From contig QCCD01000008.1 of assembly GCA_003281405.1 (NCBI GenBank), positions 1 through 64,000 on the forward strand: a stretch of DNA of 64,000 bases, written 5' to 3'. The DNA is from Prochlorococcus sp. AG-347-K16 (lineage in GTDB: Bacteria > Cyanobacteriota > Cyanobacteriia > PCC-6307 > Cyanobiaceae). Below are positions 1 through 64,000 of the stretch, piece after piece (position 1 is the stretch's first letter; each line of letters begins with the position of its first letter). A program made the position numbers and the translations under genes. A model generated the notes under the pieces. It saw only the letters and a program-made list of their open reading frames with translations, made no database searches and was not told the DNA's origin.

Positions 1-845
1 TAGATAATTTCTTTACAGGGCATAAATCAAATATATTTCATCTCTTTGATAATCAAAAATTTGAATTTATAAGACATGATGTTACAGAACCAATTTTACT
101 CGAGGCTGACAGAATATGGCATTTGGCTTGCCCAGCCTCTCCTGTTCATTATCAATATAATCCTATCAAAACATCTAAAACAATTTTTCTTGGTTCCTTA
201 AATATGCTCGGTTTAGCAAAAAGACTAAATGCAAGGATATTTTTAGCTTCAACAAGTGAGATTTATGGTGATCCTTTAGAGCATCCTCAAAAAGAAAGCT
301 ACCGAGGAAATGTTAATCCTATAGGTCCAAGAAGTTGTTACGATGAAGGAAAAAGAATTGCTGAAACTTTATTTTTCGACTACAAAAGAATACACGATAC
401 TGATATAAGAGTCACAAGGATCTTTAATACTTATGGCCCAAGAATGTTACCTAATGATGGGAGAGTTGTAAGTAATTTCATAGTTCAAGCACTTAATGGC
501 AAAGATTTAACTATTTATGGTGATGGAACACAAACTCGAAGTTTTTGTTATGTAAATGATTTAATAGAGGGATTTATTAAATTAATGAATAGTGGAATTT
601 CTGGACCAGTTAATTTAGGGAATCCAAATGAGTTGACAATAATTGAACTAGCAGAAAAAATTATTTCTAAGATTAATCCTGATTTGAATATTGTTTACAA
701 GGAAATTCCTAAGGACGACCCTACAAGAAGAAAACCTGACATTACGATTGCTAAATCTAATTTGGATTGGGAACCATTTGTTGATCTAAATTATGGTTTA
801 GATAAAACAATAGATTTCTTTAAAAAAAGAAAAAATAAATTTTGA
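1..845 (+). CDS. UDP-glucuronate decarboxylase (UDP-xylose synthase), 5' end outside window
   Basis: Converts UDP-glucuronate to UDP-xylose with bound NAD, as an extended short-chain dehydrogenase. The frame is open from base 3, so the gene begins upstream and the Rossmann GxxGxxG is not visible. About 280 residues are present. The stretch [11 protein letters not shown], then [16 protein letters not shown], is very typical of the UXS family. The catalytic YxxxK is visible as YDEGK (Tyr codon at 339), and the DPTRRKPDI motif near the C-terminus also fits. A TTG at 123 is internal and is not a start. Substrate could come from the UDP-glucose dehydrogenase at 18405-19862. The family call is strong. 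Confidence 0.93.
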
Positions 846-879
846 TAATTTAAGTATCTATTCATACCAAAATTAATTA

Positions 880-2058
880 ATGAAATATTTAAAAAAAACA
901 ATTTTAATTAAAGCTACAAGTTCTGTCGGAAAATCAATGGTTCATAATGCAGAATTTCACACACTTCTTTATTTTTGTAAGTGGTTAGCTAAAGATCACA
1001 ATATTGTTTTAAGTGGAGTAGAAAGTGAATCGCAATTAGTTAACGAACTTAGATCAATAGGAGTTGTGATAAGAAAACCATTTATTAGATATCTATTTTT
1101 GAATAAAATAAAAAAAATCATACATATACCTGTTGCATTTCTAAATACTTTTGTAGATGCTTTTTTATTAAAACCAGATTTAATTATGTGCCTTGGAGGC
1201 GTTTTTTATAATGGTATTGGAGTTGTAATGGTTGGGAAAATATTAAAAATTAAAACTTTAGTTAGGAGCGCTGAGGATCATATTGGGTTGGCAAGGTCTC
1301 AAAAATCATTCAATTTGTTTAAAATTTATTTGATTTTAAGAGCTATTTTATCAAGATATGCGATACAAAAATCTAATTACTTTTTAACCGTTGGGAATTG
1401 GTCTTTAAATTACTTTAGAGATGTTTATAATTTGGATCATAAAAAATCTTTCATGATCCCTGGCCCAGTAGATTATTCAATATGCTATGAAAATCATGAA
1501 AAAGCTAATTTAATAATTAAAGATAATTTAATTAATGAAAAGAAAATCACAAATGATGAGAAGCTGATTTTATTTATCGGATCTAATATATTTAAAGGAA
1601 TAAATGAGACATTTAAGCTGGCAGAATGTATTAAAAAAGAAAATATATCAGCAAATATAATATGGATTTCACAATCAAAAAAAATTAAAAAAAAAGTTAT
1701 TGATCTTGGTTTAGATAATTATGTGAATGTTATTACACCAATGGATCGCAAAGATTTAATAATTTTACTTAAAAATGTTGATTTTCTTTTTTGGTCTACA
1801 CCACTTGGAGTTGGTTATGGCCAAATTATGATTGAAAGTATATTGTGTGATACTGAGATCATATGCTATTCACCCATAGGTGATGCAAAAGAAATTGTAA
1901 AAGAAAATTATTATTACACCTTTAATGAGATAATTAAGAGAATCAAGGGAGAAATTAAAGCTAAAAAATATAAATTACCCAAATCAATGGAATGTAAACT
2001 TCTAGAAGAAAAACATCGTCAAATAATAAATAAAATTCTATATCAAGATGTTTTTTAA
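880..2058 (+). CDS. glycosyltransferase, GT4-like (GT-B fold)
   Basis: A 392-aa soluble protein. The C-terminal half has the look of a GT4 donor-binding domain: EKLILFIGSNIFKGINETF, a VNVITPMDRKDL segment, and a late IMIESILCDTEIICYS that replaces the usual EAMACG patch. The usual EGFG-type glutamate pair is not well conserved, so this is a divergent member. It follows the UXS gene on the same strand after 34 bases and may be co-transcribed with it. The acceptor and donor sugars cannot be read from sequence. A role in building a surface polysaccharide is inferred from context. Confidence 0.7.
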   Translation: MKYLKKTILIKATSSVGKSMVHNAEFHTLLYFCKWLAKDHNIVLSGVESESQLVNELRSIGVVIRKPFIRYLFLNKIKKIIHIPVAFLNTFVDAFLLKPDLIMCLGGVFYNGIGVVMVGKILKIKTLVRSAEDHIGLARSQKSFNLFKIYLILRAILSRYAIQKSNYFLTVGNWSLNYFRDVYNLDHKKSFMIPGPVDYSICYENHEKANLIIKDNLINEKKITNDEKLILFIGSNIFKGINETFKLAECIKKENISANIIWISQSKKIKKKVIDLGLDNYVNVITPMDRKDLIILLKNVDFLFWSTPLGVGYGQIMIESILCDTEIICYSPIGDAKEIVKENYYYTFNEIIKRIKGEIKAKKYKLPKSMECKLLEEKHRQIINKILYQDVF

Positions 2059-2114
2059 TAATCTATTTTATTTCTAACAAAATTTTTTTAAAGTGTTTGA
2101 TTTAGAAATAATTT

Positions 2115-3122
2115 TTATAAGTTCTCATTAATTAATATTTCCGCAGCCATGATTTCGGGTAGATTTGAATTTCGTACTATATTTTTTTTATTTTGCCAAT
2201 AACTTATTAATTTTTCATTATCAGGTTTTCCTAAAGTAATTGTGTTTTCATAACTATAATATTTAGTTGGTGAGAATTCCGAAAAAGCAACGTACGAATT
2301 TACACTAGGGAATGAACCTGCTATATGATTTAAAAGGCCTTCATCAGAAAGAATTAAATCCGCAAAAGCAATAATATCTACTAAAAATTTAAAATTATTG
2401 CCTCTCAAGTCAAGATGTATTTTATTAAGAACTAAATCATTTGGTAATCCTACCTGTAACCATTTAACTTTTGTACAAGTAAGATCTATAATTTTTTGAT
2501 AATTTCTAAATCCATAGGCTTTTGTTTTTGTATAAGTTGTTTTTCCTAAAGGATTTATAATACCAATTTTGAAATTAGGAAAGTTTTTTCTTATTTTTTT
2601 TATTATTTCTCTAGTTTTATTCATATTTGGGTTTTTAAGTCCTCCAGTAAAATTTCTAAAAATCTTCTTTTCTAATCTGTCTGCTACATGAGCATGCCAA
2701 ATGGGTGGCTGATTTAAATAGTCGTAAAAGCCTAATCTATAAGCTTCTAGTTGTGATTGATATCCAAAGTCTTTATAGGGGAAATTATATTCAAGTATTC
2801 TTCTTCCTTCAAATATTTTTAAAAGGTAATAAATAAATTTCCATCCTATTATTTTTCTCGAATCAATACATTTAAGAATCCAGGGTGATAATGATAAAAG
2901 AGAAGAATAATTTGTAAAAACAATAACTTTATATTTGTAATTCTTATTTAATATTTTTGCTAATCCAGCCATAAGTAATTGGTCACCAATAGCCTGACCA
3001 GATCGCCAAATAATATAGAAATTAATCTTAGTTAGAAATACATTTAATAAGTAATTAATTGGATAAAAAAAAAGCTTCAAAGTCTTTTTTAAATTTTTTT
3101 GAAAACTCTTGTGAAGCAGCAT
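2115..3122 (-). CDS. glycosyltransferase family 9-like protein (heptosyltransferase superfamily)
   Basis: A 335-aa protein. The N-terminal motif RSGQAIGDQLLMAGLAKIL resembles the GDxLlatPal motif of GT9 (ADP-heptose:LPS heptosyltransferase superfamily). The C-terminal DEGLLNHIAGSFPSVN resembles the conserved D(T/S)GxxHlAaAlgvp segment. A lysine-rich, hydrophobic N-terminal stretch suggests membrane association. Marine picocyanobacterial LPS is reported to lack heptose, so the donor sugar is probably something else; that is inference. The gene converges with the + strand gene upstream. It is similar in design to the second GT9-like gene at 4084-5112. Confidence 0.68.
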   Translation of the reverse strand: MLLHKSFQKNLKKTLKLFFYPINYLLNVFLTKINFYIIWRSGQAIGDQLLMAGLAKILNKNYKYKVIVFTNYSSLLSLSPWILKCIDSRKIIGWKFIYYLLKIFEGRRILEYNFPYKDFGYQSQLEAYRLGFYDYLNQPPIWHAHVADRLEKKIFRNFTGGLKNPNMNKTREIIKKIRKNFPNFKIGIINPLGKTTYTKTKAYGFRNYQKIIDLTCTKVKWLQVGLPNDLVLNKIHLDLRGNNFKFLVDIIAFADLILSDEGLLNHIAGSFPSVNSYVAFSEFSPTKYYSYENTITLGKPDNEKLISYWQNKKNIVRNSNLPEIMAAEILINENL

Positions 3123-3385
3123 TTTAAAAATTAATCAGTTTTTTGGTAAGTTTTTATAAAATTTGCAATTTTAAAAATTTTTTTTATTCTAAGAGATCTT
3201 TTAATATTAAAATCTCTTTGATAACTAATTTATTCTAAGTTAGTACTAGATAGCTATAAAACTTTACAAGTATTCCCATAAAAAGTTTATGATAAATTCT
3301 TTTCATATATAAATTTTCTCTCTTTTAAATTACCTTTATAAATTCAATTTAATGTTTTAGTATTAATAAGTCCTATTTCAGAATA

Positions 3386-4081
3386 ATGGTATCTATTTCT
3401 ATTAATTTTAAGAATTTATTGAAAAGGAAATATTATACGCTTTGTATGCCAAAGTTTAGATTTATTCTTACTAAAAAAAATTTCAAAAACAAATATAATA
3501 TTTTAGATATTGGTTGTGGGGGAGAAAGTCCTTTACAAACAAAAATTGTATTTCCATATTCAAGATATATTGGAATTGATAGAGACTTTAAATATCATAA
3601 TAGTCAAAAATCTATAGATATTATTGATAAAAAGATAAAGCATGACTTAAATGATAGTGTAGATATTCTAGAGAAAAAAATTGGCAATGAAAAATTTGAT
3701 ATTGTTATTTTTAATCATACAATCGAACACACTATAAAAGGATTGGAGATATTAAATACTATTATTCCTAAAATAAAGAGTAATGGCTGTGTTTATATTG
3801 AGTTCCCATCAACCAAATCATTATCTCTTCCAAGTATGAGAGGAACTCTTAATTTTTGTGATGATAAAACTCATTTAAGAGTTTATTCAATTAGAGAACT
3901 TGCAAATAATTTGCTTGTTAATCAGTGTTCTATTATAAAAGCTGGAAAAAGATTTAATACTTTTTCAATAATTTTAATTCCTTTTAGAATTGTCAGATGC
4001 ATATTATTTAAAAAAAGTCCTGCAGGTATTTTTTGGGATATAACTGGCTTCGCGGATTTTATATTTGCATATAAATTGTAA
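3386..4081 (+). CDS. class I SAM-dependent methyltransferase
   Basis: A 231-aa protein with SAM-binding motif I NILDIGCGGESP near residue 37, an acidic residue after beta-2 (YIGIDRDF), and the post-motif FDIVIFNHTIEHTIKGLE typical of type-11/type-12 methyltransferases. Its position among glycosyltransferases suggests methylation of a sugar or lipid-linked glycan, which is inference. It stands alone on the + strand between two minus-strand genes, with 263 bases of AT-rich sequence before it and only 2 bases between its stop and the converging GT9-like gene. Confidence 0.8.
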   Translation: MVSISINFKNLLKRKYYTLCMPKFRFILTKKNFKNKYNILDIGCGGESPLQTKIVFPYSRYIGIDRDFKYHNSQKSIDIIDKKIKHDLNDSVDILEKKIGNEKFDIVIFNHTIEHTIKGLEILNTIIPKIKSNGCVYIEFPSTKSLSLPSMRGTLNFCDDKTHLRVYSIRELANNLLVNQCSIIKAGKRFNTFSIILIPFRIVRCILFKKSPAGIFWDITGFADFIFAYKL

Positions 4082-4083
4082 AT

Positions 4084-5112
4084 TTATTTTATATCTATAA
4101 ATTTAGAAAATTTAGAAAATTTTCTTTTTTTAGAATTTTCTGGTCCAGTAAATAAAAGCGTGCAATTTACTCCAAGCATTTGAGCTATATTAGCCAAACC
4201 ATTATTTGCTCCAATATAATAATTAGATTGAGAAATTATATCTAATGAGTTTTGTATACTTAATTTCCCTGTTAAGTTTATAATTTCTATTTTTGTGAAA
4301 TTTAATTTTAGGATATTTTCAAGATGTATATTATAGTCTAATTCTTTTTTCTTATTAGCACCTAATATTATTATTGAAAAACTTTTATATTTTTTTGATA
4401 TTATTTTTATTTCATTTAAAATGTTTTTTTTAGAGGGTCTGAATTTTTTATAAAAATTATAAGTACTTAATACTATATATCTGGAATATCTATTATTATT
4501 TTCATCTTTAAATATACTTATTGGTAGAAATGTTTTTTGCAACTTAAGATTTATCCGATCTGTTTTATTCCAAATAAAAGGACTGGTTGACTCGTTTGAG
4601 TTATACAACTCTTTAAAAGGTTTTAGTCTGAAATGGTATGGATCATCGAATTTAATTTTATAGAGATTCCTAGTAATAAAATTAACATGGTTTTTATTTA
4701 TATATCCCTTACATTTTCTTTTACCTAAAAGTATTGAGATAAATAAATTTAGAAAACTAGGACTAGGAAATATAAAAGTTTCAAAACAGATGATTTCATT
4801 CCATTTGTATAATTTTACAGAACTGATAGGAAAATGATGTCTTTGCAAATAAGGGGGCAAGTGAGCTAATTTAACTAAATCATGTTTTTTAGAACTAGTC
4901 ACAATATCAATAATTTTTGAAAGCATAATTAAATCTCCTAATCCTAGAGAGGGAGGAAAAATAATTAAACATGAATTTTTTTTTATCTTTTTATTTTGGA
5001 AATTATTGATAATTTTAGAGATTATTAAAGAAAACAATATTTTCCCATAAATTAAAAAGGAAACATCTGATTTCCTTTTCATAAATATTTTTTTTAAGAA
5101 GGTTTTTGCCAT
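4084..5112 (-). CDS. glycosyltransferase family 9-like protein
   Basis: A 342-aa protein. GT9 hallmarks are PSLGLGDLIMLSKIID near the N-terminus, the nucleotide-side SIIILGANKKKEL, and the C-terminal YYIGANNGLANIAQMLGVNC followed by LLFTGPEN. The usual heptosyltransferase D(T/S)G is replaced by ANNG, which may mean a different donor. The N-terminus is basic, fitting peripheral membrane association at the inner leaflet where LPS and O-chain sugars are added. It lies 33 bases downstream of the asparagine synthase gene on the same strand, so the two are likely one transcription unit. Confidence 0.72.
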   Translation of the reverse strand: MAKTFLKKIFMKRKSDVSFLIYGKILFSLIISKIINNFQNKKIKKNSCLIIFPPSLGLGDLIMLSKIIDIVTSSKKHDLVKLAHLPPYLQRHHFPISSVKLYKWNEIICFETFIFPSPSFLNLFISILLGKRKCKGYINKNHVNFITRNLYKIKFDDPYHFRLKPFKELYNSNESTSPFIWNKTDRINLKLQKTFLPISIFKDENNNRYSRYIVLSTYNFYKKFRPSKKNILNEIKIISKKYKSFSIIILGANKKKELDYNIHLENILKLNFTKIEIINLTGKLSIQNSLDIISQSNYYIGANNGLANIAQMLGVNCTLLFTGPENSKKRKFSKFSKFIDIK

Positions 5113-5145
5113 ATCTTTCTTGATATATTTTTTATAAATATTTAC

Positions 5146-7083
5146 TCATTGATTTATCCAAGATTGCCAAATTAGGATTGTCCATAATAATTCAGTATTT
5201 TCTGAGTTTCCCTTTAAATGTAATCTCCAGATTTTTTTAACCTCACTCGATGAAAGATAGTCTTGTTTATTTATTAGATCAGTATTGAGCAGATCATCTG
5301 CCCATTCCCTTAATGGACCTCTTAACCAAGTCGCTAGAGGAATAGAAAAGCCATGTTTATTTCTATTGAAATAAGATTCTGGAATCATTTTAAAAAGTAT
5401 TTCTTTTAAAGGGGATTTGCTTATATAATTTTTGCCATTGCGAGAAAGTTTTTTACTAGATTTTATATTCCAGGCTATTCTGGCGATTCTTTCATCTAAA
5501 TAAGGAGAACGAGTTTCTAGTCCAACATGCATTGCGGCTCTATCTATTTTTACCAAAATATTATTTGGAAGATAAGAAATAGAGTCAGCTAACATTACCC
5601 TCTCTGCATTAGAAGGAGCAATTATATTATTCATAAAAGGTTTACAATATTTAATTTTATTAGGATATTTATGAAAAAATTCTATATTTCTATTATTACT
5701 GAGAGTATTTTCATACATATATTCTATTTCTGAACTACTTAGAATACAGTCAATAAATTTTCTATTCCTTTCTTGTGCAAGATCTTTATTATTGAAAGGA
5801 TAAAATTTTATCAAATTTGCAGAGAAATTTTTTAAAAGGCTTGGGAAATTCCTGAATTTCTCATGAATTAAAGGCAAGAATTTATGCCTATTATATCCAC
5901 CAAATAATTCATCAGCCCCATCTCCACTTAAAGCAACTTTTATATTGCGATTACTTATTTCTTTGCTTATTAGATATGTAGCGATTTGAGATGCATCAGC
6001 AAATGGTTCGCTGTATATGCTAGTTATTTTTGGTATTATGTCTTGAAGATTATTTTTAGATAATTTTATTTCATTGTGATCAGTCCCTAAAAAGCTTGCG
6101 ACTTTTTTTGCAAATGGCCCCTCATCAAATAGTTCTTCGGAATAACCTGTTCCAGGAAAAGATATGCTAAAAGTTTTAACTTTTCTGGAAGATTGCTTCT
6201 GTAAAAGAGCTGTAATCAAGGAAGAATCGATACCTCCAGATAATAATGTGGCAATTGGCACATCCGCTAATTTCTGCTCTTTCAAAACATCATTTAATGT
6301 TTCCTCTAATAATAAAATTTTCGATTCATGATTTTGTGATTCAAAGCATTTTTTTGAGATATTGTTTATATCCCACCAACATATTTGATTTTTTAAAATC
6401 TCTGGTGAATAAAAATTTTTCTCCGAAATTTCTATAAAGTTCCCTGGTTCCAGTTGGTATATATCTTTTTGAATAGATTTTGGCGCGCATACATAGCCAT
6501 ACTTTAGAAAATCGGAAAAAGCTTCATAATTTATATTTTTTTCTACACCTGGGATAGACCATATTGCTGACAAATCAGAAGAGAAAGCAATTACTTGATT
6601 TTCAAAGTCTCTTATTTTAATTCTTCCCCAATAAAGAGGTTTTTGACCAAATTTATCTTTTGCAAGAATTAATTTTCTCTCTTTTTTATCCCATAATGCA
6701 AAAGCAAACATTCCATAACATTTTCTAAGTGTTTTTTTAATACCCCACTCTTGAATGGCATTTAGCAAAACTTCTGTATCAGAAGAGCTTTTCCACCCTA
6801 AATAATTTAACTCTGATTTGACTTTTTCAAAGTTATAGATTTCTCCATTAAAAATTATTATGAAATTTTCATTCGAGCTTACCATTGGTTGAGAACCATT
6901 TGAGCTTAAGTCTCTTATGGAAAGTCTGGTATGAGATAAAACAATTCCTAAATTTGGATCACTCCAAATCCCTCTTGCATCTGGCCCTCTTTTATATAAA
7001 CTGTTTGACATCTGATAGCCATACTCTTTAAGTATTTTTTCTTTGATATCAGATCCAAACCATAATCCAGATATTCCGCACAT
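5146..7083 (-). CDS. asnB: asparagine synthase (glutamine-hydrolysing)
   Basis: A 645-aa, two-domain enzyme. It starts MCGISG, placing the class II glutamine amidotransferase nucleophile at Cys2. The glutaminase domain shows RGPDARG, HTRLSI and FNGEIYN. The synthetase domain has the ATP-pyrophosphatase loop SGGIDSS near residue 280 and ALSGDGADELFGGY further on. Both active sites look intact. Such AsnB homologues inside polysaccharide clusters often amidate a uronic acid or other glycan carboxylate rather than make free asparagine. Given the many uronate-forming enzymes in this cluster, that is a reasonable inference here. The length is normal for the family. Confidence 0.9.
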   Translation of the reverse strand: MCGISGLWFGSDIKEKILKEYGYQMSNSLYKRGPDARGIWSDPNLGIVLSHTRLSIRDLSSNGSQPMVSSNENFIIIFNGEIYNFEKVKSELNYLGWKSSSDTEVLLNAIQEWGIKKTLRKCYGMFAFALWDKKERKLILAKDKFGQKPLYWGRIKIRDFENQVIAFSSDLSAIWSIPGVEKNINYEAFSDFLKYGYVCAPKSIQKDIYQLEPGNFIEISEKNFYSPEILKNQICWWDINNISKKCFESQNHESKILLLEETLNDVLKEQKLADVPIATLLSGGIDSSLITALLQKQSSRKVKTFSISFPGTGYSEELFDEGPFAKKVASFLGTDHNEIKLSKNNLQDIIPKITSIYSEPFADASQIATYLISKEISNRNIKVALSGDGADELFGGYNRHKFLPLIHEKFRNFPSLLKNFSANLIKFYPFNNKDLAQERNRKFIDCILSSSEIEYMYENTLSNNRNIEFFHKYPNKIKYCKPFMNNIIAPSNAERVMLADSISYLPNNILVKIDRAAMHVGLETRSPYLDERIARIAWNIKSSKKLSRNGKNYISKSPLKEILFKMIPESYFNRNKHGFSIPLATWLRGPLREWADDLLNTDLINKQDYLSSSEVKKIWRLHLKGNSENTELLWTILIWQSWINQ

Positions 7084-7116
7084 AATTTAACTATAGTATA
7101 CGAGTATATTCATTTT

Positions 7117-8388
7117 TTAAGGAAGCCAATTATTCTTTCCCTTTAAATCTTTATTTAAAAGATAAGATCTGTTTTTATCTAAATTAAAAGAGTTATATAT
7201 TTGTATGGTTTTCTTTACGACAAATTCCTCTGAAAAATTTTTGATAGCATTTTTTCTTGCTTTTTCAAGTCTTTTCCCTATGTCTTCATTTTTAAAATCA
7301 TAAATAATTTTATCGATGCATCCAATATAGCTTTTTAAATCATTTTTTTTACTAATATAAGAAGAATATTTTGAAGTTATTTTTTTTGCTGAATCTATAG
7401 ATGCTATGACAGGTATGCTAAGTGTATTTGCTTCAATAATTCCTCTTGGGAATCCTTCACCATAAAAAGATGGAACTAGAAGTATTGGGAATGAAATATC
7501 TTCTTTAAGTAACGGATTTTTCTGTATATTCATAAATTTAACATTTTTATAGTTTTTCTTATAGTAAGAAATCTCTTTTTCTGTTAATGATTGATTTGAG
7601 GATGGATCAATACCACCAAATATTAAAAATTTATTTTTAGGAAACTTTTTTGAAAGATCTAAGAAAATTAATATACCTTTAGTTTTGAGTAATCTTGCGC
7701 AAAAAATAAAAGTTATTTCATTTCTGAAATTTTTATAAGACTTTCTTTTTAACCATTTACTGTTATTTTTGAATTTTGGTGACTTTAAAATATATTCTTC
7801 TGGCACGCCTGAACCTGGAATTAAATAGAAATTTTTATCATTTAAATTACATATTTGATTTGCTATAAAATTTATATCGTCTTGATTTTGAAAAATAAAA
7901 ACTGTACGACTTTTATTTAATGTAAATTTGAATCTTGATTTTCTTTCATAGGCATTAAAAAAATTTATTATTTTAAAAATAATAATAAAAAATATTTTTG
8001 AAAATACTTTAGAACTGGAAAAACGTCCAATTCCTGCAAAGGATAAGACACAATTAATACCAAAGAAAGAACTTACTAATGAGGTTATCAGATTTGCTTG
8101 AAGAGTATGTGAATGAATCAATTTTGGTTTAATTGCTCTGATTAAGAGAATCATTCTTAGAAATGATATACAAAATGAGAATAAATTTTGATCTTTAGCT
8201 CTACTCATTCTCCATGGTATATGAATCAACATTTCAGATAAATTTTTTGATGTAGAATCATAAGGAGAAAGAGCTATGACGTGATTTTTAATCTTTTTTA
8301 TCTTTTCAATAAGTAATTTCCGATAGTGATATAAATACCAGCTACTATTGGATATTAATATTATTGGCCTTGAATTATTATCCGACAT
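7117..8388 (-). CDS. glycosyltransferase family 4
   Basis: A 423-aa GT-B fold protein. The N-terminal half has ISNSSWYLYHYRKLLI and KLIHSHTLQANLITSLVS, typical of the GT4 acceptor domain. The C-terminal half has FIFCARLLKTKGILIFL and then SFYGEGFPRGIIEANTLSIP, which holds the E-x7-E signature of retaining GT4 enzymes. It resembles WbpH/PglA-type transferases acting on undecaprenyl-linked sugars. It is followed on the same strand by asnB after 33 bases, and preceded 18 bases away by a broken methyltransferase gene. The substrate is unknown. Confidence 0.82.
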   Translation of the reverse strand: MSDNNSRPIILISNSSWYLYHYRKLLIEKIKKIKNHVIALSPYDSTSKNLSEMLIHIPWRMSRAKDQNLFSFCISFLRMILLIRAIKPKLIHSHTLQANLITSLVSSFFGINCVLSFAGIGRFSSSKVFSKIFFIIIFKIINFFNAYERKSRFKFTLNKSRTVFIFQNQDDINFIANQICNLNDKNFYLIPGSGVPEEYILKSPKFKNNSKWLKRKSYKNFRNEITFIFCARLLKTKGILIFLDLSKKFPKNKFLIFGGIDPSSNQSLTEKEISYYKKNYKNVKFMNIQKNPLLKEDISFPILLVPSFYGEGFPRGIIEANTLSIPVIASIDSAKKITSKYSSYISKKNDLKSYIGCIDKIIYDFKNEDIGKRLEKARKNAIKNFSEEFVVKKTIQIYNSFNLDKNRSYLLNKDLKGKNNWLP

Positions 8389-8406
8389 TATTTGTATAAC
8401 TTTAAA

Positions 8407-9224
8407 TTATTTTTTATATCCAATACAAACCCAATAGGGTGGTTTTTTGATGAATTTTAAATTAATTAAACCTGCTTTCTTCATCATTTTTTTTATCTCA
8501 ACTTTAGTAAAACGTTTTTCAATTTTTGTCGCAAATCTTTCAAATGCATCTGTTTGCATAAAGTAAAAAGATTTCTCTCTATAATCGTACAATAGTATTT
8601 TTTCTAATTCTAGTACTCTATATGATAAATATTTACTTAATTTTGCTAAAGGTAAATATATAAATAACACAATAATTTTACTGATAAATAATTTGGCAAA
8701 GAAAGGTATCCTGGTAATAACTTTTCTTGCAATGTCTGTAATTGACCAAATAAATTTAAACCATTTTGGTCTATTATCAAAACGATAATAAATATATATT
8801 AATAAAGGACCACCTTTATTTAATTTTGAGAAGCGGTCCTTTAATTCAACTTCAGGAAATGGCGTATAATGAAGAACCCTAGACAGTATCCAAAGTCTTG
8901 GGAATTTTCTTTAAGATTATTTCTTGAAGTTTAGGCACATTCAAATTTGCAATTATCAAATTCCTTCAAATTATTTTTAGCAACTAAAATTGCCTTCTGA
9001 CTTGTTTCTATAAAATTTAGTAGTTTAACTTTTTGGGCAATTAATTTGGCCCATCTACCGCTACCGCAACCAATGTCAAAACCAACTCTCTCTTGATCAA
9101 GATATTTCTTTGGAAATATATGAAAATATTGATTAAAAGCAGATCTTAAATTCTTTACCTTATCTTGTTTATAGTGATTCCACTCCATCCCAAAGGAATT
9201 AATAAGTTCTTTATCAATATTTTT
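8407..9224 (-). pseudogene. broken class I SAM methyltransferase
   Basis: Two open pieces belong to one ancestral gene. The N-terminal piece (8931-9188) carries VGFDIGCGSGRWAKLIA, a SAM-binding motif I, and stops at a TAA (8931-8933) just after FECA. Beyond that stop the same frame reads ENSQDFGYCLG. A one-base shift after the CTAGGG near 8886 then restores L-H-Y-T-P and KDRFSKLNKGGPLLIYIYYRF, which runs into the C-terminal piece (8407-8670) ending in YWVCIGYKK. Upstream of ATG 9188 the frame continues as IDKELINSFG until a TGA. So there is at least one in-frame stop and one frameshift, and perhaps a lost start. A sequencing error is less likely because there are two separate lesions. Confidence 0.8.
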
Positions 9225-9457
9225 CAGTTATTTAAATTAAAAATATATTTTAATCCTTATTTGAATAATATATATATAACTAAAAACTAACTAATTAAAT
9301 TTATTTAACTATTTTATAGTTAAAAATATAAAATTTTTGAAATTTTTTAATCATAAAATTAACTAATTTGAGTTGCTGTTTTGTGAATTTTTTATTTGAC
9401 AGAAAAATATAATATTAATATATAAGAAAGTGCTTATTTTAAAAATTATAAAAAAAT

Positions 9458-10024
9458 ATGAATGATTTTAAACGTAATTTACTTTTAAAGTTTTTTAGAA
9501 TTTTCTTTGATGAATTAAAATTTTTAACTACTCAAGATATCTTATGTGTTGGGAAGTACAGATTTATACTGCAATTTATGAAATCAAAATTAATGGGAAG
9601 AAAGGGACTACTTTTGTTAATGCCTCCTGAGACAAGAATTATTGGTATCGATAATATTAAAATAAATGGTTCTTTATTAAAAAGTAAGTTGCTGAGATCC
9701 TTTATTTCTTCGCGCCTTTACATACAAGCAATTAATAAAATTTTTATAGATGCATCAGTTCTTATTGGTCCAGATGTAAAAATTATAAGTGCAAACCATA
9801 ATTTAGATGATTTTGATAATTGGGATCCTGCAGATGCCATCCAAATAAAAAAAAATGTCTGGATTGGAGCTAATGTCGTAATACTTCCTGGAGTTTATTT
9901 GGGAGATAATTGCGTTGTTGGTGCAGGCTCAATAGTAACAAAGTCATTTGGTGATAATTCGATCATAGCTGGAAATCCTGCCAAACTAATTAAAAAAAAG
10001 TCTAAAATAGATAATTATCAGTAA
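9458..10024 (+). CDS. left-handed beta-helix acyltransferase (hexapeptide-repeat O-acetyltransferase)
   Basis: A 188-aa protein. The C-terminal half is a hexapeptide left-handed beta-helix: VWIGANVVILPGVYLGDNCVVGAGSIVT, ending in IIAGNPAKLI. The likely catalytic histidine lies in SANHNLDDF, matching the conserved NHxxxxF/D region of WbbJ/maltose acetyltransferase-like enzymes. It probably O-acetylates a sugar of the surface polysaccharide using acetyl-CoA; the target is inferred from context only. Its 3' end overlaps the converging glycosyltransferase gene by 23 bases (10002-10024). A 230-base, very AT-rich spacer precedes it. Confidence 0.83.
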   Translation: MNDFKRNLLLKFFRIFFDELKFLTTQDILCVGKYRFILQFMKSKLMGRKGLLLLMPPETRIIGIDNIKINGSLLKSKLLRSFISSRLYIQAINKIFIDASVLIGPDVKIISANHNLDDFDNWDPADAIQIKKNVWIGANVVILPGVYLGDNCVVGAGSIVTKSFGDNSIIAGNPAKLIKKKSKIDNYQ

Positions 10025-11174
10025 CATTTTTAGCGTATCTTTCCCAAGAATAATCCTTAACTATTTTAATGCTTTCATTCCCCATTCTGATAACTTCTTC
10101 TTTGTTTTTCAAAAAGTATTCAATAGAATTTATAAGGTTTTCAGAATTACCAGCCTTAATAACAAAACCATTTCTTTTGTTTTCAACAATTGATCCAGAT
10201 TCTTTTGTACATATTATTGGCAAGCCAGAGGCCATCGCTTCATAGATACACTTGGCAGATCCTTCAATGAAAGATGGATGAATAAGGACATCAAATAATT
10301 TGTAAATATTATTTTTTGAAGTATCAATAAATCCATGTTTAAAGATTTTAAATTTTAAATTATTTAATAGATTTTTCTCCTCGTTAAATATTCGACCAAA
10401 GAGATGTAATTCAAAAACTGGCTGCTCACTTTCGGAGATTCTATTTAAATCATTTATCAACCATCTAATTCCTTTCCTCATGTTGACGACTCCAACGAAA
10501 CCAATTCTTAAATTTCTATTATTTGAGCTTCTTGATCTTGAAGTTTCAAACTTTTGGTGGTTTACTCCAAAGGGTATTGTTTTTAACTTTTTAGGGGATA
10601 TTTGATATTCATTTATTATGAAATTACTTGTAAAAGTTGATGGCGATATTATTATCTCTGAAATATCAAAAATATTTTTTTCGTTTTTGATATGACTATC
10701 TTTAGTAGTCTTATCTAAATAGTATTTGGGATGAATTTTTGTGTGTAATAATGAAATCTTTGAAGGGTTCATAGCACAATCTTTAATGATTATATAGTTT
10801 AATTTTTTTACGATAAATAATAACCAATATGATGTATCCCAAGAGTGAAAATATCTTTTAGATTTTCTATTAAGAATATAATGAATAAAAATTAAAGGAA
10901 CCGAAAAAGAGTTAAATATGAATAATTCGTATTTTCTCCCTGGAATATTTTGAAAGCCATAAATTCTTAATAGAGCAAATACTCTAGAAATTAAAAAAAC
11001 TATTTTTAGTGTCCAGATATTATTGATTTGCTTGTGTGTGTTTTTGGATGACCTACAAATTATGGTTATATCGAATTTATTTTTTGAATATTGGCAAATT
11101 TTTTTAGATCTATATCCAATTGAAGAATTTATTCCAAAATCACTAGCAATATGATGTAAAATTGCCCTTTTCAT
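10002..11174 (-). CDS. glycosyltransferase family 4
   Basis: A 390-aa GT-B fold protein. The C-terminal donor-binding domain is clear: RIGFVGVVNMRKGIRWLI, HLFGRIF, then HPSFIEGSAKCIYEAMASG with the E-x7-E pair, and GNSENLINSIEYFL near the end. The N-terminal domain is divergent, as usual where the acceptor binds. It lies 8 bases downstream of a methyltransferase gene on the same strand and is probably co-transcribed with it. The 23-base tail-to-tail overlap with the acetyltransferase gene is confirmed by both reading frames. Donor and acceptor are unknown. Confidence 0.85.
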   Translation of the reverse strand: MKRAILHHIASDFGINSSIGYRSKKICQYSKNKFDITIICRSSKNTHKQINNIWTLKIVFLISRVFALLRIYGFQNIPGRKYELFIFNSFSVPLIFIHYILNRKSKRYFHSWDTSYWLLFIVKKLNYIIIKDCAMNPSKISLLHTKIHPKYYLDKTTKDSHIKNEKNIFDISEIIISPSTFTSNFIINEYQISPKKLKTIPFGVNHQKFETSRSRSSNNRNLRIGFVGVVNMRKGIRWLINDLNRISESEQPVFELHLFGRIFNEEKNLLNNLKFKIFKHGFIDTSKNNIYKLFDVLIHPSFIEGSAKCIYEAMASGLPIICTKESGSIVENKRNGFVIKAGNSENLINSIEYFLKNKEEVIRMGNESIKIVKDYSWERYAKNVTDNYLF

Positions 11175-11182
11175 AATCTTGG

Positions 11183-11929
11183 TTATGTATTGTTTTTAAT
11201 AATTATAAAAGATCCTTGTGCAAATATATTTGGTAGAAATTTATTTAATAAAGGGAATCCTTTATAAGGGATTATTTCTGAATTTTGATCAATATTTAAA
11301 TATCTTAACCACCATTTTAAATCTTTAATTGTCCAAAATCTAATATGTTCGTTTGGACTCACTATCCATTGCAAAGGAAATCTCCCCATGAGATATCTAA
11401 GCCTGTGAGTTATAAAACCACTATTAGGCACAGAAGCAAAAATCACTTTAATTTCCTTGTTCTTTAACAAATTTAGAATAAATTCTTCAGGTGAATACAT
11501 GTGCTCTAACACCTCAAAAATTGATACATATTTAGGCTTAAACTTGCTTAAAAGAATAAAAATGCTTTTATCATCAAGAAGATGATAATGGCGGAAATCA
11601 TTTTTTTTCATTAACTCGCATGCGAATGAATCTTTATCAGATCCTATTATTTCTAGATTTGGACAATACTTTTTTATTGCTATTAGCTGTGCGCCATCTC
11701 CGCTACCAATATCAAAAAGTAGTGAATCATCACTATCAAAAAACTTATTAAATAATAAAGCCCTTTCAATTTGAAAATCGTTGGGCTTTATTTCTTTGAA
11801 ATTACTTTTTCTTTTTTGCCAATATTCTTTAATATGTTTTTTTTTATATTTAAAGTTTGGATAAGAAAATAAGTTTCTATATATATTTTTAATCTTTGAA
11901 TTTATTTTTTTTAGGTATTTGTTTTTCAT
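11183..11929 (-). CDS. class I SAM-dependent methyltransferase
   Basis: A 248-aa protein. Motif I is SLLFDIGSGDGAQLIAIKKY near residue 75. It is followed by IIGSDKD (acidic residue for the SAM ribose) and VSIFEVLEHMYSPEEF, the typical EVLEH post-motif of type-11/23 methyltransferases. It heads a two-gene minus-strand unit with the GT4 gene at 10002-11174, so methylation of a glycan is the simplest reading. An AT-rich gap of about 150 bases separates it from the divergent GT4 gene at 12077. Confidence 0.82.
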   Translation of the reverse strand: MKNKYLKKINSKIKNIYRNLFSYPNFKYKKKHIKEYWQKRKSNFKEIKPNDFQIERALLFNKFFDSDDSLLFDIGSGDGAQLIAIKKYCPNLEIIGSDKDSFACELMKKNDFRHYHLLDDKSIFILLSKFKPKYVSIFEVLEHMYSPEEFILNLLKNKEIKVIFASVPNSGFITHRLRYLMGRFPLQWIVSPNEHIRFWTIKDLKWWLRYLNIDQNSEIIPYKGFPLLNKFLPNIFAQGSFIIIKNNT

Positions 11930-12076
11930 AATATTAATTATGCTTAAAAATTTATATTTTAATTTTCCTAAATTTAATTTTCAGTACAAATTATAATGTT
12001 AAATTATATTTGAATGCATTATTTAATATTTTTAATGATTTTTTTGCAGCTAATATAATAGCTTTATCAAATTAAC

Positions 12077-13183
12077 ATGAATCGAAATAGATTAATATAC
12101 ATCTCAAGTGTAAATCTTTCTTCAAAAAGAGCTCAATCATTACAAATTCAGAGATTTGTTAAATCATTATCTTATGTATCACAAAAAGAAAAAATTAAAT
12201 TTTTTGCATATTCATTGAGTGAAATTCCTAGAGGTAATCAAAGTTATTTTAAATCAGCTAAAAAGAAATTATCACAAAAAAGGATAGTTAATAATTTAAA
12301 AATGATTATTTTTCTTCTTTCCAAGAGAATTCTTAGGAAAACAGACTTTGTTTATTCAAGGGACTTATTATTATTGCTAATACTGGCATTTATGAAATAT
12401 AGAACCATATATGAATATCATCACCCTGCTCCCTTTTTAAACACAATATTATTTAACATTTATAATACTCTTCCGACAACAAGACTGGTTACTATTTCTA
12501 AAGCATTAAAAAATAATGTTTTAGAAAAAACAAAGAATTATAAGAAGGAAATTTTAGTCTTACCTTCTGCCGTAGAAATTGATAAATATGAAATTAGTCC
12601 CAATAAAAAAATATGTAGAAGGCAATTAGGACTTAATGAAGATAAGTATTATATTTTGCATACAGGTAATCCTTATATTGGAAGAGGAATTGAAAGATTT
12701 ATAGAATTATGTAATTTTTCAGAAGATGTCTTTTTTATTCAAATAGGAGGTGGAAATAACGATATATCTAGATTGAAATCATTAGCAAAAAGTAATAATA
12801 TAAAAAATTGCTGTTTTTTAAAAAACATTAGTGAAAAAAAAATTATAAAGTACCAAAAGGCAGCGGACTTATTATTTTATAATATTACAGATCAATGGCC
12901 TACATTTTGGTGTTGTTCTCCATTGAAACTGCCTGAATATATGGCAAGTGGCACACCAATTTTAGCTTCTGATATTGGATCGATTACTGAAATGATTGAC
13001 ACTCAAAATTCTTACTTGTATCAAAACAGTTCTGAGTCATTAAAAAAAAGTTTTTTCCAAGCCAAGTCAAATCCTCATACATCAAAAATAAAAGCATTAA
13101 AGGCTAAAAAAAAGGTTAAAAAAAATTACACTTGGAATACTCGTTCTAAATTATTGCTCAATTTTTTGAAAAAAACATATTAA
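12077..13183 (+). CDS. glycosyltransferase family 4
   Basis: A 368-aa protein. The N-terminus LIYISSVNLSSKRAQSLQI matches the Rossmann start seen in GT4 enzymes. The second domain has YILHTGNPYIGRGIERFIEL, a nucleotide-binding VFFIQIGGG, and KLPEYMASGTPILASDIGS. In this last motif the second acidic residue of the GT4 pair is kept (PEYMASG), while the first region reads DQWPTFWCCS. It stands alone on the + strand between two minus-strand units. The substrate is unknown, and the role in surface glycan synthesis comes from context. Confidence 0.8.
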   Translation: MNRNRLIYISSVNLSSKRAQSLQIQRFVKSLSYVSQKEKIKFFAYSLSEIPRGNQSYFKSAKKKLSQKRIVNNLKMIIFLLSKRILRKTDFVYSRDLLLLLILAFMKYRTIYEYHHPAPFLNTILFNIYNTLPTTRLVTISKALKNNVLEKTKNYKKEILVLPSAVEIDKYEISPNKKICRRQLGLNEDKYYILHTGNPYIGRGIERFIELCNFSEDVFFIQIGGGNNDISRLKSLAKSNNIKNCCFLKNISEKKIIKYQKAADLLFYNITDQWPTFWCCSPLKLPEYMASGTPILASDIGSITEMIDTQNSYLYQNSSESLKKSFFQAKSNPHTSKIKALKAKKKVKKNYTWNTRSKLLLNFLKKTY

Positions 13184-13190
13184 CTTTTAA

Positions 13191-14315
13191 TTAGTTGGAA
13201 TTTTTAAAAAGAGGGAAATAAACCTTTTCGCCAGTCTTAGCTGCCCTGTAAGCAGCAATAATAATTTCTAAACTTTTTAAACCATCATATCCAGTACATA
13301 TGCTTGATTCTTCTCCCTTTAATTTTTTAATCATATCTTTGTAGAAAATAGGATGGCCAAAGCCATATACACTTTTAGTTTGGTAGTTTGAATTTTCAAC
13401 TAAGTGGTCATCTTCAGATTCTGAATCGAATTTCCAATAATCAAATTTATTAACAGCTTTGCCACCTAACTTTACACTGCCTTTTTCACCTAAAATTGTA
13501 ATTGATCCTTCTAAATTTTCTGGATATGTAAGCATTGTCACAGCCATTGTTCCGAGTGTTCCGTTCTCCCATTTCATATTCATGGCGAGTGTGTCTTCAA
13601 CCTCAATTTTTCTTCCAAGAGTTGCACTCTCAGCACTTAAACTTTCAAGTGAACCGTTTAGCCAATAAATTAAATCTACATAATGACTTGCTTGATTCAT
13701 TAATGCACCACCATCTAACTCCCAAGTCCCTCTCCATTTGTCTTTATCATAATAACTTTGAGGTCTTTGCCAGAAAACATTTACTGATATCATAAAGATC
13801 TTGCCAAATCTCTTTGCTTGAATTTGTCTTTTGAGTATTTGTAGTGTTTGATTATAACGATTTTGCTTTACTACAAAAAGATTCACTCCAGCATCCTCGC
13901 ATTCTTTGACCATCAATAGTCCGTCCGACCATTTTGTGGCCATTGGCTTTTCAGTACAAACGTGCATCCCATTTTTTGCTGCCTTAATTGTTTGCATGGC
14001 ATGAAGTCCGCTAGGAGTTGCCAATACAACAAGATCAATATTTAACTTTTTCTTTAAATTATCCTCCAACAAACTATCAAAGTTTGAATAGAAAGATATG
14101 TTATTAATCTTATCTTCTTGATCAAATTCATTTTCTAGAAAATCTTTCGCTTTCTCTAAATTATCTAAATCTTTGTCACATATTGCTACTAAGTGAAGAT
14201 TATCTTGGTGAAAGATAACTGATTTTAAATGCTTATAGCCAATTCTCCCACAACCTATAATAGCTACTCGAATTAACCTATCTTTAATTGCTAATCTAAA
14301 ACTAGAATTTATCAT
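13191..14315 (-). CDS. Gfo/Idh/MocA oxidoreductase, WbpB/WlbA-like sugar 3-dehydrogenase
   Basis: A 374-aa NAD-binding protein. The dinucleotide motif RVAIIGCGRIGYKHL is near residue 16. The family's catalytic lysine is in CTEKPMATKWSDG. Typical later elements are RYNQTLQILKRQI, GGALMNQASHYVDLI and GEKGSVKLGG. It directly abuts the WbpD-like acetyltransferase gene (stop and start are adjacent at 14315/14316), and a UDP-HexNAc 6-dehydrogenase lies just upstream of that. This neighbourhood favours UDP-N-acetylglucosaminuronate 3-dehydrogenase (WbpB/WlbA) activity over the many other activities in the superfamily. Family certain, substrate inferred. Confidence 0.85.
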   Translation of the reverse strand: MINSSFRLAIKDRLIRVAIIGCGRIGYKHLKSVIFHQDNLHLVAICDKDLDNLEKAKDFLENEFDQEDKINNISFYSNFDSLLEDNLKKKLNIDLVVLATPSGLHAMQTIKAAKNGMHVCTEKPMATKWSDGLLMVKECEDAGVNLFVVKQNRYNQTLQILKRQIQAKRFGKIFMISVNVFWQRPQSYYDKDKWRGTWELDGGALMNQASHYVDLIYWLNGSLESLSAESATLGRKIEVEDTLAMNMKWENGTLGTMAVTMLTYPENLEGSITILGEKGSVKLGGKAVNKFDYWKFDSESEDDHLVENSNYQTKSVYGFGHPIFYKDMIKKLKGEESSICTGYDGLKSLEIIIAAYRAAKTGEKVYFPLFKNSN

Positions 14316-14915
14316 TTAAGGCTCATTTATTCTAGAGGAAGTTAAATAATTATTTTGTAGAGTATACATCGTTTTAGTTTTTTTGCATTCCCAGAAACCA
14401 TCTCCTTTAAGAGGTAAATTTATCCTCTCACCATATTCGCTCATCCATCCAATTTGTTTGCCAGGTAAACCAACAATTAATGCATATGGTTTAACATCTT
14501 TATTGACTAATGCTCCAGCACCAATAAAAGCATGCCGGCCTATTTCTATGCCACATATAATTGTACAATTTGCTCCAAGTGTTACGCCTTTTCTTATGAT
14601 GGTATTTTTGTATTCTTTTTTTCTATTTATTTTTGATCTTGGATTATATACATTCGTGAAAACCATACTCGGTCCGCAAAAAACATCATCTTCTAGGAGA
14701 ACATTATCGTAAATAGAAACATTATTTTGTATTTTCACATTATTGCCTATTCTTACATTATTCCCTACAAAAATATTTTGACCTAAAGAACAATTATTTC
14801 CAATAATTGCACCTCCACAAATATGAGTCCAATGCCATATTTTACAGTTTTCACCAATTTTAGCGCCTTCATCAACTTGAGCAGTTTTATGAATTACGGA
14901 GGAAGAGTCAATCAT
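14316..14915 (-). CDS. wbpD: UDP-2-acetamido-3-amino-2,3-dideoxyglucuronate N-acetyltransferase (WbpD/WlbB-like)
   Basis: A 199-aa left-handed beta-helix acetyltransferase. The pattern is highly characteristic of WbpD/Wlb[59 protein letters not shown] (with the conserved NPRS loop), [20 protein letters not shown] and IGWMSEYG near the end. It acetylates the 3-amino group made by a PLP aminotransferase (WbpE/WlbC), but no such aminotransferase gene lies in this window. It sits between the 6-dehydrogenase and the 3-dehydrogenase in a tightly packed minus-strand operon (13191-17338). Confidence 0.87.
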
Positions 14916-14923
14916 CGTTTATA

Positions 14924-16309
14924 TTAAAGTCTTATTGGGTTTAAACTTCTCGGGATAATATTTTTTAAATCATAAAAAATACCATTTTTTACTATTAGTG
15001 ACTCCCAATCTTTCTTTTCGATATTTGAAAATTCTTTATGTGCCACTGCAACTAGAACAGCTGAATATTTTTTGTTAAATTCTAATTTTGACAAAGCTTT
15101 TAATTTATACATTTCATAAACTTCAGTTTTATTTACCCATGGGTCATACACATCACAATGAATATCATTTGAAACTAAAGTATTTATTAAGTCAAAGACT
15201 TTAGTATTCCTGATATCAACGCAGTTTTCTTTAAAGGTAAAGCCTAATATGAGGACATTCAATTTTTTATGATTATTTATTACCCTATTCTTTAATTCTT
15301 TTATTAAATTTTGAGCTATCCAATAACTCATATTATCATTGATTTTTCTTCCTGCTAAAACTACTTTTGGATAAAAACCCACTTGTCTAGATTTATATGT
15401 TAGATAATAGGGGTCTACACTAATGCAGTGGCCTCCGACTAAACCAGGTTCGAATTTCAGGAAATTCCATTTGGTACTTGCGGTGGCTAATACATCTTGA
15501 GTATCAATTCCAATTTTGTCGAAAATTAAAGCTAATTCATTAACTAAAGCGATATTAAGGTCTCTTTGTGTATTTTCAATTACCTTAGCTGCTTCTGCTA
15601 CTTTTATACTTGGAGCTCTATACGTTCCAGCTTTAATTATGGATCCATAAAGATCATCAATCCATAATGCTGATTCGGGATCTCCACCACTTGTAACCTT
15701 TATTATAGAGGTTAGAGTATGAATCTCATCACTTGGATTTATCCGTTCAGGACTATATCCACAAAAGAAACCCTGATTGAATTCTTTGTGGTTATATTTT
15801 AGGCCAGATTCTTTTTCTAAAATGGGGATGCAAATTTCTTCTGTGGTTCCAGGATAAACTGTACTTTCATAAATTATCACTGGAGAAGATTTTAGATTTG
15901 TATCTGAACTTTCTATTAATCTAACTTTTAATGCTTGCCCAACTGTTTTGGTCGCTGACTTTATGGCTTCTAAATCCGGCTCTTTATCTTTATTGATTGG
16001 AGTTGGGACTGTTATTATGAAAACATCTGCTTTTGATAACTGATGAACATCATTTGTAAAAGATATATTTTGCAGTCCTTTTAAGACTTCTTCAGGGACT
16101 TCTTTTGTATTGTCAATCCCATTTTTTAAATTCAAGAGTCTTTTTTTATTCAAGTCAAAACCAATGATTTTATTGTTTAGATGCGTTTGAGTTCTTAGGC
16201 AAGTTTTTGACTTTGCAAATTCAACAGCTAAGGGAAGTCCCACATATCCTAGACCGATAACTGAAATTGTACATGATTTTAAATTTGGTAAATTACTTGT
16301 AATAGTCAT
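14924..16309 (-). CDS. UDP-N-acetylhexosamine 6-dehydrogenase (WbpA/WbpO/TviB type)
   Basis: A 461-aa nucleotide-sugar dehydrogenase that oxidises C6 of a UDP-HexNAc to a uronic acid using NAD. It shows the Rossmann motif VIGLGYVGLPLAVEFAKS, VPTPINKDKEPDL, IYESTVYPGTTEEIC, GYSPERINPSD, AAKVIENTQRDLNIAL and GLVGGHCISVDPYYL. The last holds the catalytic Cys (GGHC), and this HC form is typical of the UDP-HexNAc rather than the UDP-glucose branch. The start abuts the stop of the upstream epimerase gene. With the WbpB-like and WbpD-like genes it forms most of the diacetamido-uronate pathway. Confidence 0.9.
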   Translation of the reverse strand: MTITSNLPNLKSCTISVIGLGYVGLPLAVEFAKSKTCLRTQTHLNNKIIGFDLNKKRLLNLKNGIDNTKEVPEEVLKGLQNISFTNDVHQLSKADVFIITVPTPINKDKEPDLEAIKSATKTVGQALKVRLIESSDTNLKSSPVIIYESTVYPGTTEEICIPILEKESGLKYNHKEFNQGFFCGYSPERINPSDEIHTLTSIIKVTSGGDPESALWIDDLYGSIIKAGTYRAPSIKVAEAAKVIENTQRDLNIALVNELALIFDKIGIDTQDVLATASTKWNFLKFEPGLVGGHCISVDPYYLTYKSRQVGFYPKVVLAGRKINDNMSYWIAQNLIKELKNRVINNHKKLNVLILGFTFKENCVDIRNTKVFDLINTLVSNDIHCDVYDPWVNKTEVYEMYKLKALSKLEFNKKYSAVLVAVAHKEFSNIEKKDWESLIVKNGIFYDLKNIIPRSLNPIRL

Positions 16310-17338
16310 TCAAATTTTTGTTTTATAAAAATCTTTGTACCATGTGATAAATTCAGAAATACCTTTTTGGACTGAGGTATTTGGTTTGAAATTTATCCAT
16401 TCGTTTAATAAATCAGGCGCTGAAAAAGTAGCAGGCACATCTCCTTGTTGTAATGGTAAATATTCTTTCTTAGCTGATTTCCCAAGTGACTTCTCAATTT
16501 CTTTAATAAAGTCCATTAAAGGAATAGGATTGGAATTGCCAAGATTAAAAACTTTATAGGGACACCAACTTGAAGATGAGTCTGGTTCTGATTTATTAAA
16601 ATCTGATTTGTTTGTTGCAGGTTTATTAATTAAATACATCAGACCATGAATTACGTCATCAATATAAGTAAAGTCTCTTACCATATTTCCTTCATTAAAA
16701 ACTTTAATTGGCTTATTTTCTAAGATGGCTTTAGTAAATAAGAATAATGCCATATCTGGTCTCCCCCAAGGGCCATAAACGGTAAAAAATCTTAATCCAG
16801 TTGTTGGTAAATTATAAAGATGGCTATAAGTGTGTGCAATTAACTCATTACATTTTTTTGTTGCCCCGTAGAGACTAACAGGGTGATCTACAGTATCCAG
16901 TTCTGAGAAAGGCGTTTTAGTGTTACCCCCATATACTGAACTACTGCTTGCGTATAAAAAATGTTTTATCTTTTTCCTCTTACAATTTTCTATGATATTA
17001 AAAAAACCAATCAGATTTGAATCAATATAGGAATCAGGATTCGTAATTGAATATCTAACCCCTGCTTGAGCCGCAAGATTAACTACATGAGTAATTTCAT
17101 GATTATCAAAAATTTCATCTATAATTTTTCTATTTTTTAAATCTGCCTTTATGAATTTGAATTTTTTTTCATTCTTTGAACTTAATTTCTTTAAGATATT
17201 TAATCTTGCAATTTTTAGATTAGGGTCATAATAGTTGTTTAAGTTATCTATCCCTATGACAGAGTTCCCAGATTCGATTAATTTTTTTGTAAGGTGAAAT
17301 CCTATGAATCCCGAAGCTCCAGTAACTAATATGATCAT
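16310..17338 (-). CDS. UDP-glucuronate 4-epimerase
   Basis: A 342-aa extended SDR epimerase that interconverts UDP-glucuronate and UDP-galacturonate. It starts MIILVTGASGFIGFHLTKKL with the NAD motif GxxGxxG. GIDNLNNYYDPNLKIARL and VNLAAQAGVRYSITNP are strong signatures of the GAE/LspL/Cap1J subgroup. The catalytic YxxxK is in VSLYGATKKCNE, and RFFTVYGPWGRPDMALFLFT is diagnostic. It heads the minus-strand operon that continues into the 6-dehydrogenase, WbpD-like and WbpB-like genes with no gaps. Its substrate is supplied by the UDP-glucose dehydrogenase at 18405-19862. Confidence 0.9.
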   Translation of the reverse strand: MIILVTGASGFIGFHLTKKLIESGNSVIGIDNLNNYYDPNLKIARLNILKKLSSKNEKKFKFIKADLKNRKIIDEIFDNHEITHVVNLAAQAGVRYSITNPDSYIDSNLIGFFNIIENCKRKKIKHFLYASSSSVYGGNTKTPFSELDTVDHPVSLYGATKKCNELIAHTYSHLYNLPTTGLRFFTVYGPWGRPDMALFLFTKAILENKPIKVFNEGNMVRDFTYIDDVIHGLMYLINKPATNKSDFNKSEPDSSSSWCPYKVFNLGNSNPIPLMDFIKEIEKSLGKSAKKEYLPLQQGDVPATFSAPDLLNEWINFKPNTSVQKGISEFITWYKDFYKTKI

Positions 17339-17452
17339 ATATTAAAAAAATTTAAACCATTTACATTTGGAATAAAATAGAAAAACCGCCTTGAAATTAT
17401 ATCACTACCAAGCGTTGTATAATGATTTTTATAATTTGAAGTTTTTATAAAG

Positions 17453-18424
17453 TTGTCATCTCTAATAACTACTTTTTTGATTTCTTCCTTAGTAACTTTA
17501 ATAACTTTACCTTTAATCATAAAATTTGCCTTAAATAATAAATTATTTGATTTTCTAGACGAAAGAAAGCAAAATCGTAAGCCGGTACCCCGAATAGGCG
17601 GATTAAGTATTTTTTTAGGGATAATAGCTTCGTTAATCTTTCTTACTTTAAACAAAGAATTAAATTTGGGTATAGGAGATATCAATGTTCTTTTGGTTTT
17701 ATCAATTGGTTTTTTCCTTGTTGGATTTGTTGATGATTTATTAAATATTTCTCCATGGCCAAGATTAATAATGCAAGTTGCTTTAGCATCAATTGCCTGG
17801 ATTCAAAATATAAGAATAGAATCTATTGATTTATCGTATTTGGATATTGGACCCGAAGTTTATTTATTACCAAATTTTATAAGTTTCATAGTCACAATAT
17901 TTTGGATTGTTGGACTCACTAATGCAATTAATTGGATAGATGGTCTAGATGGATTGGCAGTGGGTGTAACAATTATTGGAGTGGTTGGACTTATACTAAT
18001 AAATCTTAATTTAAAACAATTTGACACTCTCTTTATCCTTTTCCCAATTGCCGGAGGTTGTTTGTCCTTTCTTAAATACAATTTTTTTCCTGCAAAAATA
18101 TTAATGGGTGACGGAGGCTCATATTTATTAGGTTTCTTGTTGGCTTTTGTCTCGATTATCTCTACAACAAGATTCTCATTGGGAAACTCAGAGACTTTGG
18201 CAACTGCTATTTATATCCCAATTATTTTATTTTCTGTACCCATATTAGATATGTGCTCTGTAATAATTTCAAGAATTTTAGATGGTAGATCTCCTTTTTA
18301 TCCAGATAATCAGCATTTACATCATAGATTAATAGCAAGAGGATTAAAGCATAGAGATGCTGTAATGGTTATTTATTTACTTTCTATTTTTGCACTTACA
18401 TTATCTAATTCTCTAATAAATTAG
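17453..18424 (+). CDS. undecaprenyl-phosphate sugar-1-phosphate transferase (WecA/TagO-like)
   Basis: A 323-aa polytopic membrane protein of the MraY/WecA family. It starts lipid-linked polysaccharide synthesis by moving a HexNAc-1-phosphate to undecaprenyl phosphate. Visible family sites are KPVPRIGGLSIFLG, VGFVDDLLNISPWPRL (the DD motif), NAINWIDGLDGLAVG, GDGGSYLLGFLLAF, and a C-terminal cytoplasmic DGRSPFYPDNQHLHHRL with the HxxH-type motif. TTG at 17453 is the only usual start between the preceding stop (17432) and the conserved N-terminal membrane helix, so I use it. The 3' end overlaps the converging UDP-glucose dehydrogenase gene by 20 bases. Confidence 0.9.
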   Translation: MSSLITTFLISSLVTLITLPLIIKFALNNKLFDFLDERKQNRKPVPRIGGLSIFLGIIASLIFLTLNKELNLGIGDINVLLVLSIGFFLVGFVDDLLNISPWPRLIMQVALASIAWIQNIRIESIDLSYLDIGPEVYLLPNFISFIVTIFWIVGLTNAINWIDGLDGLAVGVTIIGVVGLILINLNLKQFDTLFILFPIAGGCLSFLKYNFFPAKILMGDGGSYLLGFLLAFVSIISTTRFSLGNSETLATAIYIPIILFSVPILDMCSVIISRILDGRSPFYPDNQHLHHRLIARGLKHRDAVMVIYLLSIFALTLSNSLIN

Positions 18425-19862
18425 AAATATTATTTTTTGAACCATCCCCAACTCTCCAGAAATTTAAACCGAAATTACTAATATTTTCATCTTTAAGAAC
18501 TGATCTTGCATCAAATATCCATGCTGGTCGCCTCATTTTTGTTGCTATGGTTTCCCAATCAATATCAAAGTACTCTTTCCACTCAGTAAGTATAACTATT
18601 GCATCTGCATTATCTATTGATGAAGTAATCGTCTCAATAGCGCACCAGCCCCCTTCAGCATGGGTTATTTGACTTTCGCTTTTTGATTTCAAATAAATAT
18701 CTTCATCAATTTGGAGGTCAGCTTTTATTTGTTTAGAACTTACTTTTGGATCATGAATGAATAATAAAGCCCCTTCCTCAATTAAGTCTTTGCATATCTT
18801 GATAGAGGCAGATTCTCTTGTATCGTTAGTATTAGCTTTAAATGCAAAGCCAAGGATTAAAATTTTCTTGCCTGTTACTGTGCCGAAAAGTTTTTGAACT
18901 ACTAGTTTTGAGATTCTATGCTGATGCCAGCTATTTAACTTTACGACACCTTCCCAAAAATCAGCTACTTCTGGAAGACCAAAATATCTTGAGAGATATA
19001 CAAGATTTAAAATATCTTTTTTGAAACAGCTTCCTCCAAAACCAGGTCCTGCATTTAAAAATTTTGACCCTATTCGACTATCTGAGCCTATAGCTCTAGC
19101 TACTTCTCTAACATCAGCTCCAGTTGCCTCACATAATGCACCAACAGAGTTTATTGAACTAATTCTTTGTGCAAGAAAAGCATTTGCAGTGAGCTTTGCT
19201 AGCTCACTACTCCAAATATTTGTATGTATTATTTTTTCTTTTGGGACCCAATTACTATAAATATTACTTAAAGACATAATTGCCTTTTCATTTTCTCCTC
19301 CTATCAAAACTCTGTCGGGATATAAAAGATCATTAATAGCAGTACCCTCTGCAAGGAACTCAGGATTAGATAAAACTTCATAAGTTGAGTTTTTTATTTT
19401 ATTAGTACTATGATCTGAGCCTTCTAATATAGATTTTATAACTTCTGCAGTTCTAACAGGTATTGTACTTTTTTCTACGACTATAGTGTGCCCTTCTGCA
19501 TAATTAGCGACTAGTCTTGCGCATGCTTCAACCCATTTCAGATCACTTGCCATCCCTGCACCAATTCCTTTCTTCTTGGTCGGAGTATTAACTGAGATGA
19601 AAATCATATCAGCTTTTCGTATGCTATTTTCTACAGAAGTTGAAAAATAAAGATTCTTGCCTCTACATTTTTTAACTATCTTCGCTAAACCTGGTTCATA
19701 AATAGGGAGATTATCAAAATTCTCACTATTCCATTGATTCACTCTATCTTCATTATTATCGACTACTTCAACTTGAATATTTGGGCACTTATAAGAAATG
19801 ATAGCCATAGTAGGCCCTCCAACATATCCTGCACCAATACAACAAATATTTTTAATTTCCAT
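18405..19862 (-). CDS. ugd: UDP-glucose 6-dehydrogenase
   Basis: A 485-aa enzyme making UDP-glucuronate from UDP-glucose and NAD. It has CCIGAGYVGGPTMAIIS, VNTPTKKKGIGAGMASDL, IVVEKSTIPVRTAE, NPEFLAEGTAINDL, LAQRISSINSVGALCEATGA and PGFGGSCFKKDILNLVYL with the catalytic Cys. The GAGYVGGPT start, the long GAGMASDLKW segment and the 485-aa length match the animal-type UGDH subgroup, which also occurs in some bacteria, rather than the shorter bacterial Ugd. It feeds UXS (1-845) and the 4-epimerase (16310-17338). It is transcribed alone, 60 bases from the O-antigen polymerase gene upstream. Confidence 0.92.
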   Translation of the reverse strand: MEIKNICCIGAGYVGGPTMAIISYKCPNIQVEVVDNNEDRVNQWNSENFDNLPIYEPGLAKIVKKCRGKNLYFSTSVENSIRKADMIFISVNTPTKKKGIGAGMASDLKWVEACARLVANYAEGHTIVVEKSTIPVRTAEVIKSILEGSDHSTNKIKNSTYEVLSNPEFLAEGTAINDLLYPDRVLIGGENEKAIMSLSNIYSNWVPKEKIIHTNIWSSELAKLTANAFLAQRISSINSVGALCEATGADVREVARAIGSDSRIGSKFLNAGPGFGGSCFKKDILNLVYLSRYFGLPEVADFWEGVVKLNSWHQHRISKLVVQKLFGTVTGKKILILGFAFKANTNDTRESASIKICKDLIEEGALLFIHDPKVSSKQIKADLQIDEDIYLKSKSESQITHAEGGWCAIETITSSIDNADAIVILTEWKEYFDIDWETIATKMRRPAWIFDARSVLKDENISNFGLNFWRVGDGSKNNISNLLEN

Positions 19863-19922
19863 GTTTAATAAGAATTTTGAAATTTCCCTTAAAAATAAAT
19901 AAGACTAAAACTTTTTATACAA

Positions 19923-21233
19923 TTAATTATATATATCACCTGTTTTTATATTAATGCTTGGACTTTTTTCTTCAACTATTGATCTTAATCCCGAAAGCAA
20001 AACCCAAATTAGTATACTTATTTTTCCATCATAATAAGTAATATCAGATAGATGACTAAAAGTAACAAGAATTGTTGAAGCGAACCAACATTTGTTTATA
20101 GAAAAATGATAGATATCAGTATTTTTTTTGTAGAGTAATTTGAATGCTTTGAATAATAATACAAAAATCATAGAACTTAATAATATAGATAATGGAATTC
20201 CATAGTTATAAGCCAATTCAAGAATCATATTGTGAGAATGTTGTGTAGATTGTATTCCTCCACTTGATTCGTACATTTTGGGAAATGTTGATGCTCCCCA
20301 TCCAAGAATTGGATTTTCTAAAATTAATTTTGATGTCACAGAAAATATTTCTACTCTATTAAATTGAAGAATATTTTCTAAAAAATTAGTATTTTCTCTC
20401 CAATAAAAAAATAATTTTTTTAAAGGTATGAAGTTTAAAGATGGAAAACTTAATAAAATTAGACTTATGAAAGTATATATTGAAAATATTGGTATTAATA
20501 ATTTAAGCTTATTGAATATTATTAAAAAAATCATAATACTCCCAATAATTGCACTTCTTGAAAATGTATAAAAATTGAAGTATATGATCAATATGTTCAA
20601 AGTTAATATAAATATTTTCTTGAACAAGTTATTTTTTATTGTCAATAGTTCATATAAGGAAAATCCAATTAGAGAGGATAACCAAATACCTGTATAATTT
20701 CTATTACTAAATAATCCTGATATTGAATTTTCAAGACTATTATTTTGCTTTAAATACCAAACTATTGATCCGTATAGTGTACTAAAAATACCATTTACAT
20801 TAAACCATTTTTCTAAAATACAACTTATTAAAATTGGAACTGTGCCTGCAATTAAAAATTTTGAAAAAGTTTTTCTTTTTAATTCATTATTTAAATAAAA
20901 AGACGAGCAATAAAATAGTAAAAAAAGCGGAATCCAATTGAATAAATTTACCCATATATTTAAGATTTCGTTTCCAGTCAGTCCTTTTATATTTATAGAT
21001 GAATTTACATTACTAAAAATCATTATGCCAGAGCAAACTAATAGTAATTGGTTATATTTGTCCTTAAAAAAATAAAATTTATTCTTTCTAATTACAAAGT
21101 ATATCGAAACCAAATAGAAAATAACACTTAAAGGTAATGCTGATCCGAGGAAGAATGTACCAAAGTAAAATGACTTCTGATCAATATTAATTGAATTAAA
21201 GAAAATCAAATCTTTGATATTTTTAATGTTCAT
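19923..21233 (-). CDS. O-antigen polymerase/ligase (Wzy/WaaL family)
   Basis: A 436-aa integral membrane protein with about ten or more hydrophobic segments. The Wzy_C-type region is recognisable: NPILGWGASTFPKMYESSGG followed by QHSHNMILELAYNYGIPLS, where the HNxxLE-type motif marks the periplasmic loop of O-antigen ligases and polymerases. GLFSNRNYTGIWLSSLIG also fits. It either polymerises the lipid-linked repeat units or ligates the chain to lipid A core; sequence alone does not separate these. It is the last surface-glycan gene before tRNA-Arg(TCT), 26 bases away. Confidence 0.82.
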   Translation of the reverse strand: MNIKNIKDLIFFNSINIDQKSFYFGTFFLGSALPLSVIFYLVSIYFVIRKNKFYFFKDKYNQLLLVCSGIMIFSNVNSSINIKGLTGNEILNIWVNLFNWIPLFLLFYCSSFYLNNELKRKTFSKFLIAGTVPILISCILEKWFNVNGIFSTLYGSIVWYLKQNNSLENSISGLFSNRNYTGIWLSSLIGFSLYELLTIKNNLFKKIFILTLNILIIYFNFYTFSRSAIIGSIMIFLIIFNKLKLLIPIFSIYTFISLILLSFPSLNFIPLKKLFFYWRENTNFLENILQFNRVEIFSVTSKLILENPILGWGASTFPKMYESSGGIQSTQHSHNMILELAYNYGIPLSILLSSMIFVLLFKAFKLLYKKNTDIYHFSINKCWFASTILVTFSHLSDITYYDGKISILIWVLLSGLRSIVEEKSPSINIKTGDIYN

Positions 21234-21259
21234 TAATATTATAAATTGCAGATCTTTAA

Positions 21260-21333
<74 letters not shown>

Positions 21334-21470
21334 ACTATGTTATTATATCGGACCATAGACTTATACAATCAAAAAACTTTCACTTTAAGTTATTAAATAT
21401 TTTTAATTATGACTGAAAATTTTTTTAATTCCAAAAACTTTTAGAATAAAGATAAGTTTTAATTAACAAA

Positions 21471-22154
21471 TTGAGCAAAAGACTATCAGAAAATGATAAA
21501 GATGAAATAGTCAAAAGTTTTAAATCTGGTACAGCTATTGAGTTTTTGTCAAAAAAACATGCTTGCACTAACTCAACAATCATAAGAAATCTGAAAAAAA
21601 ATCTTGGAGAATTGAAATATAAAGAATTAATCAAAAAAAGTAAATACGCGAAAGAAAAATCTGAAACGCATAAAAATCAAAATAAAGATTTAGAGAAAAC
21701 AAATTTTGAAAATGAAAATTTTAAAAATGATTCTAATGATCCTAAAGTTTTAGATGAAAATATAACTTCTTCAAATTTTGCTTCAAATGATAATTTTTTT
21801 GAAATTGCTCCTATTGATTTTGAAATAGATAATTCATCTCGAAAAGAGTTGTCTTCATTTCCTATCTCTGAAGTTAATTTCCCTAAAATTGTTTATATGG
21901 TCGTGGATAAGAAAATTGAGTTAGAGATAAAACTTTTAAAAGATTTCCCAGAATGGGAATTTTTGCCTAATGATGATTTAAATAGAAAAGCCATAGAAAT
22001 ATTTGTTGATTTAAGTCTTGCTAAAAGATCTTGTAATAAGGAGCAAAAGGTTCTTAAAGTTCCAAACACTGACGTATTTAGAATCGCAGCTCCTATACTA
22101 CTTACGAGGGGAATTTCAAGAATCGTTTTTGCCGAAAATCTAATAGCTCTATAA
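21471..22154 (+). CDS. hypothetical protein with HTH-like N-terminus
   Basis: A 227-aa protein I recognise only as a picocyanobacterial hypothetical. Residues 1-50 (LSENDKDEIVKSFKSGTAIE, then FLSKKHACTNSTIIRNLKK) read like a resolvase/transposase-type helix-turn-helix. Residues 60-130 are charged, rich in Asn, Lys and Glu, and probably disordered. The C-terminal about 85 residues, from FPKIVYMVVDKKIELE to the end, look globular and end in LLTRGISRIVFAEN. The start is TTG at 21471; no ATG precedes the HTH. It could be a DNA-binding regulator, which is inference from the N-terminus only. It begins 138 bases beyond the tRNA-Arg. Confidence 0.7.
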   Translation: MSKRLSENDKDEIVKSFKSGTAIEFLSKKHACTNSTIIRNLKKNLGELKYKELIKKSKYAKEKSETHKNQNKDLEKTNFENENFKNDSNDPKVLDENITSSNFASNDNFFEIAPIDFEIDNSSRKELSSFPISEVNFPKIVYMVVDKKIELEIKLLKDFPEWEFLPNDDLNRKAIEIFVDLSLAKRSCNKEQKVLKVPNTDVFRIAAPILLTRGISRIVFAENLIAL

Positions 22155-22161
22155 GATATTT

Positions 22162-22380
22162 TTATTCATTATTCATATTAAAAACAAAAAAGTTTCCTAA
22201 AATCGAGCCTAATATAAAACTAGATCCCACTATGAAACTTATTGGAAGTTCAACAGTTTCATTGATTAAAAAGTTTACTTTAGTTTTGTTTGAACTATTT
22301 TGTATTCCAATTAATAAAATTACGAATAAAGAAGAATTAAAAATTGCTGTGAAGAATAATTTTTTAAAAAATAAGCTCAT
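22162..22380 (-). CDS. small membrane protein, LapA (DUF1049)-like
   Basis: A 72-aa protein with two hydrophobic segments: residues about 7-27 (LFFTAIFNSSLFVILLIGIQ) and about 48-68 (ISFIVGSSFILGSILGNFFV). Between them NETVELPISFIVG resembles the short loop of LapA/DUF1049 lipopolysaccharide-assembly proteins. The match is weak and by eye, so the function is not assigned. It converges with the HTH-like gene, 7 bases apart, and lies just downstream of rsmI on the same strand (25 bases), so it is likely the tail of that unit. Confidence 0.6.
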   Translation of the reverse strand: MSLFFKKLFFTAIFNSSLFVILLIGIQNSSNKTKVNFLINETVELPISFIVGSSFILGSILGNFFVFNMNNE

Positions 22381-22405
22381 ATCAATTAAAAGTCTTAATT
22401 AAATT

Positions 22406-23266
22406 TTAAATCAAATTATAAACTTCGCTTTTTTTAAGACCATTTTTCTTTGCTAAATATTTTGATGCTGCTGATAAACTTAAGCCGGCATTTATTAAAT
22501 CATTTAGATCTCTTTTAATATTTGATTTATTTGGATTAAAATCTCTTTTTCTTATACCTTTTATAACGATTGTTATTTCACCAATAATTTCCTTATCATT
22601 GAAAAATTCTATAACGTTATTAATATTATTACCAACATGTTCTTCAAATCTTTTTGTTAATTCTCTTGCTACCATAATCTCCCGATCTCCTCCACAGAAT
22701 TCAAGTAATTCCTTTAGTAATTTAATGAGTCGCTTGGGGGATTCATAAATTATAGTTGTTTTTTCATTTTTGCTAATCTCTAAAAGAATTTTTTCTCTAT
22801 CTATTTTCTTTTTAGGAAGAAAGCCTTCAAATACGAAACTAGAGGAGGGTAGTCCGCTTGAAACAAGCGCTGTTATCGCAGCACACGCTCCAGGAACGCA
22901 AATCATATCAATTCCTTCAGATTTTACTTTTTTAGCAATATCTTCCCCCGGATCGCAAATACCAGGCATGCCTGCATCACTTACAATGGCAATTGATTTC
23001 CCTTCCTTAAGATCTTTTACTATTTTGGGAATTTTTATTAAAGAATTATGTTTATTAAAACTTATAAGTTTATTTGAAATATTGAACTTGTTCATTATTT
23101 TTTTTGTTTGTCTTGTATCCTCGCAAGCAACTAAAGAAACTTTTTCTAAAATATTTAATGCTCTTTGGGAAATATCATTTAGATTCCCAATCGGAGTACC
23201 AACTATATATAAAATACCGTTTTCTGGTTCTTCCTTTCTATGGGATAATGAGTAATTAATATTCAT
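22406..23266 (-). CDS. rsmI: 16S rRNA (cytidine(1402)-2'-O)-methyltransferase
   Basis: A 286-aa SAM-dependent enzyme of the tetrapyrrole-methylase fold that 2'-O-methylates C1402 in the decoding centre of 16S rRNA. Signatures are LYIVGTPIGNLNDISQRAL, VACEDTRQTKKIM, VSDAGMPGICDPG, CVPGACAAITALVSSGLP and FEGFLPKKKIDR. Length is normal. The start codon lies 3 bases from the divergent cysQ start, so the two genes share a very short promoter region or are expressed from promoters inside each other's coding sequence. Confidence 0.95.
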   Translation of the reverse strand: MNINYSLSHRKEEPENGILYIVGTPIGNLNDISQRALNILEKVSLVACEDTRQTKKIMNKFNISNKLISFNKHNSLIKIPKIVKDLKEGKSIAIVSDAGMPGICDPGEDIAKKVKSEGIDMICVPGACAAITALVSSGLPSSSFVFEGFLPKKKIDREKILLEISKNEKTTIIYESPKRLIKLLKELLEFCGGDREIMVARELTKRFEEHVGNNINNVIEFFNDKEIIGEITIVIKGIRKRDFNPNKSNIKRDLNDLINAGLSLSAASKYLAKKNGLKKSEVYNLI

Positions 23267-23269
23267 TTA

Positions 23270-24184
23270 ATGACTGAATTACCTTCTGGTGTTGATATTA
23301 ATAATCTTATCGATGATATAAGAATTTTCAGCTGGGAAGCAGCAGATATTTTGCTTTATTACTCCAAATTGTTAGAAAATTCAAATGATAAAAAAAATAT
23401 ACTCAAAAATAATAATGAGGACGAACCTGTTACTTTGGCTGATTTAAAAGTTAATGAATTAATCATTAAAAGATTAAATGAAAATTATAAAAATATTAAT
23501 TGGGATATTTTGAGCGAAGAAAATGTAAAAACTTCTTCAAAAGTTTTTGATGGTAAGAACGACTGGATCTGGGTTCTTGATCCTCTTGATGGAACGAAAG
23601 ATTTCATTCAGGGAACAGGCAACTACGCAATGCATTTGGCATTGAACTTTAAACATAAACCTTATGTAGGTTTTGTTTTGATTCCGGATAAAAATCAATT
23701 ATGGATTTCAGACGGAAAAAAAACATGGTGTGAAAGAAGAGATGGATCAAAATATGAACCAATTCTTTTAAAAAATAGAAATCTTCATGAAATGACTTTA
23801 GTAACTAGTAAAAATCATAGTAATAAAATTTTGAAAAACTTAATTCAGAAAATTAATTTCTATCAAGTAAAAATGATGGGCAGCATTGGATGCAAAATAG
23901 CTTCTATAATTCGTGGAGAAAGTGATATTTATATAAGTCTTAGTTTGCCGGGTAAAAGCTCACCTAAAGATTGGGATTTTTCTGCACCAGAATCGATTCT
24001 GAGAGCAGCTGGTGGGGCAATTACAAATCTAGATAATCAAGAACTATCATACGGAAAAGATAGTTTCGAGCAAGGTGGCATCATAGTTGCCACAAATGAC
24101 AAGAAAACGCACGGAATTATTTGCTTCGAAATAAAGAAAATTATTGAGGAGAACGGAATTTATCCCCCTCTAGTTTTTAATTAA
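23270..24184 (+). CDS. cysQ: 3'(2'),5'-bisphosphate nucleotidase (inositol monophosphatase family)
   Basis: A 304-aa Mg-dependent, Li-sensitive phosphatase family member, expected to hydrolyse 3'-phosphoadenosine 5'-phosphate formed during sulfate assimilation. Metal-binding motifs are visible: [14 protein letters not shown], the SEEN near residue 83, [20 protein letters not shown] (DPLDGT) and [18 protein letters not shown]. Inositol-phosphatase activity cannot be excluded by sequence. It overlaps the 3' end of the converging pnp gene by 8 bases. Confidence 0.88.
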
Positions 24185-26342
24185 GCGGGGCAACTGGAGT
24201 AGGAGTTGGTTCGGGATAAGACATCCCATTATTTTGTCCTACGCCTCTCAATGTAAGATTAATTCTCCCTCTGCTATCAATCTCTCTAACTCTTACGGTT
24301 ACTTCATCTCCTTGCCTCACTACATCTTCGACTCTCTCAACTCTTGCTTCTGACAATTGAGAAATGTGAACCATCCCTTCTTTGCCAGGTAAGATTTCTA
24401 CGAAAGCACCAATGGGTATGATTCTAGTTACAACACCAGAGAAGATCTCGCCTTCATGAACCTTGCGTGTTAAACCTTCTATTATCTTCTGAGCTTCTTC
24501 TGCCGCAGCTCCGTCGTGAGAAGCAATAGTTACAATTCCGCCATCTTCTATATCTATTTTTGTGTTAGTTCTCTCAGTAATTCCTTTGATAGTTCTGCCC
24601 CCAGGTCCAATGACTGTTCCTATTAGCTCAGGATCAATTCTAAAGCTTAAAAGTCGAGGAGCATGCGGAGAAAGGGATTCCTGAGGCTTATCGATCGCGT
24701 CTTGCATCTTTTCTAAGATATGTAATCTTGCTGGACGAGCTTTATTAATTGCATCAGAAATAATAGAGACAGGCAAACCTGTAATCTTCATATCCATTTG
24801 TAATGCTGTTATTCCCTTTTCAGTACCAGCAACTTTAAAGTCCATGTCTCCCAGAAAGTCCTCAATCCCTTGAATATCTGTAAGGATTCTGACTTCTTTA
24901 CCTTCCTTGATAAGACCCATGGCAGTACCACTTACAGGAGCTTTTAAAGGAACCCCCGCATCTAATAATGAAAGCGTGCTTCCACATACAGAACCCATTG
25001 AAGTTGAACCGTTAGAACTTAAAACTTCGCTAACTACTCTTAGTACATAAGGAAATGTTTCTTTCCCCGGCAATACAGGTATTATTGCTCTCTCAGCTAA
25101 AGCTCCATGGCCAATTTCTCTTCTCCCGGGAGTTCTCATTGGTCTTGTTTCTCCTACTGAATAAGGAGGAAAATTATAGTGGTGTAAGTAAGTTTTTTCA
25201 GTGCTGGGATTCAAATCATCCATTTCTTGAGCATCACTCGGCGTTCCTAATGTAGTAGTAGATAAAACTTGCGTTAAACCTCTTTGAAATAATGCAGAAC
25301 CATGGACCCTTTTTGGAAGAATGCCTGCAGAAGCTGATATTTTTCTAACTTCGTCTAAATCTCTTCCATCAACTCTTTTATTATCATTAATGATTTGTGA
25401 ACGCATTAATTTCTTTGTAAGTTTTTTAAAGTCGGAACTTAATAACTTATCATTCTCTGAAAGAAGAACTTTTAATTGGTTCTCATCTTTCAAAGATTCT
25501 ATTTTACCTTGCGTTTCAATTTTTATTTTTTCGAGTTCAAGATCTCTTTCCTCTTTGGAAAGATCAAATTTCTTTAAAACTAATTCAATAGGGTTTGTGC
25601 AATTTTTCTCTAAATAAGAGGGCAATGTTTTATCTTCTTCAGGATCAGATGGCTTAATCTGTTTTATTCCCAAATCTTTTAGTAAATCTTCTTGAGATTT
25701 AATAAGCTCGGAAACTGCTTCATAGCCAAAATCTATAGCTTCGATAGTATCTTGTTCTGATAATTGGTTGGCACCTGCCTCAATCATGACAATACCGTCA
25801 GGAGAACCTGCAACAACAATGTCTAAATCTCCTTTCTCTATTTCTCTATAGCTTGGATTTAAGATGAAATCATCCCCTATAAGACCAACTCTAACCGCTG
25901 CCATTGGCCCATAAAATGGAATCTCACCAAGTAATGTTGCTAGTGATGCACCAGTAACTGCTAAAACATCTGCTGGAACTCTCTCATCTAGAGAGAGGCA
26001 AGAGGCAACTATTTGTATCTCATCTCTCATCCATGAAGGGAAAAGTGGCCTCATTGGCCTATCAATCAATCTCGCAATTAGAGTGGCTCTTTCTGGAGGG
26101 CGACCTTCTCTCCTCATAAAACCACCTGGAATTCTTCCAGCAGCATATAGTTTCTCCTCATAGTCACATATCAGAGGCAGAAAGTCTGAAGCATCTTTTT
26201 TTGTAGTTTTTGTAGCTGTAACTAATAGAGAGGTGTCACCACACTCAATCATTACTGATCCATTTGCTTGAGGAGCATATAGTCCTGTAGTTAGTCGTAT
26301 CTCTCGTCCGTCAAACGTGATCGACTTATTTTGTCCTTCCAC
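24177..26342 (-). CDS. pnp: polyribonucleotide nucleotidyltransferase (PNPase)
   Basis: A 721-aa phosphorolytic 3'-5' exoribonuclease. The order is RNase PH domain 1 ([19 protein letters not shown] and on), an all-helical linker, RNase PH domain 2 ([16 protein letters not shown] and [19 protein letters not shown]), a KH domain ([17 protein letters not shown] with GxxG), and a C-terminal S1 domain ([20 protein letters not shown]). A proline-rich tail ends the protein. All expected domains are present at normal length. Transcribed on the minus strand, 174 bases downstream of rpsN, with a hairpin between them. Confidence 0.98.
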
Positions 26343-26491
26343 TTTTTAAATTATAAATCTATACATAATTTATTCTTACATTTAATAGGGACAAATAGAC
26401 TAAATTATTTAGATAACCTATAAAATTTTTAAAAATGACCTAAAAATAAATATTAATTTCTCTGAAAAATATTTATTTTATAAAATATGGT

Positions 26492-26507
26492 ACTGCTTTA
26501 AAGCAGT
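26492..26507 (-). terminator. possible terminator hairpin after rpsN
   Basis: A perfect 16-base palindrome, ACTGCTTTAAAGCAGT, lies 10 bases past the rpsN stop. The stem is ACTGC/GCAGT with a TTTAAA centre. The following minus-strand sequence is T-rich but interrupted, so a strong intrinsic terminator is not certain. Confidence 0.4.
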
Positions 26508-26516
26508 TAGATTAGT

Positions 26517-26819
26517 TTACCAACTTGATTTAACTACCCCAGGAAGTTCTCCATTATGAGCTCTTTGCCTTAACTGATTTCTGCAAAGACCAAAATCTCT
26601 ATACACTCCTCTGGGTTTACCAGTTGCCCAACATCTATTTCTTACTCTATTTGGTGCAGAGTTTCTTGGCAGACCTTGGATCTTTCTATGAATTTCTAAC
26701 CTTTCCATTGGATCTTTTGCGGCTTTAAATTCGTCTAATAATGATTTCCTTTTTGAAGCATATTTATTAACGAGTTTTTTACGTTTTACTTCTCTCGCAA
26801 TCATGGACTTTTTAGCCAT
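26517..26819 (-). CDS. rpsN: 30S ribosomal protein S14
   Basis: A 100-aa protein of the small subunit head. It starts [20 protein letters not shown] and has [20 protein letters not shown] and [20 protein letters not shown], the conserved S14 C-terminal region. It is the long, zinc-free form without CxxC pairs, as in plastids and cyanobacteria. It stands alone between pnp and rseP, apart from the usual ribosomal protein operon, which is normal in cyanobacteria. Confidence 0.98.
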
Positions 26820-26882
26820 TTAAAAAAAATTAAAAAATTATAAATATATCTTAACAGCTAGCCTAACAATTTTTGAAATTTT

Positions 26883-27962
26883 TTATTGGTTTAATAATCT
26901 TTGTACTACTAAAAGTTGACTAGTATCTCTAATAATGAGCAGCACACTTAATCCAACCAGAAGAAAGAAACTGGATTGAGTAACAACCATTTGGACCTTC
27001 AATGGCACGGGTTTCCCCCTGAACCCTTCAATTAAAGTGAAAACAAGTTGTCCTCCATCTAATAAAGGAAGAGGCAATGAATTGAGTACTGCTAAGTTAA
27101 TAGAAATTAAAGCAGCAAATAGTAATATCCCTGTTCCCCCTTGTTGTGATAGTTGGGCGCCGATTTCAACAATTTTGACCGGCCCACTTAATTGTTGAGC
27201 TGTTGAAGAGAAATTTGTTATTAAACCTTTGTAACCTTGAATTGTTTTTACCAAAAGTGATGAAAACTCATTATTGGTGTAATTAAAAAGTTCATAAACA
27301 TTTTTTGTCTTTTTAGTTTCTTTTCTTATATTAGGCTGTAATTGAGCACCAATAGTTCCTTTCCCATCAACATTCTTCGGTATCAAAGTTATTTCTTTAA
27401 GAATCCCATCTCTCTCAATTTTTAATGAGATTGGTTCATCTAAAGAATTCTGAATCTCTTTTACTAAAGTGGAAACAGCTTGATCACCTACCCCTAAACT
27501 GCGAGATTCAATTTCTAATATTTTATCTCCTGCTTCTAAGCCAGCTAAAGAGGCCGCCTTATCAGGTTGAGTTGCCAAAACTAAAATACCCGGTTCTGGA
27601 TCAAAAGGAATACCAATAGTAGTTACATTTAAAATTAAGATTGTATAGGCAAGAATTAAATTAGCTAATACTCCAGCAGATATTACAATAACCCTTTGAA
27701 TTATTGGTCTATTTTTTAAGAGGTTTGGATCTCTAGGGTCAATATTATTTAGTTCTTCATCAGGGAATGAAACAAATCCCCCTAAAGGAAAGGCTCTAAA
27801 TGAATAAGTTATGTTTTTATATTTTTTTTGAATTATTGAAGGTCCAAAACCAATTGAAAATCCATCAACATAGATGCCTTGCAAAATTGCTGCAAGAAAA
27901 TGACCCATCTCATGAAAAAAAATGAGAAATCCCAGAACTGTTATTGAGGTTAAAACATTCAT
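26883..27962 (-). CDS. rseP: site-2 intramembrane metalloprotease (RseP/MmpA family)
   Basis: A 359-aa membrane zinc protease. The HExxH motif is HEMGH at residues 17-21 in the first membrane helix. A PDZ domain follows around residues 120-200 (KAASLAGLEAGDKILEIES). The second metal site is in LNSLPLPLLDGGQLVF near residue 300. It cleaves membrane-bound substrates such as anti-sigma factors; the actual substrate here is unknown. It lies 9 bases downstream of serS on the same strand, an arrangement I recall from related picocyanobacteria. Confidence 0.94.
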   Translation of the reverse strand: MNVLTSITVLGFLIFFHEMGHFLAAILQGIYVDGFSIGFGPSIIQKKYKNITYSFRAFPLGGFVSFPDEELNNIDPRDPNLLKNRPIIQRVIVISAGVLANLILAYTILILNVTTIGIPFDPEPGILVLATQPDKAASLAGLEAGDKILEIESRSLGVGDQAVSTLVKEIQNSLDEPISLKIERDGILKEITLIPKNVDGKGTIGAQLQPNIRKETKKTKNVYELFNYTNNEFSSLLVKTIQGYKGLITNFSSTAQQLSGPVKIVEIGAQLSQQGGTGILLFAALISINLAVLNSLPLPLLDGGQLVFTLIEGFRGKPVPLKVQMVVTQSSFFLLVGLSVLLIIRDTSQLLVVQRLLNQ

Positions 27963-27971
27963 TTTTTTATA

Positions 27972-29249
27972 TTAGGCAGTTTTTAAAAAATTTGATCCAA
28001 AATATGGAACCAGAGCATCTGGAATCCTTACGCTACCGTCTTTTTGTTGGCAATTTTCAAGAATTGCAGCCATTGTTCTTCCAATAGCAAGACCACTTCC
28101 ATTTAAGGTGTGTAAGTAGATATTTTTTTTATCAATTTTTGTTCTTATTGAAGATCTGCGGGCCTGAAAGTCTAAACAATTGCTGCAACTCGAAATTTCT
28201 CTGTAGCATTTACTACTAGGTAGCCAGACTTCGAGATCAAAAGTTCTACTAGAAGAAAACCCTAAGTCTCCAGTACTAATATCTACTAATCTGTAGGGTA
28301 AGTTTAGCTTTTTTAAAATACTTTCTGCATCGTGTGTAATTTTTTTATGAGCTTCATTAGATTTGCTGGGATCACAAAACCAATAAAGCTCAACCTTATT
28401 AAATTGATGAAGTCGGATTAAACCTTTAGTATCCCTTCCATAACTGCCAGCTTCTCTCCTGAAACATGGGCTATATGCAACATATTTAAGAGGTAATTGC
28501 TTGGAATCAATTATCTCATTTTTATGAAAAGCGGTAATTGGAACTTCAGCAGTTGGAGAAAGCCAAAGATCGTCATTTGAACACTTAAAACTTTCATTTG
28601 AGAATTTAGGTAATTGTCCAGATCCCGTGAGACTTTCTGAATTTACTAACGCTGGAGGCATTAACTCTAAATAACCATTTTTAATATGCATATCCAGCAT
28701 GAAATTAATCAATGCCCTCTCTAATCTTGCACCATTACCAGTAAGAGTAATAAACCGACTTTTTGATATTTTTGTTGAATTTATAGAGTCGAATAAATTA
28801 AGATTTTCACCTATTTCCCAGTGAGATTTAAGATTCTCCTGTATCAAAGGATCTCCCCAAGTTTTTACTTGGACATTATTACTTTCATCTTTTCCAATAG
28901 GCGCATCTTTACTAGGGAAATTAGGCAAATTTAAAAGCTGACTATGAATTTCTTTCTCTAATATCTTTTGTCTCTCCTCCAATTCAGAAATTTTGATTCT
29001 GTATTCGTTCCCCTTCTTTTTTAAAGAGATTAGTTCTGGAGAATTATCACTTTGGGATTTGCTAATTTCCTGACCAAATAGTTTGCTTAACTTTTTGCTC
29101 TCAGATTGAAGACTGGATATTTCTATATCAATATCTTTTTTCTTAACAGTTAACTCATGTATGTGGGATAACTTATAAACTTTTCCTCTCAAGGATAAAC
29201 TCTCTTCAACAATTGTTGGATTTTCCCTTATTAATTTTTGATCTAACAC
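27972..29249 (-). CDS. serS: seryl-tRNA synthetase
   Basis: A 425-aa class II aminoacyl-tRNA synthetase. The N-terminal about 110 residues form the long coiled-coil arm that holds tRNA-Ser ([20 protein letters not shown] and following). The catalytic domain shows motif 2 ([20 protein letters not shown]) and motif 3 ([19 protein letters not shown]). [14 protein letters not shown] is typical. The start chosen, [18 protein letters not shown], matches the usual N-terminus of the family. A tRNA-Ser gene is found elsewhere in the window (50984-51068). Confidence 0.98.
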
Positions 29250-29371
29250 TCTTTTTTTTTATACCTTAATTAAGATAATTAATCTAAATTCATTATTAGG
29301 GATTTTTGACTAAAAATTAACTAAATTAATGATTCCTAACTTAAAGAATATTTTTAGACAAAATTTCCTAG

Positions 29372-30838
29372 TTAAGATGCAGGTCTAGCCCTCCCTGTAG
29401 ATGACCATTCTTTTAGTAAATTAATTTGCTCTTTAGCTGTTCTGGATAAGGGAACTAGTTCAGAAACTGCCTTTATTAAATCTTTCTCCATAAGTTCTCT
29501 ATTTTCAGAGAATGAAATATGCATACCTTCTATTACTGCTTGTTCAAGTTCTGCGCCTGAGAATCCATCTGTTCTATCGATGATAGTAGATAGAGGAAAA
29601 CTATAACTTGGTCTTCTTTTTTTTAAGTGCAAATCTAAAATACTTAATCTTTCTTCAGAATTTGGTAAATCAAGAAAAAATATCTCATCAAACCTACCTT
29701 TCCTTAATAATTCAGCAGGAAGTTTATCTATAGCATTAGCGGTAGCTATGACAAATACGGAGGATTCTTTTTCAGCCATCCAAGTTAGCAAACTTGCCAA
29801 TACTCTCTGACTTGTACCCCCATCACTTCTAGCATCGCCACCAAAGCCCTTATCAATTTCATCGATCCAAAGAATACAAGGAGACATGGCCTCAGTTCTT
29901 AATATTGCTTCTCTTGTTCTTGCCTCGCTTGAACCAACAAGGCTAGAAAATAGTCTTCCAACATCTAACCTAAGTAGCGGCATCGACCAACTCTTGGAAA
30001 TTGATTTTGCGGTAAGCGATTTACCCGTTCCTTGAGCTCCAACTAGTAAGACCCCTTTAGGAATAGGTAATCCATAATCTCTAGCTTCTTTAGAAAAGGC
30101 CCTGTATCTTTGATTGAGCCAAACTTTTAAAACACTTAAACCACCAATATCATCTTGACTTGATTTGGCATCGAAAAATTCTAAAATTTCACTTCTTGCG
30201 ATCACTTGTTTTTTCTCTTCAAGAATATCTTTAATATCTTCTTTACTTATTTTCCCTCTTTGAGCAAGGGCCTTTGCCGTGACTTGCTTTACTTTTGTTT
30301 CGGTAAGTCCACTTGAGGCTAAAGAAAGTTCGTTTAAGTCCTTTTCCTCAAGATTTGAATTTGTATTAATAGCAATTTTTTTTATTAGACTTTTCAATTC
30401 TTTTTGATCAGGCAAAGGTAAATTTACAATCGTCATTAATTCATCTAGTTCTTCTGACGATGGAAATAAATGGGAACTTATTATTAAATTATGACTAGTT
30501 TTCTTAAGCGCTGAAGATAGTTCTTTAATAGTTCTATTGATAGATGGATCGTCATAAAATTTATGAAAATCTTTTACTAATAAAACTATTGAGACTTCAG
30601 AACATTGTTCTTTAAGCCAATTAAGCACTCCTAAAGGATTATTAGAAAATTTACCTTCTTCATTTATTAATCCTTTTATACCGCTAACACAATCCCAGCA
30701 AATGAATCTTTTTATATTTAATCTTTCACAAGAGGAATTAACCAACTTTTCTAATCTTTCCTCTTCTTTAGTCCTTATCCAAATTAATGAGGTTCTTGAT
30801 TTTATGAGTAATTCTAAATTTCTACACCAAGAATTCAT
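29372..30838 (-). CDS. ycf46: Ycf46-like AAA ATPase
   Basis: A 488-aa protein conserved across cyanobacteria and some plastids. The N-terminal about 230 residues form a divergent ATPase-like region. The C-terminal AAA module has Walker A (LLVGAQGTGKSLTAK), Walker B (CILWIDEIDKGF), sensor residues in VIATANAIDKLP, and an arginine finger region ELLRKGRFDEIF. Its role has been linked to carbon use or photosynthetic regulation in Synechocystis, but the mechanism is unsettled. It follows yidC on the minus strand 15 bases away. Confidence 0.88.
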   Translation of the reverse strand: MNSWCRNLELLIKSRTSLIWIRTKEEERLEKLVNSSCERLNIKRFICWDCVSGIKGLINEEGKFSNNPLGVLNWLKEQCSEVSIVLLVKDFHKFYDDPSINRTIKELSSALKKTSHNLIISSHLFPSSEELDELMTIVNLPLPDQKELKSLIKKIAINTNSNLEEKDLNELSLASSGLTETKVKQVTAKALAQRGKISKEDIKDILEEKKQVIARSEILEFFDAKSSQDDIGGLSVLKVWLNQRYRAFSKEARDYGLPIPKGVLLVGAQGTGKSLTAKSISKSWSMPLLRLDVGRLFSSLVGSSEARTREAILRTEAMSPCILWIDEIDKGFGGDARSDGGTSQRVLASLLTWMAEKESSVFVIATANAIDKLPAELLRKGRFDEIFFLDLPNSEERLSILDLHLKKRRPSYSFPLSTIIDRTDGFSGAELEQAVIEGMHISFSENRELMEKDLIKAVSELVPLSRTAKEQINLLKEWSSTGRARPAS

Positions 30839-30853
30839 TATTGAAGATTCAGA

Positions 30854-31996
30854 CTATTTTTTACTATTTGGTTCAAAAGGTAATCTTTTATCTGAAATAG
30901 TTGAAGCAGAAGTTGTTATTACTTCATTTTTAGCCAATAATTGTTGATCTAGAATTTTCTGTAGATTCTCAGGAAGAGCCTCTTTATTAAGCAGAAAAGT
31001 CTGAAATGCTTGGAATATATTAGCGACAACCATATATAGTAAAACTCCTGCTGGTAGTGGAAAAAACAGAAACATACCAGTAATCATAATTGGCGTAATT
31101 TTGTTTGCTGTTGATTGTTGTGGATTAGCAGGCATCCCTTGACTAGATAGAACTTGAGAAAGAAGAAGGGTTAATCCAAATGCACCAACTAGTGCTGCAA
31201 TATCCCAATTAATTGCCCCATCTACATAAAACCCAACTTGACCAAGAGCTTTTATAAAAAGGAAACCACTTTTTGCGGCTAAACCAGGTATTTTCGCCTC
31301 AATTGTGGCATCACCTGGTTTAATTCCAGTTACTGTACCGTCTTGTGAAACTTTTAGATTCTCGGAGCCTTTTGAAACCTTCCAAGTAGGTAGAAATTTT
31401 GATCCATTGTCGTATTTAGATAAAACTTCCGAATAACTATTTCCATTAGTTGTTTGGAGATTTATTTTGATGGATTCTTCCGTTCCTAATTTAGTTCCGT
31501 TGGAAATGGTAGCTATTACGGGGAAATGTGATTTTTCTGTTATGAATATAGAATGTCTTGGAGATTTATAAGGTTTTGGATCTATAGCTGCAATTTGATC
31601 CTGTGGGACAACTTTAAGATTTATGTTGTAAGGAACATCAGCAAAAGGAGAACCTCTTAAAGTTGCAAAAAGGGCAAAAAGAACAGGCATTTGGACGATC
31701 AAAGGCAAGCAACCTGCAAGTGGACTGCCAAATTCGTTCATTAATTTACCAAGCTCTTCTTGCTGTTTCTTGGGGTCACCTGAAAACTTGGATTTTATTT
31801 CTGCTTGTCTTTTTTGCATTACTGGTTGGGCAATTTTCATCCTTCTTGCACTTCTAATAGAACCAGCGCTTAGGGGGAAAAGTGCAATTCTAATTACGAC
31901 AGTTAATGCAACAATTGCTAAACCATAACTAGGAACTAAACCGTAGAAAAAATCTAGAATCGGGATAAGTAGTTTTTCAGAAATGAACCCTATCAC
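30854..31996 (-). CDS. yidC: membrane protein insertase YidC/Oxa1/Alb3 family
   Basis: A 380-aa polytopic protein that inserts proteins into the plasma and thylakoid membranes. The first two-thirds of the Oxa1 core is seen in [20 protein letters not shown] (with the conserved arginine in the groove), [19 protein letters not shown] and [21 protein letters not shown] lumenal or periplasmic insert of about 130 residues follows, then the final membrane helices. The arrangement rpmH-rnpA-PH-domain protein-yidC on one strand matches the widely conserved rpmH-rnpA-yidC cluster. Confidence 0.95.
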
Positions 31997-32068
31997 GATA
32001 TTAAAGAGAGTGTAATTTTATTAGACATTTTATTTTACAGGAAAAAAAGGTTTTTGTAATTAATTTAT

Positions 32069-32482
32069 TTAGGATTTAGTAGCAAATCCTTCTACTTCTT
32101 TTAGATTTGTGATTTGTGATCTTTTATTTATATGTTCTTCTATAAATTTTTGCTTTTCTCTAAATAAGGGTAAAGATTTCATTTCAACCTTTGATCCATC
32201 ATTTAAGATAAGAACCATATCGCCATATGATCCGAATCCCCTTGGAATAGATCTAATTTCTTCAATATTACTTAATGAGACTTGTGTTTTGTTTTTACCG
32301 AACCAACCTCCATCAATTGAAATTCTTTTGTTTGTAATTTTATATCTCAACCACAATGCTCTAACTATTGCGGCAAAGGTAAATGGTAATCCAAGAATAG
32401 TTATACCTGCAAAAAGATTTAAAATTAAATCACCTTTTGCTGGTCCACCTTCATAAAAGACTTCTTCATTCATGTTAATCAT
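32069..32482 (-). CDS. PH domain-containing membrane protein
   Basis: A 137-aa protein with a hydrophobic segment at about residues 19-43 (LILNLFAGITILGLPFTFAA) followed by a bacterial PH domain (YKITNKRISIDGGWFGKNKT, then LSNIEEIRSIPRGFGSYGDM). It fits the YdbS/bPH family found between rnpA and yidC in cyanobacteria. It overlaps the rnpA stop by 4 bases, so translational coupling is likely. Its role is unknown; a link to membrane protein biogenesis is inferred only from position. Confidence 0.82.
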   Translation of the reverse strand: MINMNEEVFYEGGPAKGDLILNLFAGITILGLPFTFAAIVRALWLRYKITNKRISIDGGWFGKNKTQVSLSNIEEIRSIPRGFGSYGDMVLILNDGSKVEMKSLPLFREKQKFIEEHINKRSQITNLKEVEGFATKS

Positions 32483-32865
32483 TTGATTAGACGAGATTTG
32501 AACATTAAGTTTTGAAATTCCTCCAAAAGTCTACTTTTATCATTGCAGAAATCTCCAAATTTAAGGTTAACAAGTAACCAATATGGTTTGTGGTTATTAA
32601 TTTTTTGAATGTTTGTTAATAACCACTCTTGCAGGATTCTTCTTAATTTATTTCTTTCTACAGCTTTTTTTGAAACTTTCTTACTTATAGCTATTGCAAC
32701 CCTAAATTTATTTGAGGTATTTTTGAGTTTATGGGTTAAAAGAATATCTGGATTTGATCTTGCGACTTTAAAAGTCATTAATTTTCCATGATATGTTATG
32801 GAATTTTTATGTATGTAATTAAAAGTCCTATGACCTTTTAAACGCATATCCTTAGGTAAGGCCAT
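32479..32865 (-). CDS. rnpA: ribonuclease P protein component
   Basis: A 128-aa basic protein that assists the RNase P RNA in 5' maturation of tRNAs. The start MALPKDMRLKGHRTFNYIHK and the signature KKVSKKAVERNKLRRILQEW (the RNR-like motif) are diagnostic. It lies 12 bases downstream of rpmH and overlaps the PH-domain gene by 4 bases. The RNA partner rnpB is not in the window. Confidence 0.95.
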   Translation of the reverse strand: MALPKDMRLKGHRTFNYIHKNSITYHGKLMTFKVARSNPDILLTHKLKNTSNKFRVAIAISKKVSKKAVERNKLRRILQEWLLTNIQKINNHKPYWLLVNLKFGDFCNDKSRLLEEFQNLMFKSRLIK

Positions 32866-32877
32866 TTATAATTGAAG

Positions 32878-33015
32878 TTATACAGCTACTCTCTCTCTAC
32901 CTTTTTGTCTTCTGCTTTTAATAACTCTTCTACCTGTATGAGAACGCATTCTTACTCTAAAACCAGATACACGTTTTCTTTTCCTTGAAGTTCCGCCAAA
33001 AGTTCTTTTAGTCAT
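32878..33015 (-). CDS. rpmH: 50S ribosomal protein L34
   Basis: A 45-aa, very basic protein translated from the minus strand: it begins [20 protein letters not shown] and continues [20 protein letters not shown], ending ERVAV. The pattern RTFGGTxRKRKRxxGFRxRM is unmistakable for bacterial and plastid L34. The start is ATG at 33013-33015 and the stop is TAA at 32878-32880. It heads the rpmH-rnpA-PH protein-yidC cluster. Confidence 0.98.
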
Positions 33016-33045
33016 ATGTTTAATTATCCTTATTTAATTTATCAT

Positions 33046-33624
33046 TTAATCGATCACTATAGTCCAGCTTCCTAAATAACTTGTAAATGATTTTCCACTA
33101 GGTTGGCCATATGAATGAAATTGATATAAACCGGATTTTTTTGGATTAAAGACTTTTAAGACTATTGCATAACTTTCTTTATTAGAAGGAATTGGACTGT
33201 AGGGATAAATATCTAATGAACGTAAGCCGGATTCATCACTATTAATTTCTATATCAGCTGGAATATCTTCTAAACATTTTGTTCTACTATCAAAACCGCC
33301 TATTTTTACTTTGCAAAAACTAAGTTTTTCGCTTTTTAAATTGGATTTAAAGGTTTTGGGAATTGCCAAGTTAATTTTTAAAATATCAGTTCTTCTATCA
33401 GATGGCCTGAGGAAAAAATAGATTGTATTTCTAAATCTTCTCTTATTTTCTTTTTGAAACCACCTTAATTTTCTGTAACTAGAGTCTTGATTCCACTGAA
33501 ACTCCAATCCTGCCTTAGCCTCTTGGATGTAATTAAAAAAAGGAGTCGAAACTAAAATTGTTGGGATGAGAAAAAATCTTAAAATTTTAAGATTTAAAGT
33601 AAGTTTCTTTGTGATTTTAAACAT
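33046..33624 (-). CDS. DUF2808 secreted/periplasmic protein
   Basis: A 192-aa cyanobacterial protein with a basic start and a hydrophobic segment at about residues 14-30 (ILRFFLIPTILVSTPFF) that looks like a signal peptide; a possible cleavage site lies near AKA-GLEF. The body contains IYFFLRPSDRRTDILKINLA and RSLDIYPYSPIPSNKESYAI, typical of DUF2808, ending YLGSWTIVID. It is a predicted all-beta protein of unknown function. It lies 30 bases from rpmH on the same strand but probably has its own role. Confidence 0.78.
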   Translation of the reverse strand: MFKITKKLTLNLKILRFFLIPTILVSTPFFNYIQEAKAGLEFQWNQDSSYRKLRWFQKENKRRFRNTIYFFLRPSDRRTDILKINLAIPKTFKSNLKSEKLSFCKVKIGGFDSRTKCLEDIPADIEINSDESGLRSLDIYPYSPIPSNKESYAIVLKVFNPKKSGLYQFHSYGQPSGKSFTSYLGSWTIVID

Positions 33625-33694
33625 TAAGCGAATTGAATTAAAAGGTTTAGTTTGTGCTATTCAAATTTAAAGCAGAAAAATTATTTCACTAAGG

Positions 33695-34078
33695 TTAACA
33701 TCTATCTGTCCTTAATTTTGCAGCGCCTCTTAAATAAGGGTGCTTTATTGCATAATTGGGTGGCAATAAAACTTGAGCCATTATTCTTATGCAAAAATCA
33801 ACATCATTAGAAACGTGCATTTGTTGGCAGTCTAAGAATGCTACTGAATCAAGTCCATTAAATTTCCTCGCAATTGAAGCGGGAAAACATGCATTTAAAT
33901 CCTTTGTCGCTGTGAATGTAATGGATAAAATATTCGTCTTAATTAGATCGTTGCGTGAAATCAATTCACTAATTAGTTCCACTACGGCAACTTCTATTTC
34001 CCTAACTGAATTCCCAGATGCTGTTGTGGCGCCACGAATAAATGTAATTTTATAATCATCTTTCATTTTTTCATACAT
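33695..34078 (-). CDS. aroH: chorismate mutase, AroH type
   Basis: A 127-aa trimeric mutase of the Bacillus subtilis AroH class that converts chorismate to prephenate for Phe and Tyr synthesis. Conserved elements are FIRGATTASGNSVREIEVAV with the Arg of the active site, ITFTATKDLNACFPASIARK, and the C-terminal YLRGAAKLRTD. It is 6 bases downstream of sppA, so the two are co-transcribed. The first residues (MYEKMKDDYK) offer a second start at Met5; the ATG at 34078 is kept as the longer open frame. Confidence 0.94.
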   Translation of the reverse strand: MYEKMKDDYKITFIRGATTASGNSVREIEVAVVELISELISRNDLIKTNILSITFTATKDLNACFPASIARKFNGLDSVAFLDCQQMHVSNDVDFCIRIMAQVLLPPNYAIKHPYLRGAAKLRTDRC

Positions 34079-34084
34079 ATTGAT

Positions 34085-34894
34085 TTAAGGCTTGTATAAC
34101 CAAAGTACTTTATTAGAAGAGTCAAACTCAAAAAAGATATTATTGATAATTTTCGCAATCATTTTGCTTCCAGGAATTAGTCCAAGTATTTTTTTCTTTT
34201 TCTTACCAAATGTTAGGGGTTGAATTTTAGGGTCAATATTAACCATTTCTGCAGCTAGTTCCCTAGCAACAAATTCATCTCCCACCTCATCAACTAGTCC
34301 TAATTCTTTCGCTTGAGTTCCAGTAAATATCCTCCCATCGGCAAATTTCCTTACTTCTTCAACAGGTAAATTTCTTCCATCAGCAACAGCTTCAGTAAAT
34401 TGTTTGTAGCTCTCATCAATTAGGCCTTGAAGCAAACTCCTCCCTTCCTCACTTAAAGGCTTATCAGGAGAAAGTATATCTTTAAATACACCGCTTTTAA
34501 CGGTTTCAAATTTAATACCAACTTTATCTAATAATTCAGATAAATTATTTCCTCTTATAATCACACCAATAGAACCAGTAATTGTTCCTGGATTCGCAAC
34601 TATTTTGTCAGATGCAACCCCAATGTAAACACCTCCAGATGCTGAGATATTACCAAAGCTAGCAATGACTTTACATCCTTTATCTTTTAGTCTTTTAATA
34701 GCAGAATATATTTCTTGGCTATCCCCGACAGTGCCACCTGGTGAATCAATTCTCACGATTAAAGCAGGAAATTCCCTATCCTCAATTTGTTTAAGAGCTT
34801 TAAGGACAGAAACTCTTGTTGAACTTGTAATAGGCTCATCTATAACTATACGAGCCATTCTTTTTTTTGACTTTCGTCTAAAAGGCCAAATCAT
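34085..34894 (-). CDS. sppA: signal peptide peptidase SppA, short form
   Basis: A 269-aa serine protease of the SppA 36K type. Conserved elements are ALIVRIDSPGGTVGDSQEIY, KVIASFGNISASGGVYIGVA (Ser nucleophile in SASGG), IVANPGTITGSIGVI, and the catalytic lysine region VKSGVFKDILSPDKPLSEEG. No clear N-terminal membrane anchor is seen in the first 20 residues, so the protein may be peripheral. It cleaves remnant signal peptides in the membrane and is also implicated in high-light acclimation in cyanobacteria. Co-transcribed with aroH. Confidence 0.92.
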   Translation of the reverse strand: MIWPFRRKSKKRMARIVIDEPITSSTRVSVLKALKQIEDREFPALIVRIDSPGGTVGDSQEIYSAIKRLKDKGCKVIASFGNISASGGVYIGVASDKIVANPGTITGSIGVIIRGNNLSELLDKVGIKFETVKSGVFKDILSPDKPLSEEGRSLLQGLIDESYKQFTEAVADGRNLPVEEVRKFADGRIFTGTQAKELGLVDEVGDEFVARELAAEMVNIDPKIQPLTFGKKKKKILGLIPGSKMIAKIINNIFFEFDSSNKVLWLYKP

Positions 34895-34946
34895 TCTTTT
34901 AAGGTAAAAACATAAAACTACTTTAAAAAGATTATCAGCATAACTA

Positions 34947-35888
34947 ATGAATTCTATCCTAAATTGGTTTTTAATGATTCTCCCTTTTGCACTTTGGGGG
35001 ACTTCAATGGCGGCTATGACGCCCCTAGTATCTAATGCTGGCCCGGAGTTTGTGGCTTCTTTAAGATTACTTCCTGCAGGAATTCTTGTTCTAATTACAA
35101 CATATTTGTTAAAAAGAGATTTAAAAATTTATAGGTGTGATTTGAAGTGGTTTTTTGTCTTTACAATTGTCGATGCTACTTTTTTTCAGTTGTTTTTAAC
35201 TTATGGTATTGAAAAGACTGGAGCAGGTTTAGGCTCTGTCTTAATTGATTCTCAGCCGCTTTTGGTAGCAATTTTAGCGAGAGCAATTTTTGGAAATTTA
35301 ATTAATCCAATAGGTTGGTTAGGACTACTTTTCGGATTGGGAGGAATAGTATTTTTAGGAGTTCCACAAGAATTTTTAGGTAATTGGTGGTTGATGTCTG
35401 ACAAGTCTATAAATGATGTTGCTTTTAACTTTGGAGAACTTTGGATGCTTGCAGCTTCTTTAGCTATGGCACTAGGAACAATTTTAATTAGATTCACTTG
35501 CACTAAAAGTGATCCAGTTGCAGTTACAGGTTGGCATATGGTTTTAGGAGGGTTGCCCTTAATTATTAAGCACTGCTTACAATCAAGTTTCAAAATAATT
35601 CCAGATTGGTCACTATTTGATTGGGGACTTATGTCATTTGCAAGTATTTTTGGAGGAGCAATAGCCTATGGATTGTTTTTCTATTTTGCTAATAATAAAG
35701 AAATAACTGGATTTAGTACTCTTGCATTTTTAACTCCTGTATTTGCTCTTCTTAGTGGAGGCGTTTGGTTAGATGAAAGGCTCAATATTGTTCAGTGGAT
35801 TGGGGTAGTGTTTGTTCTTATCTCGGTATTTCTTGTTAGCCAGCGAAAGAGTTTATGGGAAAATAAGTTTTCTGACACTACTATTTAA
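34947..35888 (+). CDS. EamA/DMT-family transporter
   Basis: A 313-aa protein with about ten hydrophobic helices in two EamA repeats. The first begins FLMILPFALWGTSMAAMTPL and carries SLRLLPAGILVLITTYLL. The second is visible as LWMLAASLAMALGTILIRFT and ends WIGVVFVLISVFLVSQRK. Substrate unknown; members export amino acids or metabolites, or carry nucleotide sugars. Because two glycosyltransferase genes follow on the same strand within 30 and 6 bases, a supply role for glycan synthesis is possible but unproven. Confidence 0.85.
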   Translation: MNSILNWFLMILPFALWGTSMAAMTPLVSNAGPEFVASLRLLPAGILVLITTYLLKRDLKIYRCDLKWFFVFTIVDATFFQLFLTYGIEKTGAGLGSVLIDSQPLLVAILARAIFGNLINPIGWLGLLFGLGGIVFLGVPQEFLGNWWLMSDKSINDVAFNFGELWMLAASLAMALGTILIRFTCTKSDPVAVTGWHMVLGGLPLIIKHCLQSSFKIIPDWSLFDWGLMSFASIFGGAIAYGLFFYFANNKEITGFSTLAFLTPVFALLSGGVWLDERLNIVQWIGVVFVLISVFLVSQRKSLWENKFSDTTI

Positions 35889-35916
35889 TTAGTGTCTTTT
35901 TGTAAAAAGTCTAATA

Positions 35917-36993
35917 ATGCGAATAGTTTTGATTAGTACACCAATAGGATTCTTAGGTAGTGGTAAAGGTGGTGGTGTTGAATTAACTTTAAATTCTTTA
36001 GTTTCAGGTTTAATTTCTTTAGGTCATTCTGTTGAGGTTGTAGCTCCAAAAAATTCTAAGTTACATGAAAGTAATGTAAATGCGAAATTACATTTTGTGG
36101 AAGGTGAAGATCAAATTAGTTGGCAACACCAAGATTTCAATTCTCACGTAAGTATTCCAGACAATTCGCTATTAGCGGGAATGCTTGAAAAAGGAATAGA
36201 TATCGCTAAACATGCAGATGTATTGTTGAACATGTCCTATGATTGGTTGCCTATCTGGATGACTCTAAATTTAGAGATACCCATTGCACATATTATTAGT
36301 ATGGGTTCTGAAAGTTCAGTAATTAGTAATTTAATCTCTAAGGTATATGCTAAATATCCAAATAATTTTGCTTTTCATTCAAAAATGCAGGCTAATGATT
36401 ATCCATTCATAAAAAAACCAACAATTATTGGGAATGGGTTTAATTTAGATAATTATATTTTTCAAGATTCAGTGAAGGGACCATTGGCATGGGTTGGAAG
36501 AGTGGCTCCGGAGAAAGGTTTAGAGGATGCAGTATATGTGGCAAATCAACTTGGCGAAAAATTAAAAGTTTGGGGATTTATAGAAGATGAGATGTATGCC
36601 TCAAAGATAGAAAAATTATTCCCTCAAGGAGCTATAGATTGGATGGGTTTTTTATCAACCGACGAATTACAAAAAGAACTTGGTAAATGCAGAGGGTTGC
36701 TAAATACTCCGAAATGGAATGAGGCCTATGGGAACGTTATTGTTGAAGCTTTGGCCTGCGGGGTGCCAGTTGTAGCTTATAAAAGGGGAGGACCTAGTGA
36801 AATTATTCAGCATGGCCAAACAGGTTATCTTGCTGATCCTGACGATAAAAAAAATATGCTTTCTTATGTAGAGATTATTGAAAAAATAAAGCGTCAGAAA
36901 TGTAGAGAATGGGTAGAAAAAAATGCCTCCGCAGATATATTTGCTAACAAGGTTGTGAACTGGCTTAATAAGGTAATGCATGAATATAAATAA
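35917..36993 (+). CDS. glycosyltransferase family 4
   Basis: A 358-aa GT-B fold protein. It starts MRIVLISTPIGFLGSGKGGG followed by VELTLNSLVSGLISLGHSVE, a typical GT4 glycine loop and helix. The donor domain shows GPLAWVGRVAPEKGLEDAVY and NEAYGNVIVEALACGVPVVA with the conserved E-x7-E pair, then GGPSEIIQHGQTGYLADPDD. It is the middle gene of a + strand trio with a DMT transporter upstream and an ArnT-like transferase 6 bases downstream. The product is unknown; a housekeeping glycolipid or glycan role is likely since it lies outside the variable surface region. Confidence 0.87.
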   Translation: MRIVLISTPIGFLGSGKGGGVELTLNSLVSGLISLGHSVEVVAPKNSKLHESNVNAKLHFVEGEDQISWQHQDFNSHVSIPDNSLLAGMLEKGIDIAKHADVLLNMSYDWLPIWMTLNLEIPIAHIISMGSESSVISNLISKVYAKYPNNFAFHSKMQANDYPFIKKPTIIGNGFNLDNYIFQDSVKGPLAWVGRVAPEKGLEDAVYVANQLGEKLKVWGFIEDEMYASKIEKLFPQGAIDWMGFLSTDELQKELGKCRGLLNTPKWNEAYGNVIVEALACGVPVVAYKRGGPSEIIQHGQTGYLADPDDKKNMLSYVEIIEKIKRQKCREWVEKNASADIFANKVVNWLNKVMHEYK

Positions 36994-36999
36994 TATTAA

Positions 37000-38805
37000 A
37001 TGATTCTTCTGAACTCAAAAAAAAGGCTTTTAAACGCAGTAATAATTTTAGTTTCTGGGATCATTATTTTTATTTTAGGTTTAGGTAATACAGGACTGGT
37101 GGATGAAACTCCTCCTTTATTTGCCGCTGCGGCAAGGGCGATGAGTGAATCTGGTGACTGGATAACTCCAAAGGTCAATGGAATGTTCCGTTTTGATAAG
37201 CCTCCACTAATATATTGGCTAATGGGTTTTTTTTACTCATTGCCCAAAAGCGAGATCTGGGATAGTTACGGGACAATCTCAGCAAGACTTCCTTCAGCTT
37301 TGGGATCATTATTTTTAATGTTGATGATTGGAGATACTTTATTTTGTTGGCCACAGAAGAGTGATAAGCAATTCCTCACTTCAATAGTTGCATCATTAGC
37401 CTTTGCTTTGTCTCCATTAATAATTATTTGGAGTAGAACTGCCGTGAGTGATGCTCTTTTGACTGGGACATTGGGGATTAGCCTCCTTTTGTTTTGGAGA
37501 AGAATGGCAAGTGAAAATAATGACCAATGTATTTCAGCGTGGGTATTTTTAGGTTTTGCAATTTTAACTAAAGGACCTGTTGCATTTGTTTTGGCATTAT
37601 TGACTATTACATCTTTCTTATTTAGTCAGAAGAATTGGAAAACGTTGCTCTGTAAGATCAACCCTAGGAAAGGTTTTTTAATAACAATACTTATAAGTGT
37701 TCCATGGTACATATTAGAACTCATAAAAGAGGGAAAGCCTTTTTGGGACAATTTTTTTGGTTACCATAATTTTCAAAGATATACCTCAGTTGTAAATAAT
37801 CATGCTGAACCATTCTGGTTTTTTCTTTACATAATGATATTGGCTTCATTACCGTTCACGCCTTTTTTGTATCACGGGATATTCAAATCCTTTAAGGATT
37901 TCTTGAAAAGTTCAAAACAAAGTTGCAATGTCACTGAGACCCTTTATACCTATTCTCTATTTTGGTTAATATCAGTTTTAATTTTCTTTAGCCTTTCTGC
38001 TACAAAACTACCAAGCTATTGGTTGCCAGCAATTCCAGCAGCGGCAATCTTAATAAGTAATAGCTTTATAAACTTAAAAAATTCAAGTAAAAGTTATCTA
38101 TATTTATGGATTTTCAATATTTTAATTTTCTTCGGTGTTTCGATGGCATTCTTTTTCTCAAATAATTGGTTAAGTTCAATAAGTGATCCCGAAATGCCTA
38201 ATCTTGCATCTGAACTAATAAGCTCTGGGATAATTTTTAAAGCCAAATTATTCTTCTCTTCATTTACAGTGCTTGCAATAATTATATTTTCTTTAAAATC
38301 CAGAAATATCCTTCTTTATCTTCAAATTTTACTTTTAATTGGACAATCCTTTTTGATGTCGCCAATTAGAAAATTAGCAGATACTTCTAGGCAATTACCT
38401 TTGAGAAATATCTCAAAATTAATTTCAGATATTCGCGAGGGAAGGGAAACTTTAGCAATGATTGGTATAAGAAAGCCTTCATTGCATTTTTATTCCAGGC
38501 AAATAGTTTTTTATGAGCCAAGCACTGAAGAGGGATTAATTAATCTGTCAGAAAGGCTAAATAATGATAGGCGAGAAAATTATGAGGATCAACCCGATTA
38601 TGAATACAAATCTCTATTGGTCGTCATAGATGAATACTCGTCCCGCCGACAGCAATGGTCAAAAATTAATCATCAAAAATTGGGTGAATTTGGGATTTAT
38701 AATTTATGGCGAATTCAAAAAAGTGATTTAAATAAGTATTCGAATTTTTTAGTGAATAGTGGTTATAAATCCGACTGGAAAAATAGAAAAGTTGAAAAAT
38801 TTTAA
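37000..38805 (+). CDS. ArnT-like/GT39-GT83 membrane glycosyltransferase
   Basis: A 601-aa polytopic protein of the GT-C fold that uses polyprenyl-phosphate sugars on the periplasmic side. The first lumenal loop has VDETPPLFAAAARAMSESGD and FRFDKPPLIYWLMGFFYSL; the acidic residue of DE and the DKPPL motif match ArnT/Pmt-type enzymes. About ten hydrophobic helices are seen, then a soluble C-terminal domain of about 110 residues. It may decorate lipid A or another lipid with an amino sugar or pentose; the substrate is not readable. Its tail overlaps the converging RHH-like gene by 4 bases. Confidence 0.85.
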   Translation: MILLNSKKRLLNAVIILVSGIIIFILGLGNTGLVDETPPLFAAAARAMSESGDWITPKVNGMFRFDKPPLIYWLMGFFYSLPKSEIWDSYGTISARLPSALGSLFLMLMIGDTLFCWPQKSDKQFLTSIVASLAFALSPLIIIWSRTAVSDALLTGTLGISLLLFWRRMASENNDQCISAWVFLGFAILTKGPVAFVLALLTITSFLFSQKNWKTLLCKINPRKGFLITILISVPWYILELIKEGKPFWDNFFGYHNFQRYTSVVNNHAEPFWFFLYIMILASLPFTPFLYHGIFKSFKDFLKSSKQSCNVTETLYTYSLFWLISVLIFFSLSATKLPSYWLPAIPAAAILISNSFINLKNSSKSYLYLWIFNILIFFGVSMAFFFSNNWLSSISDPEMPNLASELISSGIIFKAKLFFSSFTVLAIIIFSLKSRNILLYLQILLLIGQSFLMSPIRKLADTSRQLPLRNISKLISDIREGRETLAMIGIRKPSLHFYSRQIVFYEPSTEEGLINLSERLNNDRRENYEDQPDYEYKSLLVVIDEYSSRRQQWSKINHQKLGEFGIYNLWRIQKSDLNKYSNFLVNSGYKSDWKNRKVEKF

Positions 38806-39053
38806 CAAAGTCTTTTTTTTAGAAGAGCTTTTTTTAAATCATCAAGGCTGCACTTGCTTGGGATGTCTATATCATTCAAATCTTCCATTAATTCGAGATC
38901 GATGACAGAATCTTCGGCTAAAAAACTAAAAACTTCATTAATGCTTATTCCCATATCTTGAGCCATCTCTGAGATAAGCCTTAGAGTATCCCTCCTTACA
39001 GAAATCCTTAGATCTAAAGGGATATATTCATTTTCAGGGTTTGCTGACTTCAT
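38802..39053 (-). CDS. small ribbon-helix-helix-like protein
   Basis: An 83-aa protein. The middle, LDLRISVRRDTLRLISEMAQ followed by DMGISINEVFSFLAEDSV, has the spacing of a ribbon-helix-helix (CopG/Arc-like) DNA-binding fold: a short strand, then two helices split by a turn at G-I-S. The C-terminus is acidic and then basic (DDLKKALLKKRLC). No toxin partner gene is beside it, so it is not an obvious antitoxin. A small transcription regulator is possible. The call rests on pattern only. Confidence 0.6.
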   Translation of the reverse strand: MKSANPENEYIPLDLRISVRRDTLRLISEMAQDMGISINEVFSFLAEDSVIDLELMEDLNDIDIPSKCSLDDLKKALLKKRLC

Positions 39054-39133
39054 ACCCTAAATCTTAAGACATTATTTAGTTATCAGGATATAATCTTTAC
39101 AATATTCATTAATCATGCAGTAAAGACTTTCAA

Positions 39134-40063
39134 TCAAGTCGTTTGAATAAATAAATTCATAAACATTTTTAAAAGAGGAATTGTAATTATTGAAATTATG
39201 GTTGTAGTAAAAAGAATTTTTGAAGCTATTTTTTGTTTCACACCATAAGCCTCTGCCATCAATATTGTTGATATTGCCGTTGGGGTTGCTGCCTGAAGAA
39301 TTACTGCAGATGATTGATAGAAGTCAAAATTTAAGAATTTACATACAAAAAAAATAATAAAGGGAAGAATAAATAACTTCAATAAAATTGAAAATTTAAT
39401 TTCTTCATTTAGATCCAAAATCCATTCATTTTGATTTGTGATTATTCCAAGTCTTGTTCCCACAATTATTATTGCCAAAGCAATAACTATTCTTGCAGGA
39501 ATCCAAAGATAATTGCCTAAAATTTCATCTATTTGAAAAAGATATGCAAGAAGTACGCCAATAATACCTCTTGATGCAGGGCTATTTATCAATGCATTTA
39601 ATAGTCCTTTGATGTTTGGGATTTTATTTATGTTGGTTTTTTCTTGAAGAAAAAAGGGTCCAAATATCCAAGCGAAAAGTGTTGTTCCTAAATCAAATCC
39701 AATAGTGAAATTTATAGTTTTTGAAGGTAGAAGAGCTAGTGCAATTGGTATTCCAAGAAATGATGTATTACCTATTAGGCCTGCTAGCTGAAATGTGTGA
39801 TTTGGAAGCCTCTTCTTAAATATTGGGATTATATTTATTAAAGTTATTAAAAATCCAATTACAGAGAATGCTAAAAATGCACTTTTAATTAGATTTATAT
39901 CTATACCTTCCTTTAATAGAAGACCCATTACACTTAATGGAATTCCAAATCTTATTAGAGGTCTTGCTATATATTTTGAAATCTTTGGATTCTTTTTCCC
40001 CAGAAGAAAACCAAAGATTAAAAAAGGGATAATATTTATAAAAAGAGAGTAGATAGTATTAAT
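39134..40063 (-). CDS. AEC-family transporter (auxin efflux carrier-like), non-canonical start
   Basis: An integral membrane transporter of the AEC/bile-acid-sodium symporter-like fold with about ten hydrophobic helices. NTSFLGIPIALALLPSKTIN and AATPTAISTILMAEAYGVK are typical discontinuous-helix motifs. The first ATG is at 39928, which would give 264 aa. However, 45 codons of clearly coding sequence precede it, including SLFINIIPFLIFGFLLGKKN and PLIRFGIPLSV, the missing first membrane helices. The frame opens after a stop at 40085-40087 and contains no ATG, GTG or TTG before 39928. I place the start tentatively at ATT 40061-40063 (309 aa). Either translation begins at an unusual codon or the true start has been lost. 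Confidence 0.72.
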   Translation of the reverse strand: MNTIYSLFINIIPFLIFGFLLGKKNPKISKYIARPLIRFGIPLSVMGLLLKEGIDINLIKSAFLAFSVIGFLITLINIIPIFKKRLPNHTFQLAGLIGNTSFLGIPIALALLPSKTINFTIGFDLGTTLFAWIFGPFFLQEKTNINKIPNIKGLLNALINSPASRGIIGVLLAYLFQIDEILGNYLWIPARIVIALAIIIVGTRLGIITNQNEWILDLNEEIKFSILLKLFILPFIIFFVCKFLNFDFYQSSAVILQAATPTAISTILMAEAYGVKQKIASKILFTTTIISIITIPLLKMFMNLFIQTT

Positions 40064-40131
40064 TAGATATTTATTAAAGCAATATTAACTCGCCGTAGCG
40101 CATTAAAAAGGTTTTCTAGTTCAATTAGAAT

Positions 40132-40362
40132 TTAAATTATTTTCCAGATTGCTTTGTCAGGAATTAGAGGAGATTTATATAAATTTTCTGGTTCTTTAGT
40201 CAAAACTCTCCATTTAGGAACCCGACAAGTTACGTAAGCAGGACTTTCTATTAAAACTCCTGGTTTCTCATCAAAAGTACATGTAAAACCTTCTTTCCAA
40301 TATCCACCATTGTTAAGGTTTCCTTTAAACCAAACCCAGCATTTTGAAGTTTTCAAAATCAA
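40132..40362 (-). CDS. conserved small hypothetical protein
   Basis: A 76-aa protein rich in Trp and Cys: KCWVWFKGNLNNGGYWKEGF, TCTFDEKPGVLIESPAYVTC and CRVPKWRVL. I know it only as the kind of short hypothetical conserved among marine picocyanobacteria. No signal peptide or membrane segment is seen. Function unknown. It is flanked by the AEC transporter downstream and a SemiSWEET-like gene upstream, all on the minus strand but with separate spacers of 69 bases or more. Confidence 0.6.
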   Translation of the reverse strand: MILKTSKCWVWFKGNLNNGGYWKEGFTCTFDEKPGVLIESPAYVTCRVPKWRVLTKEPENLYKSPLIPDKAIWKII

Positions 40363-40431
40363 TAAATCTTTTATCTATCTTAATCAAGATTTAAGTAAAA
40401 TTTCTAAAATTCATTACTTTAAAAAAATACT

Positions 40432-40698
40432 TTAATAACTATGGTTCTTTGAAAAATATAGTTTAGAGATTAATATCATTAGATTTAAGATCAAGGTAAT
40501 AAAATTTGCTATCAATATTGGAGTTGACGAAATTTCATAACCGTAAATAATCCAAGATAAAACTCCTGTTATGAACATTATCAATGTGATTAAAGAAACA
40601 TCATCCGCCTTTTTTGTTTTTAAGGTTTTTATCAATTGAGGAAGAAATGCTGCCGTTGTTAAAATCGCTGCAAAATATCCGTATATATCTACATTCAT
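40432..40698 (-). CDS. SemiSWEET/PQ-loop small transporter
   Basis: An 88-aa protein with three hydrophobic helices (about residues 3-21, 38-55 and 60-80). The PQ motif is visible as TAAFLPQLIKTLKTKKADDV in the first helix and loop, and GVLSWIIYGYEISSTPILIA in the second and third. This is the bacterial SemiSWEET arrangement, which dimerises to pass sugars or other small solutes. Length matches the family. It ends the minus-strand pair with the PRXL2-like gene 15 bases upstream. Confidence 0.83.
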   Translation of the reverse strand: MNVDIYGYFAAILTTAAFLPQLIKTLKTKKADDVSLITLIMFITGVLSWIIYGYEISSTPILIANFITLILNLMILISKLYFSKNHSY

Positions 40699-40713
40699 AA
40701 AATTATCTTAAAA

Positions 40714-41448
40714 CTATTCTTTAACTAAATCAGTTAAAAAAGCTAATGGATCCCTCATATTTGAAGAGTAACCAAGCACATCATTTGAAAAAAATTTATA
40801 AATAACTTGATTTCTATTATTCAATAAAAAAGAAGCCCCTCTCTGAGGCAGGTATTCTTCTTTAAGAATATAATCATTCCAATTTTGAATTATTTCATTC
40901 ATGTTATTTAGTCTAAATGTTGCCAATTCAAATGGTCTTAAATAACCATCTCCGAAAACCTTTTTAAATGAATTACCGGAAAATTTTAAAAATTTTAAGA
41001 CTTCTATTTTGTCAAATTCTGAATAGATTTGTTTTGCTTTTCGGTCTCCGAGATAACCTCTAGTAACTTCTTTGATTGTTTTAAAAGAATTTATCCCTGA
41101 TAACATCAAAAGCATATTGATCCAGCCTCCTAAACCAATATCTAATCCTCTTGAGATTTTAAGATTATTGTGAATTTGGTTATCAGAAACAACTATTAAA
41201 TTTTCTTTGTGAAAGCCAGTAAATTTGCAGAATTTTTCTTTCCCATTTTTGTTCCCGATAGCAATTGCAAAAATATCTAAATTTTTATCTTGATTATTAT
41301 CGATAAAACTTTTCAAATTTATTGCATATTCAAAGCTATCAAAATCTCCCAATAAGCCAAATAAAACAATTAACTTAAATTTTTTTTGCCCATTAAAGTT
41401 AAATTCTTCAACCAGATTTTCGATATTATTTTGAAATTTGTCAGTCAC
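40714..41448 (-). CDS. AhpC/TSA-like (PRXL2-type) protein
   Basis: A 244-aa protein with a thioredoxin-like layout: FKLIVLFGLLGDFDSFEYAI as the first strand and helix, a FAIAIGNKNGKEKFCKFTG strand and loop, and a late YLPQRGASFLLNNRNQVIYK strand. This resembles PRXL2/AhpC-TSA-2 proteins annotated in cyanobacteria. A peroxiredoxin CxxC is not present at the usual place (GLLGDF), so peroxidase activity is doubtful. Its start faces the flavodoxin gene across a 140-base region with a weak Fur-like site. Redox role is inference. Confidence 0.68.
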   Translation of the reverse strand: MTDKFQNNIENLVEEFNFNGQKKFKLIVLFGLLGDFDSFEYAINLKSFIDNNQDKNLDIFAIAIGNKNGKEKFCKFTGFHKENLIVVSDNQIHNNLKISRGLDIGLGGWINMLLMLSGINSFKTIKEVTRGYLGDRKAKQIYSEFDKIEVLKFLKFSGNSFKKVFGDGYLRPFELATFRLNNMNEIIQNWNDYILKEEYLPQRGASFLLNNRNQVIYKFFSNDVLGYSSNMRDPLAFLTDLVKE

Positions 41449-41464
41449 GAGGTTTTAAATGATT

Positions 41465-41479
41465 TATAAATTATTCTCA
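41465..41479. promoter_or_regulatory. weak candidate Fur box
   Basis: Read on the minus strand this 15-mer is TGAGAATAATTTATA. It matches the 7-1-7 Fur pattern TGATAATNATTATCA at 10 or 11 of the 14 informative positions. It lies 17 bases before the PRXL2-like start and about 110 bases before flavodoxin. In such AT-rich DNA a match of this quality can arise by chance, so this is only a lead. Confidence 0.25.
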
Positions 41480-41588
41480 AAAAAGATTTCTCACCTTGGA
41501 TAGTATAAAATTTTACATGAAAAAGTTTTTAAAGAAATTAATTTAACGTTTTTAGATTTTATGATTTTATTGTAAACATTTTGAAGTT

Positions 41589-42113
41589 ATGACTGTAGGA
41601 ATTTATTACGCAACTACAACCGGAAAAACAGAAGATGTCGCTGACCGTCTTCACAACTTTATCTCTTCAGCTGAAGCACCTAAAGATGTATCTGATGTGG
41701 ATGATCTTTCAGAATTCGAAGGTCTTGATGGAATTATCTGCGGGATACCTACTTGGAATACTGGTGCCGATGAAGAAAGATCGGGAACTGCATGGGATTC
41801 AATCTTAGAGGATATTGGTGAACTAAGTTTATCAGGAAAAAAAGTAGCAATTTTTGGTTTAGGAGATTCTTCTACATATACAGAAAACTATTGTGATGCA
41901 ATGGAAGAACTTCATAGCTACTTCACAAAAGCAGGTGCCGAAATGGTCGGTTATGTAGATAAATCTTCTTATACATTTGATGAGTCGAAAAGTGTTATTG
42001 GGGAAAGCTTTTGTGGATTACCTCTCGATGAGGATAGTGAATCTGATTTGACAGATTCACGTCTTGAAACATGGGCTTCCCAGCTTAAGGGTGAAATCCC
42101 CTCATTGGCGTAA
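41589..42113 (+). CDS. isiB: flavodoxin
   Basis: A 174-aa long-chain flavodoxin that replaces ferredoxin as electron carrier under iron limitation. The FMN phosphate loop is YYATTTGKTEDVADRL (TxTGxT). The isoalloxazine loops are PTWNTGADEERSGTAWDS and FGLGDSSTYTENYCDA, the latter with the Tyr that stacks on FMN. The family residue pattern is complete. It is followed on the same strand by a Pcb/IsiA-type antenna gene after 144 bases, an iron-stress pairing (isiA/isiB) also known from other cyanobacteria. Confidence 0.95.
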   Translation: MTVGIYYATTTGKTEDVADRLHNFISSAEAPKDVSDVDDLSEFEGLDGIICGIPTWNTGADEERSGTAWDSILEDIGELSLSGKKVAIFGLGDSSTYTENYCDAMEELHSYFTKAGAEMVGYVDKSSYTFDESKSVIGESFCGLPLDEDSESDLTDSRLETWASQLKGEIPSLA

Positions 42114-42122
42114 GCTTTCAAA

Positions 42123-42150
42123 GATGATACTCTGCTAATTTGTATCATTT
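42123..42150 (+). terminator. possible hairpin after flavodoxin
   Basis: ATGATAC and GTATCAT form a 7-bp inverted repeat around an 11-base loop, just past the flavodoxin stop. The following run is mixed (TTGTTCTTTC), so it may be a weak or leaky terminator, or an attenuating hairpin, before the antenna gene. Confidence 0.4.
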
Positions 42151-42257
42151 GTTCTTTCACAATATGTTTTTTTTACATAATTAATTAAATCTGTAAAGAA
42201 CATGTAAAAAATAACAGTGATTAGCAATATGCTCAATTTGCTGTTTACTTAAATCAA

Positions 42258-43316
42258 GTGTTACAAACTTACGGAAAATCTGATGTCACCTATGACTGGT
42301 ATGCAGGGAATTCTGGTGTTGTTGGCCGTTCAGGTAAATTCATAGCTGCTCATGCTGCTCATGCAGGTCTAATGATGTTCTGGGCAGGAGCTTTTGGATT
42401 ATTTGAATTAGCCCGTTATGACTCCAGTATTCCAATGGGTGCACAGAAAGCAATTGTTTTGCCTCACCTAGCTGGTATTGGAATTGGGGGTATTGAAAAT
42501 GGTGTTATTACAGAACCATATGGAATTGTTGTAATTTGCACATTACATCTAATATTCTCAGCAGTATTGGGTGCTGGAGGATTACTACATTCCAATAAAT
42601 TTGCAGGTGATCTTGGAGACTATCCAGAGAATAGTAAGCCACAAAAATTTGATTTTGAATGGGATGATCCAGATAAATTAACTTTTATTCTTGGTCATCA
42701 TCTAATTTTTCTGGGGCTTGGAGCAATTATGTTCGTTGAATGGGCTCGTATTCATGGAATTTACGACCCAGCAATTGGATCTACAAGACAAGTTATTTAC
42801 AATTTGGATATTGCCGCTATTTGGAATCATCAATTTGATTTTTTAAAAATAAATAGTCTGGAAGATGTTATGGGTGGACATGCTTTTCTAGCTTTCCTCG
42901 AAATAATTGGAGGAGTTTTCCATATTTGTACAAAACAATTTGGAGAATATACTGAATTCAAAGGAAAAGGATTACTTGGAGCTGAGGCAATTTTGTCATA
43001 TTCAGTAGTGGGAGTTTCTTATATGGCTTTTGTTGCTGCTTTTTGGTGTGCTTCAAACACAACTATATATCCAGTTGATTTGTATGGAGAGCCTTTAAAG
43101 CTTCAATTTGAATTCGCACCTTATTTTACTGATACGGTAGATTTAGGTTCAGGAACATATAGCTCAAGAGCTTGGCTCGCTAATACTCATTTTTATTTGG
43201 GTTTCTTTTTCTTACAAGGTCATCTTTGGCATGCATTAAGAGCAATGGGATTTGACTTTAAGAAAATTGGTCAAGCTTTTGACAATATTGAAAATACAAA
43301 AATTACTCAAAATTAG
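42258..43316 (+). CDS. pcb: Pcb/IsiA chlorophyll-binding antenna protein (CP43 family)
   Basis: A 352-aa protein with six membrane helices that binds (divinyl) chlorophyll a and b and feeds a photosystem. It resembles PsbC (57764-59146) but lacks the large lumenal loop, as IsiA and Pcb do. Chlorophyll-ligand histidines are visible in AAHAAHAGLMMFWAGAFGLF, CTLHLIFSAVLGAGGLLHS, LGHHLIFLGLGAIMFVEWAR, HAFLAFLEIIGGVFH, and HFYLGFFFLQGHLWHALRA. The start is GTG at 42258, giving MLQTYGKSDVTY. Being next to flavodoxin points to an iron-stress-induced, photosystem I-associated form, which is inference from context. Confidence 0.93.
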   Translation: MLQTYGKSDVTYDWYAGNSGVVGRSGKFIAAHAAHAGLMMFWAGAFGLFELARYDSSIPMGAQKAIVLPHLAGIGIGGIENGVITEPYGIVVICTLHLIFSAVLGAGGLLHSNKFAGDLGDYPENSKPQKFDFEWDDPDKLTFILGHHLIFLGLGAIMFVEWARIHGIYDPAIGSTRQVIYNLDIAAIWNHQFDFLKINSLEDVMGGHAFLAFLEIIGGVFHICTKQFGEYTEFKGKGLLGAEAILSYSVVGVSYMAFVAAFWCASNTTIYPVDLYGEPLKLQFEFAPYFTDTVDLGSGTYSSRAWLANTHFYLGFFFLQGHLWHALRAMGFDFKKIGQAFDNIENTKITQN

Positions 43317-43332
43317 TTCAATCTAATAAAAA

Positions 43333-43364
43333 AAACCTCTCCTCTAACAGGGAGGTTTTTTTTT
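43333..43364 (+). terminator. intrinsic terminator after pcb
   Basis: AACCTC and GAGGTT form the stem around a TCCTCTAACAGG region, followed directly by a run of nine or more T. It ends the flavodoxin-antenna unit before the DUF3386 gene. Confidence 0.85.
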
Positions 43365-43395
43365 GTAAAATTATTATATTGATTCAAAAAAATTA

Positions 43396-44049
43396 ATGGA
43401 TAATCTAAAAGAAATTAATTGTAAGGAGATTTTTAGAAAGGCTTATGAAAATCGGTACACGTGGAAGAATGATTTTAATGGTTACCAAGGTAAATGTATT
43501 TTTTTGACTAATAATAATATTCATGAAGGAAACTTCTTATTAGGTAAAGACTTTAAACCAAATATTCAAAAAATAAAAGATGAGAAAATTGTTAAAAGTA
43601 TAGCCTCTCAGTTATTTGAAGTATGTATACATAGGGTAAAAAGAGAATTCGAAGCAGTGCACTCAGAAAATAATTTTAATTTACTCAAAAATTCTGAAAG
43701 TGGGATCGAAATGATTGTTTCAGGTAAGAATAAAGGTGATAAATATAGAGTTAAAAATAACTGTATTAATATGGTTTATAGAAAAATTCATGGAATTATA
43801 ATTGAAATTTTTGTTGAAGAATTTTTAGATACAGGAATCGGTTCCCTTAGTAAAAAATACAGTAGTCAACAAATTAATCCAGATACACTTGAGATAAATT
43901 CCGAAAAATTGGAATATGAGGATGAATTTGTAAATATAGGGGAAGACGATTATTGGATATTAAAATCTAGGACGATTAAATATTTAAACCAAAATCAAGA
44001 AGAAGAAACGCAAAAGTTTGTTTTCGAGGATCTATGCCTATTAAATTAG
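43396..44049 (+). CDS. DUF3386 family protein
   Basis: A 217-aa soluble protein. Family hallmarks are FRKAYENRYTWKNDFNGYQG near the start, VKSIASQLFEVCIHRVKREF, and RVKNNCINMVYRKIHGIIIE, with a conserved Tyr-Arg-Ile-His. DUF3386 is found in cyanobacteria and plants. Function is unknown to me. A terminator separates it from the antenna gene, so it probably has its own promoter, though neighbourhood with iron-stress genes is worth noting. No signal peptide or membrane helix is visible. Confidence 0.8.
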   Translation: MDNLKEINCKEIFRKAYENRYTWKNDFNGYQGKCIFLTNNNIHEGNFLLGKDFKPNIQKIKDEKIVKSIASQLFEVCIHRVKREFEAVHSENNFNLLKNSESGIEMIVSGKNKGDKYRVKNNCINMVYRKIHGIIIEIFVEEFLDTGIGSLSKKYSSQQINPDTLEINSEKLEYEDEFVNIGEDDYWILKSRTIKYLNQNQEEETQKFVFEDLCLLN

Positions 44050-44054
44050 ATTTT

Positions 44055-44300
44055 TTATTCAACTAGTCTAAACCCTTTATCAAGTAGTTTTTGGTATAAG
44101 AGTCTTGCTCTAAAAGCTAAAATTTGTTCTTCATTTTCATTACTAATTACATGAAAATAGTTATTATCTAATTTATTTTTGCTAAAGCATACGTTTGCTT
44201 CTCCTAATCTTAAAGTCCAGTTCTCTTCTTTGGCTAAATGTTGATTAGGTCCAAGATCCCAGGGACATTTTTCAGGATATTTTTCTCTTTTAGAACCCAT
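44055..44300 (-). CDS. conserved small hypothetical protein
   Basis: An 81-aa soluble protein beginning MGSKREKYPEKCPWDLGPNQ, with WTLRLGEANVCFSKNKLDNN and ending LLYQKLLDKGFRLVE. It reads as a real, conserved picocyanobacterial small protein, with alternating charged and hydrophobic residues. I recognise no domain. It converges with the DUF3386 gene, 5 bases apart. Function unknown. Confidence 0.6.
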   Translation of the reverse strand: MGSKREKYPEKCPWDLGPNQHLAKEENWTLRLGEANVCFSKNKLDNNYFHVISNENEEQILAFRARLLYQKLLDKGFRLVE

Positions 44301-44409
44301 ATGATAAATTTTAACTACCCAATATTAGTAAAAAATTAAAACTATGGCTATGAAAAATAGTTGTTAACTTTTTTATAGGGTGGTTGATAAGTTCAATGTA
44401 ATTAAAAAT

Positions 44410-45048
44410 TTATTCTTTGGTAGCGATTAAACAATAAAAAGGGTCTTTATTTAAAAAATTAAAAATATTAAGAGCTTGCTCACGAAACTCTTTGATAATT
44501 TTTGGCTCGTTAAATCCGTTTGAAATTAATACTTTTCTCACGTATTTGACCCTTTCTTCTTCAGTAGATGAAGTCCATATATTGGGAGCTTTATGCCAAA
44601 ATGCTCTATTTGAAAAAGCAATAATAAACTTGCCCTTTCTACTTAATATTCTTGCAATTTCTTTGGTTAAATTCTCTGGATATTGTAAATATTGCCATGC
44701 GGCCACCATTAAGCAATAATCAACGCTTTCTTTATCTAGTGGAATTTGTTGATTTAAATTAAAATTTTGTATCCAATAAGAATCAAGAATTTTGTTTTTA
44801 GCAAGTTCTTGCTTGTTTAAACCATGTCCTATAACTTTTTTATATTTTTTCCCTTTAGGTAAATAACTATCCCAACTGGACATTAAATCAAGGACAGTTG
44901 AATAACTATCAATTTCTCTTTCATACAAATTTAATAGATTTCGCCTGAAATTCGCATCTAGATGATAAACGAATTTTGGGTCAGAATAAAACTCTTCATC
45001 ATTACTCTCATCAAGTTTTTTTCTTTGATAATTATTTAAAACTTCCAA
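44410..45048 (-). CDS. SAM-dependent methyltransferase domain protein
   Basis: A 212-aa protein. SYSTVLDLMSSWDSYLP occupies the place of SAM motif I but without the usual GxGxG, as in a known cyanobacterial and plant methyltransferase-like group. Then follow KVIGHGLNKQELAKNKILDS, VDYCLMVAAWQYLQYPENL and LSRKGKFIIAFSNRAFWHKA, matching motifs II-IV of type-11 enzymes. Activity and substrate are unknown. It is divergent from the 90-aa gene at 45099. Confidence 0.75.
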   Translation of the reverse strand: MEVLNNYQRKKLDESNDEEFYSDPKFVYHLDANFRRNLLNLYEREIDSYSTVLDLMSSWDSYLPKGKKYKKVIGHGLNKQELAKNKILDSYWIQNFNLNQQIPLDKESVDYCLMVAAWQYLQYPENLTKEIARILSRKGKFIIAFSNRAFWHKAPNIWTSSTEEERVKYVRKVLISNGFNEPKIIKEFREQALNIFNFLNKDPFYCLIATKE

Positions 45049-45098
45049 AACGGCTAATTTAGAAACTATTAGGCAAATCTAGTAAATAGAAATTCTAA

Positions 45099-45371
45099 TT
45101 GCGTATTAGGGATTTATTTTCATTGAATAAATTTAAAGTTTCCAAAAAACTAGACAACTATTCAAAAAAAGGTAAATTATTAATTAATGATTTAATAATG
45201 ATGATTGAGTTCAGGAGGAGCAAAAAAAACAGGTCTAAAAATGCTCTTTTCAATCCCTATAAAAACGGAATAAGTTCATACGATATGGCATATCTTTCAT
45301 CAAAAAGAAATTTAAAAAATAAAACTGTTTATCAGGAAAATGATTTAAATAAAGATTATCTTGCTGCATAG
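45099..45371 (+). CDS. conserved small basic hypothetical protein
   Basis: A 90-aa basic protein. The conserved-looking core is KGKLLINDLIMMIEFRRSKK followed by NALFNPYKNGISSYDMAYLS. Start is TTG at 45099; a second TTG at 45123 is possible, and there is no ATG before the core. The stop is 2 bases before the tautomerase start, so the two form a unit. Function unknown. Confidence 0.55.
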   Translation: MRIRDLFSLNKFKVSKKLDNYSKKGKLLINDLIMMIEFRRSKKNRSKNALFNPYKNGISSYDMAYLSSKRNLKNKTVYQENDLNKDYLAA

Positions 45372-45373
45372 AA

Positions 45374-45706
45374 ATGCCTTATATTAATGTTTCGACTTCA
45401 GTAAAAGTAAATGATAAAGAAAAATTACTCGAAGAAATTTCAATTCTAATTTCATCTTTAACTAAAAAATCAAGAAGATTTGTTATGGCGAAAATTGATG
45501 ATAATTGCCAAATTTATTTTGATGATGTTACCCCTTCTTGCTTTTTGGAAATCAAGTCAATAGGTTCTCTAAATCCCACAGAAATGGCAAAACCAATATC
45601 GGATTTTGTATATGAGAAAATGGGAATACCAATAGATAAGATTTATATTTCTTTTCAGGATGTACCCGCCTCATTTTGGGCTTGGAATGGTAGAACATTT
45701 GGTTAA
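45374..45706 (+). CDS. MIF/phenylpyruvate tautomerase family protein
   Basis: A 110-aa protein of the macrophage-migration-inhibitory-factor fold. The catalytic N-terminal Pro is present after Met removal (MPYINVSTSVKVNDKEKLLE). LTKKSRRFVMAKIDDNCQIYF, GSLNPTEMAKPISDFVYEKM and the C-terminal FQDVPASFWAWNGRTFG are typical. Members occur across cyanobacteria; the biological substrate is unclear. It sits between the 90-aa gene and a DUF1824 gene 21 bases downstream. Confidence 0.9.
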   Translation: MPYINVSTSVKVNDKEKLLEEISILISSLTKKSRRFVMAKIDDNCQIYFDDVTPSCFLEIKSIGSLNPTEMAKPISDFVYEKMGIPIDKIYISFQDVPASFWAWNGRTFG

Positions 45707-45727
45707 GGATTTTTTTGTATAAATGAA

Positions 45728-46114
45728 ATGGAAATAAATAAATTAGTTGATTTAAATAATCTTAGAACTGCGCCTCAATTAAGTAATAGTCAAGTGAAAA
45801 AACTTTTGGAGGAACTAGAAGCAAATATTCTTAAAACTGATTGGTTAACAATAGGAATAATGGCACCTTGTGATAATAGGGCTATTGAATCATTACAATC
45901 AATTTCTAAGAAATATGCCTCAATTAAATTTGGAAATTTAGATTCCCTTCATGCTGATGGATGTGTTTTTTTAAAAGCTAATCAAAAAACTGGTAATGTT
46001 TTTGTGAGATCTGAAAATGGTCTTGGTGAAGGAATTTTAATAACATGTCAGTATGATGAAGATACTAAATCATCTGATACTTTTGGGCCATTACCATTGG
46101 ATTTCTTTACTTAA
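45728..46114 (+). CDS. DUF1824 family protein
   Basis: A 128-aa soluble protein conserved in cyanobacteria. The segment WLTIGIMAPCDNRAIESLQS, the later LHADGCVFLKANQKTGNVFV, and GLGEGILITCQYDEDTKSSD are the family pattern, ending in FGPLPLDFF. Function is unknown. It is the third gene of a small + strand unit with the tautomerase and precedes glyQ by 157 bases. Confidence 0.82.
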   Translation: MEINKLVDLNNLRTAPQLSNSQVKKLLEELEANILKTDWLTIGIMAPCDNRAIESLQSISKKYASIKFGNLDSLHADGCVFLKANQKTGNVFVRSENGLGEGILITCQYDEDTKSSDTFGPLPLDFFT

Positions 46115-46271
46115 TAAATTTCTATTTTAGGTCTTATTAAGAATCTAATTTAATTACAAATTTTTAATGGATGATATTTTTGAGAACTTGGATTTCAAAA
46201 TATTTTATACCTTAAAGCTTTGTTATTATGTCTAATGGCATTGATCTAAATTTTTCCATTATTTTAATTAA

Positions 46272-47141
46272 ATGTTTTTTCAGGATATAATTCAAAATTT
46301 AAATAATTTTTGGTCAGAAGAAGGTTGTTTGATATTGCAACCATATGATACTGAAAAAGGCGCTGGAACAATGAATCCGCATACTTTTTTGAGGGCAATT
46401 GGACCAGAGCCCTGGAGAGTAGCATATGCAGAGCCATGTAGAAGGCCTACCGATGGACGTTTTGGCGATAACCCAAATAGGGCGCAACATTACTTTCAAT
46501 ATCAAGTAATAATTAAACCTTCACCAGAAGGAATCCAGGAAAAATATTTGACATCTCTAGAATCTCTTGGAATTAATCCTAGAAATCATGACATAAGATT
46601 TGTGGAAGATAATTGGGAGTCGCCAACACTTGGAGCTTGGGGTGTAGGTTGGGAAGTTTGGTTAGACGGAATGGAAGTAACTCAATTCACTTATTTCCAA
46701 CAATGCGGGGGTATAGATTGTAATCCAATCCCAATTGAAATCACTTACGGACTAGAGAGGATTGCAATGTTTTTGCAGAATAAAGAAAGTATTTGGGACT
46801 TAAATTGGAACAAGGATTTGAAATATAGCGATATTTGGCTTCAATTTGAAAAAAGTCAATGTTCTTATAATTTTAATGAATCTAGTGCTGACAATCTCAG
46901 GAAATTATTTGAAATTTACCAAGCTGAGGCAAATAATTTAATCCAAAAGAAATTAACTTATCCTGCCCTTGATTTTGTTCTGAAATGTAGTCATACATTT
47001 AATCTTCTAGATGCTAGAGGAGTGATCTCAGTTACAGATCGTGCTCAATATATTGAAAAGATTCGAAAATTAGCAAGAGAAGTTGCATCATCATGGGAAG
47101 AAGAAAGAGAATTACTTAACTTCCCATTGCTGAAGAATTAA
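46272..47141 (+). CDS. glyQ: glycyl-tRNA synthetase alpha subunit
   Basis: A 289-aa class II synthetase alpha subunit of the alpha2beta2 GlyRS. Signatures are [60 protein letters not shown], and [20 protein letters not shown]. It makes glycyl-adenylate; the beta subunit gene (glyS) is elsewhere. Length is normal. Starts at ATG 46272. Confidence 0.98.
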
Positions 47142-47230
47142 TAAATCTATATAAGAATAAAATCATAGTATAAAAAGTTACATGGTCTTGAAACTTATAT
47201 TTCTTTACCTTTTTGTTACGCTCGATACAG

Positions 47231-47253
47231 TATAGATACCCAAATTGTTTGGG
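47231..47253 (+). promoter_or_regulatory. porin promoter -10 and 5' palindrome
   Basis: A TATAGAT at 47231-47237 could serve as a -10 box; no good -35 is seen at the right spacing. Just after it CCCAAATTGTTTGGG (47239-47253) is a 6-bp inverted repeat that would lie at or just after the transcription start, so it could be an operator or a leader hairpin. A GAGGT ribosome site precedes the ATG at 47274. Confidence 0.35.
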
Positions 47254-47273
47254 CTACTTTAGTGTGAGGTAAA

Positions 47274-48554
47274 ATGAAACTCTTCCAACAAATGTTGGTT
47301 GCAGGTGCATCGTTGAGCTTATTAGCTCCTGTTGCTGCGCAAGCTTCCGACGCAGTCTATTTAGAAGAAATGAGTAGCTACTCACGTAGCAATCCAAAAT
47401 CTTCAAGACTTGATAGTAAAACATTCATTAACGAAGTTAGTGAAGATATTGCAATTCTTAAGAGCCGTGTAGATGGCCTCGAAGTTAAACAAAATGAATT
47501 TGAAGCCGGTGGTTTCTCAGATACAACTACATTAGATGGTAAGGCTGTTTTTGCTTTAATGGCAACTGACCACACCAAGCCAAACTCAACTGGGACTGCT
47601 CGTGATGCATTATCATCTGCTTATCAATACACAATGAATCTTAACTCCAGTTTTACTGGAGATGATAATCTTTACGTAAGATTAAGAACTGGAAACGGTA
47701 CTGGTAATTTTACTACTAAGACCTTTGGAACATACTTGAGTATGGGTACTGGTTATTCAGATGCACTTAAGGTTGACAAAATCTGGTATACCTTCCCAGT
47801 TGGTGAAAATAATACAGTTTGGGTTGGACCAAAAATTGAAAACTACTATATGCATGGAACTACACCTTCCATTTATAAGCCAGTAACCAAACAATTTACT
47901 CTTGGTGGTAATGGTGATGCATATGGTGCAAGTACCGACTCAGGTTTTGGTTGGGCGTATAAAGCTGATAATGGCTTTGCTATAAGTTCTAACGTTGTTT
48001 CCAAGCAGAATCTAACAACAAATGGTTTATTTACTGACTCATCTAAACAATCATGGGCTACTCAGGCAGGTTACACGACTGATCGATGGTCAGTATCTAC
48101 GATTGTTAACCAGAAATACAACGGTTGGACTGATGGTTACTACGAATCAGCAGGACATACCCCTTCAACAGGTGTAGGTAACTTTACTGCAATTGGTTTA
48201 AGAGGATGGTGGAGACCAATTGAGACTGGGACAGCAATGCCTTCAGTTTCCCTTGGATATGATACTACTGACCATGATGGAGCTCCAGCGGCATCTAACA
48301 ACTCAACAGCATGGTTTGCTGGATTATCTTGGCAGGATATGTTCCAAGCCGATGACAGAATCGGAGTAGCTTTTGGACAGCCTACAACAAATGAAGACGA
48401 AACTGTAGATCCATTTGCTTACGAAGCGTATTATGAATTCAAAGCTAATGATTCTGTTACTATCACACCTACTGTTTTCGGTGGAAGCGATAGAAGTGGA
48501 ACAGCTGGCGATGATGTATTCGGTGCGGTTTTACAAACAACTTTCAAGTTCTAA
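47274..48554 (+). CDS. outer-membrane porin
   Basis: A 426-aa precursor. The signal peptide is about residues 1-24 (MKLFQQMLVAGASLSLLAPV, then AAQASD). A short N-terminal helix follows (FINEVSEDIAILKSRVDGLE), resembling the coiled part before the barrel in cyanobacterial Som porins but without a visible SLH domain. The rest alternates polar and hydrophobic residues as beta strands (AFALMATDH; SLGYDTTDHD), ending with aromatic Phe (LQTTFKF), a usual outer-membrane insertion signal. It should pass small solutes. A strong terminator follows. Codon use looks like that of a well-expressed gene. Confidence 0.9.
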   Translation: MKLFQQMLVAGASLSLLAPVAAQASDAVYLEEMSSYSRSNPKSSRLDSKTFINEVSEDIAILKSRVDGLEVKQNEFEAGGFSDTTTLDGKAVFALMATDHTKPNSTGTARDALSSAYQYTMNLNSSFTGDDNLYVRLRTGNGTGNFTTKTFGTYLSMGTGYSDALKVDKIWYTFPVGENNTVWVGPKIENYYMHGTTPSIYKPVTKQFTLGGNGDAYGASTDSGFGWAYKADNGFAISSNVVSKQNLTTNGLFTDSSKQSWATQAGYTTDRWSVSTIVNQKYNGWTDGYYESAGHTPSTGVGNFTAIGLRGWWRPIETGTAMPSVSLGYDTTDHDGAPAASNNSTAWFAGLSWQDMFQADDRIGVAFGQPTTNEDETVDPFAYEAYYEFKANDSVTITPTVFGGSDRSGTAGDDVFGAVLQTTFKF

Positions 48555-48571
48555 TTTAATTTAGACAAAAT

Positions 48572-48596
48572 AAACGCCCCCAATAGGGGCGTTTTT
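48572..48596 (+). terminator. intrinsic terminator of the porin gene
   Basis: AAACGCCCC and GGGGCGTTT form a perfect 9-bp stem with a CAATA loop, followed by TTTTT. This is a strong rho-independent terminator. Confidence 0.93.
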
Positions 48597-48608
48597 ATTT
48601 TGTCTTTT

Positions 48609-48690
48609 AAAGTATCTACTATCAGTTTTCACTCTATTTAATAGGGATACAAGCACTTGATTTTGTTGCCTAATCAGCAATTTTTTGAGC
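48609..48690 (-). pseudogene. remnant of a second copy of the 79-aa gene tail
   Basis: This 82-base stretch is nearly the same as 48817-48898, the 3' end of the intact small gene. Read on the minus strand it gives AQKIAD-stop-ATKSSACIPIK, against AQKIADEAAKSSACIPIGEG in the intact gene, with further stops. It is a leftover of a tandem duplication, cut off at the GAGC end where the porin-like remnant begins. Confidence 0.82.
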
Positions 48691-48780
48691 GATTTTGATG
48701 GAAGTGATAGAAATGGAACAACTGGAGAAGATATATTAGGCTCAGTACTGAAAACAACTTTCAAGTTCAAATTTAATTTA
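48691..48780 (+). pseudogene. remnant of a second porin gene C-terminus
   Basis: The + strand reads DGSDRNGTTGEDILGSVLKT followed by TFKF, closely matching the end of the intact porin (GGSDRSGTAGDDVFGAVLQT, TFKF). The stop codon after TFKF has become AAA (TTCAAGTTCAAATTT against TTCAAGTTCTAATTT). No start or upstream barrel is left. It precedes a decayed copy of the porin terminator. Confidence 0.85.
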
Positions 48781-48782
48781 GA

Positions 48783-48811
48783 AAAAAAAGCCTAATAGGA
48801 CGACTTTTTTC
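48783..48811 (+). terminator. decayed copy of the porin terminator
   Basis: AAAAAAGCC-TAATA-GGACGACTTTTTT aligns with the intact terminator (AAACGCCCC-CAATA-GGGGCGTTT) but the stem now has deletions and a mismatch. It may still weakly terminate convergent transcripts. Confidence 0.5.
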
Positions 48812-48824
48812 TAAATTTAAGTAT

Positions 48825-49064
48825 TTACCAGCAATTTTCACCCTCTCCAATAGGGATACAGGCACTTGATTTTGCAGCCTCATCAGCAATTTTTTGAGCT
48901 TCGGTGTCTAATATGAAATCTGCATCTAAAGGCATATCAGTATTCCATTCTTTTAATCCACCTAAATCATTTTCATCTGATTTAACTGAATTACTATCTG
49001 CCGTTGAAATGGCTAATGCGCTTGTGGCCGCGATAAAAATTGCAATTGAACTTTTTTTTGGCAT
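48825..49064 (-). CDS. small secreted hypothetical protein next to porin
   Basis: A 79-aa precursor. The first about 23 residues (MPKKSSIAIFIAATSALAIS) look like a signal peptide. The mature part is acidic with two or three Cys near the end (SSACIPIGEGENCW). I know no family. It converges on the porin gene. A second, broken copy of its tail lies at 48609-48690, which shows that it was duplicated together with the porin end and suggests that the two genes have long been neighbours. Confidence 0.65.
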   Translation of the reverse strand: MPKKSSIAIFIAATSALAISTADSNSVKSDENDLGGLKEWNTDMPLDADFILDTEAQKIADEAAKSSACIPIGEGENCW

Positions 49065-49136
49065 CGATGAATAAGTTTTCCACTATTTTAATCAATTACA
49101 AATTAATATTCTTTTTGTTGTATAAAATGATTCTTT

Positions 49137-49805
49137 TTAATCCCCGATAACTCTTAAGAGATTTGAATAAGATTTAAAAATAAGATCAAGTTCGTCAGAT
49201 CTTCCATGCTTTGTCAGTAGACTTCTTGCACCCGCGTCTAAATCAAATAAATATTCTCTCTTTTCAGCTGATTTAACATAACTTTCTATCCATCCTACGC
49301 ATACTAATCTTTCACCATTATTTATTTCATTCACTGCATGCAAGTAAGAACTTGGATATAAAATTATCTCTCCAGGATTCAATTTGAATTTCTCTTCTGT
49401 ATTCATTGTTTCAATAATTAATTCTCCACCTTTATAAAAATCTTTATTTGTCAATGAAAGAGTAAAAGATAAATCTGATCTGCCAGAAGACATGTATGGA
49501 TTGTCAATATGTCTTCCGTAATGCATATTATTTGAAGATTTTGTAAACATTATTCCATGTATTCTTTTTGGCAATGAAAAACTTTTTATTAATTGGCTAG
49601 AAAGGATCTTTTTATTAATTAATGCAGCGTTTTTTTTTGATAATTCAGTATTTCTGTTTAGTTGCAAATTATTTTTTACTATTGAGGCGTGACTGCCAGC
49701 AGTTTTTTTCCCATCTTCCCAATCTTGTTGACTACATTTCTCTAATTCTTTTTTTATTAAATTTATTTCTTCAGTGTTTAGTAACTGATGGATTAAATAA
49801 TTCAT
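49137..49805 (-). CDS. PKHD-type Fe(II)/2-oxoglutarate dioxygenase (PiuC/YbiX-like)
   Basis: A 222-aa dioxygenase. The iron ligands are in MHYGRHIDNPYM (His and Asp) and YPSSYLHAVNEI (second His). The 2-oxoglutarate Arg is in GERLVCVGWIES. The N-terminus MNYLIHQLLNTEEINLIKKE matches PiuC/YbiX, found in iron-uptake settings in other bacteria. It is divergent from an IdiA/FutA iron-binding gene with 102 bases between, so both may be controlled by iron. The substrate is unknown. Confidence 0.9.
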   Translation of the reverse strand: MNYLIHQLLNTEEINLIKKELEKCSQQDWEDGKKTAGSHASIVKNNLQLNRNTELSKKNAALINKKILSSQLIKSFSLPKRIHGIMFTKSSNNMHYGRHIDNPYMSSGRSDLSFTLSLTNKDFYKGGELIIETMNTEEKFKLNPGEIILYPSSYLHAVNEINNGERLVCVGWIESYVKSAEKREYLFDLDAGARSLLTKHGRSDELDLIFKSYSNLLRVIGD

Positions 49806-49907
49806 ATGAAATATAAAAAATGATACAACTCTATGTATAGAAGTTCTCTTTTAAAGATTGAACCGTTTTTATAGGTATAAAGTAACCATAGATACTAATT
49901 TAGAAAA

Positions 49908-50930
49908 GTGCAAAGAATTAAAAAAATAATTTTTTCAGTATTTACATGTACATTTTTGCTAAACGTTAATTTACCTTCTAATTCAACAGAAAAAGAAGTC
50001 AAAGTTTATTCAGGTAGACATTACAATACAGACAGAAGTGTTTATAAAAAGTTTGCAGAAGAAACAGGAATTAAAGTTAGGTTAATAGAGGCAGCAGGAA
50101 TTTCTTTAATCGAAAGAATGAAACGTGAAGGGAAGAATTCTCAGGCAGATTTAATATTGTTAGTAGATGCAGCTAGAATTACTAATGCAGCCAAAGCTGG
50201 ATTACTGCAAGCAATAGAATCTTCTGATTTAGAAAATGATGTTCCTGTTGGATTAAAAGATCCAGATAAGGAATGGTATGCATTAACAAGAAGAGTTAGG
50301 GTTATGATAGCTAACCCAAAAGTGGTGGATGTTAGCAAGATAAATGACTACACTGATTTAGCTGATCCTTCTTTAAAAGGGAAAGTATGTTTAAGAAATA
50401 GAAAAAGTCCATATAATCAATCTTTAGTTGCCAATCAAATAATTAACAAAGGTGAATCAGAAACTAAAGCTTGGCTAAGCGGAATGATTTCAAACGTTTC
50501 AAAACCTTTTTTCCCTGGGGATATTGCAATAATTAGAGCAGTTTCAAAGAAAAAATGCGGAGTAGGAATTGTTAATCATTATTATGTTGCAAGAATGTTG
50601 GCGGGTGTTAATGGCAGAAGAGATGCTTTATATGCAAAAAAAACAAAAGTCCTTACACCTAATCCTGCTCATGTAAATATTAGTGCTGGAGGAGTTGCAA
50701 AATATGCAACAAATAAAAATGAAGCTATTCAGTTGCTTGAATTCTTAGCATCTCCTGAAGGAAGTAAAGGTTTAGCTGCTCCAACTTTTGAACATCCTTT
50801 GAAGCAAGTTAATCAGAATCAAATAGTAAAGAATTTTGGAGAGTTTACACCTGATAGAGTAACTGTTGAAGACCTTGGAGAAAAAAATTCTTTAGCTATA
50901 AAATTGATGAAAGATGCAGGTTGGAATTAA
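49908..50930 (+). CDS. iron(III) ABC transporter substrate-binding protein (IdiA/FutA)
   Basis: A 340-aa precursor that binds ferric iron in the periplasm or near the thylakoid. The N-terminal hydrophobic stretch IIFSVFTCTFLLNVNLPS is a signal peptide. Family motifs are KVYSGRHYNTDRSVYKKFAE, RVRVMIANPKVVDVSKI and GVGIVNHYYVARML, with the Tyr pair that binds iron. The start is GTG at 49908; there is no ATG before the signal peptide. No permease or ATPase gene follows, as usual for cyanobacterial FutA genes. A tRNA-Ser follows after 53 bases. Confidence 0.93.
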   Translation: MQRIKKIIFSVFTCTFLLNVNLPSNSTEKEVKVYSGRHYNTDRSVYKKFAEETGIKVRLIEAAGISLIERMKREGKNSQADLILLVDAARITNAAKAGLLQAIESSDLENDVPVGLKDPDKEWYALTRRVRVMIANPKVVDVSKINDYTDLADPSLKGKVCLRNRKSPYNQSLVANQIINKGESETKAWLSGMISNVSKPFFPGDIAIIRAVSKKKCGVGIVNHYYVARMLAGVNGRRDALYAKKTKVLTPNPAHVNISAGGVAKYATNKNEAIQLLEFLASPEGSKGLAAPTFEHPLKQVNQNQIVKNFGEFTPDRVTVEDLGEKNSLAIKLMKDAGWN

Positions 50931-50983
50931 AAAATTAAGATTATTATAAAAATTTCTTTATTCTGTACATACTTATAAAAGGC

Positions 50984-51068
50984 GGAGAGGTGGCTGAGTG
51001 GTCGAAAGCGAACGACTCGAAATCGTTTAATAGGAAACTATTCGTGGGTTCGAATCCCACCCTCTCCG
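50984..51068 (+). tRNA. tRNA-Ser (anticodon CGA)
   Basis: An 85-base cloverleaf. Acceptor arms are GGAGAGG and CCTCTCC with discriminator G, the anticodon stem is AACGA/TCGTT around CTCGAAA (anticodon CGA, reading TCG), a long variable arm TAATAG-GAAA-CTATT typical of tRNA-Ser, and the T arm is GTGGG-TTCGAAT-CCCAC. No CCA is encoded. The accessory genes at 51.2-55.1 kb start just beyond it. Confidence 0.97.
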
Positions 51069-51258
51069 GTTTAATAGGATAATTAGCACTCTTAATTTTT
51101 TAAGTTCTAATTCAAATTGCAGTGATAGAGAAGAGTTCTATGAAATATCAATTTCCGTATAGTTAGTTTTTATCTTTATCAGTGTTGGTGGATTCCTCAA
51201 GATCGCTTGTTAATAAAAAAGTTGTTCAGGTTCTTCTGGAGGTAATTAGATATCATCT

Positions 51259-51489
51259 TCATTTAATTTTCTTCTCAAATTCTTTATATGAAGATTGCAT
51301 CTGACCTGAATTTTCTACTGGATCATCTTTATCTAAACCTCTTATTTTTCTCCATCTGGAATACATATATCCAAGATAGATTCCTTGCATAAAGTTTTTT
51401 GCTCCATGTTCTAGAAGATTTTTTGAAAATTTATCATTAAATTTTCCACTTTCTAATAATTCTTTCTGCCAGTTTATTTTTTCTGTCAT
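51259..51489 (-). CDS. small hypothetical protein, paralogue of its neighbour
   Basis: A 76-aa soluble protein: INWQKELLESGKFNDKFSKN, then LLEHGAKNFMQGIYLGYMYS and RWRKIRGLDKDD. It shares a pattern with the 61-aa protein at 51486-51671: W-Q-K-(E/D)-(F/L)-L, a charged spacer, LL-x-(H/G)-G-x-K, LG-x-x-x-x-x-(R/Y). The two genes overlap by 4 bases, so they are translated together. I recognise no domain. Confidence 0.6.
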   Translation of the reverse strand: MTEKINWQKELLESGKFNDKFSKNLLEHGAKNFMQGIYLGYMYSRWRKIRGLDKDDPVENSGQMQSSYKEFEKKIK

Positions 51490-51671
51490 TGCTGTTGCTG
51501 TTCCTCCTGTATTTTCTTCAGTCTTTCGTATTCAACATGCAGAACACCAAGACGCCAAGCATCTTTTAATCCTTTTACACCTCCCATTAAGAGTTTTGCA
51601 TCTGAAGGAGAATGTGACTTCATGTTTAAGAAATCTTTCTGCCAGGATTTTTCATCCCATTTAGTGCTCAT
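51486..51671 (-). CDS. small hypothetical protein, paralogue of its neighbour
   Basis: A 61-aa protein: KSWQKDFLNMKSHSPSDAKL, LMGGVKGLKDAWRLGVLHVE and a polar, Gln-rich tail (KKIQEEQQQQ). It is the upstream partner of the 76-aa gene and overlaps it at an ATGA-type junction. The shared WQK...LL...G.K...LG pattern suggests both arose by duplication. Expression is probably from a promoter between 51672 and 51900. Function unknown. Confidence 0.58.
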   Translation of the reverse strand: MSTKWDEKSWQKDFLNMKSHSPSDAKLLMGGVKGLKDAWRLGVLHVEYERLKKIQEEQQQQ

Positions 51672-52008
51672 ATTTTACCTAGATAATTTTTGCACTCCTA
51701 AAAAGAAATTTTAATCATTATCCTTTGAATAAGAAAGAGAATGTTTTACCTTATAAGTTTAATTCTTTAACAAAAGGTTCTAAGTAAATAAAAAAAAATA
51801 ATAGGGCACTTGTTTGCCCTCTTCGAGTCTTATACACCCCGTTTTCCATAAAATCGGAAAAGTGATTTTGACTGCTTAATTATTTCTATGCCTACTGAAT
51901 GAGAAAAGACAGTCGCAACAACGACAAAGCACTAATACAAGGGTATTAATACTCTATTAATTTCAATTAAATAGGAGGATAATTAAGGAATAAGATATAG
52001 GAGTTTTT
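51672..52008. other. 337-base non-coding region
   Basis: No open frame of note. It holds a hairpin AGGGCA-CTTGTT-TGCCCT (51803-51820) whose T-rich side lies on the minus strand, an inverted repeat GTATTAATAC at 51943-51952, and the AGGAG ribosome site of the 52-aa ORF at its right end. It is more GC-balanced than the usual spacers here and may hold an ncRNA gene on the minus strand. Confidence 0.45.
51788..51820 (-). terminator. minus-strand intrinsic terminator
   Basis: On the minus strand AGGGCA-AACAAG-TGCCCT is followed by ATTATTTTTTTTTA, a good rho-independent terminator. No annotated minus-strand gene ends here (the nearest upstream one is at 55249), so it probably ends an unlisted RNA. 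Confidence 0.6.
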
Positions 52009-52167
52009 ATGAGACTTGCCGCTCCATTAAATGCCCTTAGAAATGCAACTTCAGATATTTGGAGAATGCATGATTTTAATTATCAACTTCCTAAAGATTC
52101 TAGACAAGATTATTGGGAAAAAGAATGCATAGACCACCCAACAAGTTCTCATTGCAAATTTTACTAA
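52009..52167 (+). CDS. 52-aa small hypothetical protein
   Basis: A short ORF with a good ribosome site (AGGAG, 5 bases before ATG). It reads MRLAAPLNALRNATSDIWRM, HDFNYQLPKDSRQDYWEKEC and ends IDHPTSSHCKFY. Two Cys and several Trp, Tyr and His residues, a mix of polar and aromatic residues, and a perfect terminator 25 bases later support a real gene. I recognise no family by name. Confidence 0.65.
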   Translation: MRLAAPLNALRNATSDIWRMHDFNYQLPKDSRQDYWEKECIDHPTSSHCKFY

Positions 52168-52192
52168 AGGCAATATAAATTAAAATATTAAT

Positions 52193-52218
52193 AAAGACCC
52201 TTGTCAGGGTCTTTTCTT
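52193..52218 (+). terminator. intrinsic terminator after the 52-aa gene
   Basis: AAAGACCC-TTGTCA-GGGTCTTT forms an 8-bp stem followed by a T-rich run. It closes the single-gene unit. Confidence 0.88.
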
Positions 52219-52255
52219 TTATTTAAGAAGTTATATTTTAATTTATATCTAAAAA

Positions 52256-52504
52256 ATGCCTTTTAAAAATTCAATATCAAAATATGATTGGCAGTTTTTT
52301 GTAACAAAATTTTGTTTAACCTCAGTTTTTAGTTTTACAGATTTAGTTGGAGTTATTGATAAAGAATATTTTTACTTTGTACCAAGATTAATTATTGATC
52401 AACCTTATAGGATTTCTTCATCATTTTTAACTCACCCGGATTTAAATCTTTTATTAAGTAATCTCGGTGGAATAATTCTCACAATAGAAGAAACTAAAAA
52501 CTAG
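52256..52504 (+). CDS. small protein resembling a rhomboid N-terminal fragment
   Basis: An 82-aa protein: KYDWQFFVTKFCLTSVFSFT, then FVPRLIIDQPYRISSSFLTH, PDLNLLLSNLGGIILTIEET. The second part looks like the start of a rhomboid protease (a first helix, then the loop and the H-x-D-x-x-H-L-x-x-N motif), but the second His is Leu (DLNLLLSN) and the protein stops right after. The serine and later histidine are missing. It may be a decayed rhomboid or a small protein using that fold start; the call is tentative. Confidence 0.45.
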   Translation: MPFKNSISKYDWQFFVTKFCLTSVFSFTDLVGVIDKEYFYFVPRLIIDQPYRISSSFLTHPDLNLLLSNLGGIILTIEETKN

Positions 52505-52653
52505 TTTTCAAATCTTTATCTATTTTGGAGAAAAAATGATAACTACTACTGGAGATGATTTGTACCTTCCATGGTAAGTATATTTTGTCTAGTATTACAT
52601 TAAAATTAATTTTTAAGATAACTTTTATAATTATTTTGAATATTTGAACGTAT

Positions 52654-53202
52654 ATGTTTAAAAAAGATATTAATTTTAAATCAATAGTTTTTAAAGTCTT
52701 TTTTACTTATTTAGTAATATATCTTTTGGCACTAATATTTAAATATAATTATGATCTTGAATCCTTACTAAATAATGTTCAATACAAATATTTGATAGTT
52801 CTAAATTTAATTTCTATATTTTTAGGTTTGCCTTTATCAATCATTTTTGATTTTATGCTAATAAAGATTTTTGGTTTAAATTATATTTTATTTTTTTCTC
52901 CTGCTTTAACTATTTTAAGTGTAATTCAGGTACTTATTTTAAGAAAAATTAATTTTAAATTTTCAAGAAGTATCTACTTTTTTAAAAAACTAGAAAATAA
53001 TTATTTTGTGAAATTATTTGAAAATTTTACTTTTAAATCTTCTTATATACTAATCATAAGATCTTTTCCAATTTTGCCTCATGTTTTAGGAAGTTATATT
53101 ATCGCCTCTTCAAAAATAAAAAAATTTTTTATTTTAATAAATACATTTTTAGGTTCAGTTTTTTATTATATTTTTCTTTATTTAATAATTAGGAATGTGT
53201 AG
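52654..53202 (+). CDS. VTT/SNARE-associated-like membrane protein
   Basis: A 182-aa integral membrane protein with about four to five hydrophobic segments and extreme AT-driven residue use (Lys, Ile, Phe, Leu, Asn). LGLPLSIIFDFMLIKIFGLN and ILIIRSFPILPHVLGSYIIA (with the R-x-x-P-x-x-P region), followed by SKIKKFFILINTFLGSVFYY, resemble the TVP38/DedA (VTT) core. No neighbour clarifies its role. The similarity is by eye. Confidence 0.55.
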   Translation: MFKKDINFKSIVFKVFFTYLVIYLLALIFKYNYDLESLLNNVQYKYLIVLNLISIFLGLPLSIIFDFMLIKIFGLNYILFFSPALTILSVIQVLILRKINFKFSRSIYFFKKLENNYFVKLFENFTFKSSYILIIRSFPILPHVLGSYIIASSKIKKFFILINTFLGSVFYYIFLYLIIRNV

Positions 53203-53382
53203 TTAATTTACCTTTAGCATTATTATTTTTATAGAAAATTAATCTAACTTATATTGGCAAAAAAAATTTTTCAAAGAAATAGATTTAACTATAAAAATAT
53301 TTGAAATATTAGATCATTCCCAACAGAAGTATATTTTGGAAAAATTAGATTGAGATTAGATTTATACATAACATTTTTGAGT

Positions 53383-53388
53383 ATAATT
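53383..53388 (+). promoter_or_regulatory. candidate -10 box for the barrel gene
   Basis: A perfect TATAAT lies 35 bases before the ATG of the barrel protein. No clear -35 at 16-18 bases; TG occurs two bases upstream of the box, near but not exactly an extended -10. Confidence 0.4.
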
Positions 53389-53423
53389 TTAATAACAGAT
53401 TTCTGAAGTTAGGAAGTTTTTAT

Positions 53424-55118
53424 ATGAAGTTAATGTTTTATATATTTTTATTTAGTCAATTATTAAATTTTCTTGGAGTGTTTGCAGAAAAACTAAAAGA
53501 AAGTTCATCTGTAAAAAATCCTGTTAATTGGCAAAAGGTGGAGGAACTAAAATCTAAACCGTTGAAAAATATTATTTGGAAATCTTACAAAGGGGATGAA
53601 AATTATTTTAAAAAGGAAAACAAAGAAGGTTTTTCAATAAATCAATTTTCGGAGACAAAATCTGCCGTGATGGATCCTTCAATTTGGCGCAATCGGTCAT
53701 TGCGTTTTTCCTTTGAGGAAATTGATATGCCAGATGCCGGCGAATTCATGGGTTTATACAGTATAGGGGCTTACGATCAACTCAACTCTTGGCTTTATGG
53801 CGGTATAACTCTTTACGGTGCAGCGACAGGACGTCGTGGGGGGTTTTTTACTGGTGGTTACACCATAGGAGTGGAACATAAGTTTACCGATAAGTGGATT
53901 CTCGACTTTGGAGGCTATGTGGGCGCTGGCGGCGGCGGTGCTGCTGCGCAAGGAGGAGGATTAATGCTTAGGCCCCATATCGGTCTAAAGTACGACCTTA
54001 GCTGGAGCTCGCTGGGGCTCAATTATTCTTATGTAGACTTCCCAAATGGAGATATTTCAAGCGATGCAATAGCTCTTTCACTGGATATTCCTTTTACGTC
54101 ACCGGCATTAAATTGGGAAAATGATGGATTTACACAAGTTGATTACTTCGGAGCCGAATTGAGCAATGTGACTCGCCATCGATCGCACTTAGCCGCTCGC
54201 GTTCGTGCTTATTATCCGTCCAGCGACAGCAAAACAACATCCGGTGGATCGTTTGATGACGCATTTGGGCTGGTCGGCGTAGATTATTCTTATTTTCTTG
54301 ATGAAAACTGGTTTGCCACATTTGAGACAGCCGGTGCTTTTTCAGGTGGCGTTGGCGGATACGCAGAACTTTTGGGTGGGATAGGCTATCGCTTACCACT
54401 AACCAGAGAAAATCGTTTGGCCCTCCTCCCTGCCCTAACCATTGGCGGTGCCGGGGGCGGAGCGGTTGAAACCGGCGGAGGATTTGTTGCCCGAGCAAAT
54501 CTAGGGTTGGAATACCGACTCTCTCCTGATCTAAATATAATTTTGGACGGCGGCTATCTTACAGCCCCAGATGGTAATTTTGATACTTCATATGTCGGCT
54601 TCAATTTGGCATATGTAATGAAAACTTTTGCTCAGGACCAAAAAGGAGCACCCTTAACCGGAACAAACTTGATACAAACTAATAAATGGCGTTTTCGCCC
54701 GGCGCAACAATGGTATTTTGATGCGCAACGTAAGGATAGCTCTTCTCGAGATATGCAACTTTTGGGAGGAAAAATTGACTGGTTTGTAGGCGATTGGTGG
54801 TATCTTACAGGACAAGGATTAAGTGCTTATGAAGGAGGAGCGGGTGGATATTCAGAGGGACACTGGGGGTTAGGCATTCTTGGCCCAAGCTGGAATAATT
54901 GGCAAATCTATGGCGAAATGCTTATAGGTGCTGGAGGGGGAGGAGGCGTCGATAGTGGCAGCGCCTTACTATATAAACCAAGTATCGGGTTAGAGTACAA
55001 ACTAAATGACGACTTCAGCCTTCAAACTGGCATAGGTAAAGTAATTTCTAAAGAAGGGAATCTTGATGCTAATACCTTGGATGTAAGTTTGGTTTGGCGT
55101 TTTGGGACCCCAAAATAA
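53424..55118 (+). CDS. glycine-rich triple-repeat outer-membrane beta-barrel-like protein
   Basis: A 564-aa precursor of a kind I do not recognise by name. Residues 1-21 are a signal peptide (MKLMFYIFLFSQLLNFLGVF). Residues 22-90 are a polar linker in the usual AT-rich codons. From about residue 83 the DNA becomes GC-rich (hand count: 35 of 60 G+C at 53881-53940, 31 of 60 at 54181-54240, 33 of 60 at 54901-54960, against 15 of 60 at 53461-53520). The protein has three similar modules (about residues 108-235, 281-410, 446-560). Each has an aromatic strand region, a Gly-rich hinge (VGAGGGGAAAQGGG at 166; IGGAGGGAVETGGG at 340; IGAGGGGGVDSGSA at 501), then a GL(K/E)Y(D/R/K)L strand and a closing (F/V)-rich strand. 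It ends WRFGTPK. It looks like a transferred outer-membrane protein. Confidence 0.72.
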   Translation: MKLMFYIFLFSQLLNFLGVFAEKLKESSSVKNPVNWQKVEELKSKPLKNIIWKSYKGDENYFKKENKEGFSINQFSETKSAVMDPSIWRNRSLRFSFEEIDMPDAGEFMGLYSIGAYDQLNSWLYGGITLYGAATGRRGGFFTGGYTIGVEHKFTDKWILDFGGYVGAGGGGAAAQGGGLMLRPHIGLKYDLSWSSLGLNYSYVDFPNGDISSDAIALSLDIPFTSPALNWENDGFTQVDYFGAELSNVTRHRSHLAARVRAYYPSSDSKTTSGGSFDDAFGLVGVDYSYFLDENWFATFETAGAFSGGVGGYAELLGGIGYRLPLTRENRLALLPALTIGGAGGGAVETGGGFVARANLGLEYRLSPDLNIILDGGYLTAPDGNFDTSYVGFNLAYVMKTFAQDQKGAPLTGTNLIQTNKWRFRPAQQWYFDAQRKDSSSRDMQLLGGKIDWFVGDWWYLTGQGLSAYEGGAGGYSEGHWGLGILGPSWNNWQIYGEMLIGAGGGGGVDSGSALLYKPSIGLEYKLNDDFSLQTGIGKVISKEGNLDANTLDVSLVWRFGTPK

Positions 55119-55248
55119 AGCTCTCAACCTTTTATTTTGTCTGGAAATAAAGTTGGAATATTAGTGTAAAGGTAATTATGGATAACTTCTTCAAGAAAAA
55201 AATTGAAATTGGAATCTAATTAGATTTTTTAAATGAATTAAAAAAAGA

Positions 55249-55500
55249 TCATTCCTCCCAAAACGGGTCTGTAGTGAGAGTAACTTTTAATAGACTTTTT
55301 TTATTATTTTTAATATCACTTATACAAGCTCTTACCGTTTTACCATTAACATCTATTTCACAGGCACCACAACTTCCTGTGAGGCAACCAGTAGGGATTT
55401 CTAAACCTGCTTTTTCAGCAGAAGAAAACCAGTTATCTCCATCTGAAACAAATGTTTCTTTATTGTTTGGCCATATTACTTTAATATATTTTTCTTTCAA
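55249..55500 (-). CDS. 2Fe-2S ferredoxin (plant type)
   Basis: An 83-aa ferredoxin-like protein. The cluster ligands are in GCLTGSCGACEI (C-x4-C-x2-C) and the fourth in TVRACISD. It is shorter and less acidic than photosynthetic PetF, so it is probably a specialised electron donor rather than the main ferredoxin. Its 3' part ends in KVTLTTDPFWEE. The start overlaps the cobQ stop by 4 bases, so the two are translated together; a role in reductive steps near cobalamin synthesis is possible but unproven. Confidence 0.9.
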   Translation of the reverse strand: MKEKYIKVIWPNNKETFVSDGDNWFSSAEKAGLEIPTGCLTGSCGACEIDVNGKTVRACISDIKNNKKSLLKVTLTTDPFWEE

Positions 55501-57026
55501 ATTAAAAATGATTTGAGATTTAAATGTTTGTGGAATTCATTCGCAAGTTTGTCAATAATGAATTCTCTTTTCTCTTTATAAGATATTGATTTTTTATTTA
55601 ATGTTGGTAAATTTTTACTCTTCCTTATTAAATTAAAATATTGGTCTCTCCATCTGTCATTTTCGAAGATCCCATGAATGTATGTTCCTGCAATAGAACC
55701 GCCTTTATTATTTTCTTTGTACCAACCAAGATCTAAATCTTTGAAAATAGGTTTTAACTGTAATGAATTATGAATATCATCCAATACGGTTTGACCATTA
55801 TGAATTTCAAAGCCATTAATTTCTGATTGGCATGGCCATATAGATTGGGAGTTGATTTGACGTGTTAATTTTTTTTTAAAGAAAGTCGTTTTTAATGGTA
55901 GTAATCCAATCCCTTTAATTTTTTGTTCAGAATAGTTTTTGGAACCCTCTTTAAAATAAGGATCTTCTAGTGTTGTTCCTAACATTTGTAAACCTCCACA
56001 TATTCCAATAATATTGCCTTTATTATTAGAATATTCCCTTATATCATTTGATAAGCCAGAATTTTCAAGAAAGATTTGATCTTTAATCGTTTGTTTACTA
56101 CCAGGCAGAATAAGGCAGTCATACTTACTCAGTTTCTGTGACTCTCTAATCCATTCAATTAATATTGTTGCTTCATTTTCTAATGGATCAAAATCCGAGA
56201 AGTTACTTATAGATGGTAATTTTATAATCCCAATTTTGATCTCAGGGTTTGTGATAGTGATTTTTTTTTCTAATAAATCTAAAGAATCCTCTGGAGGAAA
56301 TGAATCATATAACCATGGAATAATTCCAATAACAGGGATTTGAGTTTTATTCTCTATCCATTTCTTCCCTTCTTCAAATAATAAAAGGTCTCCTCTGAAT
56401 CTATTTATAATAATTCCCTTAATAAGCTTCTTTTCTTCAGGCTTCATTAATTCAAGAGTACCAATTATTTGTGCGAATACGCCTCCCCTTTCAATATCAG
56501 TAACCAAAATGCAATTTGCATTTAAATATTTAGCAATTCTTAGATTAGTCAGATCTCTATGAATTAAATTCATCTCCACTGGACTTCCAGCACCTTCTAT
56601 TATTAAACGACAATTTGGATTCTGTGCGTAAATAGACTTTAAACTTTTTTTAATTACTTCCCAGCCTGAAATAAACCAATCTTTATAGTAATTTTGTGCG
56701 GTTGTGGTCCCTATGCTCTTGCCAAGGTGTATCACCTCGCTTATTGAGTTTCCTTGTGGTTTTAATAAAATGGGATTCATCTCTGCAGAGGGATTAATAC
56801 CACAAGCAAAAGCTTGAAGTGCTTGTGAATATGCCATTTCTCCACCTTCCCAATCAACCCAAGCGTTGTTACTCATATTTTGTCCTTTAAAAGGAATTGG
56901 TTCTTCTCCTAAATTTTTAAGAATCCTGCAAATAGCCGTAACCGTTAACGATTTTCCTGCTCCACTGGAAGTACCTAGGACCATTATTGGTTTCCTTATT
57001 TCATGTAATTTTGCTTCTAAATCCAT
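55497..57026 (-). CDS. cobQ: cobyric acid synthase
   Basis: A 509-aa enzyme that amidates four side chains of adenosyl-cobyrinic acid a,c-diamide in cobalamin synthesis, using glutamine and ATP. The ATP-binding N-terminal domain starts IMVLGTSSGAGKSLTVTAIC and has FKGQNMSNNAWVDWEGGEMA. The amidotransferase domain has LPGSKQTIKDQIF, NIIGICGGLQMLGTTLEDP with the Cys nucleophile, and IAGTYIHGIFENDRWRDQYF. Length is normal. Prochlorococcus is known to make pseudocobalamin, so an active pathway is expected. Confidence 0.95.
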   Translation of the reverse strand: MDLEAKLHEIRKPIMVLGTSSGAGKSLTVTAICRILKNLGEEPIPFKGQNMSNNAWVDWEGGEMAYSQALQAFACGINPSAEMNPILLKPQGNSISEVIHLGKSIGTTTAQNYYKDWFISGWEVIKKSLKSIYAQNPNCRLIIEGAGSPVEMNLIHRDLTNLRIAKYLNANCILVTDIERGGVFAQIIGTLELMKPEEKKLIKGIIINRFRGDLLLFEEGKKWIENKTQIPVIGIIPWLYDSFPPEDSLDLLEKKITITNPEIKIGIIKLPSISNFSDFDPLENEATILIEWIRESQKLSKYDCLILPGSKQTIKDQIFLENSGLSNDIREYSNNKGNIIGICGGLQMLGTTLEDPYFKEGSKNYSEQKIKGIGLLPLKTTFFKKKLTRQINSQSIWPCQSEINGFEIHNGQTVLDDIHNSLQLKPIFKDLDLGWYKENNKGGSIAGTYIHGIFENDRWRDQYFNLIRKSKNLPTLNKKSISYKEKREFIIDKLANEFHKHLNLKSFLI

Positions 57027-57092
57027 AAGTAATTTATATTGATTTGTAAATTTATTAATTATTAAATTGAATTATAATTTGGTAAAAAATTT

Positions 57093-57704
57093 GTGTTAAT
57101 TCTAGCCTCTGCTTCTCAATCTAGAAAGAAATTACTAGAAAATTGTCAAATCGAATTTATCCAAATATCAAGTAAATTTGATGAAACTACTATTCAAGAA
57201 AAGAATATAGTTAATTTGGCTTTGGAATTATCTTTTCAAAAGGCTAATAGTTTATCTGGAAATATTCAAAACTTATCATTGCCCGAAGAATTTAATTATG
57301 GACATTTGCAAATACTAGGGTGCGACTCAATTTTTGAATTTAAAGGAGAAGCTTATGGAAAACCATCTAATAAAGAGGAGGCATATATTAGATGGAAAAA
57401 AATGTCTGGAGATTTTGGATTTTTACATACTGGTCATACTCTAATAATTGGGAATTTTGATTCAACTTCAAAATTTTTTAAAATTTCTGAAATAATAAAA
57501 AAAACAGTAAGTTCAAGAGTTTATTTTTCTAATTTGGAGGATTGGGAAATTAAGAGTTATGTAGATACAAATGAACCTTTATATTGCGCAGGAGGATTTG
57601 CCTTGGAAGGTATAGGCGGTAAATATATAGAAAAAATAGAAGGTTGTTTCAGTAATGTTATGGGTTTAAGTTTGCCATGGCTCAGAGAAAATTTATATAG
57701 ATAA
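57093..57704 (+). CDS. Maf-like nucleoside triphosphate pyrophosphatase
   Basis: A 203-aa Maf/HAM1-like enzyme. [40 protein letters not shown] with the catalytic Asp, and [20 protein letters not shown] are the family's motifs, ending GLSLPWLRE. It likely removes non-canonical nucleotides. Starts at GTG 57093; no ATG lies upstream in frame near the conserved SASxxR. It converges with psbC, with a shared hairpin terminator between. Confidence 0.9.
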
Positions 57705-57724
57705 TAAAATTGAGCAAAAAAAAA

Positions 57725-57750
57725 CCCTATCTAAAGATAGGGCTTTTTTA
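57725..57750. terminator. bidirectional terminator between maf and psbC
   Basis: CCCTATC-TAAA-GATAGGG is a perfect 7-bp stem. It has a T run on the + side (CTTTTTT) and an A run on the other (which is a T run for psbC), so it serves both converging genes. Confidence 0.9.
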
Positions 57751-57763
57751 AGTGAAATAGAAA

Positions 57764-59146
57764 TTAATCTAAATCAGGCATTTCTAGAGCTGGTTCACTC
57801 TTTCTGTCGATTCCTTTCTCGAAACCAGCAGCGGCTGCTCTAGCACGTCCAGCATGCCAAAGATGACCGATGAATGTAAACCATCCTAGGAAGAATTGAG
57901 CTGCAGCTAACCATTGTCTTAAGTTAACAAAGTTAACAGCATTAGGCTCTGTAATGATTCCACCAACAGAGTTGATAGAAGCGTTAGGAGCATGTGTCAT
58001 GTATTCAGCAGCTCTTCTTACTTGCCAAGGCTGAATATCGTTTTGGATTTTCTCAAGGCTCAATCCGTTAGGTCCTCTTAAAGGCTCTAACCATGGACCT
58101 CTGAAGTCCCAAAATCTCATTGTTTCACCACCAAATATAATTTCACCAGTAGGAGATCTCATGAGATACTTACCTAGACCTGTTGGTCCCATTGTTGAAC
58201 CTACATTAGCTCCAATTCTTTGATCTCTCACAAGGAAAGTAAAGCTTTGAGCCTGTGAAGCTTCAGCATTTGTTGGGCCATAAAACTCTGAAGGGTAAGC
58301 AGTGTTGTTAAACCAGATGAATGTTGAAGCAATAAAACTTGCTACACAAATTCCACCTAGAGCGTAACTTAAAAGTCCTTCACCGTTCCAGATAAAAGCT
58401 CTTCTTGCCCATCCAAAAGGTTTGGTAAAGATATGGAATATTCCTCCAATAATTGCAGTAATACCCACGTAAACATGTCCACCAACAATATCTTCAATGG
58501 AGTTAACACCGATTATTGATCCAGCTCCTCCCCATGGAGATCTGAATAGATAACCAAGAATAACTCTTGGATCTAAAGTTGGATTAACAAGTCTGACTTC
58601 ACCTCCACCAGGTGCCCAAGTGTCATATGCACCGCCAATAAAACACCAGTTTACTGACCATGCTAATGCACCTACACCTAGAACAATCAAATGATATCCA
58701 AGGATGTTTGTCATTTGATTTTTGTCTCTCCAATCAGTAGAGAAAAATGGGAAATCTTCTTCAAGTTTCTCTGGACCTGCTAATGAATGGTAGATACCAC
58801 CAAAACCAAGAACAGCAGAAGCTATCAAGTGAACCACGCCTGCCTGGAAGAAAGGCATGATATCTGTAACTTCACCACCAGGGCCTATTCCATAACCAAA
58901 CATTGCTACGTGTGGCATACAGATTAAACCTTGCTCCCACATTGGTTTATCAAAAGTAAAATGATTAACCTCAAAGAGCATCATTGCTCCCGCCCAAAAG
59001 ACTATTAGTCCAGAGTGAGCAATGTGAGCACCTAATAAACGTCCAGATAAATTGATTAGTCTAGCATTGCCTACATACCAGGCATAACCAGTTTCCTCAA
59101 TACTTTGGTTTGGAGCTCTTAATAAATTATTAAAGGGCGTTTCCAC
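57764..59146 (-). CDS. psbC: photosystem II CP43 protein
   Basis: A 460-aa core antenna with six membrane helices that binds chlorophyll and helps hold the Mn cluster. [40 protein letters not shown], the long lumenal loop with [19 protein letters not shown] (its Glu and a following Arg ligate or neighbour the Mn4CaO5 site), and the C-terminal [20 protein letters not shown] are unmistakable. I use GTG at 59144-59146 as start: a GGAGG sits 9 bases before it, and this is the known psbC start. It lies inside the end of psbD (17-base overlap). A longer frame to 59173 would add 9 unlikely residues. Confidence 0.96.
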
Positions 59147-60206
59147 GTGGAAGAACCTCCTCAGGGAATACAAAGTTTTCGTGTGGTTGATCCACAGAAG
59201 ACATCCATGCTCGCATACCTTCGTTCAAAAGTATATTTTTTGTATAGAAAGTTTCAAATTCTGGATCTTCTGCTGCACGGATTTCTTGGCTTACGAAATC
59301 ATAAGCTCTTAAGTTTAGTGCTAAGCCTACAATACCAATTGAAGATGTCCACATACCCATAACAGGTACAAATAGCATCAAGAAATGTAGGAAACGCTTG
59401 TTTGAGAAAGCAATACCGAAGATTTGGCTCCAGAATCTATTCGCTGTAATCATTGAATAAGTTTCTTCTTCTTGAGTTGGGTCAAAAGCTCTAAATGTTG
59501 AACTTTGAACCTTACCATCTGTATAAATACTTGTATCTTCATACAAAGTGTTTTGTACTGTAGCTCCATGAATAGCGCAAAGTAGAGCACCACCAAGAAT
59601 TCCAGCAACACCCATCATATGGAAGGGATTTAAAGTAATATTGTGAAAACCTTGAATGAACAGAATGTAACGGAAGATTGCTGCAACACCGAATGAAGGT
59701 GCGAAGAACCAACTATGCTGTCCTAAAGGATAAATAAGGAAAATACTTGTAAAAACTGCAATTACTGCTGAAAATGCTAAAGCGTTGTAAGGTCTAATTC
59801 CAACAAGGCCAGCAATTTCAAACTGACGAAGCATAAAACCAATTAGGCCAAATACTCCATGTAATGCAACGAAGTTCCAAAGACCACCAAGCTGTAGCCA
59901 TCTTACGAAACTACCTTGGGCTTCAGGACCCCATAAAAATAGAAGACTGTGTCCCATGGCATCACCAGGGGTACTTACAGCTGCTGTTAAAAAGTTACAA
60001 CCTTCAAGGTATGAGCTTGCAACTCCATGTGTGTACCAAGAGGTAACAAATGTTGTTCCGACAAACCAACCACCTATAGCAAGATATGCACAAGGAAGTA
60101 GAAGTAGTCCGGACCAACCAATAAATACAAAGCGGTCGCGCTTCAACCAATCATCGAGGACATCAAACCATCCTCTTTGTGGGGCGCTACCAACTGCGAT
60201 CGTCAT
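59130..60206 (-). CDS. psbD: photosystem II D2 protein
   Basis: A 358-aa reaction-centre protein with five membrane helices. It starts [20 protein letters not shown] and shows the chlorophyll- and quinone-binding histidine regions ([40 protein letters not shown], ending toward [20 protein letters not shown]). The C-terminus is [13 protein letters not shown], as in all D2. It is co-transcribed with psbC. The 181 bases before it are shared with the divergent ycf4 gene. Confidence 0.98.
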
Positions 60207-60387
60207 GAGAAATCGTTTTTAGCTTCGGGATACGCAGTGACTGTAACAAAGATTGAGAGTAATGTGGGGAAATATTTGTATATCTGAAATGCCTTGTAAA
60301 GCTTTCCTGACTTTTTTATTAAAAATTAGGTAAGAATACTCCCTTAGTTTGTTAAATTATCTGAATTAGGCTCTAAAAAAGATAAAA

Positions 60388-60945
60388 ATGAATTCAGACC
60401 TCACGTCATTCGATAAAATCGAACAAAAAATTGGTGGATCAAGAAAAATTTCAAATTATATTATTGGAGGAATGTTGACTATAGGAGGTATTGGTTTTCT
60501 TTTGGCCTCTATATCTAGCTACACAGGAACGGATTTATTACCTTTAGGAAATCCTTCAACTTTGTTGTTTATCCCTCAAGGGATAATAATGGGAGCATAC
60601 GGAGTAATAGCTAATTTATTAAATTTTTACTTGTGGTATTTGGTTTACATAAACTTTGGTTCAGGAAGTAATTATTTTGATAAATCCTCAAAATCTGTAG
60701 AAATAAAAAGAAAGGGATTATTTAAAGATGTTGAAGTTAAATTAAATTTTGATGAAATTAAATCTGTTAAGTTGGATATAAGTGAGGGATTTAATCCTAG
60801 AAGAAGAATTGCTCTAGTATTAAAAGGTAGAAAAAAACCTCTCCCTTTAAGCGGTGCAGGTGAACTAAAACCACTGCTTCAGGTTGAAGAAGAGGGAGCT
60901 CGTCTAGCTAAATTTTTAAATGTTAATTTGGAGGGCCTAAAATAA
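60388..60945 (+). CDS. ycf4: photosystem I assembly protein Ycf4
   Basis: A 185-aa thylakoid protein with two membrane helices (about residues 22-45 and 60-85), then a soluble domain. Motifs include GSRKISNYIIGGMLTIGGIG, PQGIIMGAYGVIANLLNFYL and the C-terminal EGARLAKFLNVNLEGL. It helps assemble photosystem I. It is divergent from psbD and overlaps the putative start of the following cyclophilin gene. Confidence 0.95.
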   Translation: MNSDLTSFDKIEQKIGGSRKISNYIIGGMLTIGGIGFLLASISSYTGTDLLPLGNPSTLLFIPQGIIMGAYGVIANLLNFYLWYLVYINFGSGSNYFDKSSKSVEIKRKGLFKDVEVKLNFDEIKSVKLDISEGFNPRRRIALVLKGRKKPLPLSGAGELKPLLQVEEEGARLAKFLNVNLEGLK

Positions 60946-61592
60946 AATATTTTTTAAAAACATTATCTTTTATACAGGTTTTGTTTTTGGTTCAAGCTTG
61001 TAGTTATAAAAGTAAGATTGATCCAAATTATTACTGCCAAAAACTTAAATTTAGTTGTATTCAGAGTAATAAAGTAGTCAATTTTAAAACTTCAAAAGGT
61101 GATTTTGCGGTAAAATTATTTGGTAAAGATAACCCAGTAACAGTATCAAATTTTCTGGAAAACATAGAAAATAATATTTATGTAAATCAAAAATTTTATA
61201 AAATAATAAACTATCCTCAAATAAGATTTATACATGGCGGTGTTAATCCAGATAATAAATCTTATACAGAACGAAAACAAAACCTGAACAAGACAAGTCC
61301 AACAATACCTTTAGAAATAAAATTCAAAGAAGAAGTAAAACCGAGATATAATTATCAAATAAAAAATCCTGGTGAAACAGCAAATTTAGTTAATGCTTTT
61401 GAGAGTGGATCAATCGCTATGGTTAAAAGCGGTAAGGATAAGTCTTCATCTACTGAATTTTTTTTTGTAACGACTAAGATCCCAGAACTTGATGGAAGAT
61501 ATTCGATTTTTGGAAAGATTATTAAAGGATTAGACGTACTCCAAAAAATCAATAAAGAAGACTACATTAAGGCAGTCCAGATCTCTAATTAA
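60942..61592 (+). CDS. cyclophilin-type peptidyl-prolyl isomerase, lipoprotein; unusual start
   Basis: A cyclophilin fold: [76 protein letters not shown] and [17 protein letters not shown]. The usual start, TTG at 60981, gives 203 aa and leaves a cut signal. Reading upstream in frame gives [20 protein letters not shown], a complete lipoprotein signal with a Cys after VQA. The only codon there near a start is ATA at 60942, which overlaps the ycf4 stop (ATAA), giving 216 aa. Lipid anchoring would place it in a membrane facing the periplasm or lumen. The start is inferred. Confidence 0.75.
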
Positions 61593-62113
61593 ATTTCTAG
61601 AGAATATTTATTTATTTTCAACATTTCTGTATTAACTCCTGAAGAGCGTTTAAGAGCTACCTTACCAGTCCTCGCTATTTCAAGGATGCCGTATGGCTCA
61701 AGTAATTTCTCTAGAGCAACTAACTTCCCAGGATCTCCAACCACCTCGAGAGTTAAGGCCATATCTGATACGTCAACAACTTTTGCACGGAAAATCTGTA
61801 CTATATCAAGGATATTACTCCTAGTATCTTCTTTCGATGAAACTTTTAGTAACATCAACTCCCTTTCAACAGCTGCGAGATTAGTAAAATCTACAACTCC
61901 CAGAACATTAAATAACTTATTAAGTTGCTTAGTCATTTGTTGAAGAGTTTCATCATCACCCTCTACTACCATTGTTAACCTTGAAATTCCTTTAGATTCT
62001 GCAGGTCCTACTGCAAGGCTATCTATGTTGAATCCCCTTCTAGCGAAGAGACCTGAGATTCTACTCAAGGCTCCAGATTCATCTTCTACAAGAACTGATA
62101 ATGTATGTTTCAT
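61589..62113 (-). CDS. ilvH: acetolactate synthase small subunit
   Basis: A 174-aa regulatory subunit with ACT domain 1 ([38 protein letters not shown]) and a second ACT-like domain ([40 protein letters not shown]). It confers valine feedback on acetolactate synthase in branched-chain amino acid synthesis. Its tail overlaps the converging cyclophilin gene by 4 bases. It lies 3 bases downstream of the hydrolase gene on the same strand. Confidence 0.97.
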
Positions 62114-62116
62114 ATT

Positions 62117-63058
62117 TTAAAAGGTTTTTAAATCTCTAATCCATTCATAAGAAATTCTATTGAATACTGAAGGGTCTTCATCATGGATACAATGCCCTGA
62201 ATTGGATACTATTTTTAATTTTACCCATCTATGGAAATTTGCAATCTTTTTACCAACAAACAAAGGTATGAAATTATCTTTTTCGCCCCAAATCAATAAA
62301 AAAGGAACTTTTTTTGAGGCGCTAAGTTTTCTCAAAAGGTGAGAAGCTTTAAATTCTTCATCTCTAGAAGACATTCCAATACACATTGCTCTTAATGATC
62401 TAGCTGAAGTTCTCCTTAAAACTGGTTTTGTTACCAAATCTATTAGTTCGCGATCAATATTATCTTTTTTGAAATAGGCAGAATTTAGTCCCAGTTTAAT
62501 AACCCCTAATTTAGTTATTAAAAATAAAATAATCTCCAAAGGGAAAAACAAAAAAAATATTGTTATGAATCTATCTTGAAATTTCTTAAATGATGATTTT
62601 TTTGTTATGGACTTTTTATTTTCTTGAATTTGATCAGGTAAAGGCGATGCAATAACTGTTGCAATCTGATCCTCTAATGAAACAGCACATGTTAAAGCAA
62701 CTAGTGATCCAAGGGAATTGCCAATAAGAATTACTTTCCCAGAATTCTTTGGTCTTATTACCTGTGCAATAAAGTCTTTCACTTGATCACACCAAATCTC
62801 ATTATTTAATTTTCCAATTTGTCTAATCCCAGGTTGATCTGAATCCCCAAATCCTATTAAATCCAAAGAATAAGAGACAAAATTCTTTTTCGCAAAATAC
62901 TCTAAATTGTTTCTCCAATGTTTTCTATTTGCTCCAAATCCATGGAGAAAGATAATTGGAATCTCATTTTCTTCGCCTGTAACACTCCAACAAATTTTAA
63001 AACCATTCCAATCCCAGTAATTAGGAATGTTTATATTTTTTTTAAAATTATTATTCAT
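62117..63058 (-). CDS. alpha/beta-fold hydrolase
   Basis: A 313-aa hydrolase. The oxyanion region is IPIIFLHGFGANRKHW, the nucleophile Ser is in VILIGNSLGSLVALT, the acid is in PFLLIWGEKDNFIPLFVGKK, and the catalytic His is in VSNSGHCIHDEDPS. All three members of the triad are visible. Substrate unknown; related cyanobacterial proteins act on small esters or lipids. It is upstream of ilvH on the same strand and probably co-transcribed. Confidence 0.88.
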   Translation of the reverse strand: MNNNFKKNINIPNYWDWNGFKICWSVTGEENEIPIIFLHGFGANRKHWRNNLEYFAKKNFVSYSLDLIGFGDSDQPGIRQIGKLNNEIWCDQVKDFIAQVIRPKNSGKVILIGNSLGSLVALTCAVSLEDQIATVIASPLPDQIQENKKSITKKSSFKKFQDRFITIFFLFFPLEIILFLITKLGVIKLGLNSAYFKKDNIDRELIDLVTKPVLRRTSARSLRAMCIGMSSRDEEFKASHLLRKLSASKKVPFLLIWGEKDNFIPLFVGKKIANFHRWVKLKIVSNSGHCIHDEDPSVFNRISYEWIRDLKTF

Positions 63059-63151
63059 ATATTAAAAAATTTTCAAGATATTTGAATTATCTACATTTTT
63101 AACAAATAAATGTATTTTGAATGTAAATTATAGTAATCATTTAATTTTACT

Positions 63152-63250
63152 ATGGCTAAAGAAATTTTTAGTATTGCAGCAGTTTTTTGGATACTGATAC
63201 CAATAGGATTAGTTGGTGGTGCTTTGTTATTAAAGTTTCAGGGAGACTGA
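63152..63250 (+). CDS. petM: cytochrome b6f complex subunit 7 (PetM)
   Basis: A 32-aa single-helix protein too short for a usual ORF cut-off. It reads [20 protein letters not shown] and then [12 protein letters not shown], with a Leu/Ile/Val helix and the highly conserved PxGLxGGALLLKxQG ending of PetM. ATG at 63152 and TGA at 63248-63250. It is a peripheral-helix subunit of the cytochrome b6f complex in thylakoids. It stands alone, divergent from the hydrolase gene and before ycf39. Confidence 0.96.
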
Positions 63251-63307
63251 TTCTCACGGATACATCACAATTTGAGTTATGGTCTTAAAGTTAAGTAAAT
63301 CTTAAGT

Positions 63308-64000
63308 ATGAAGATTCTTTTAGTAGGAGCAACAGGGACACTTGGTAGGCAAATAGCAAAGCAAGCTATAGAAGAGGGACATGAAGTAAGATGCTTTGTA
63401 AGAAATCCAAGAAAAGCTTCCTTTCTACAAGAATGGGGTTGTGAACTAACAAAAGGAAATTTATTAAGTTCTTCTGATATCGAATACGCATTGCAAGATA
63501 TTGAAATAGTTATTGATGCAGCGACTAGTAGGCCAGATGATCCTAAAAGTATTTATGAAATTGATTGGGATGGAAAACTTAACTTATTCAATGCTTGCGA
63601 ATCTTTAAATGTAAAAAGGGTAATATTCCTTTCTATCCTCCTAACAGAAAAGTTTAGGAATGTTCCTTTAATGGACATTAAATTTTGCACTGAAAAACTT
63701 CTTGAGAAATCTGATTTAGACTATACAATCTTCAAATGTGCAGCTTTTATGCAAGGAGTTATTGGCCAATTCGCAATCCCAATCTTGGATAGTCAAGCAG
63801 TGTGGATGAGTGGGACTCCAACTAAAATTGCTTATATGAATACTCAAGATATGGCGAAAGTTGTTGTAGCAGCAGTAAACAATCCAAAAACTCATAGAAC
63901 ATCATTGCCATTAGTAGGTCCCAAAGCATGGGATTCAAATGAAGTTATATCTTTATGTGAAAAATTTAGTGAAAAAAAGGCGAAAATTTTTAGAGTTTCC
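63308..64000 (+). CDS. ycf39: Ycf39-like NAD(P)-binding protein, 3' end outside window
   Basis: The frame is open from ATG 63308 to the window end (231 codons). It starts MKILLVGATGTLGRQIAKQA, an atypical SDR with the NmrA-like GxTGxxG motif. EVRCFVRNPRKASFLQEWGC and GNLLSSSDIEYALQDIE, then DAATSRPDD and GKLNLFNACESLNVKRVIFL, match the Ycf39 family, which helps deliver chlorophyll to photosystem II assembly intermediates. KIAYMNTQDMAKVV is also typical. The usual YxxxK is not conserved in this group. The C-terminus is missing. Confidence 0.92.
   Translation, partial: MKILLVGATGTLGRQIAKQAIEEGHEVRCFVRNPRKASFLQEWGCELTKGNLLSSSDIEYALQDIEIVIDAATSRPDDPKSIYEIDWDGKLNLFNACESLNVKRVIFLSILLTEKFRNVPLMDIKFCTEKLLEKSDLDYTIFKCAAFMQGVIGQFAIPILDSQAVWMSGTPTKIAYMNTQDMAKVVVAAVNNPKTHRTSLPLVGPKAWDSNEVISLCEKFSEKKAKIFRVS

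Follow-up and report, generated by a model that had tools for sequence, protein, structure and literature searches.

A probable chimera of a resident leader and a foreign body of predicted tandem barrels in a gene for a predicted outer-membrane protein of Prochlorococcus

The stretch of DNA analyzed here (hereafter, the window) comprises 64,000 nucleotides of contig QCCD01000008.1 of Prochlorococcus sp. AG-347-K16 and contains, at 53424..55118 on the forward strand, an open reading frame that encodes a protein of 564 amino acids and has no internal stop codons, as claimed in an initial, sequence-only reading of this region. Upstream of this gene lies an ORF for a multi-pass membrane protein (52654..53202, +), which has no Pfam match but presumably resembles DedA/VTT. 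Downstream, two ORFs on the opposite strand, 55249..55500 (-) and 55497..57026 (-), which we take to encode a 2Fe-2S ferredoxin-like and a CobQ-like protein, respectively, serve as markers of this locus in relatives. Farther upstream, the window encompasses an iron-uptake porin of the por_somb family (47274-48554; 103.1 bits against the cut-off of 100 for NF033921), a tRNA-Ser gene (50983-51069), and an ORF of 82 amino acids (52256-52504), by our assumption rhomboid-like, the counterpart of which consists of about 200 amino acids in many relatives, so that the version in the window is truncated. The last codons of the 564-aa gene, just before the stop, include a conserved inverted repeat, TTTTGGG-AC-CCCAAAA (55100-55115); a hairpin predicted across the stop codon is a candidate for a conserved 3'-terminal RNA element or recombination site, with double changes in 0 of 10 pairs.

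The nucleotide composition changes sharply within the gene. In a sliding plot of 300-nt windows, the GC content rises from 0.18-0.24 at 53150-53599 to 0.45-0.52 at 53750-54649, stays at 0.42-0.47 up to 55099 and declines to 0.30 past the gene, in agreement with the jump noticed originally. The step is located just past an N-terminal leader with a GC content of about 0.24 and is followed by a body with a GC content that is mostly between 0.42 and 0.52. The hand counts of 31-35 G+C per 60 bases reported in the sequence-only reading are matched or exceeded by 431 of the 1635 sliding 60-nt stretches of the gene (at least 31 G+C; maximum, 44). The GC fraction at fourfold-degenerate sites (GC4) is 0.39 for the body in the window versus 0.22 for the leader and 0.14, 0.10, 0.10, 0.22, 0.13, 0.10 and 0.12 for seven other genes of the window. 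Across 38 copies of this body that are found behind window-type leaders in the genus, GC4 averages 0.396 (range 0.30-0.50), against 0.18 for the resident bodies that occur behind the same type of leader, both the 38 'long' ones and the 10 of 'short' length, with the highest value at 0.23. Because the body departs from the host genes at fourfold sites, its foreign look is real and is not an artefact of glycine codons; such atypical silent-site composition (0.39 vs 0.10-0.22) is characteristic of horizontally acquired sequence. The dN/dS values of 0.11-0.18 between the body in the window and six other Prochlorococcus bodies, and of 0.13-0.32 in three further body pairs, indicate that the body is under purifying selection; the leaders, with dN/dS of 0.15-0.53 in six pairs, are constrained more weakly than the bodies.

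The window protein matched no Pfam or NCBIfam family up to an E-value of 1 and had no match in PHROGs or PADLOC, in accord with the original remark that no named family fits. A search of the PDB by sequence yielded no match either, a lone hit at E 0.22 being taken as chance, and the por_somb model (NF033921) did not match this protein while it scored with the neighbor at 47274-48554. A single ordinary porin family without internal repeats, which the sequence-only reading had set against its own view, was not what we found. Glycine-rich stretches at residues about 167-179, 341-353 and 502-509 are followed, by direct reading, by GLKYDL, GLEYRL and GLEYKL, respectively, that is, by the GL(K/E)Y(D/R/K)L motif behind the three hinges that had been described, and the homology of the modules is supported by profile comparison with hhalign (E 3.6e-6 for modules 1 and 2, 1.6e-7 for 1 and 3, and 1.6e-11 for 2 and 3).

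The alignment of the bodies starts at W88, and each of the three modules is predicted to form an 8-strand barrel. Module 1 (residues 88-227; 53685..54104, +) has eight strands in the model and VIA Z-scores of 17.4 to a designed transmembrane barrel and 16.7 to NspA; module 2 (residues 250-403; 54171..54632, +) also has eight strands and a Z-score of 17.1 to OmpW. Module 3 (residues 422-564; 54687..55115, +), when folded alone by AlphaFold2 (residues 418-564; alignment of 44 sequences, with rows from all three modules), yielded a confident 8-strand barrel (pLDDT 90.2, pTM 0.83), by prediction a closed up-and-down barrel of the kind that occupies about 140-170 residues, which VIA aligned with OprF (Z 17.4, 124 residues, rmsd 2.1), NspA (16.8), a Legionella porin (16.8), OmpW (16.2) and OmpA (15.7). 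The full-length AlphaFold2 model, for which 36 aligned sequences were used (the window and 35 of the 38 loci from the peptide-pattern scan described below, with the incomplete L175, L180 and L181 left out), arranges 24 strands as three groups of eight but is weak (pLDDT 63.4, pTM 0.45); residues 88-225, 251-400 and 418-560 of this model each match an 8-strand barrel with a Z-score of about 17. Given the weakness of the full-length model, the case for separate barrels rests on the single-module model and the local matches, which make it likely that the body folds into three separate closed 8-strand barrels, as had been surmised from the sequence. By this prediction, the protein would belong to the multi-barrel proteins, which have at least two barrel domains per chain, and its predicted location is the outer membrane. 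The presumed outer loops are short and glycine-rich, and in 39 sequences they are more conserved (0.94, 0.85 and 0.92 for modules 1-3) than the turns (0.81, 0.83 and 0.88); conservation is among the lowest in the inter-module linkers (0.75 for residues 228-249 and 0.80 for residues 404-421). Since the loops are more conserved than the turns, phage-driven variation of loops is not seen in the body, only the exchange of whole bodies.

The leader (codons 1 to about 72; 53424..53639, +), which was delineated by a leader search, DNA homology to the old-type genes described below and its GC4, consists of a signal-peptide-like helix followed by a stretch that is presumably periplasmic and contains a conserved motif, IIWKSYK (codons 50-56, 53571-53591). 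It is joined to the body through a variable junction of about 15 codons (53640..53684, +), from which onward there is no DNA homology to old-type genes. Among the 266 genomes of the genus searched, strong leader matches (E up to 1.7e-7, 38-92% identity) were detected in 88 besides that of the window, and all 88 were fetched; the raw tally of 178 of the 266 also counts weak matches. Many genomes also encode a 411-aa family that the leader matches weakly (about 34%); these matches were rejected as chance and kept out of the strong-match counts: the family is a different kind of protein, the overlap of which with the leader, judged by eye, is a membrane helix plus a charged stretch. In addition to the window, 92 fetched loci were examined, for a total of 93 contexts, and 91 of these contain a leader-matching ORF; the two weakest matches, L138 and L139, have no leader ORF and hence are unclassified. 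In 38 of the 91 ORFs, the leader precedes the same body as in the window (hereafter BODY); a further 38 are 'long' genes (about 600 aa), 10 are classed as 'short' by length, and the remaining 5 are L103 and L140-L143, the latter being examples of the unrelated 411-aa family. The bodies of all 38 long genes match that of L063, and 9 of the 10 short ones match the C-terminal half of the L063 body only, the tenth gene, L101, having a fourth kind of body. Searches of Pfam and NCBIfam with seven other leader proteins gave nothing above cut-off; two Pfam matches (E 0.077 and 0.14) fell below it.

Several of these loci show individual peculiarities. In L101 (G263), the leader is joined to the unrelated fourth body at 4043-5026 (-), which has a weak Autotransporter match below the cut-off (E 0.14), and a fragment of the foreign body (5444-5674, +) adjoins the leader gene on the opposite strand. 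In L103 (G115), the leader ends as a 97-aa ORF (5574-5867), about 1.5 kb before the ferredoxin gene, and looks like a broken gene or a further variant. In L121 (G158; 5533-7464), the leader motif unit (EPLNKVIWKSYKND) is present in three tandem copies, and a similar-looking IIWEK unit is doubled in L172 and L176; judging from such copies, the motif looks like a putative repeated binding unit.

The locus of the window itself is occupied in 46 relatives by genes in which the leader precedes unrelated, barrel-like bodies of host composition. The CobQ-like gene is within the stretch read for all 9 of the short genes with the C-terminal half and for 37 of the 38 long genes; the remaining one, L077, runs off its contig. 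According to the sequence-only reading, host-like orthologues at the same locus in most strains would speak against a foreign gene; the locus is indeed filled in many relatives, but by different bodies. Twelve strains, counting the window and 11 relatives, have BODY at the cobQ locus, and leader and BODY are found elsewhere in 26, one of which, L060, is placed from one side only, as the stretch ends 99 nt past the gene. In two strains (L098 and L093), the leader and module 3 alone form an open frame. No leader, long, short or BODY ORF was detected at the CobQ locus in any of 37 genomes read, which include 24 of the 27 genomes with BODY elsewhere or with L101 and 13 without a strong leader match (in L219 and L223, the stretch is cut off where the contig ends); hence, within the stretches read, each genome has one leader gene or none. 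In several strains with no leader gene at the locus, the upstream membrane-protein gene directly adjoins the ferredoxin gene.

Comparison of the two kinds of genes at the cobQ locus delimits the replaced segment. In four comparisons of BODY with long genes, DNA homology ends at nt 200-217 of the gene and returns 57-63 nt past the new stop, at a point that lies 60-164 nt before the end of the old coding sequence; when the window is compared with two old-type loci, homology extends through nt 203-217, is absent across the body and is back at +61 past the stop, that is, at -60 before the old stop. The intervening 3' tail of about 45-60 nt (55119..55178, +) travels with the body, as found by aligning BODY copies at different loci. 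Behind it is a scar (55179..55237, +), now untranslated, that represents approximately the final 60 nt of the resident gene that was replaced; it was identified by homology and by a shuffle test against the ends of 35 of the 38 long genes (L077, L123 and L131 left out): the mean score of the window scar, 50.9, was matched by 0 of 200 shuffles. The scar beats all 200 shuffles in 11 of the 12 strains with BODY at the cobQ locus. The exception, G247 (49 of 200), does not reach significance, as its remnant is both longer and shifted further downstream, which places the old end beyond the tested stretch; this remnant spans 164 nt (E 3e-29 for an alignment of 207 columns, of which about 164 represent old coding sequence). 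One frame of the L052 remnant can still be translated as FGIGIKLNF, compared with the C-terminus FGIKLNFLY of the old genes. The persistence of the 3' end of the old gene behind the body implies that, within the gene, a resident body gave way to the foreign one; the opposite sequence of events is rejected because the conserved old C-terminus would have to arise from non-coding sequence. From these sequence comparisons, it appears highly probable that the gene is a chimera with a history of replacement. The proposal that a local leader had been joined to a foreign body is thus borne out by the 46 relatives and the old 3' end behind the stop; the sequence-only reading did not reveal that a resident barrel had been replaced, nor that the same body also occurs behind other leaders elsewhere.

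The phylogenies of the two parts of the gene were analyzed separately. In the tree of 40 body copies (the incomplete L093, L098 and L106 left out), a single clade (SH-aLRT 97) contains 11 of the 12 bodies from the cobQ locus; the twelfth, that of G247, stands apart, grouped with G076, L172 and L176. In the tree of 86 leaders (246 columns; 42 of the 83 inner branches open), the leaders of the cobQ-locus BODY genes are found at three places among the long leaders: G247 with G102 (95), G100/G240 with G033 (79), and the others with two BODY-elsewhere strains (95); the branches starred in this tree require at least 3 changes of the BODY/long label. The body is also found behind two further leaders, distinct from each other, in L155 and L156, neither of which has a phmmer match, with E up to 10, to the 86 window-type leaders; the leader of L172/L176 is perhaps distantly like the window type (best E 2.6e-4 for L176, none for L172). 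In L155, the body is inserted inside another host gene and is flanked by a 44-bp direct repeat (95%); among 14 genomes of the genus of L155, an intact version of the interrupted gene was not found, the single match being at 25% and containing stops. The divergence of BODY is uncoupled from that of the hosts, as is typical of horizontally acquired sequence: dS between L155 and L156 is 1.23 for groEL vs 0.13 for BODY, and that between L172 and L176 is 0.13 vs 0.78. For 45 non-independent pairs from 10 genomes and this one host gene, the Spearman correlation between the two dS values is -0.70; groEL of L155 or L156 shows 67-68% identity to that of the other strains, so that these could be paralogues. 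In L107 (G084; 5997-10936), leader and body adjoin genes that, by eye, look phage-like (terminase-like, tyrosine recombinase-like and primase-like).

The body was detected in 6 of 386 cyanobacterial genomes (one of the six partial), all from the genus of the window; it is also carried by L155 and L156, which are labelled Prochlorococcus and belong to another genus-level group. The sole close relative found outside Prochlorococcus by a scan with two peptide patterns, which could miss more distant relatives elsewhere, is encoded on a contig of a Verrucomicrobiota MAG (L177; 69% identity over 475 aa; GC4, 0.556; contig GC, about 0.49). Its neighbors look non-cyanobacterial and include polysaccharide export (Poly_export/SLBB) and Wzz proteins by Pfam and a prepilin-like one by eye. 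The L177 protein (5206-7437) contains a long N-terminal part before the three barrels, with a weak LptD_N match below the cut-off (E 0.048), and three stretches of Pfam OMP_b-brl at 28.3 bits, 0.4 below the cut-off of 28.7. Two distant relatives (32-33%) were detected among 245 genomes of the order of L177, and no further one among 288 genomes drawn from its phylum. Patchiness in the host phylum combined with a close relative in another phylum is a further mark of horizontal acquisition and, together with GC4, upholds the original view of the body as foreign. The body likely descends from a lineage now represented by the Verrucomicrobiota protein, which would be the donor side; the body is rare, and L177 is not the immediate donor. 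A second donor phylum, suggested by a 'Crocinitomicaceae' MAG (L178), was rejected: the contig has a GC content of 0.25-0.37 outside the body core and carries a Prochlorococcus leader, features that identify it as a misbinned Prochlorococcus contig. No phage relatives were confirmed in viral_contigs, by two exact peptide patterns only, or in 50,697 phage records, and the plasmid search likewise yielded no relative; the BFVD matches of a module are at the level of the fold only.

These observations have to be weighed against several other explanations. The body is glycine-rich, and the gene could be native, with a high GC content reflecting merely glycine and alanine codons, but this we find barely credible because even the lowest GC4 of the BODY copies (0.30) exceeds the highest among the resident bodies, and a remnant of the old gene lies behind the body. 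The many copies in Prochlorococcus compared with one close copy in Verrucomicrobiota could speak for transfer in the opposite direction, from Prochlorococcus to the Verrucomicrobiota MAG. However, the GC4 of the body is above that of the host genes in all 38 copies, leaning toward the value of L177; the more distant full-length homologues (33%) were found only in the order of L177, in sensitive searches that covered that phylum and cyanobacteria; and no genus other than that of the window has the body in the cyanobacterial sample. Such a reverse course of events therefore seems very improbable. With respect to the fold, the 24 strands of a single chain could form one large barrel, that is, a wide porin or transporter, and Foldseek indeed ranks TonB receptors and large porins first for the low-confidence full model. 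These matches, however, reach a TM-score of just 0.09-0.18 by query length, whereas each third of the model aligns separately to 8-strand barrels, module 3 closes on its own, the two strains with module 3 only keep an open frame, and the linkers are poorly conserved, all of which makes a single wide barrel unlikely.

With regard to function, the protein might be a part of a polysaccharide-export system, working with an OPX/Wzz system in the donor lineage and used by Prochlorococcus for the surface glycan of its own cells, the model being LptD or the two-barrel GfcD, which are thought to act with lipid-anchored glycans. This analogy draws on the Poly_export/SLBB and Wzz neighbors of the L177 gene, on its sub-threshold LptD_N match, and on GfcD, which is predicted to contain two barrels, one of them with a lateral gate, and for which a polysaccharide role has been proposed (PMC11494523). 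An exporter of the GfcD/LptD kind would be expected to have a lateral gate or a jellyroll bridge and a glycan as substrate. Against it, the two distant Verrucomicrobiota relatives have no such neighbors, by eye, in the 3-4 kb read, the Prochlorococcus protein has no LptD_N match, and an 8-strand barrel offers no obvious lateral gate; we regard an export role by this analogy as unlikely, too. Somewhat less remote, albeit still rather unlikely, is a receptor or decoy that faces phages, varies by frequency-dependent selection and has no role in transport. The presence, absence and type of the body differ among relatives at one locus, BODY moves independently of groEL, and the G084 copy adjoins the phage-like genes seen by eye; yet, unlike in receptors under loop selection, the presumed outer loops are short, glycine-rich and conserved, and there is neither a relative on phages nor a PADLOC match in the searches described above.

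We consider it quite probable that, as a whole, the gene is best explained as a chimera of a resident leader and a foreign body of three tandem OmpA/OmpW-like barrels that replaced the resident one. In this scenario, a resident Prochlorococcus gene, consisting of a host leader and a barrel-like body of host composition, would have lost its body to a foreign one. The leader would direct export via Sec and leave a periplasmic tether bearing the IIWKSYK motif, whereas BAM would insert the three small closed barrels side by side, with the short, conserved, glycine-rich loops forming one outer face. Barrels of eight strands are too narrow to serve as a diffusion pore, which suggests a surface scaffold or binding protein rather than a general porin. 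We infer that the protein functions as an exported outer-membrane surface scaffold that is exchanged by recombination; recombination within the leader and the 3' homology would swap whole bodies between strains, altering the cell surface in one step, with pressure from phages or grazers as a plausible driver. Such a role in surface exchange is possible, if doubtful. A broader and somewhat stronger, still tentative, idea is that the leader acts as a socket, present in one copy per genome, such that sets of barrels are swapped behind a conserved export leader via intragenic recombination, and foreign multi-barrel bodies spread through the genus as plug-ins behind any leader; the sets would be the foreign triple barrel, the resident two-part body, the C-terminal half of the latter alone and the fourth type. 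If so, the cell surface would be re-equipped domain by domain.

Domain-level horizontal transfer appears to be caught in the act here, with the leader, the junction, the foreign body and the fossil end of the old barrel all within 1.8 kb and the unreplaced state preserved in sister strains. This suggests how, in an organism with a streamlined genome, the outer membrane can be remodelled from foreign parts with no foreign export signal being required. The system also offers a natural test bed for the question whether small barrels in tandem fold independently, like beads, and for the drivers of surface turnover in a very abundant marine phototroph.

No paper on this family or on leader-body exchange in Prochlorococcus was found among the literature matches listed (titles and starts of abstracts, with few subscription papers covered). 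Tycheposons are island elements of Prochlorococcus, with an integrase and a tRNA attachment site, and the present case resembles them in that some BODY copies adjoin mobile-looking genes (L107). Each module is similar to OmpA, OprF, NspA and OmpW in having 8 predicted strands, with VIA Z-scores of about 15-17, but the protein differs from them in the three tandem barrels per chain, the short glycine-rich loops and the absence of a match to any of the sequence families searched. Multi-barrel outer-membrane proteins are already known (Solan et al. 2021, as cited in PMC8592465), and, like these and GfcD, the protein described here is predicted to contain more than one barrel in one chain; unlike GfcD, which is predicted to have 12 + 13 strands, there are 3 x 8 strands here, and these are exchanged between genes as one body. 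Finally, in the replacement flexible genomic islands of aquatic prokaryotes, in which homologous recombination is involved (PMC4033161), content at one place depends on the strain, as it does here; in contrast to those islands, the exchange described here takes place inside one gene, the leader being kept and the domain behind it swapped.
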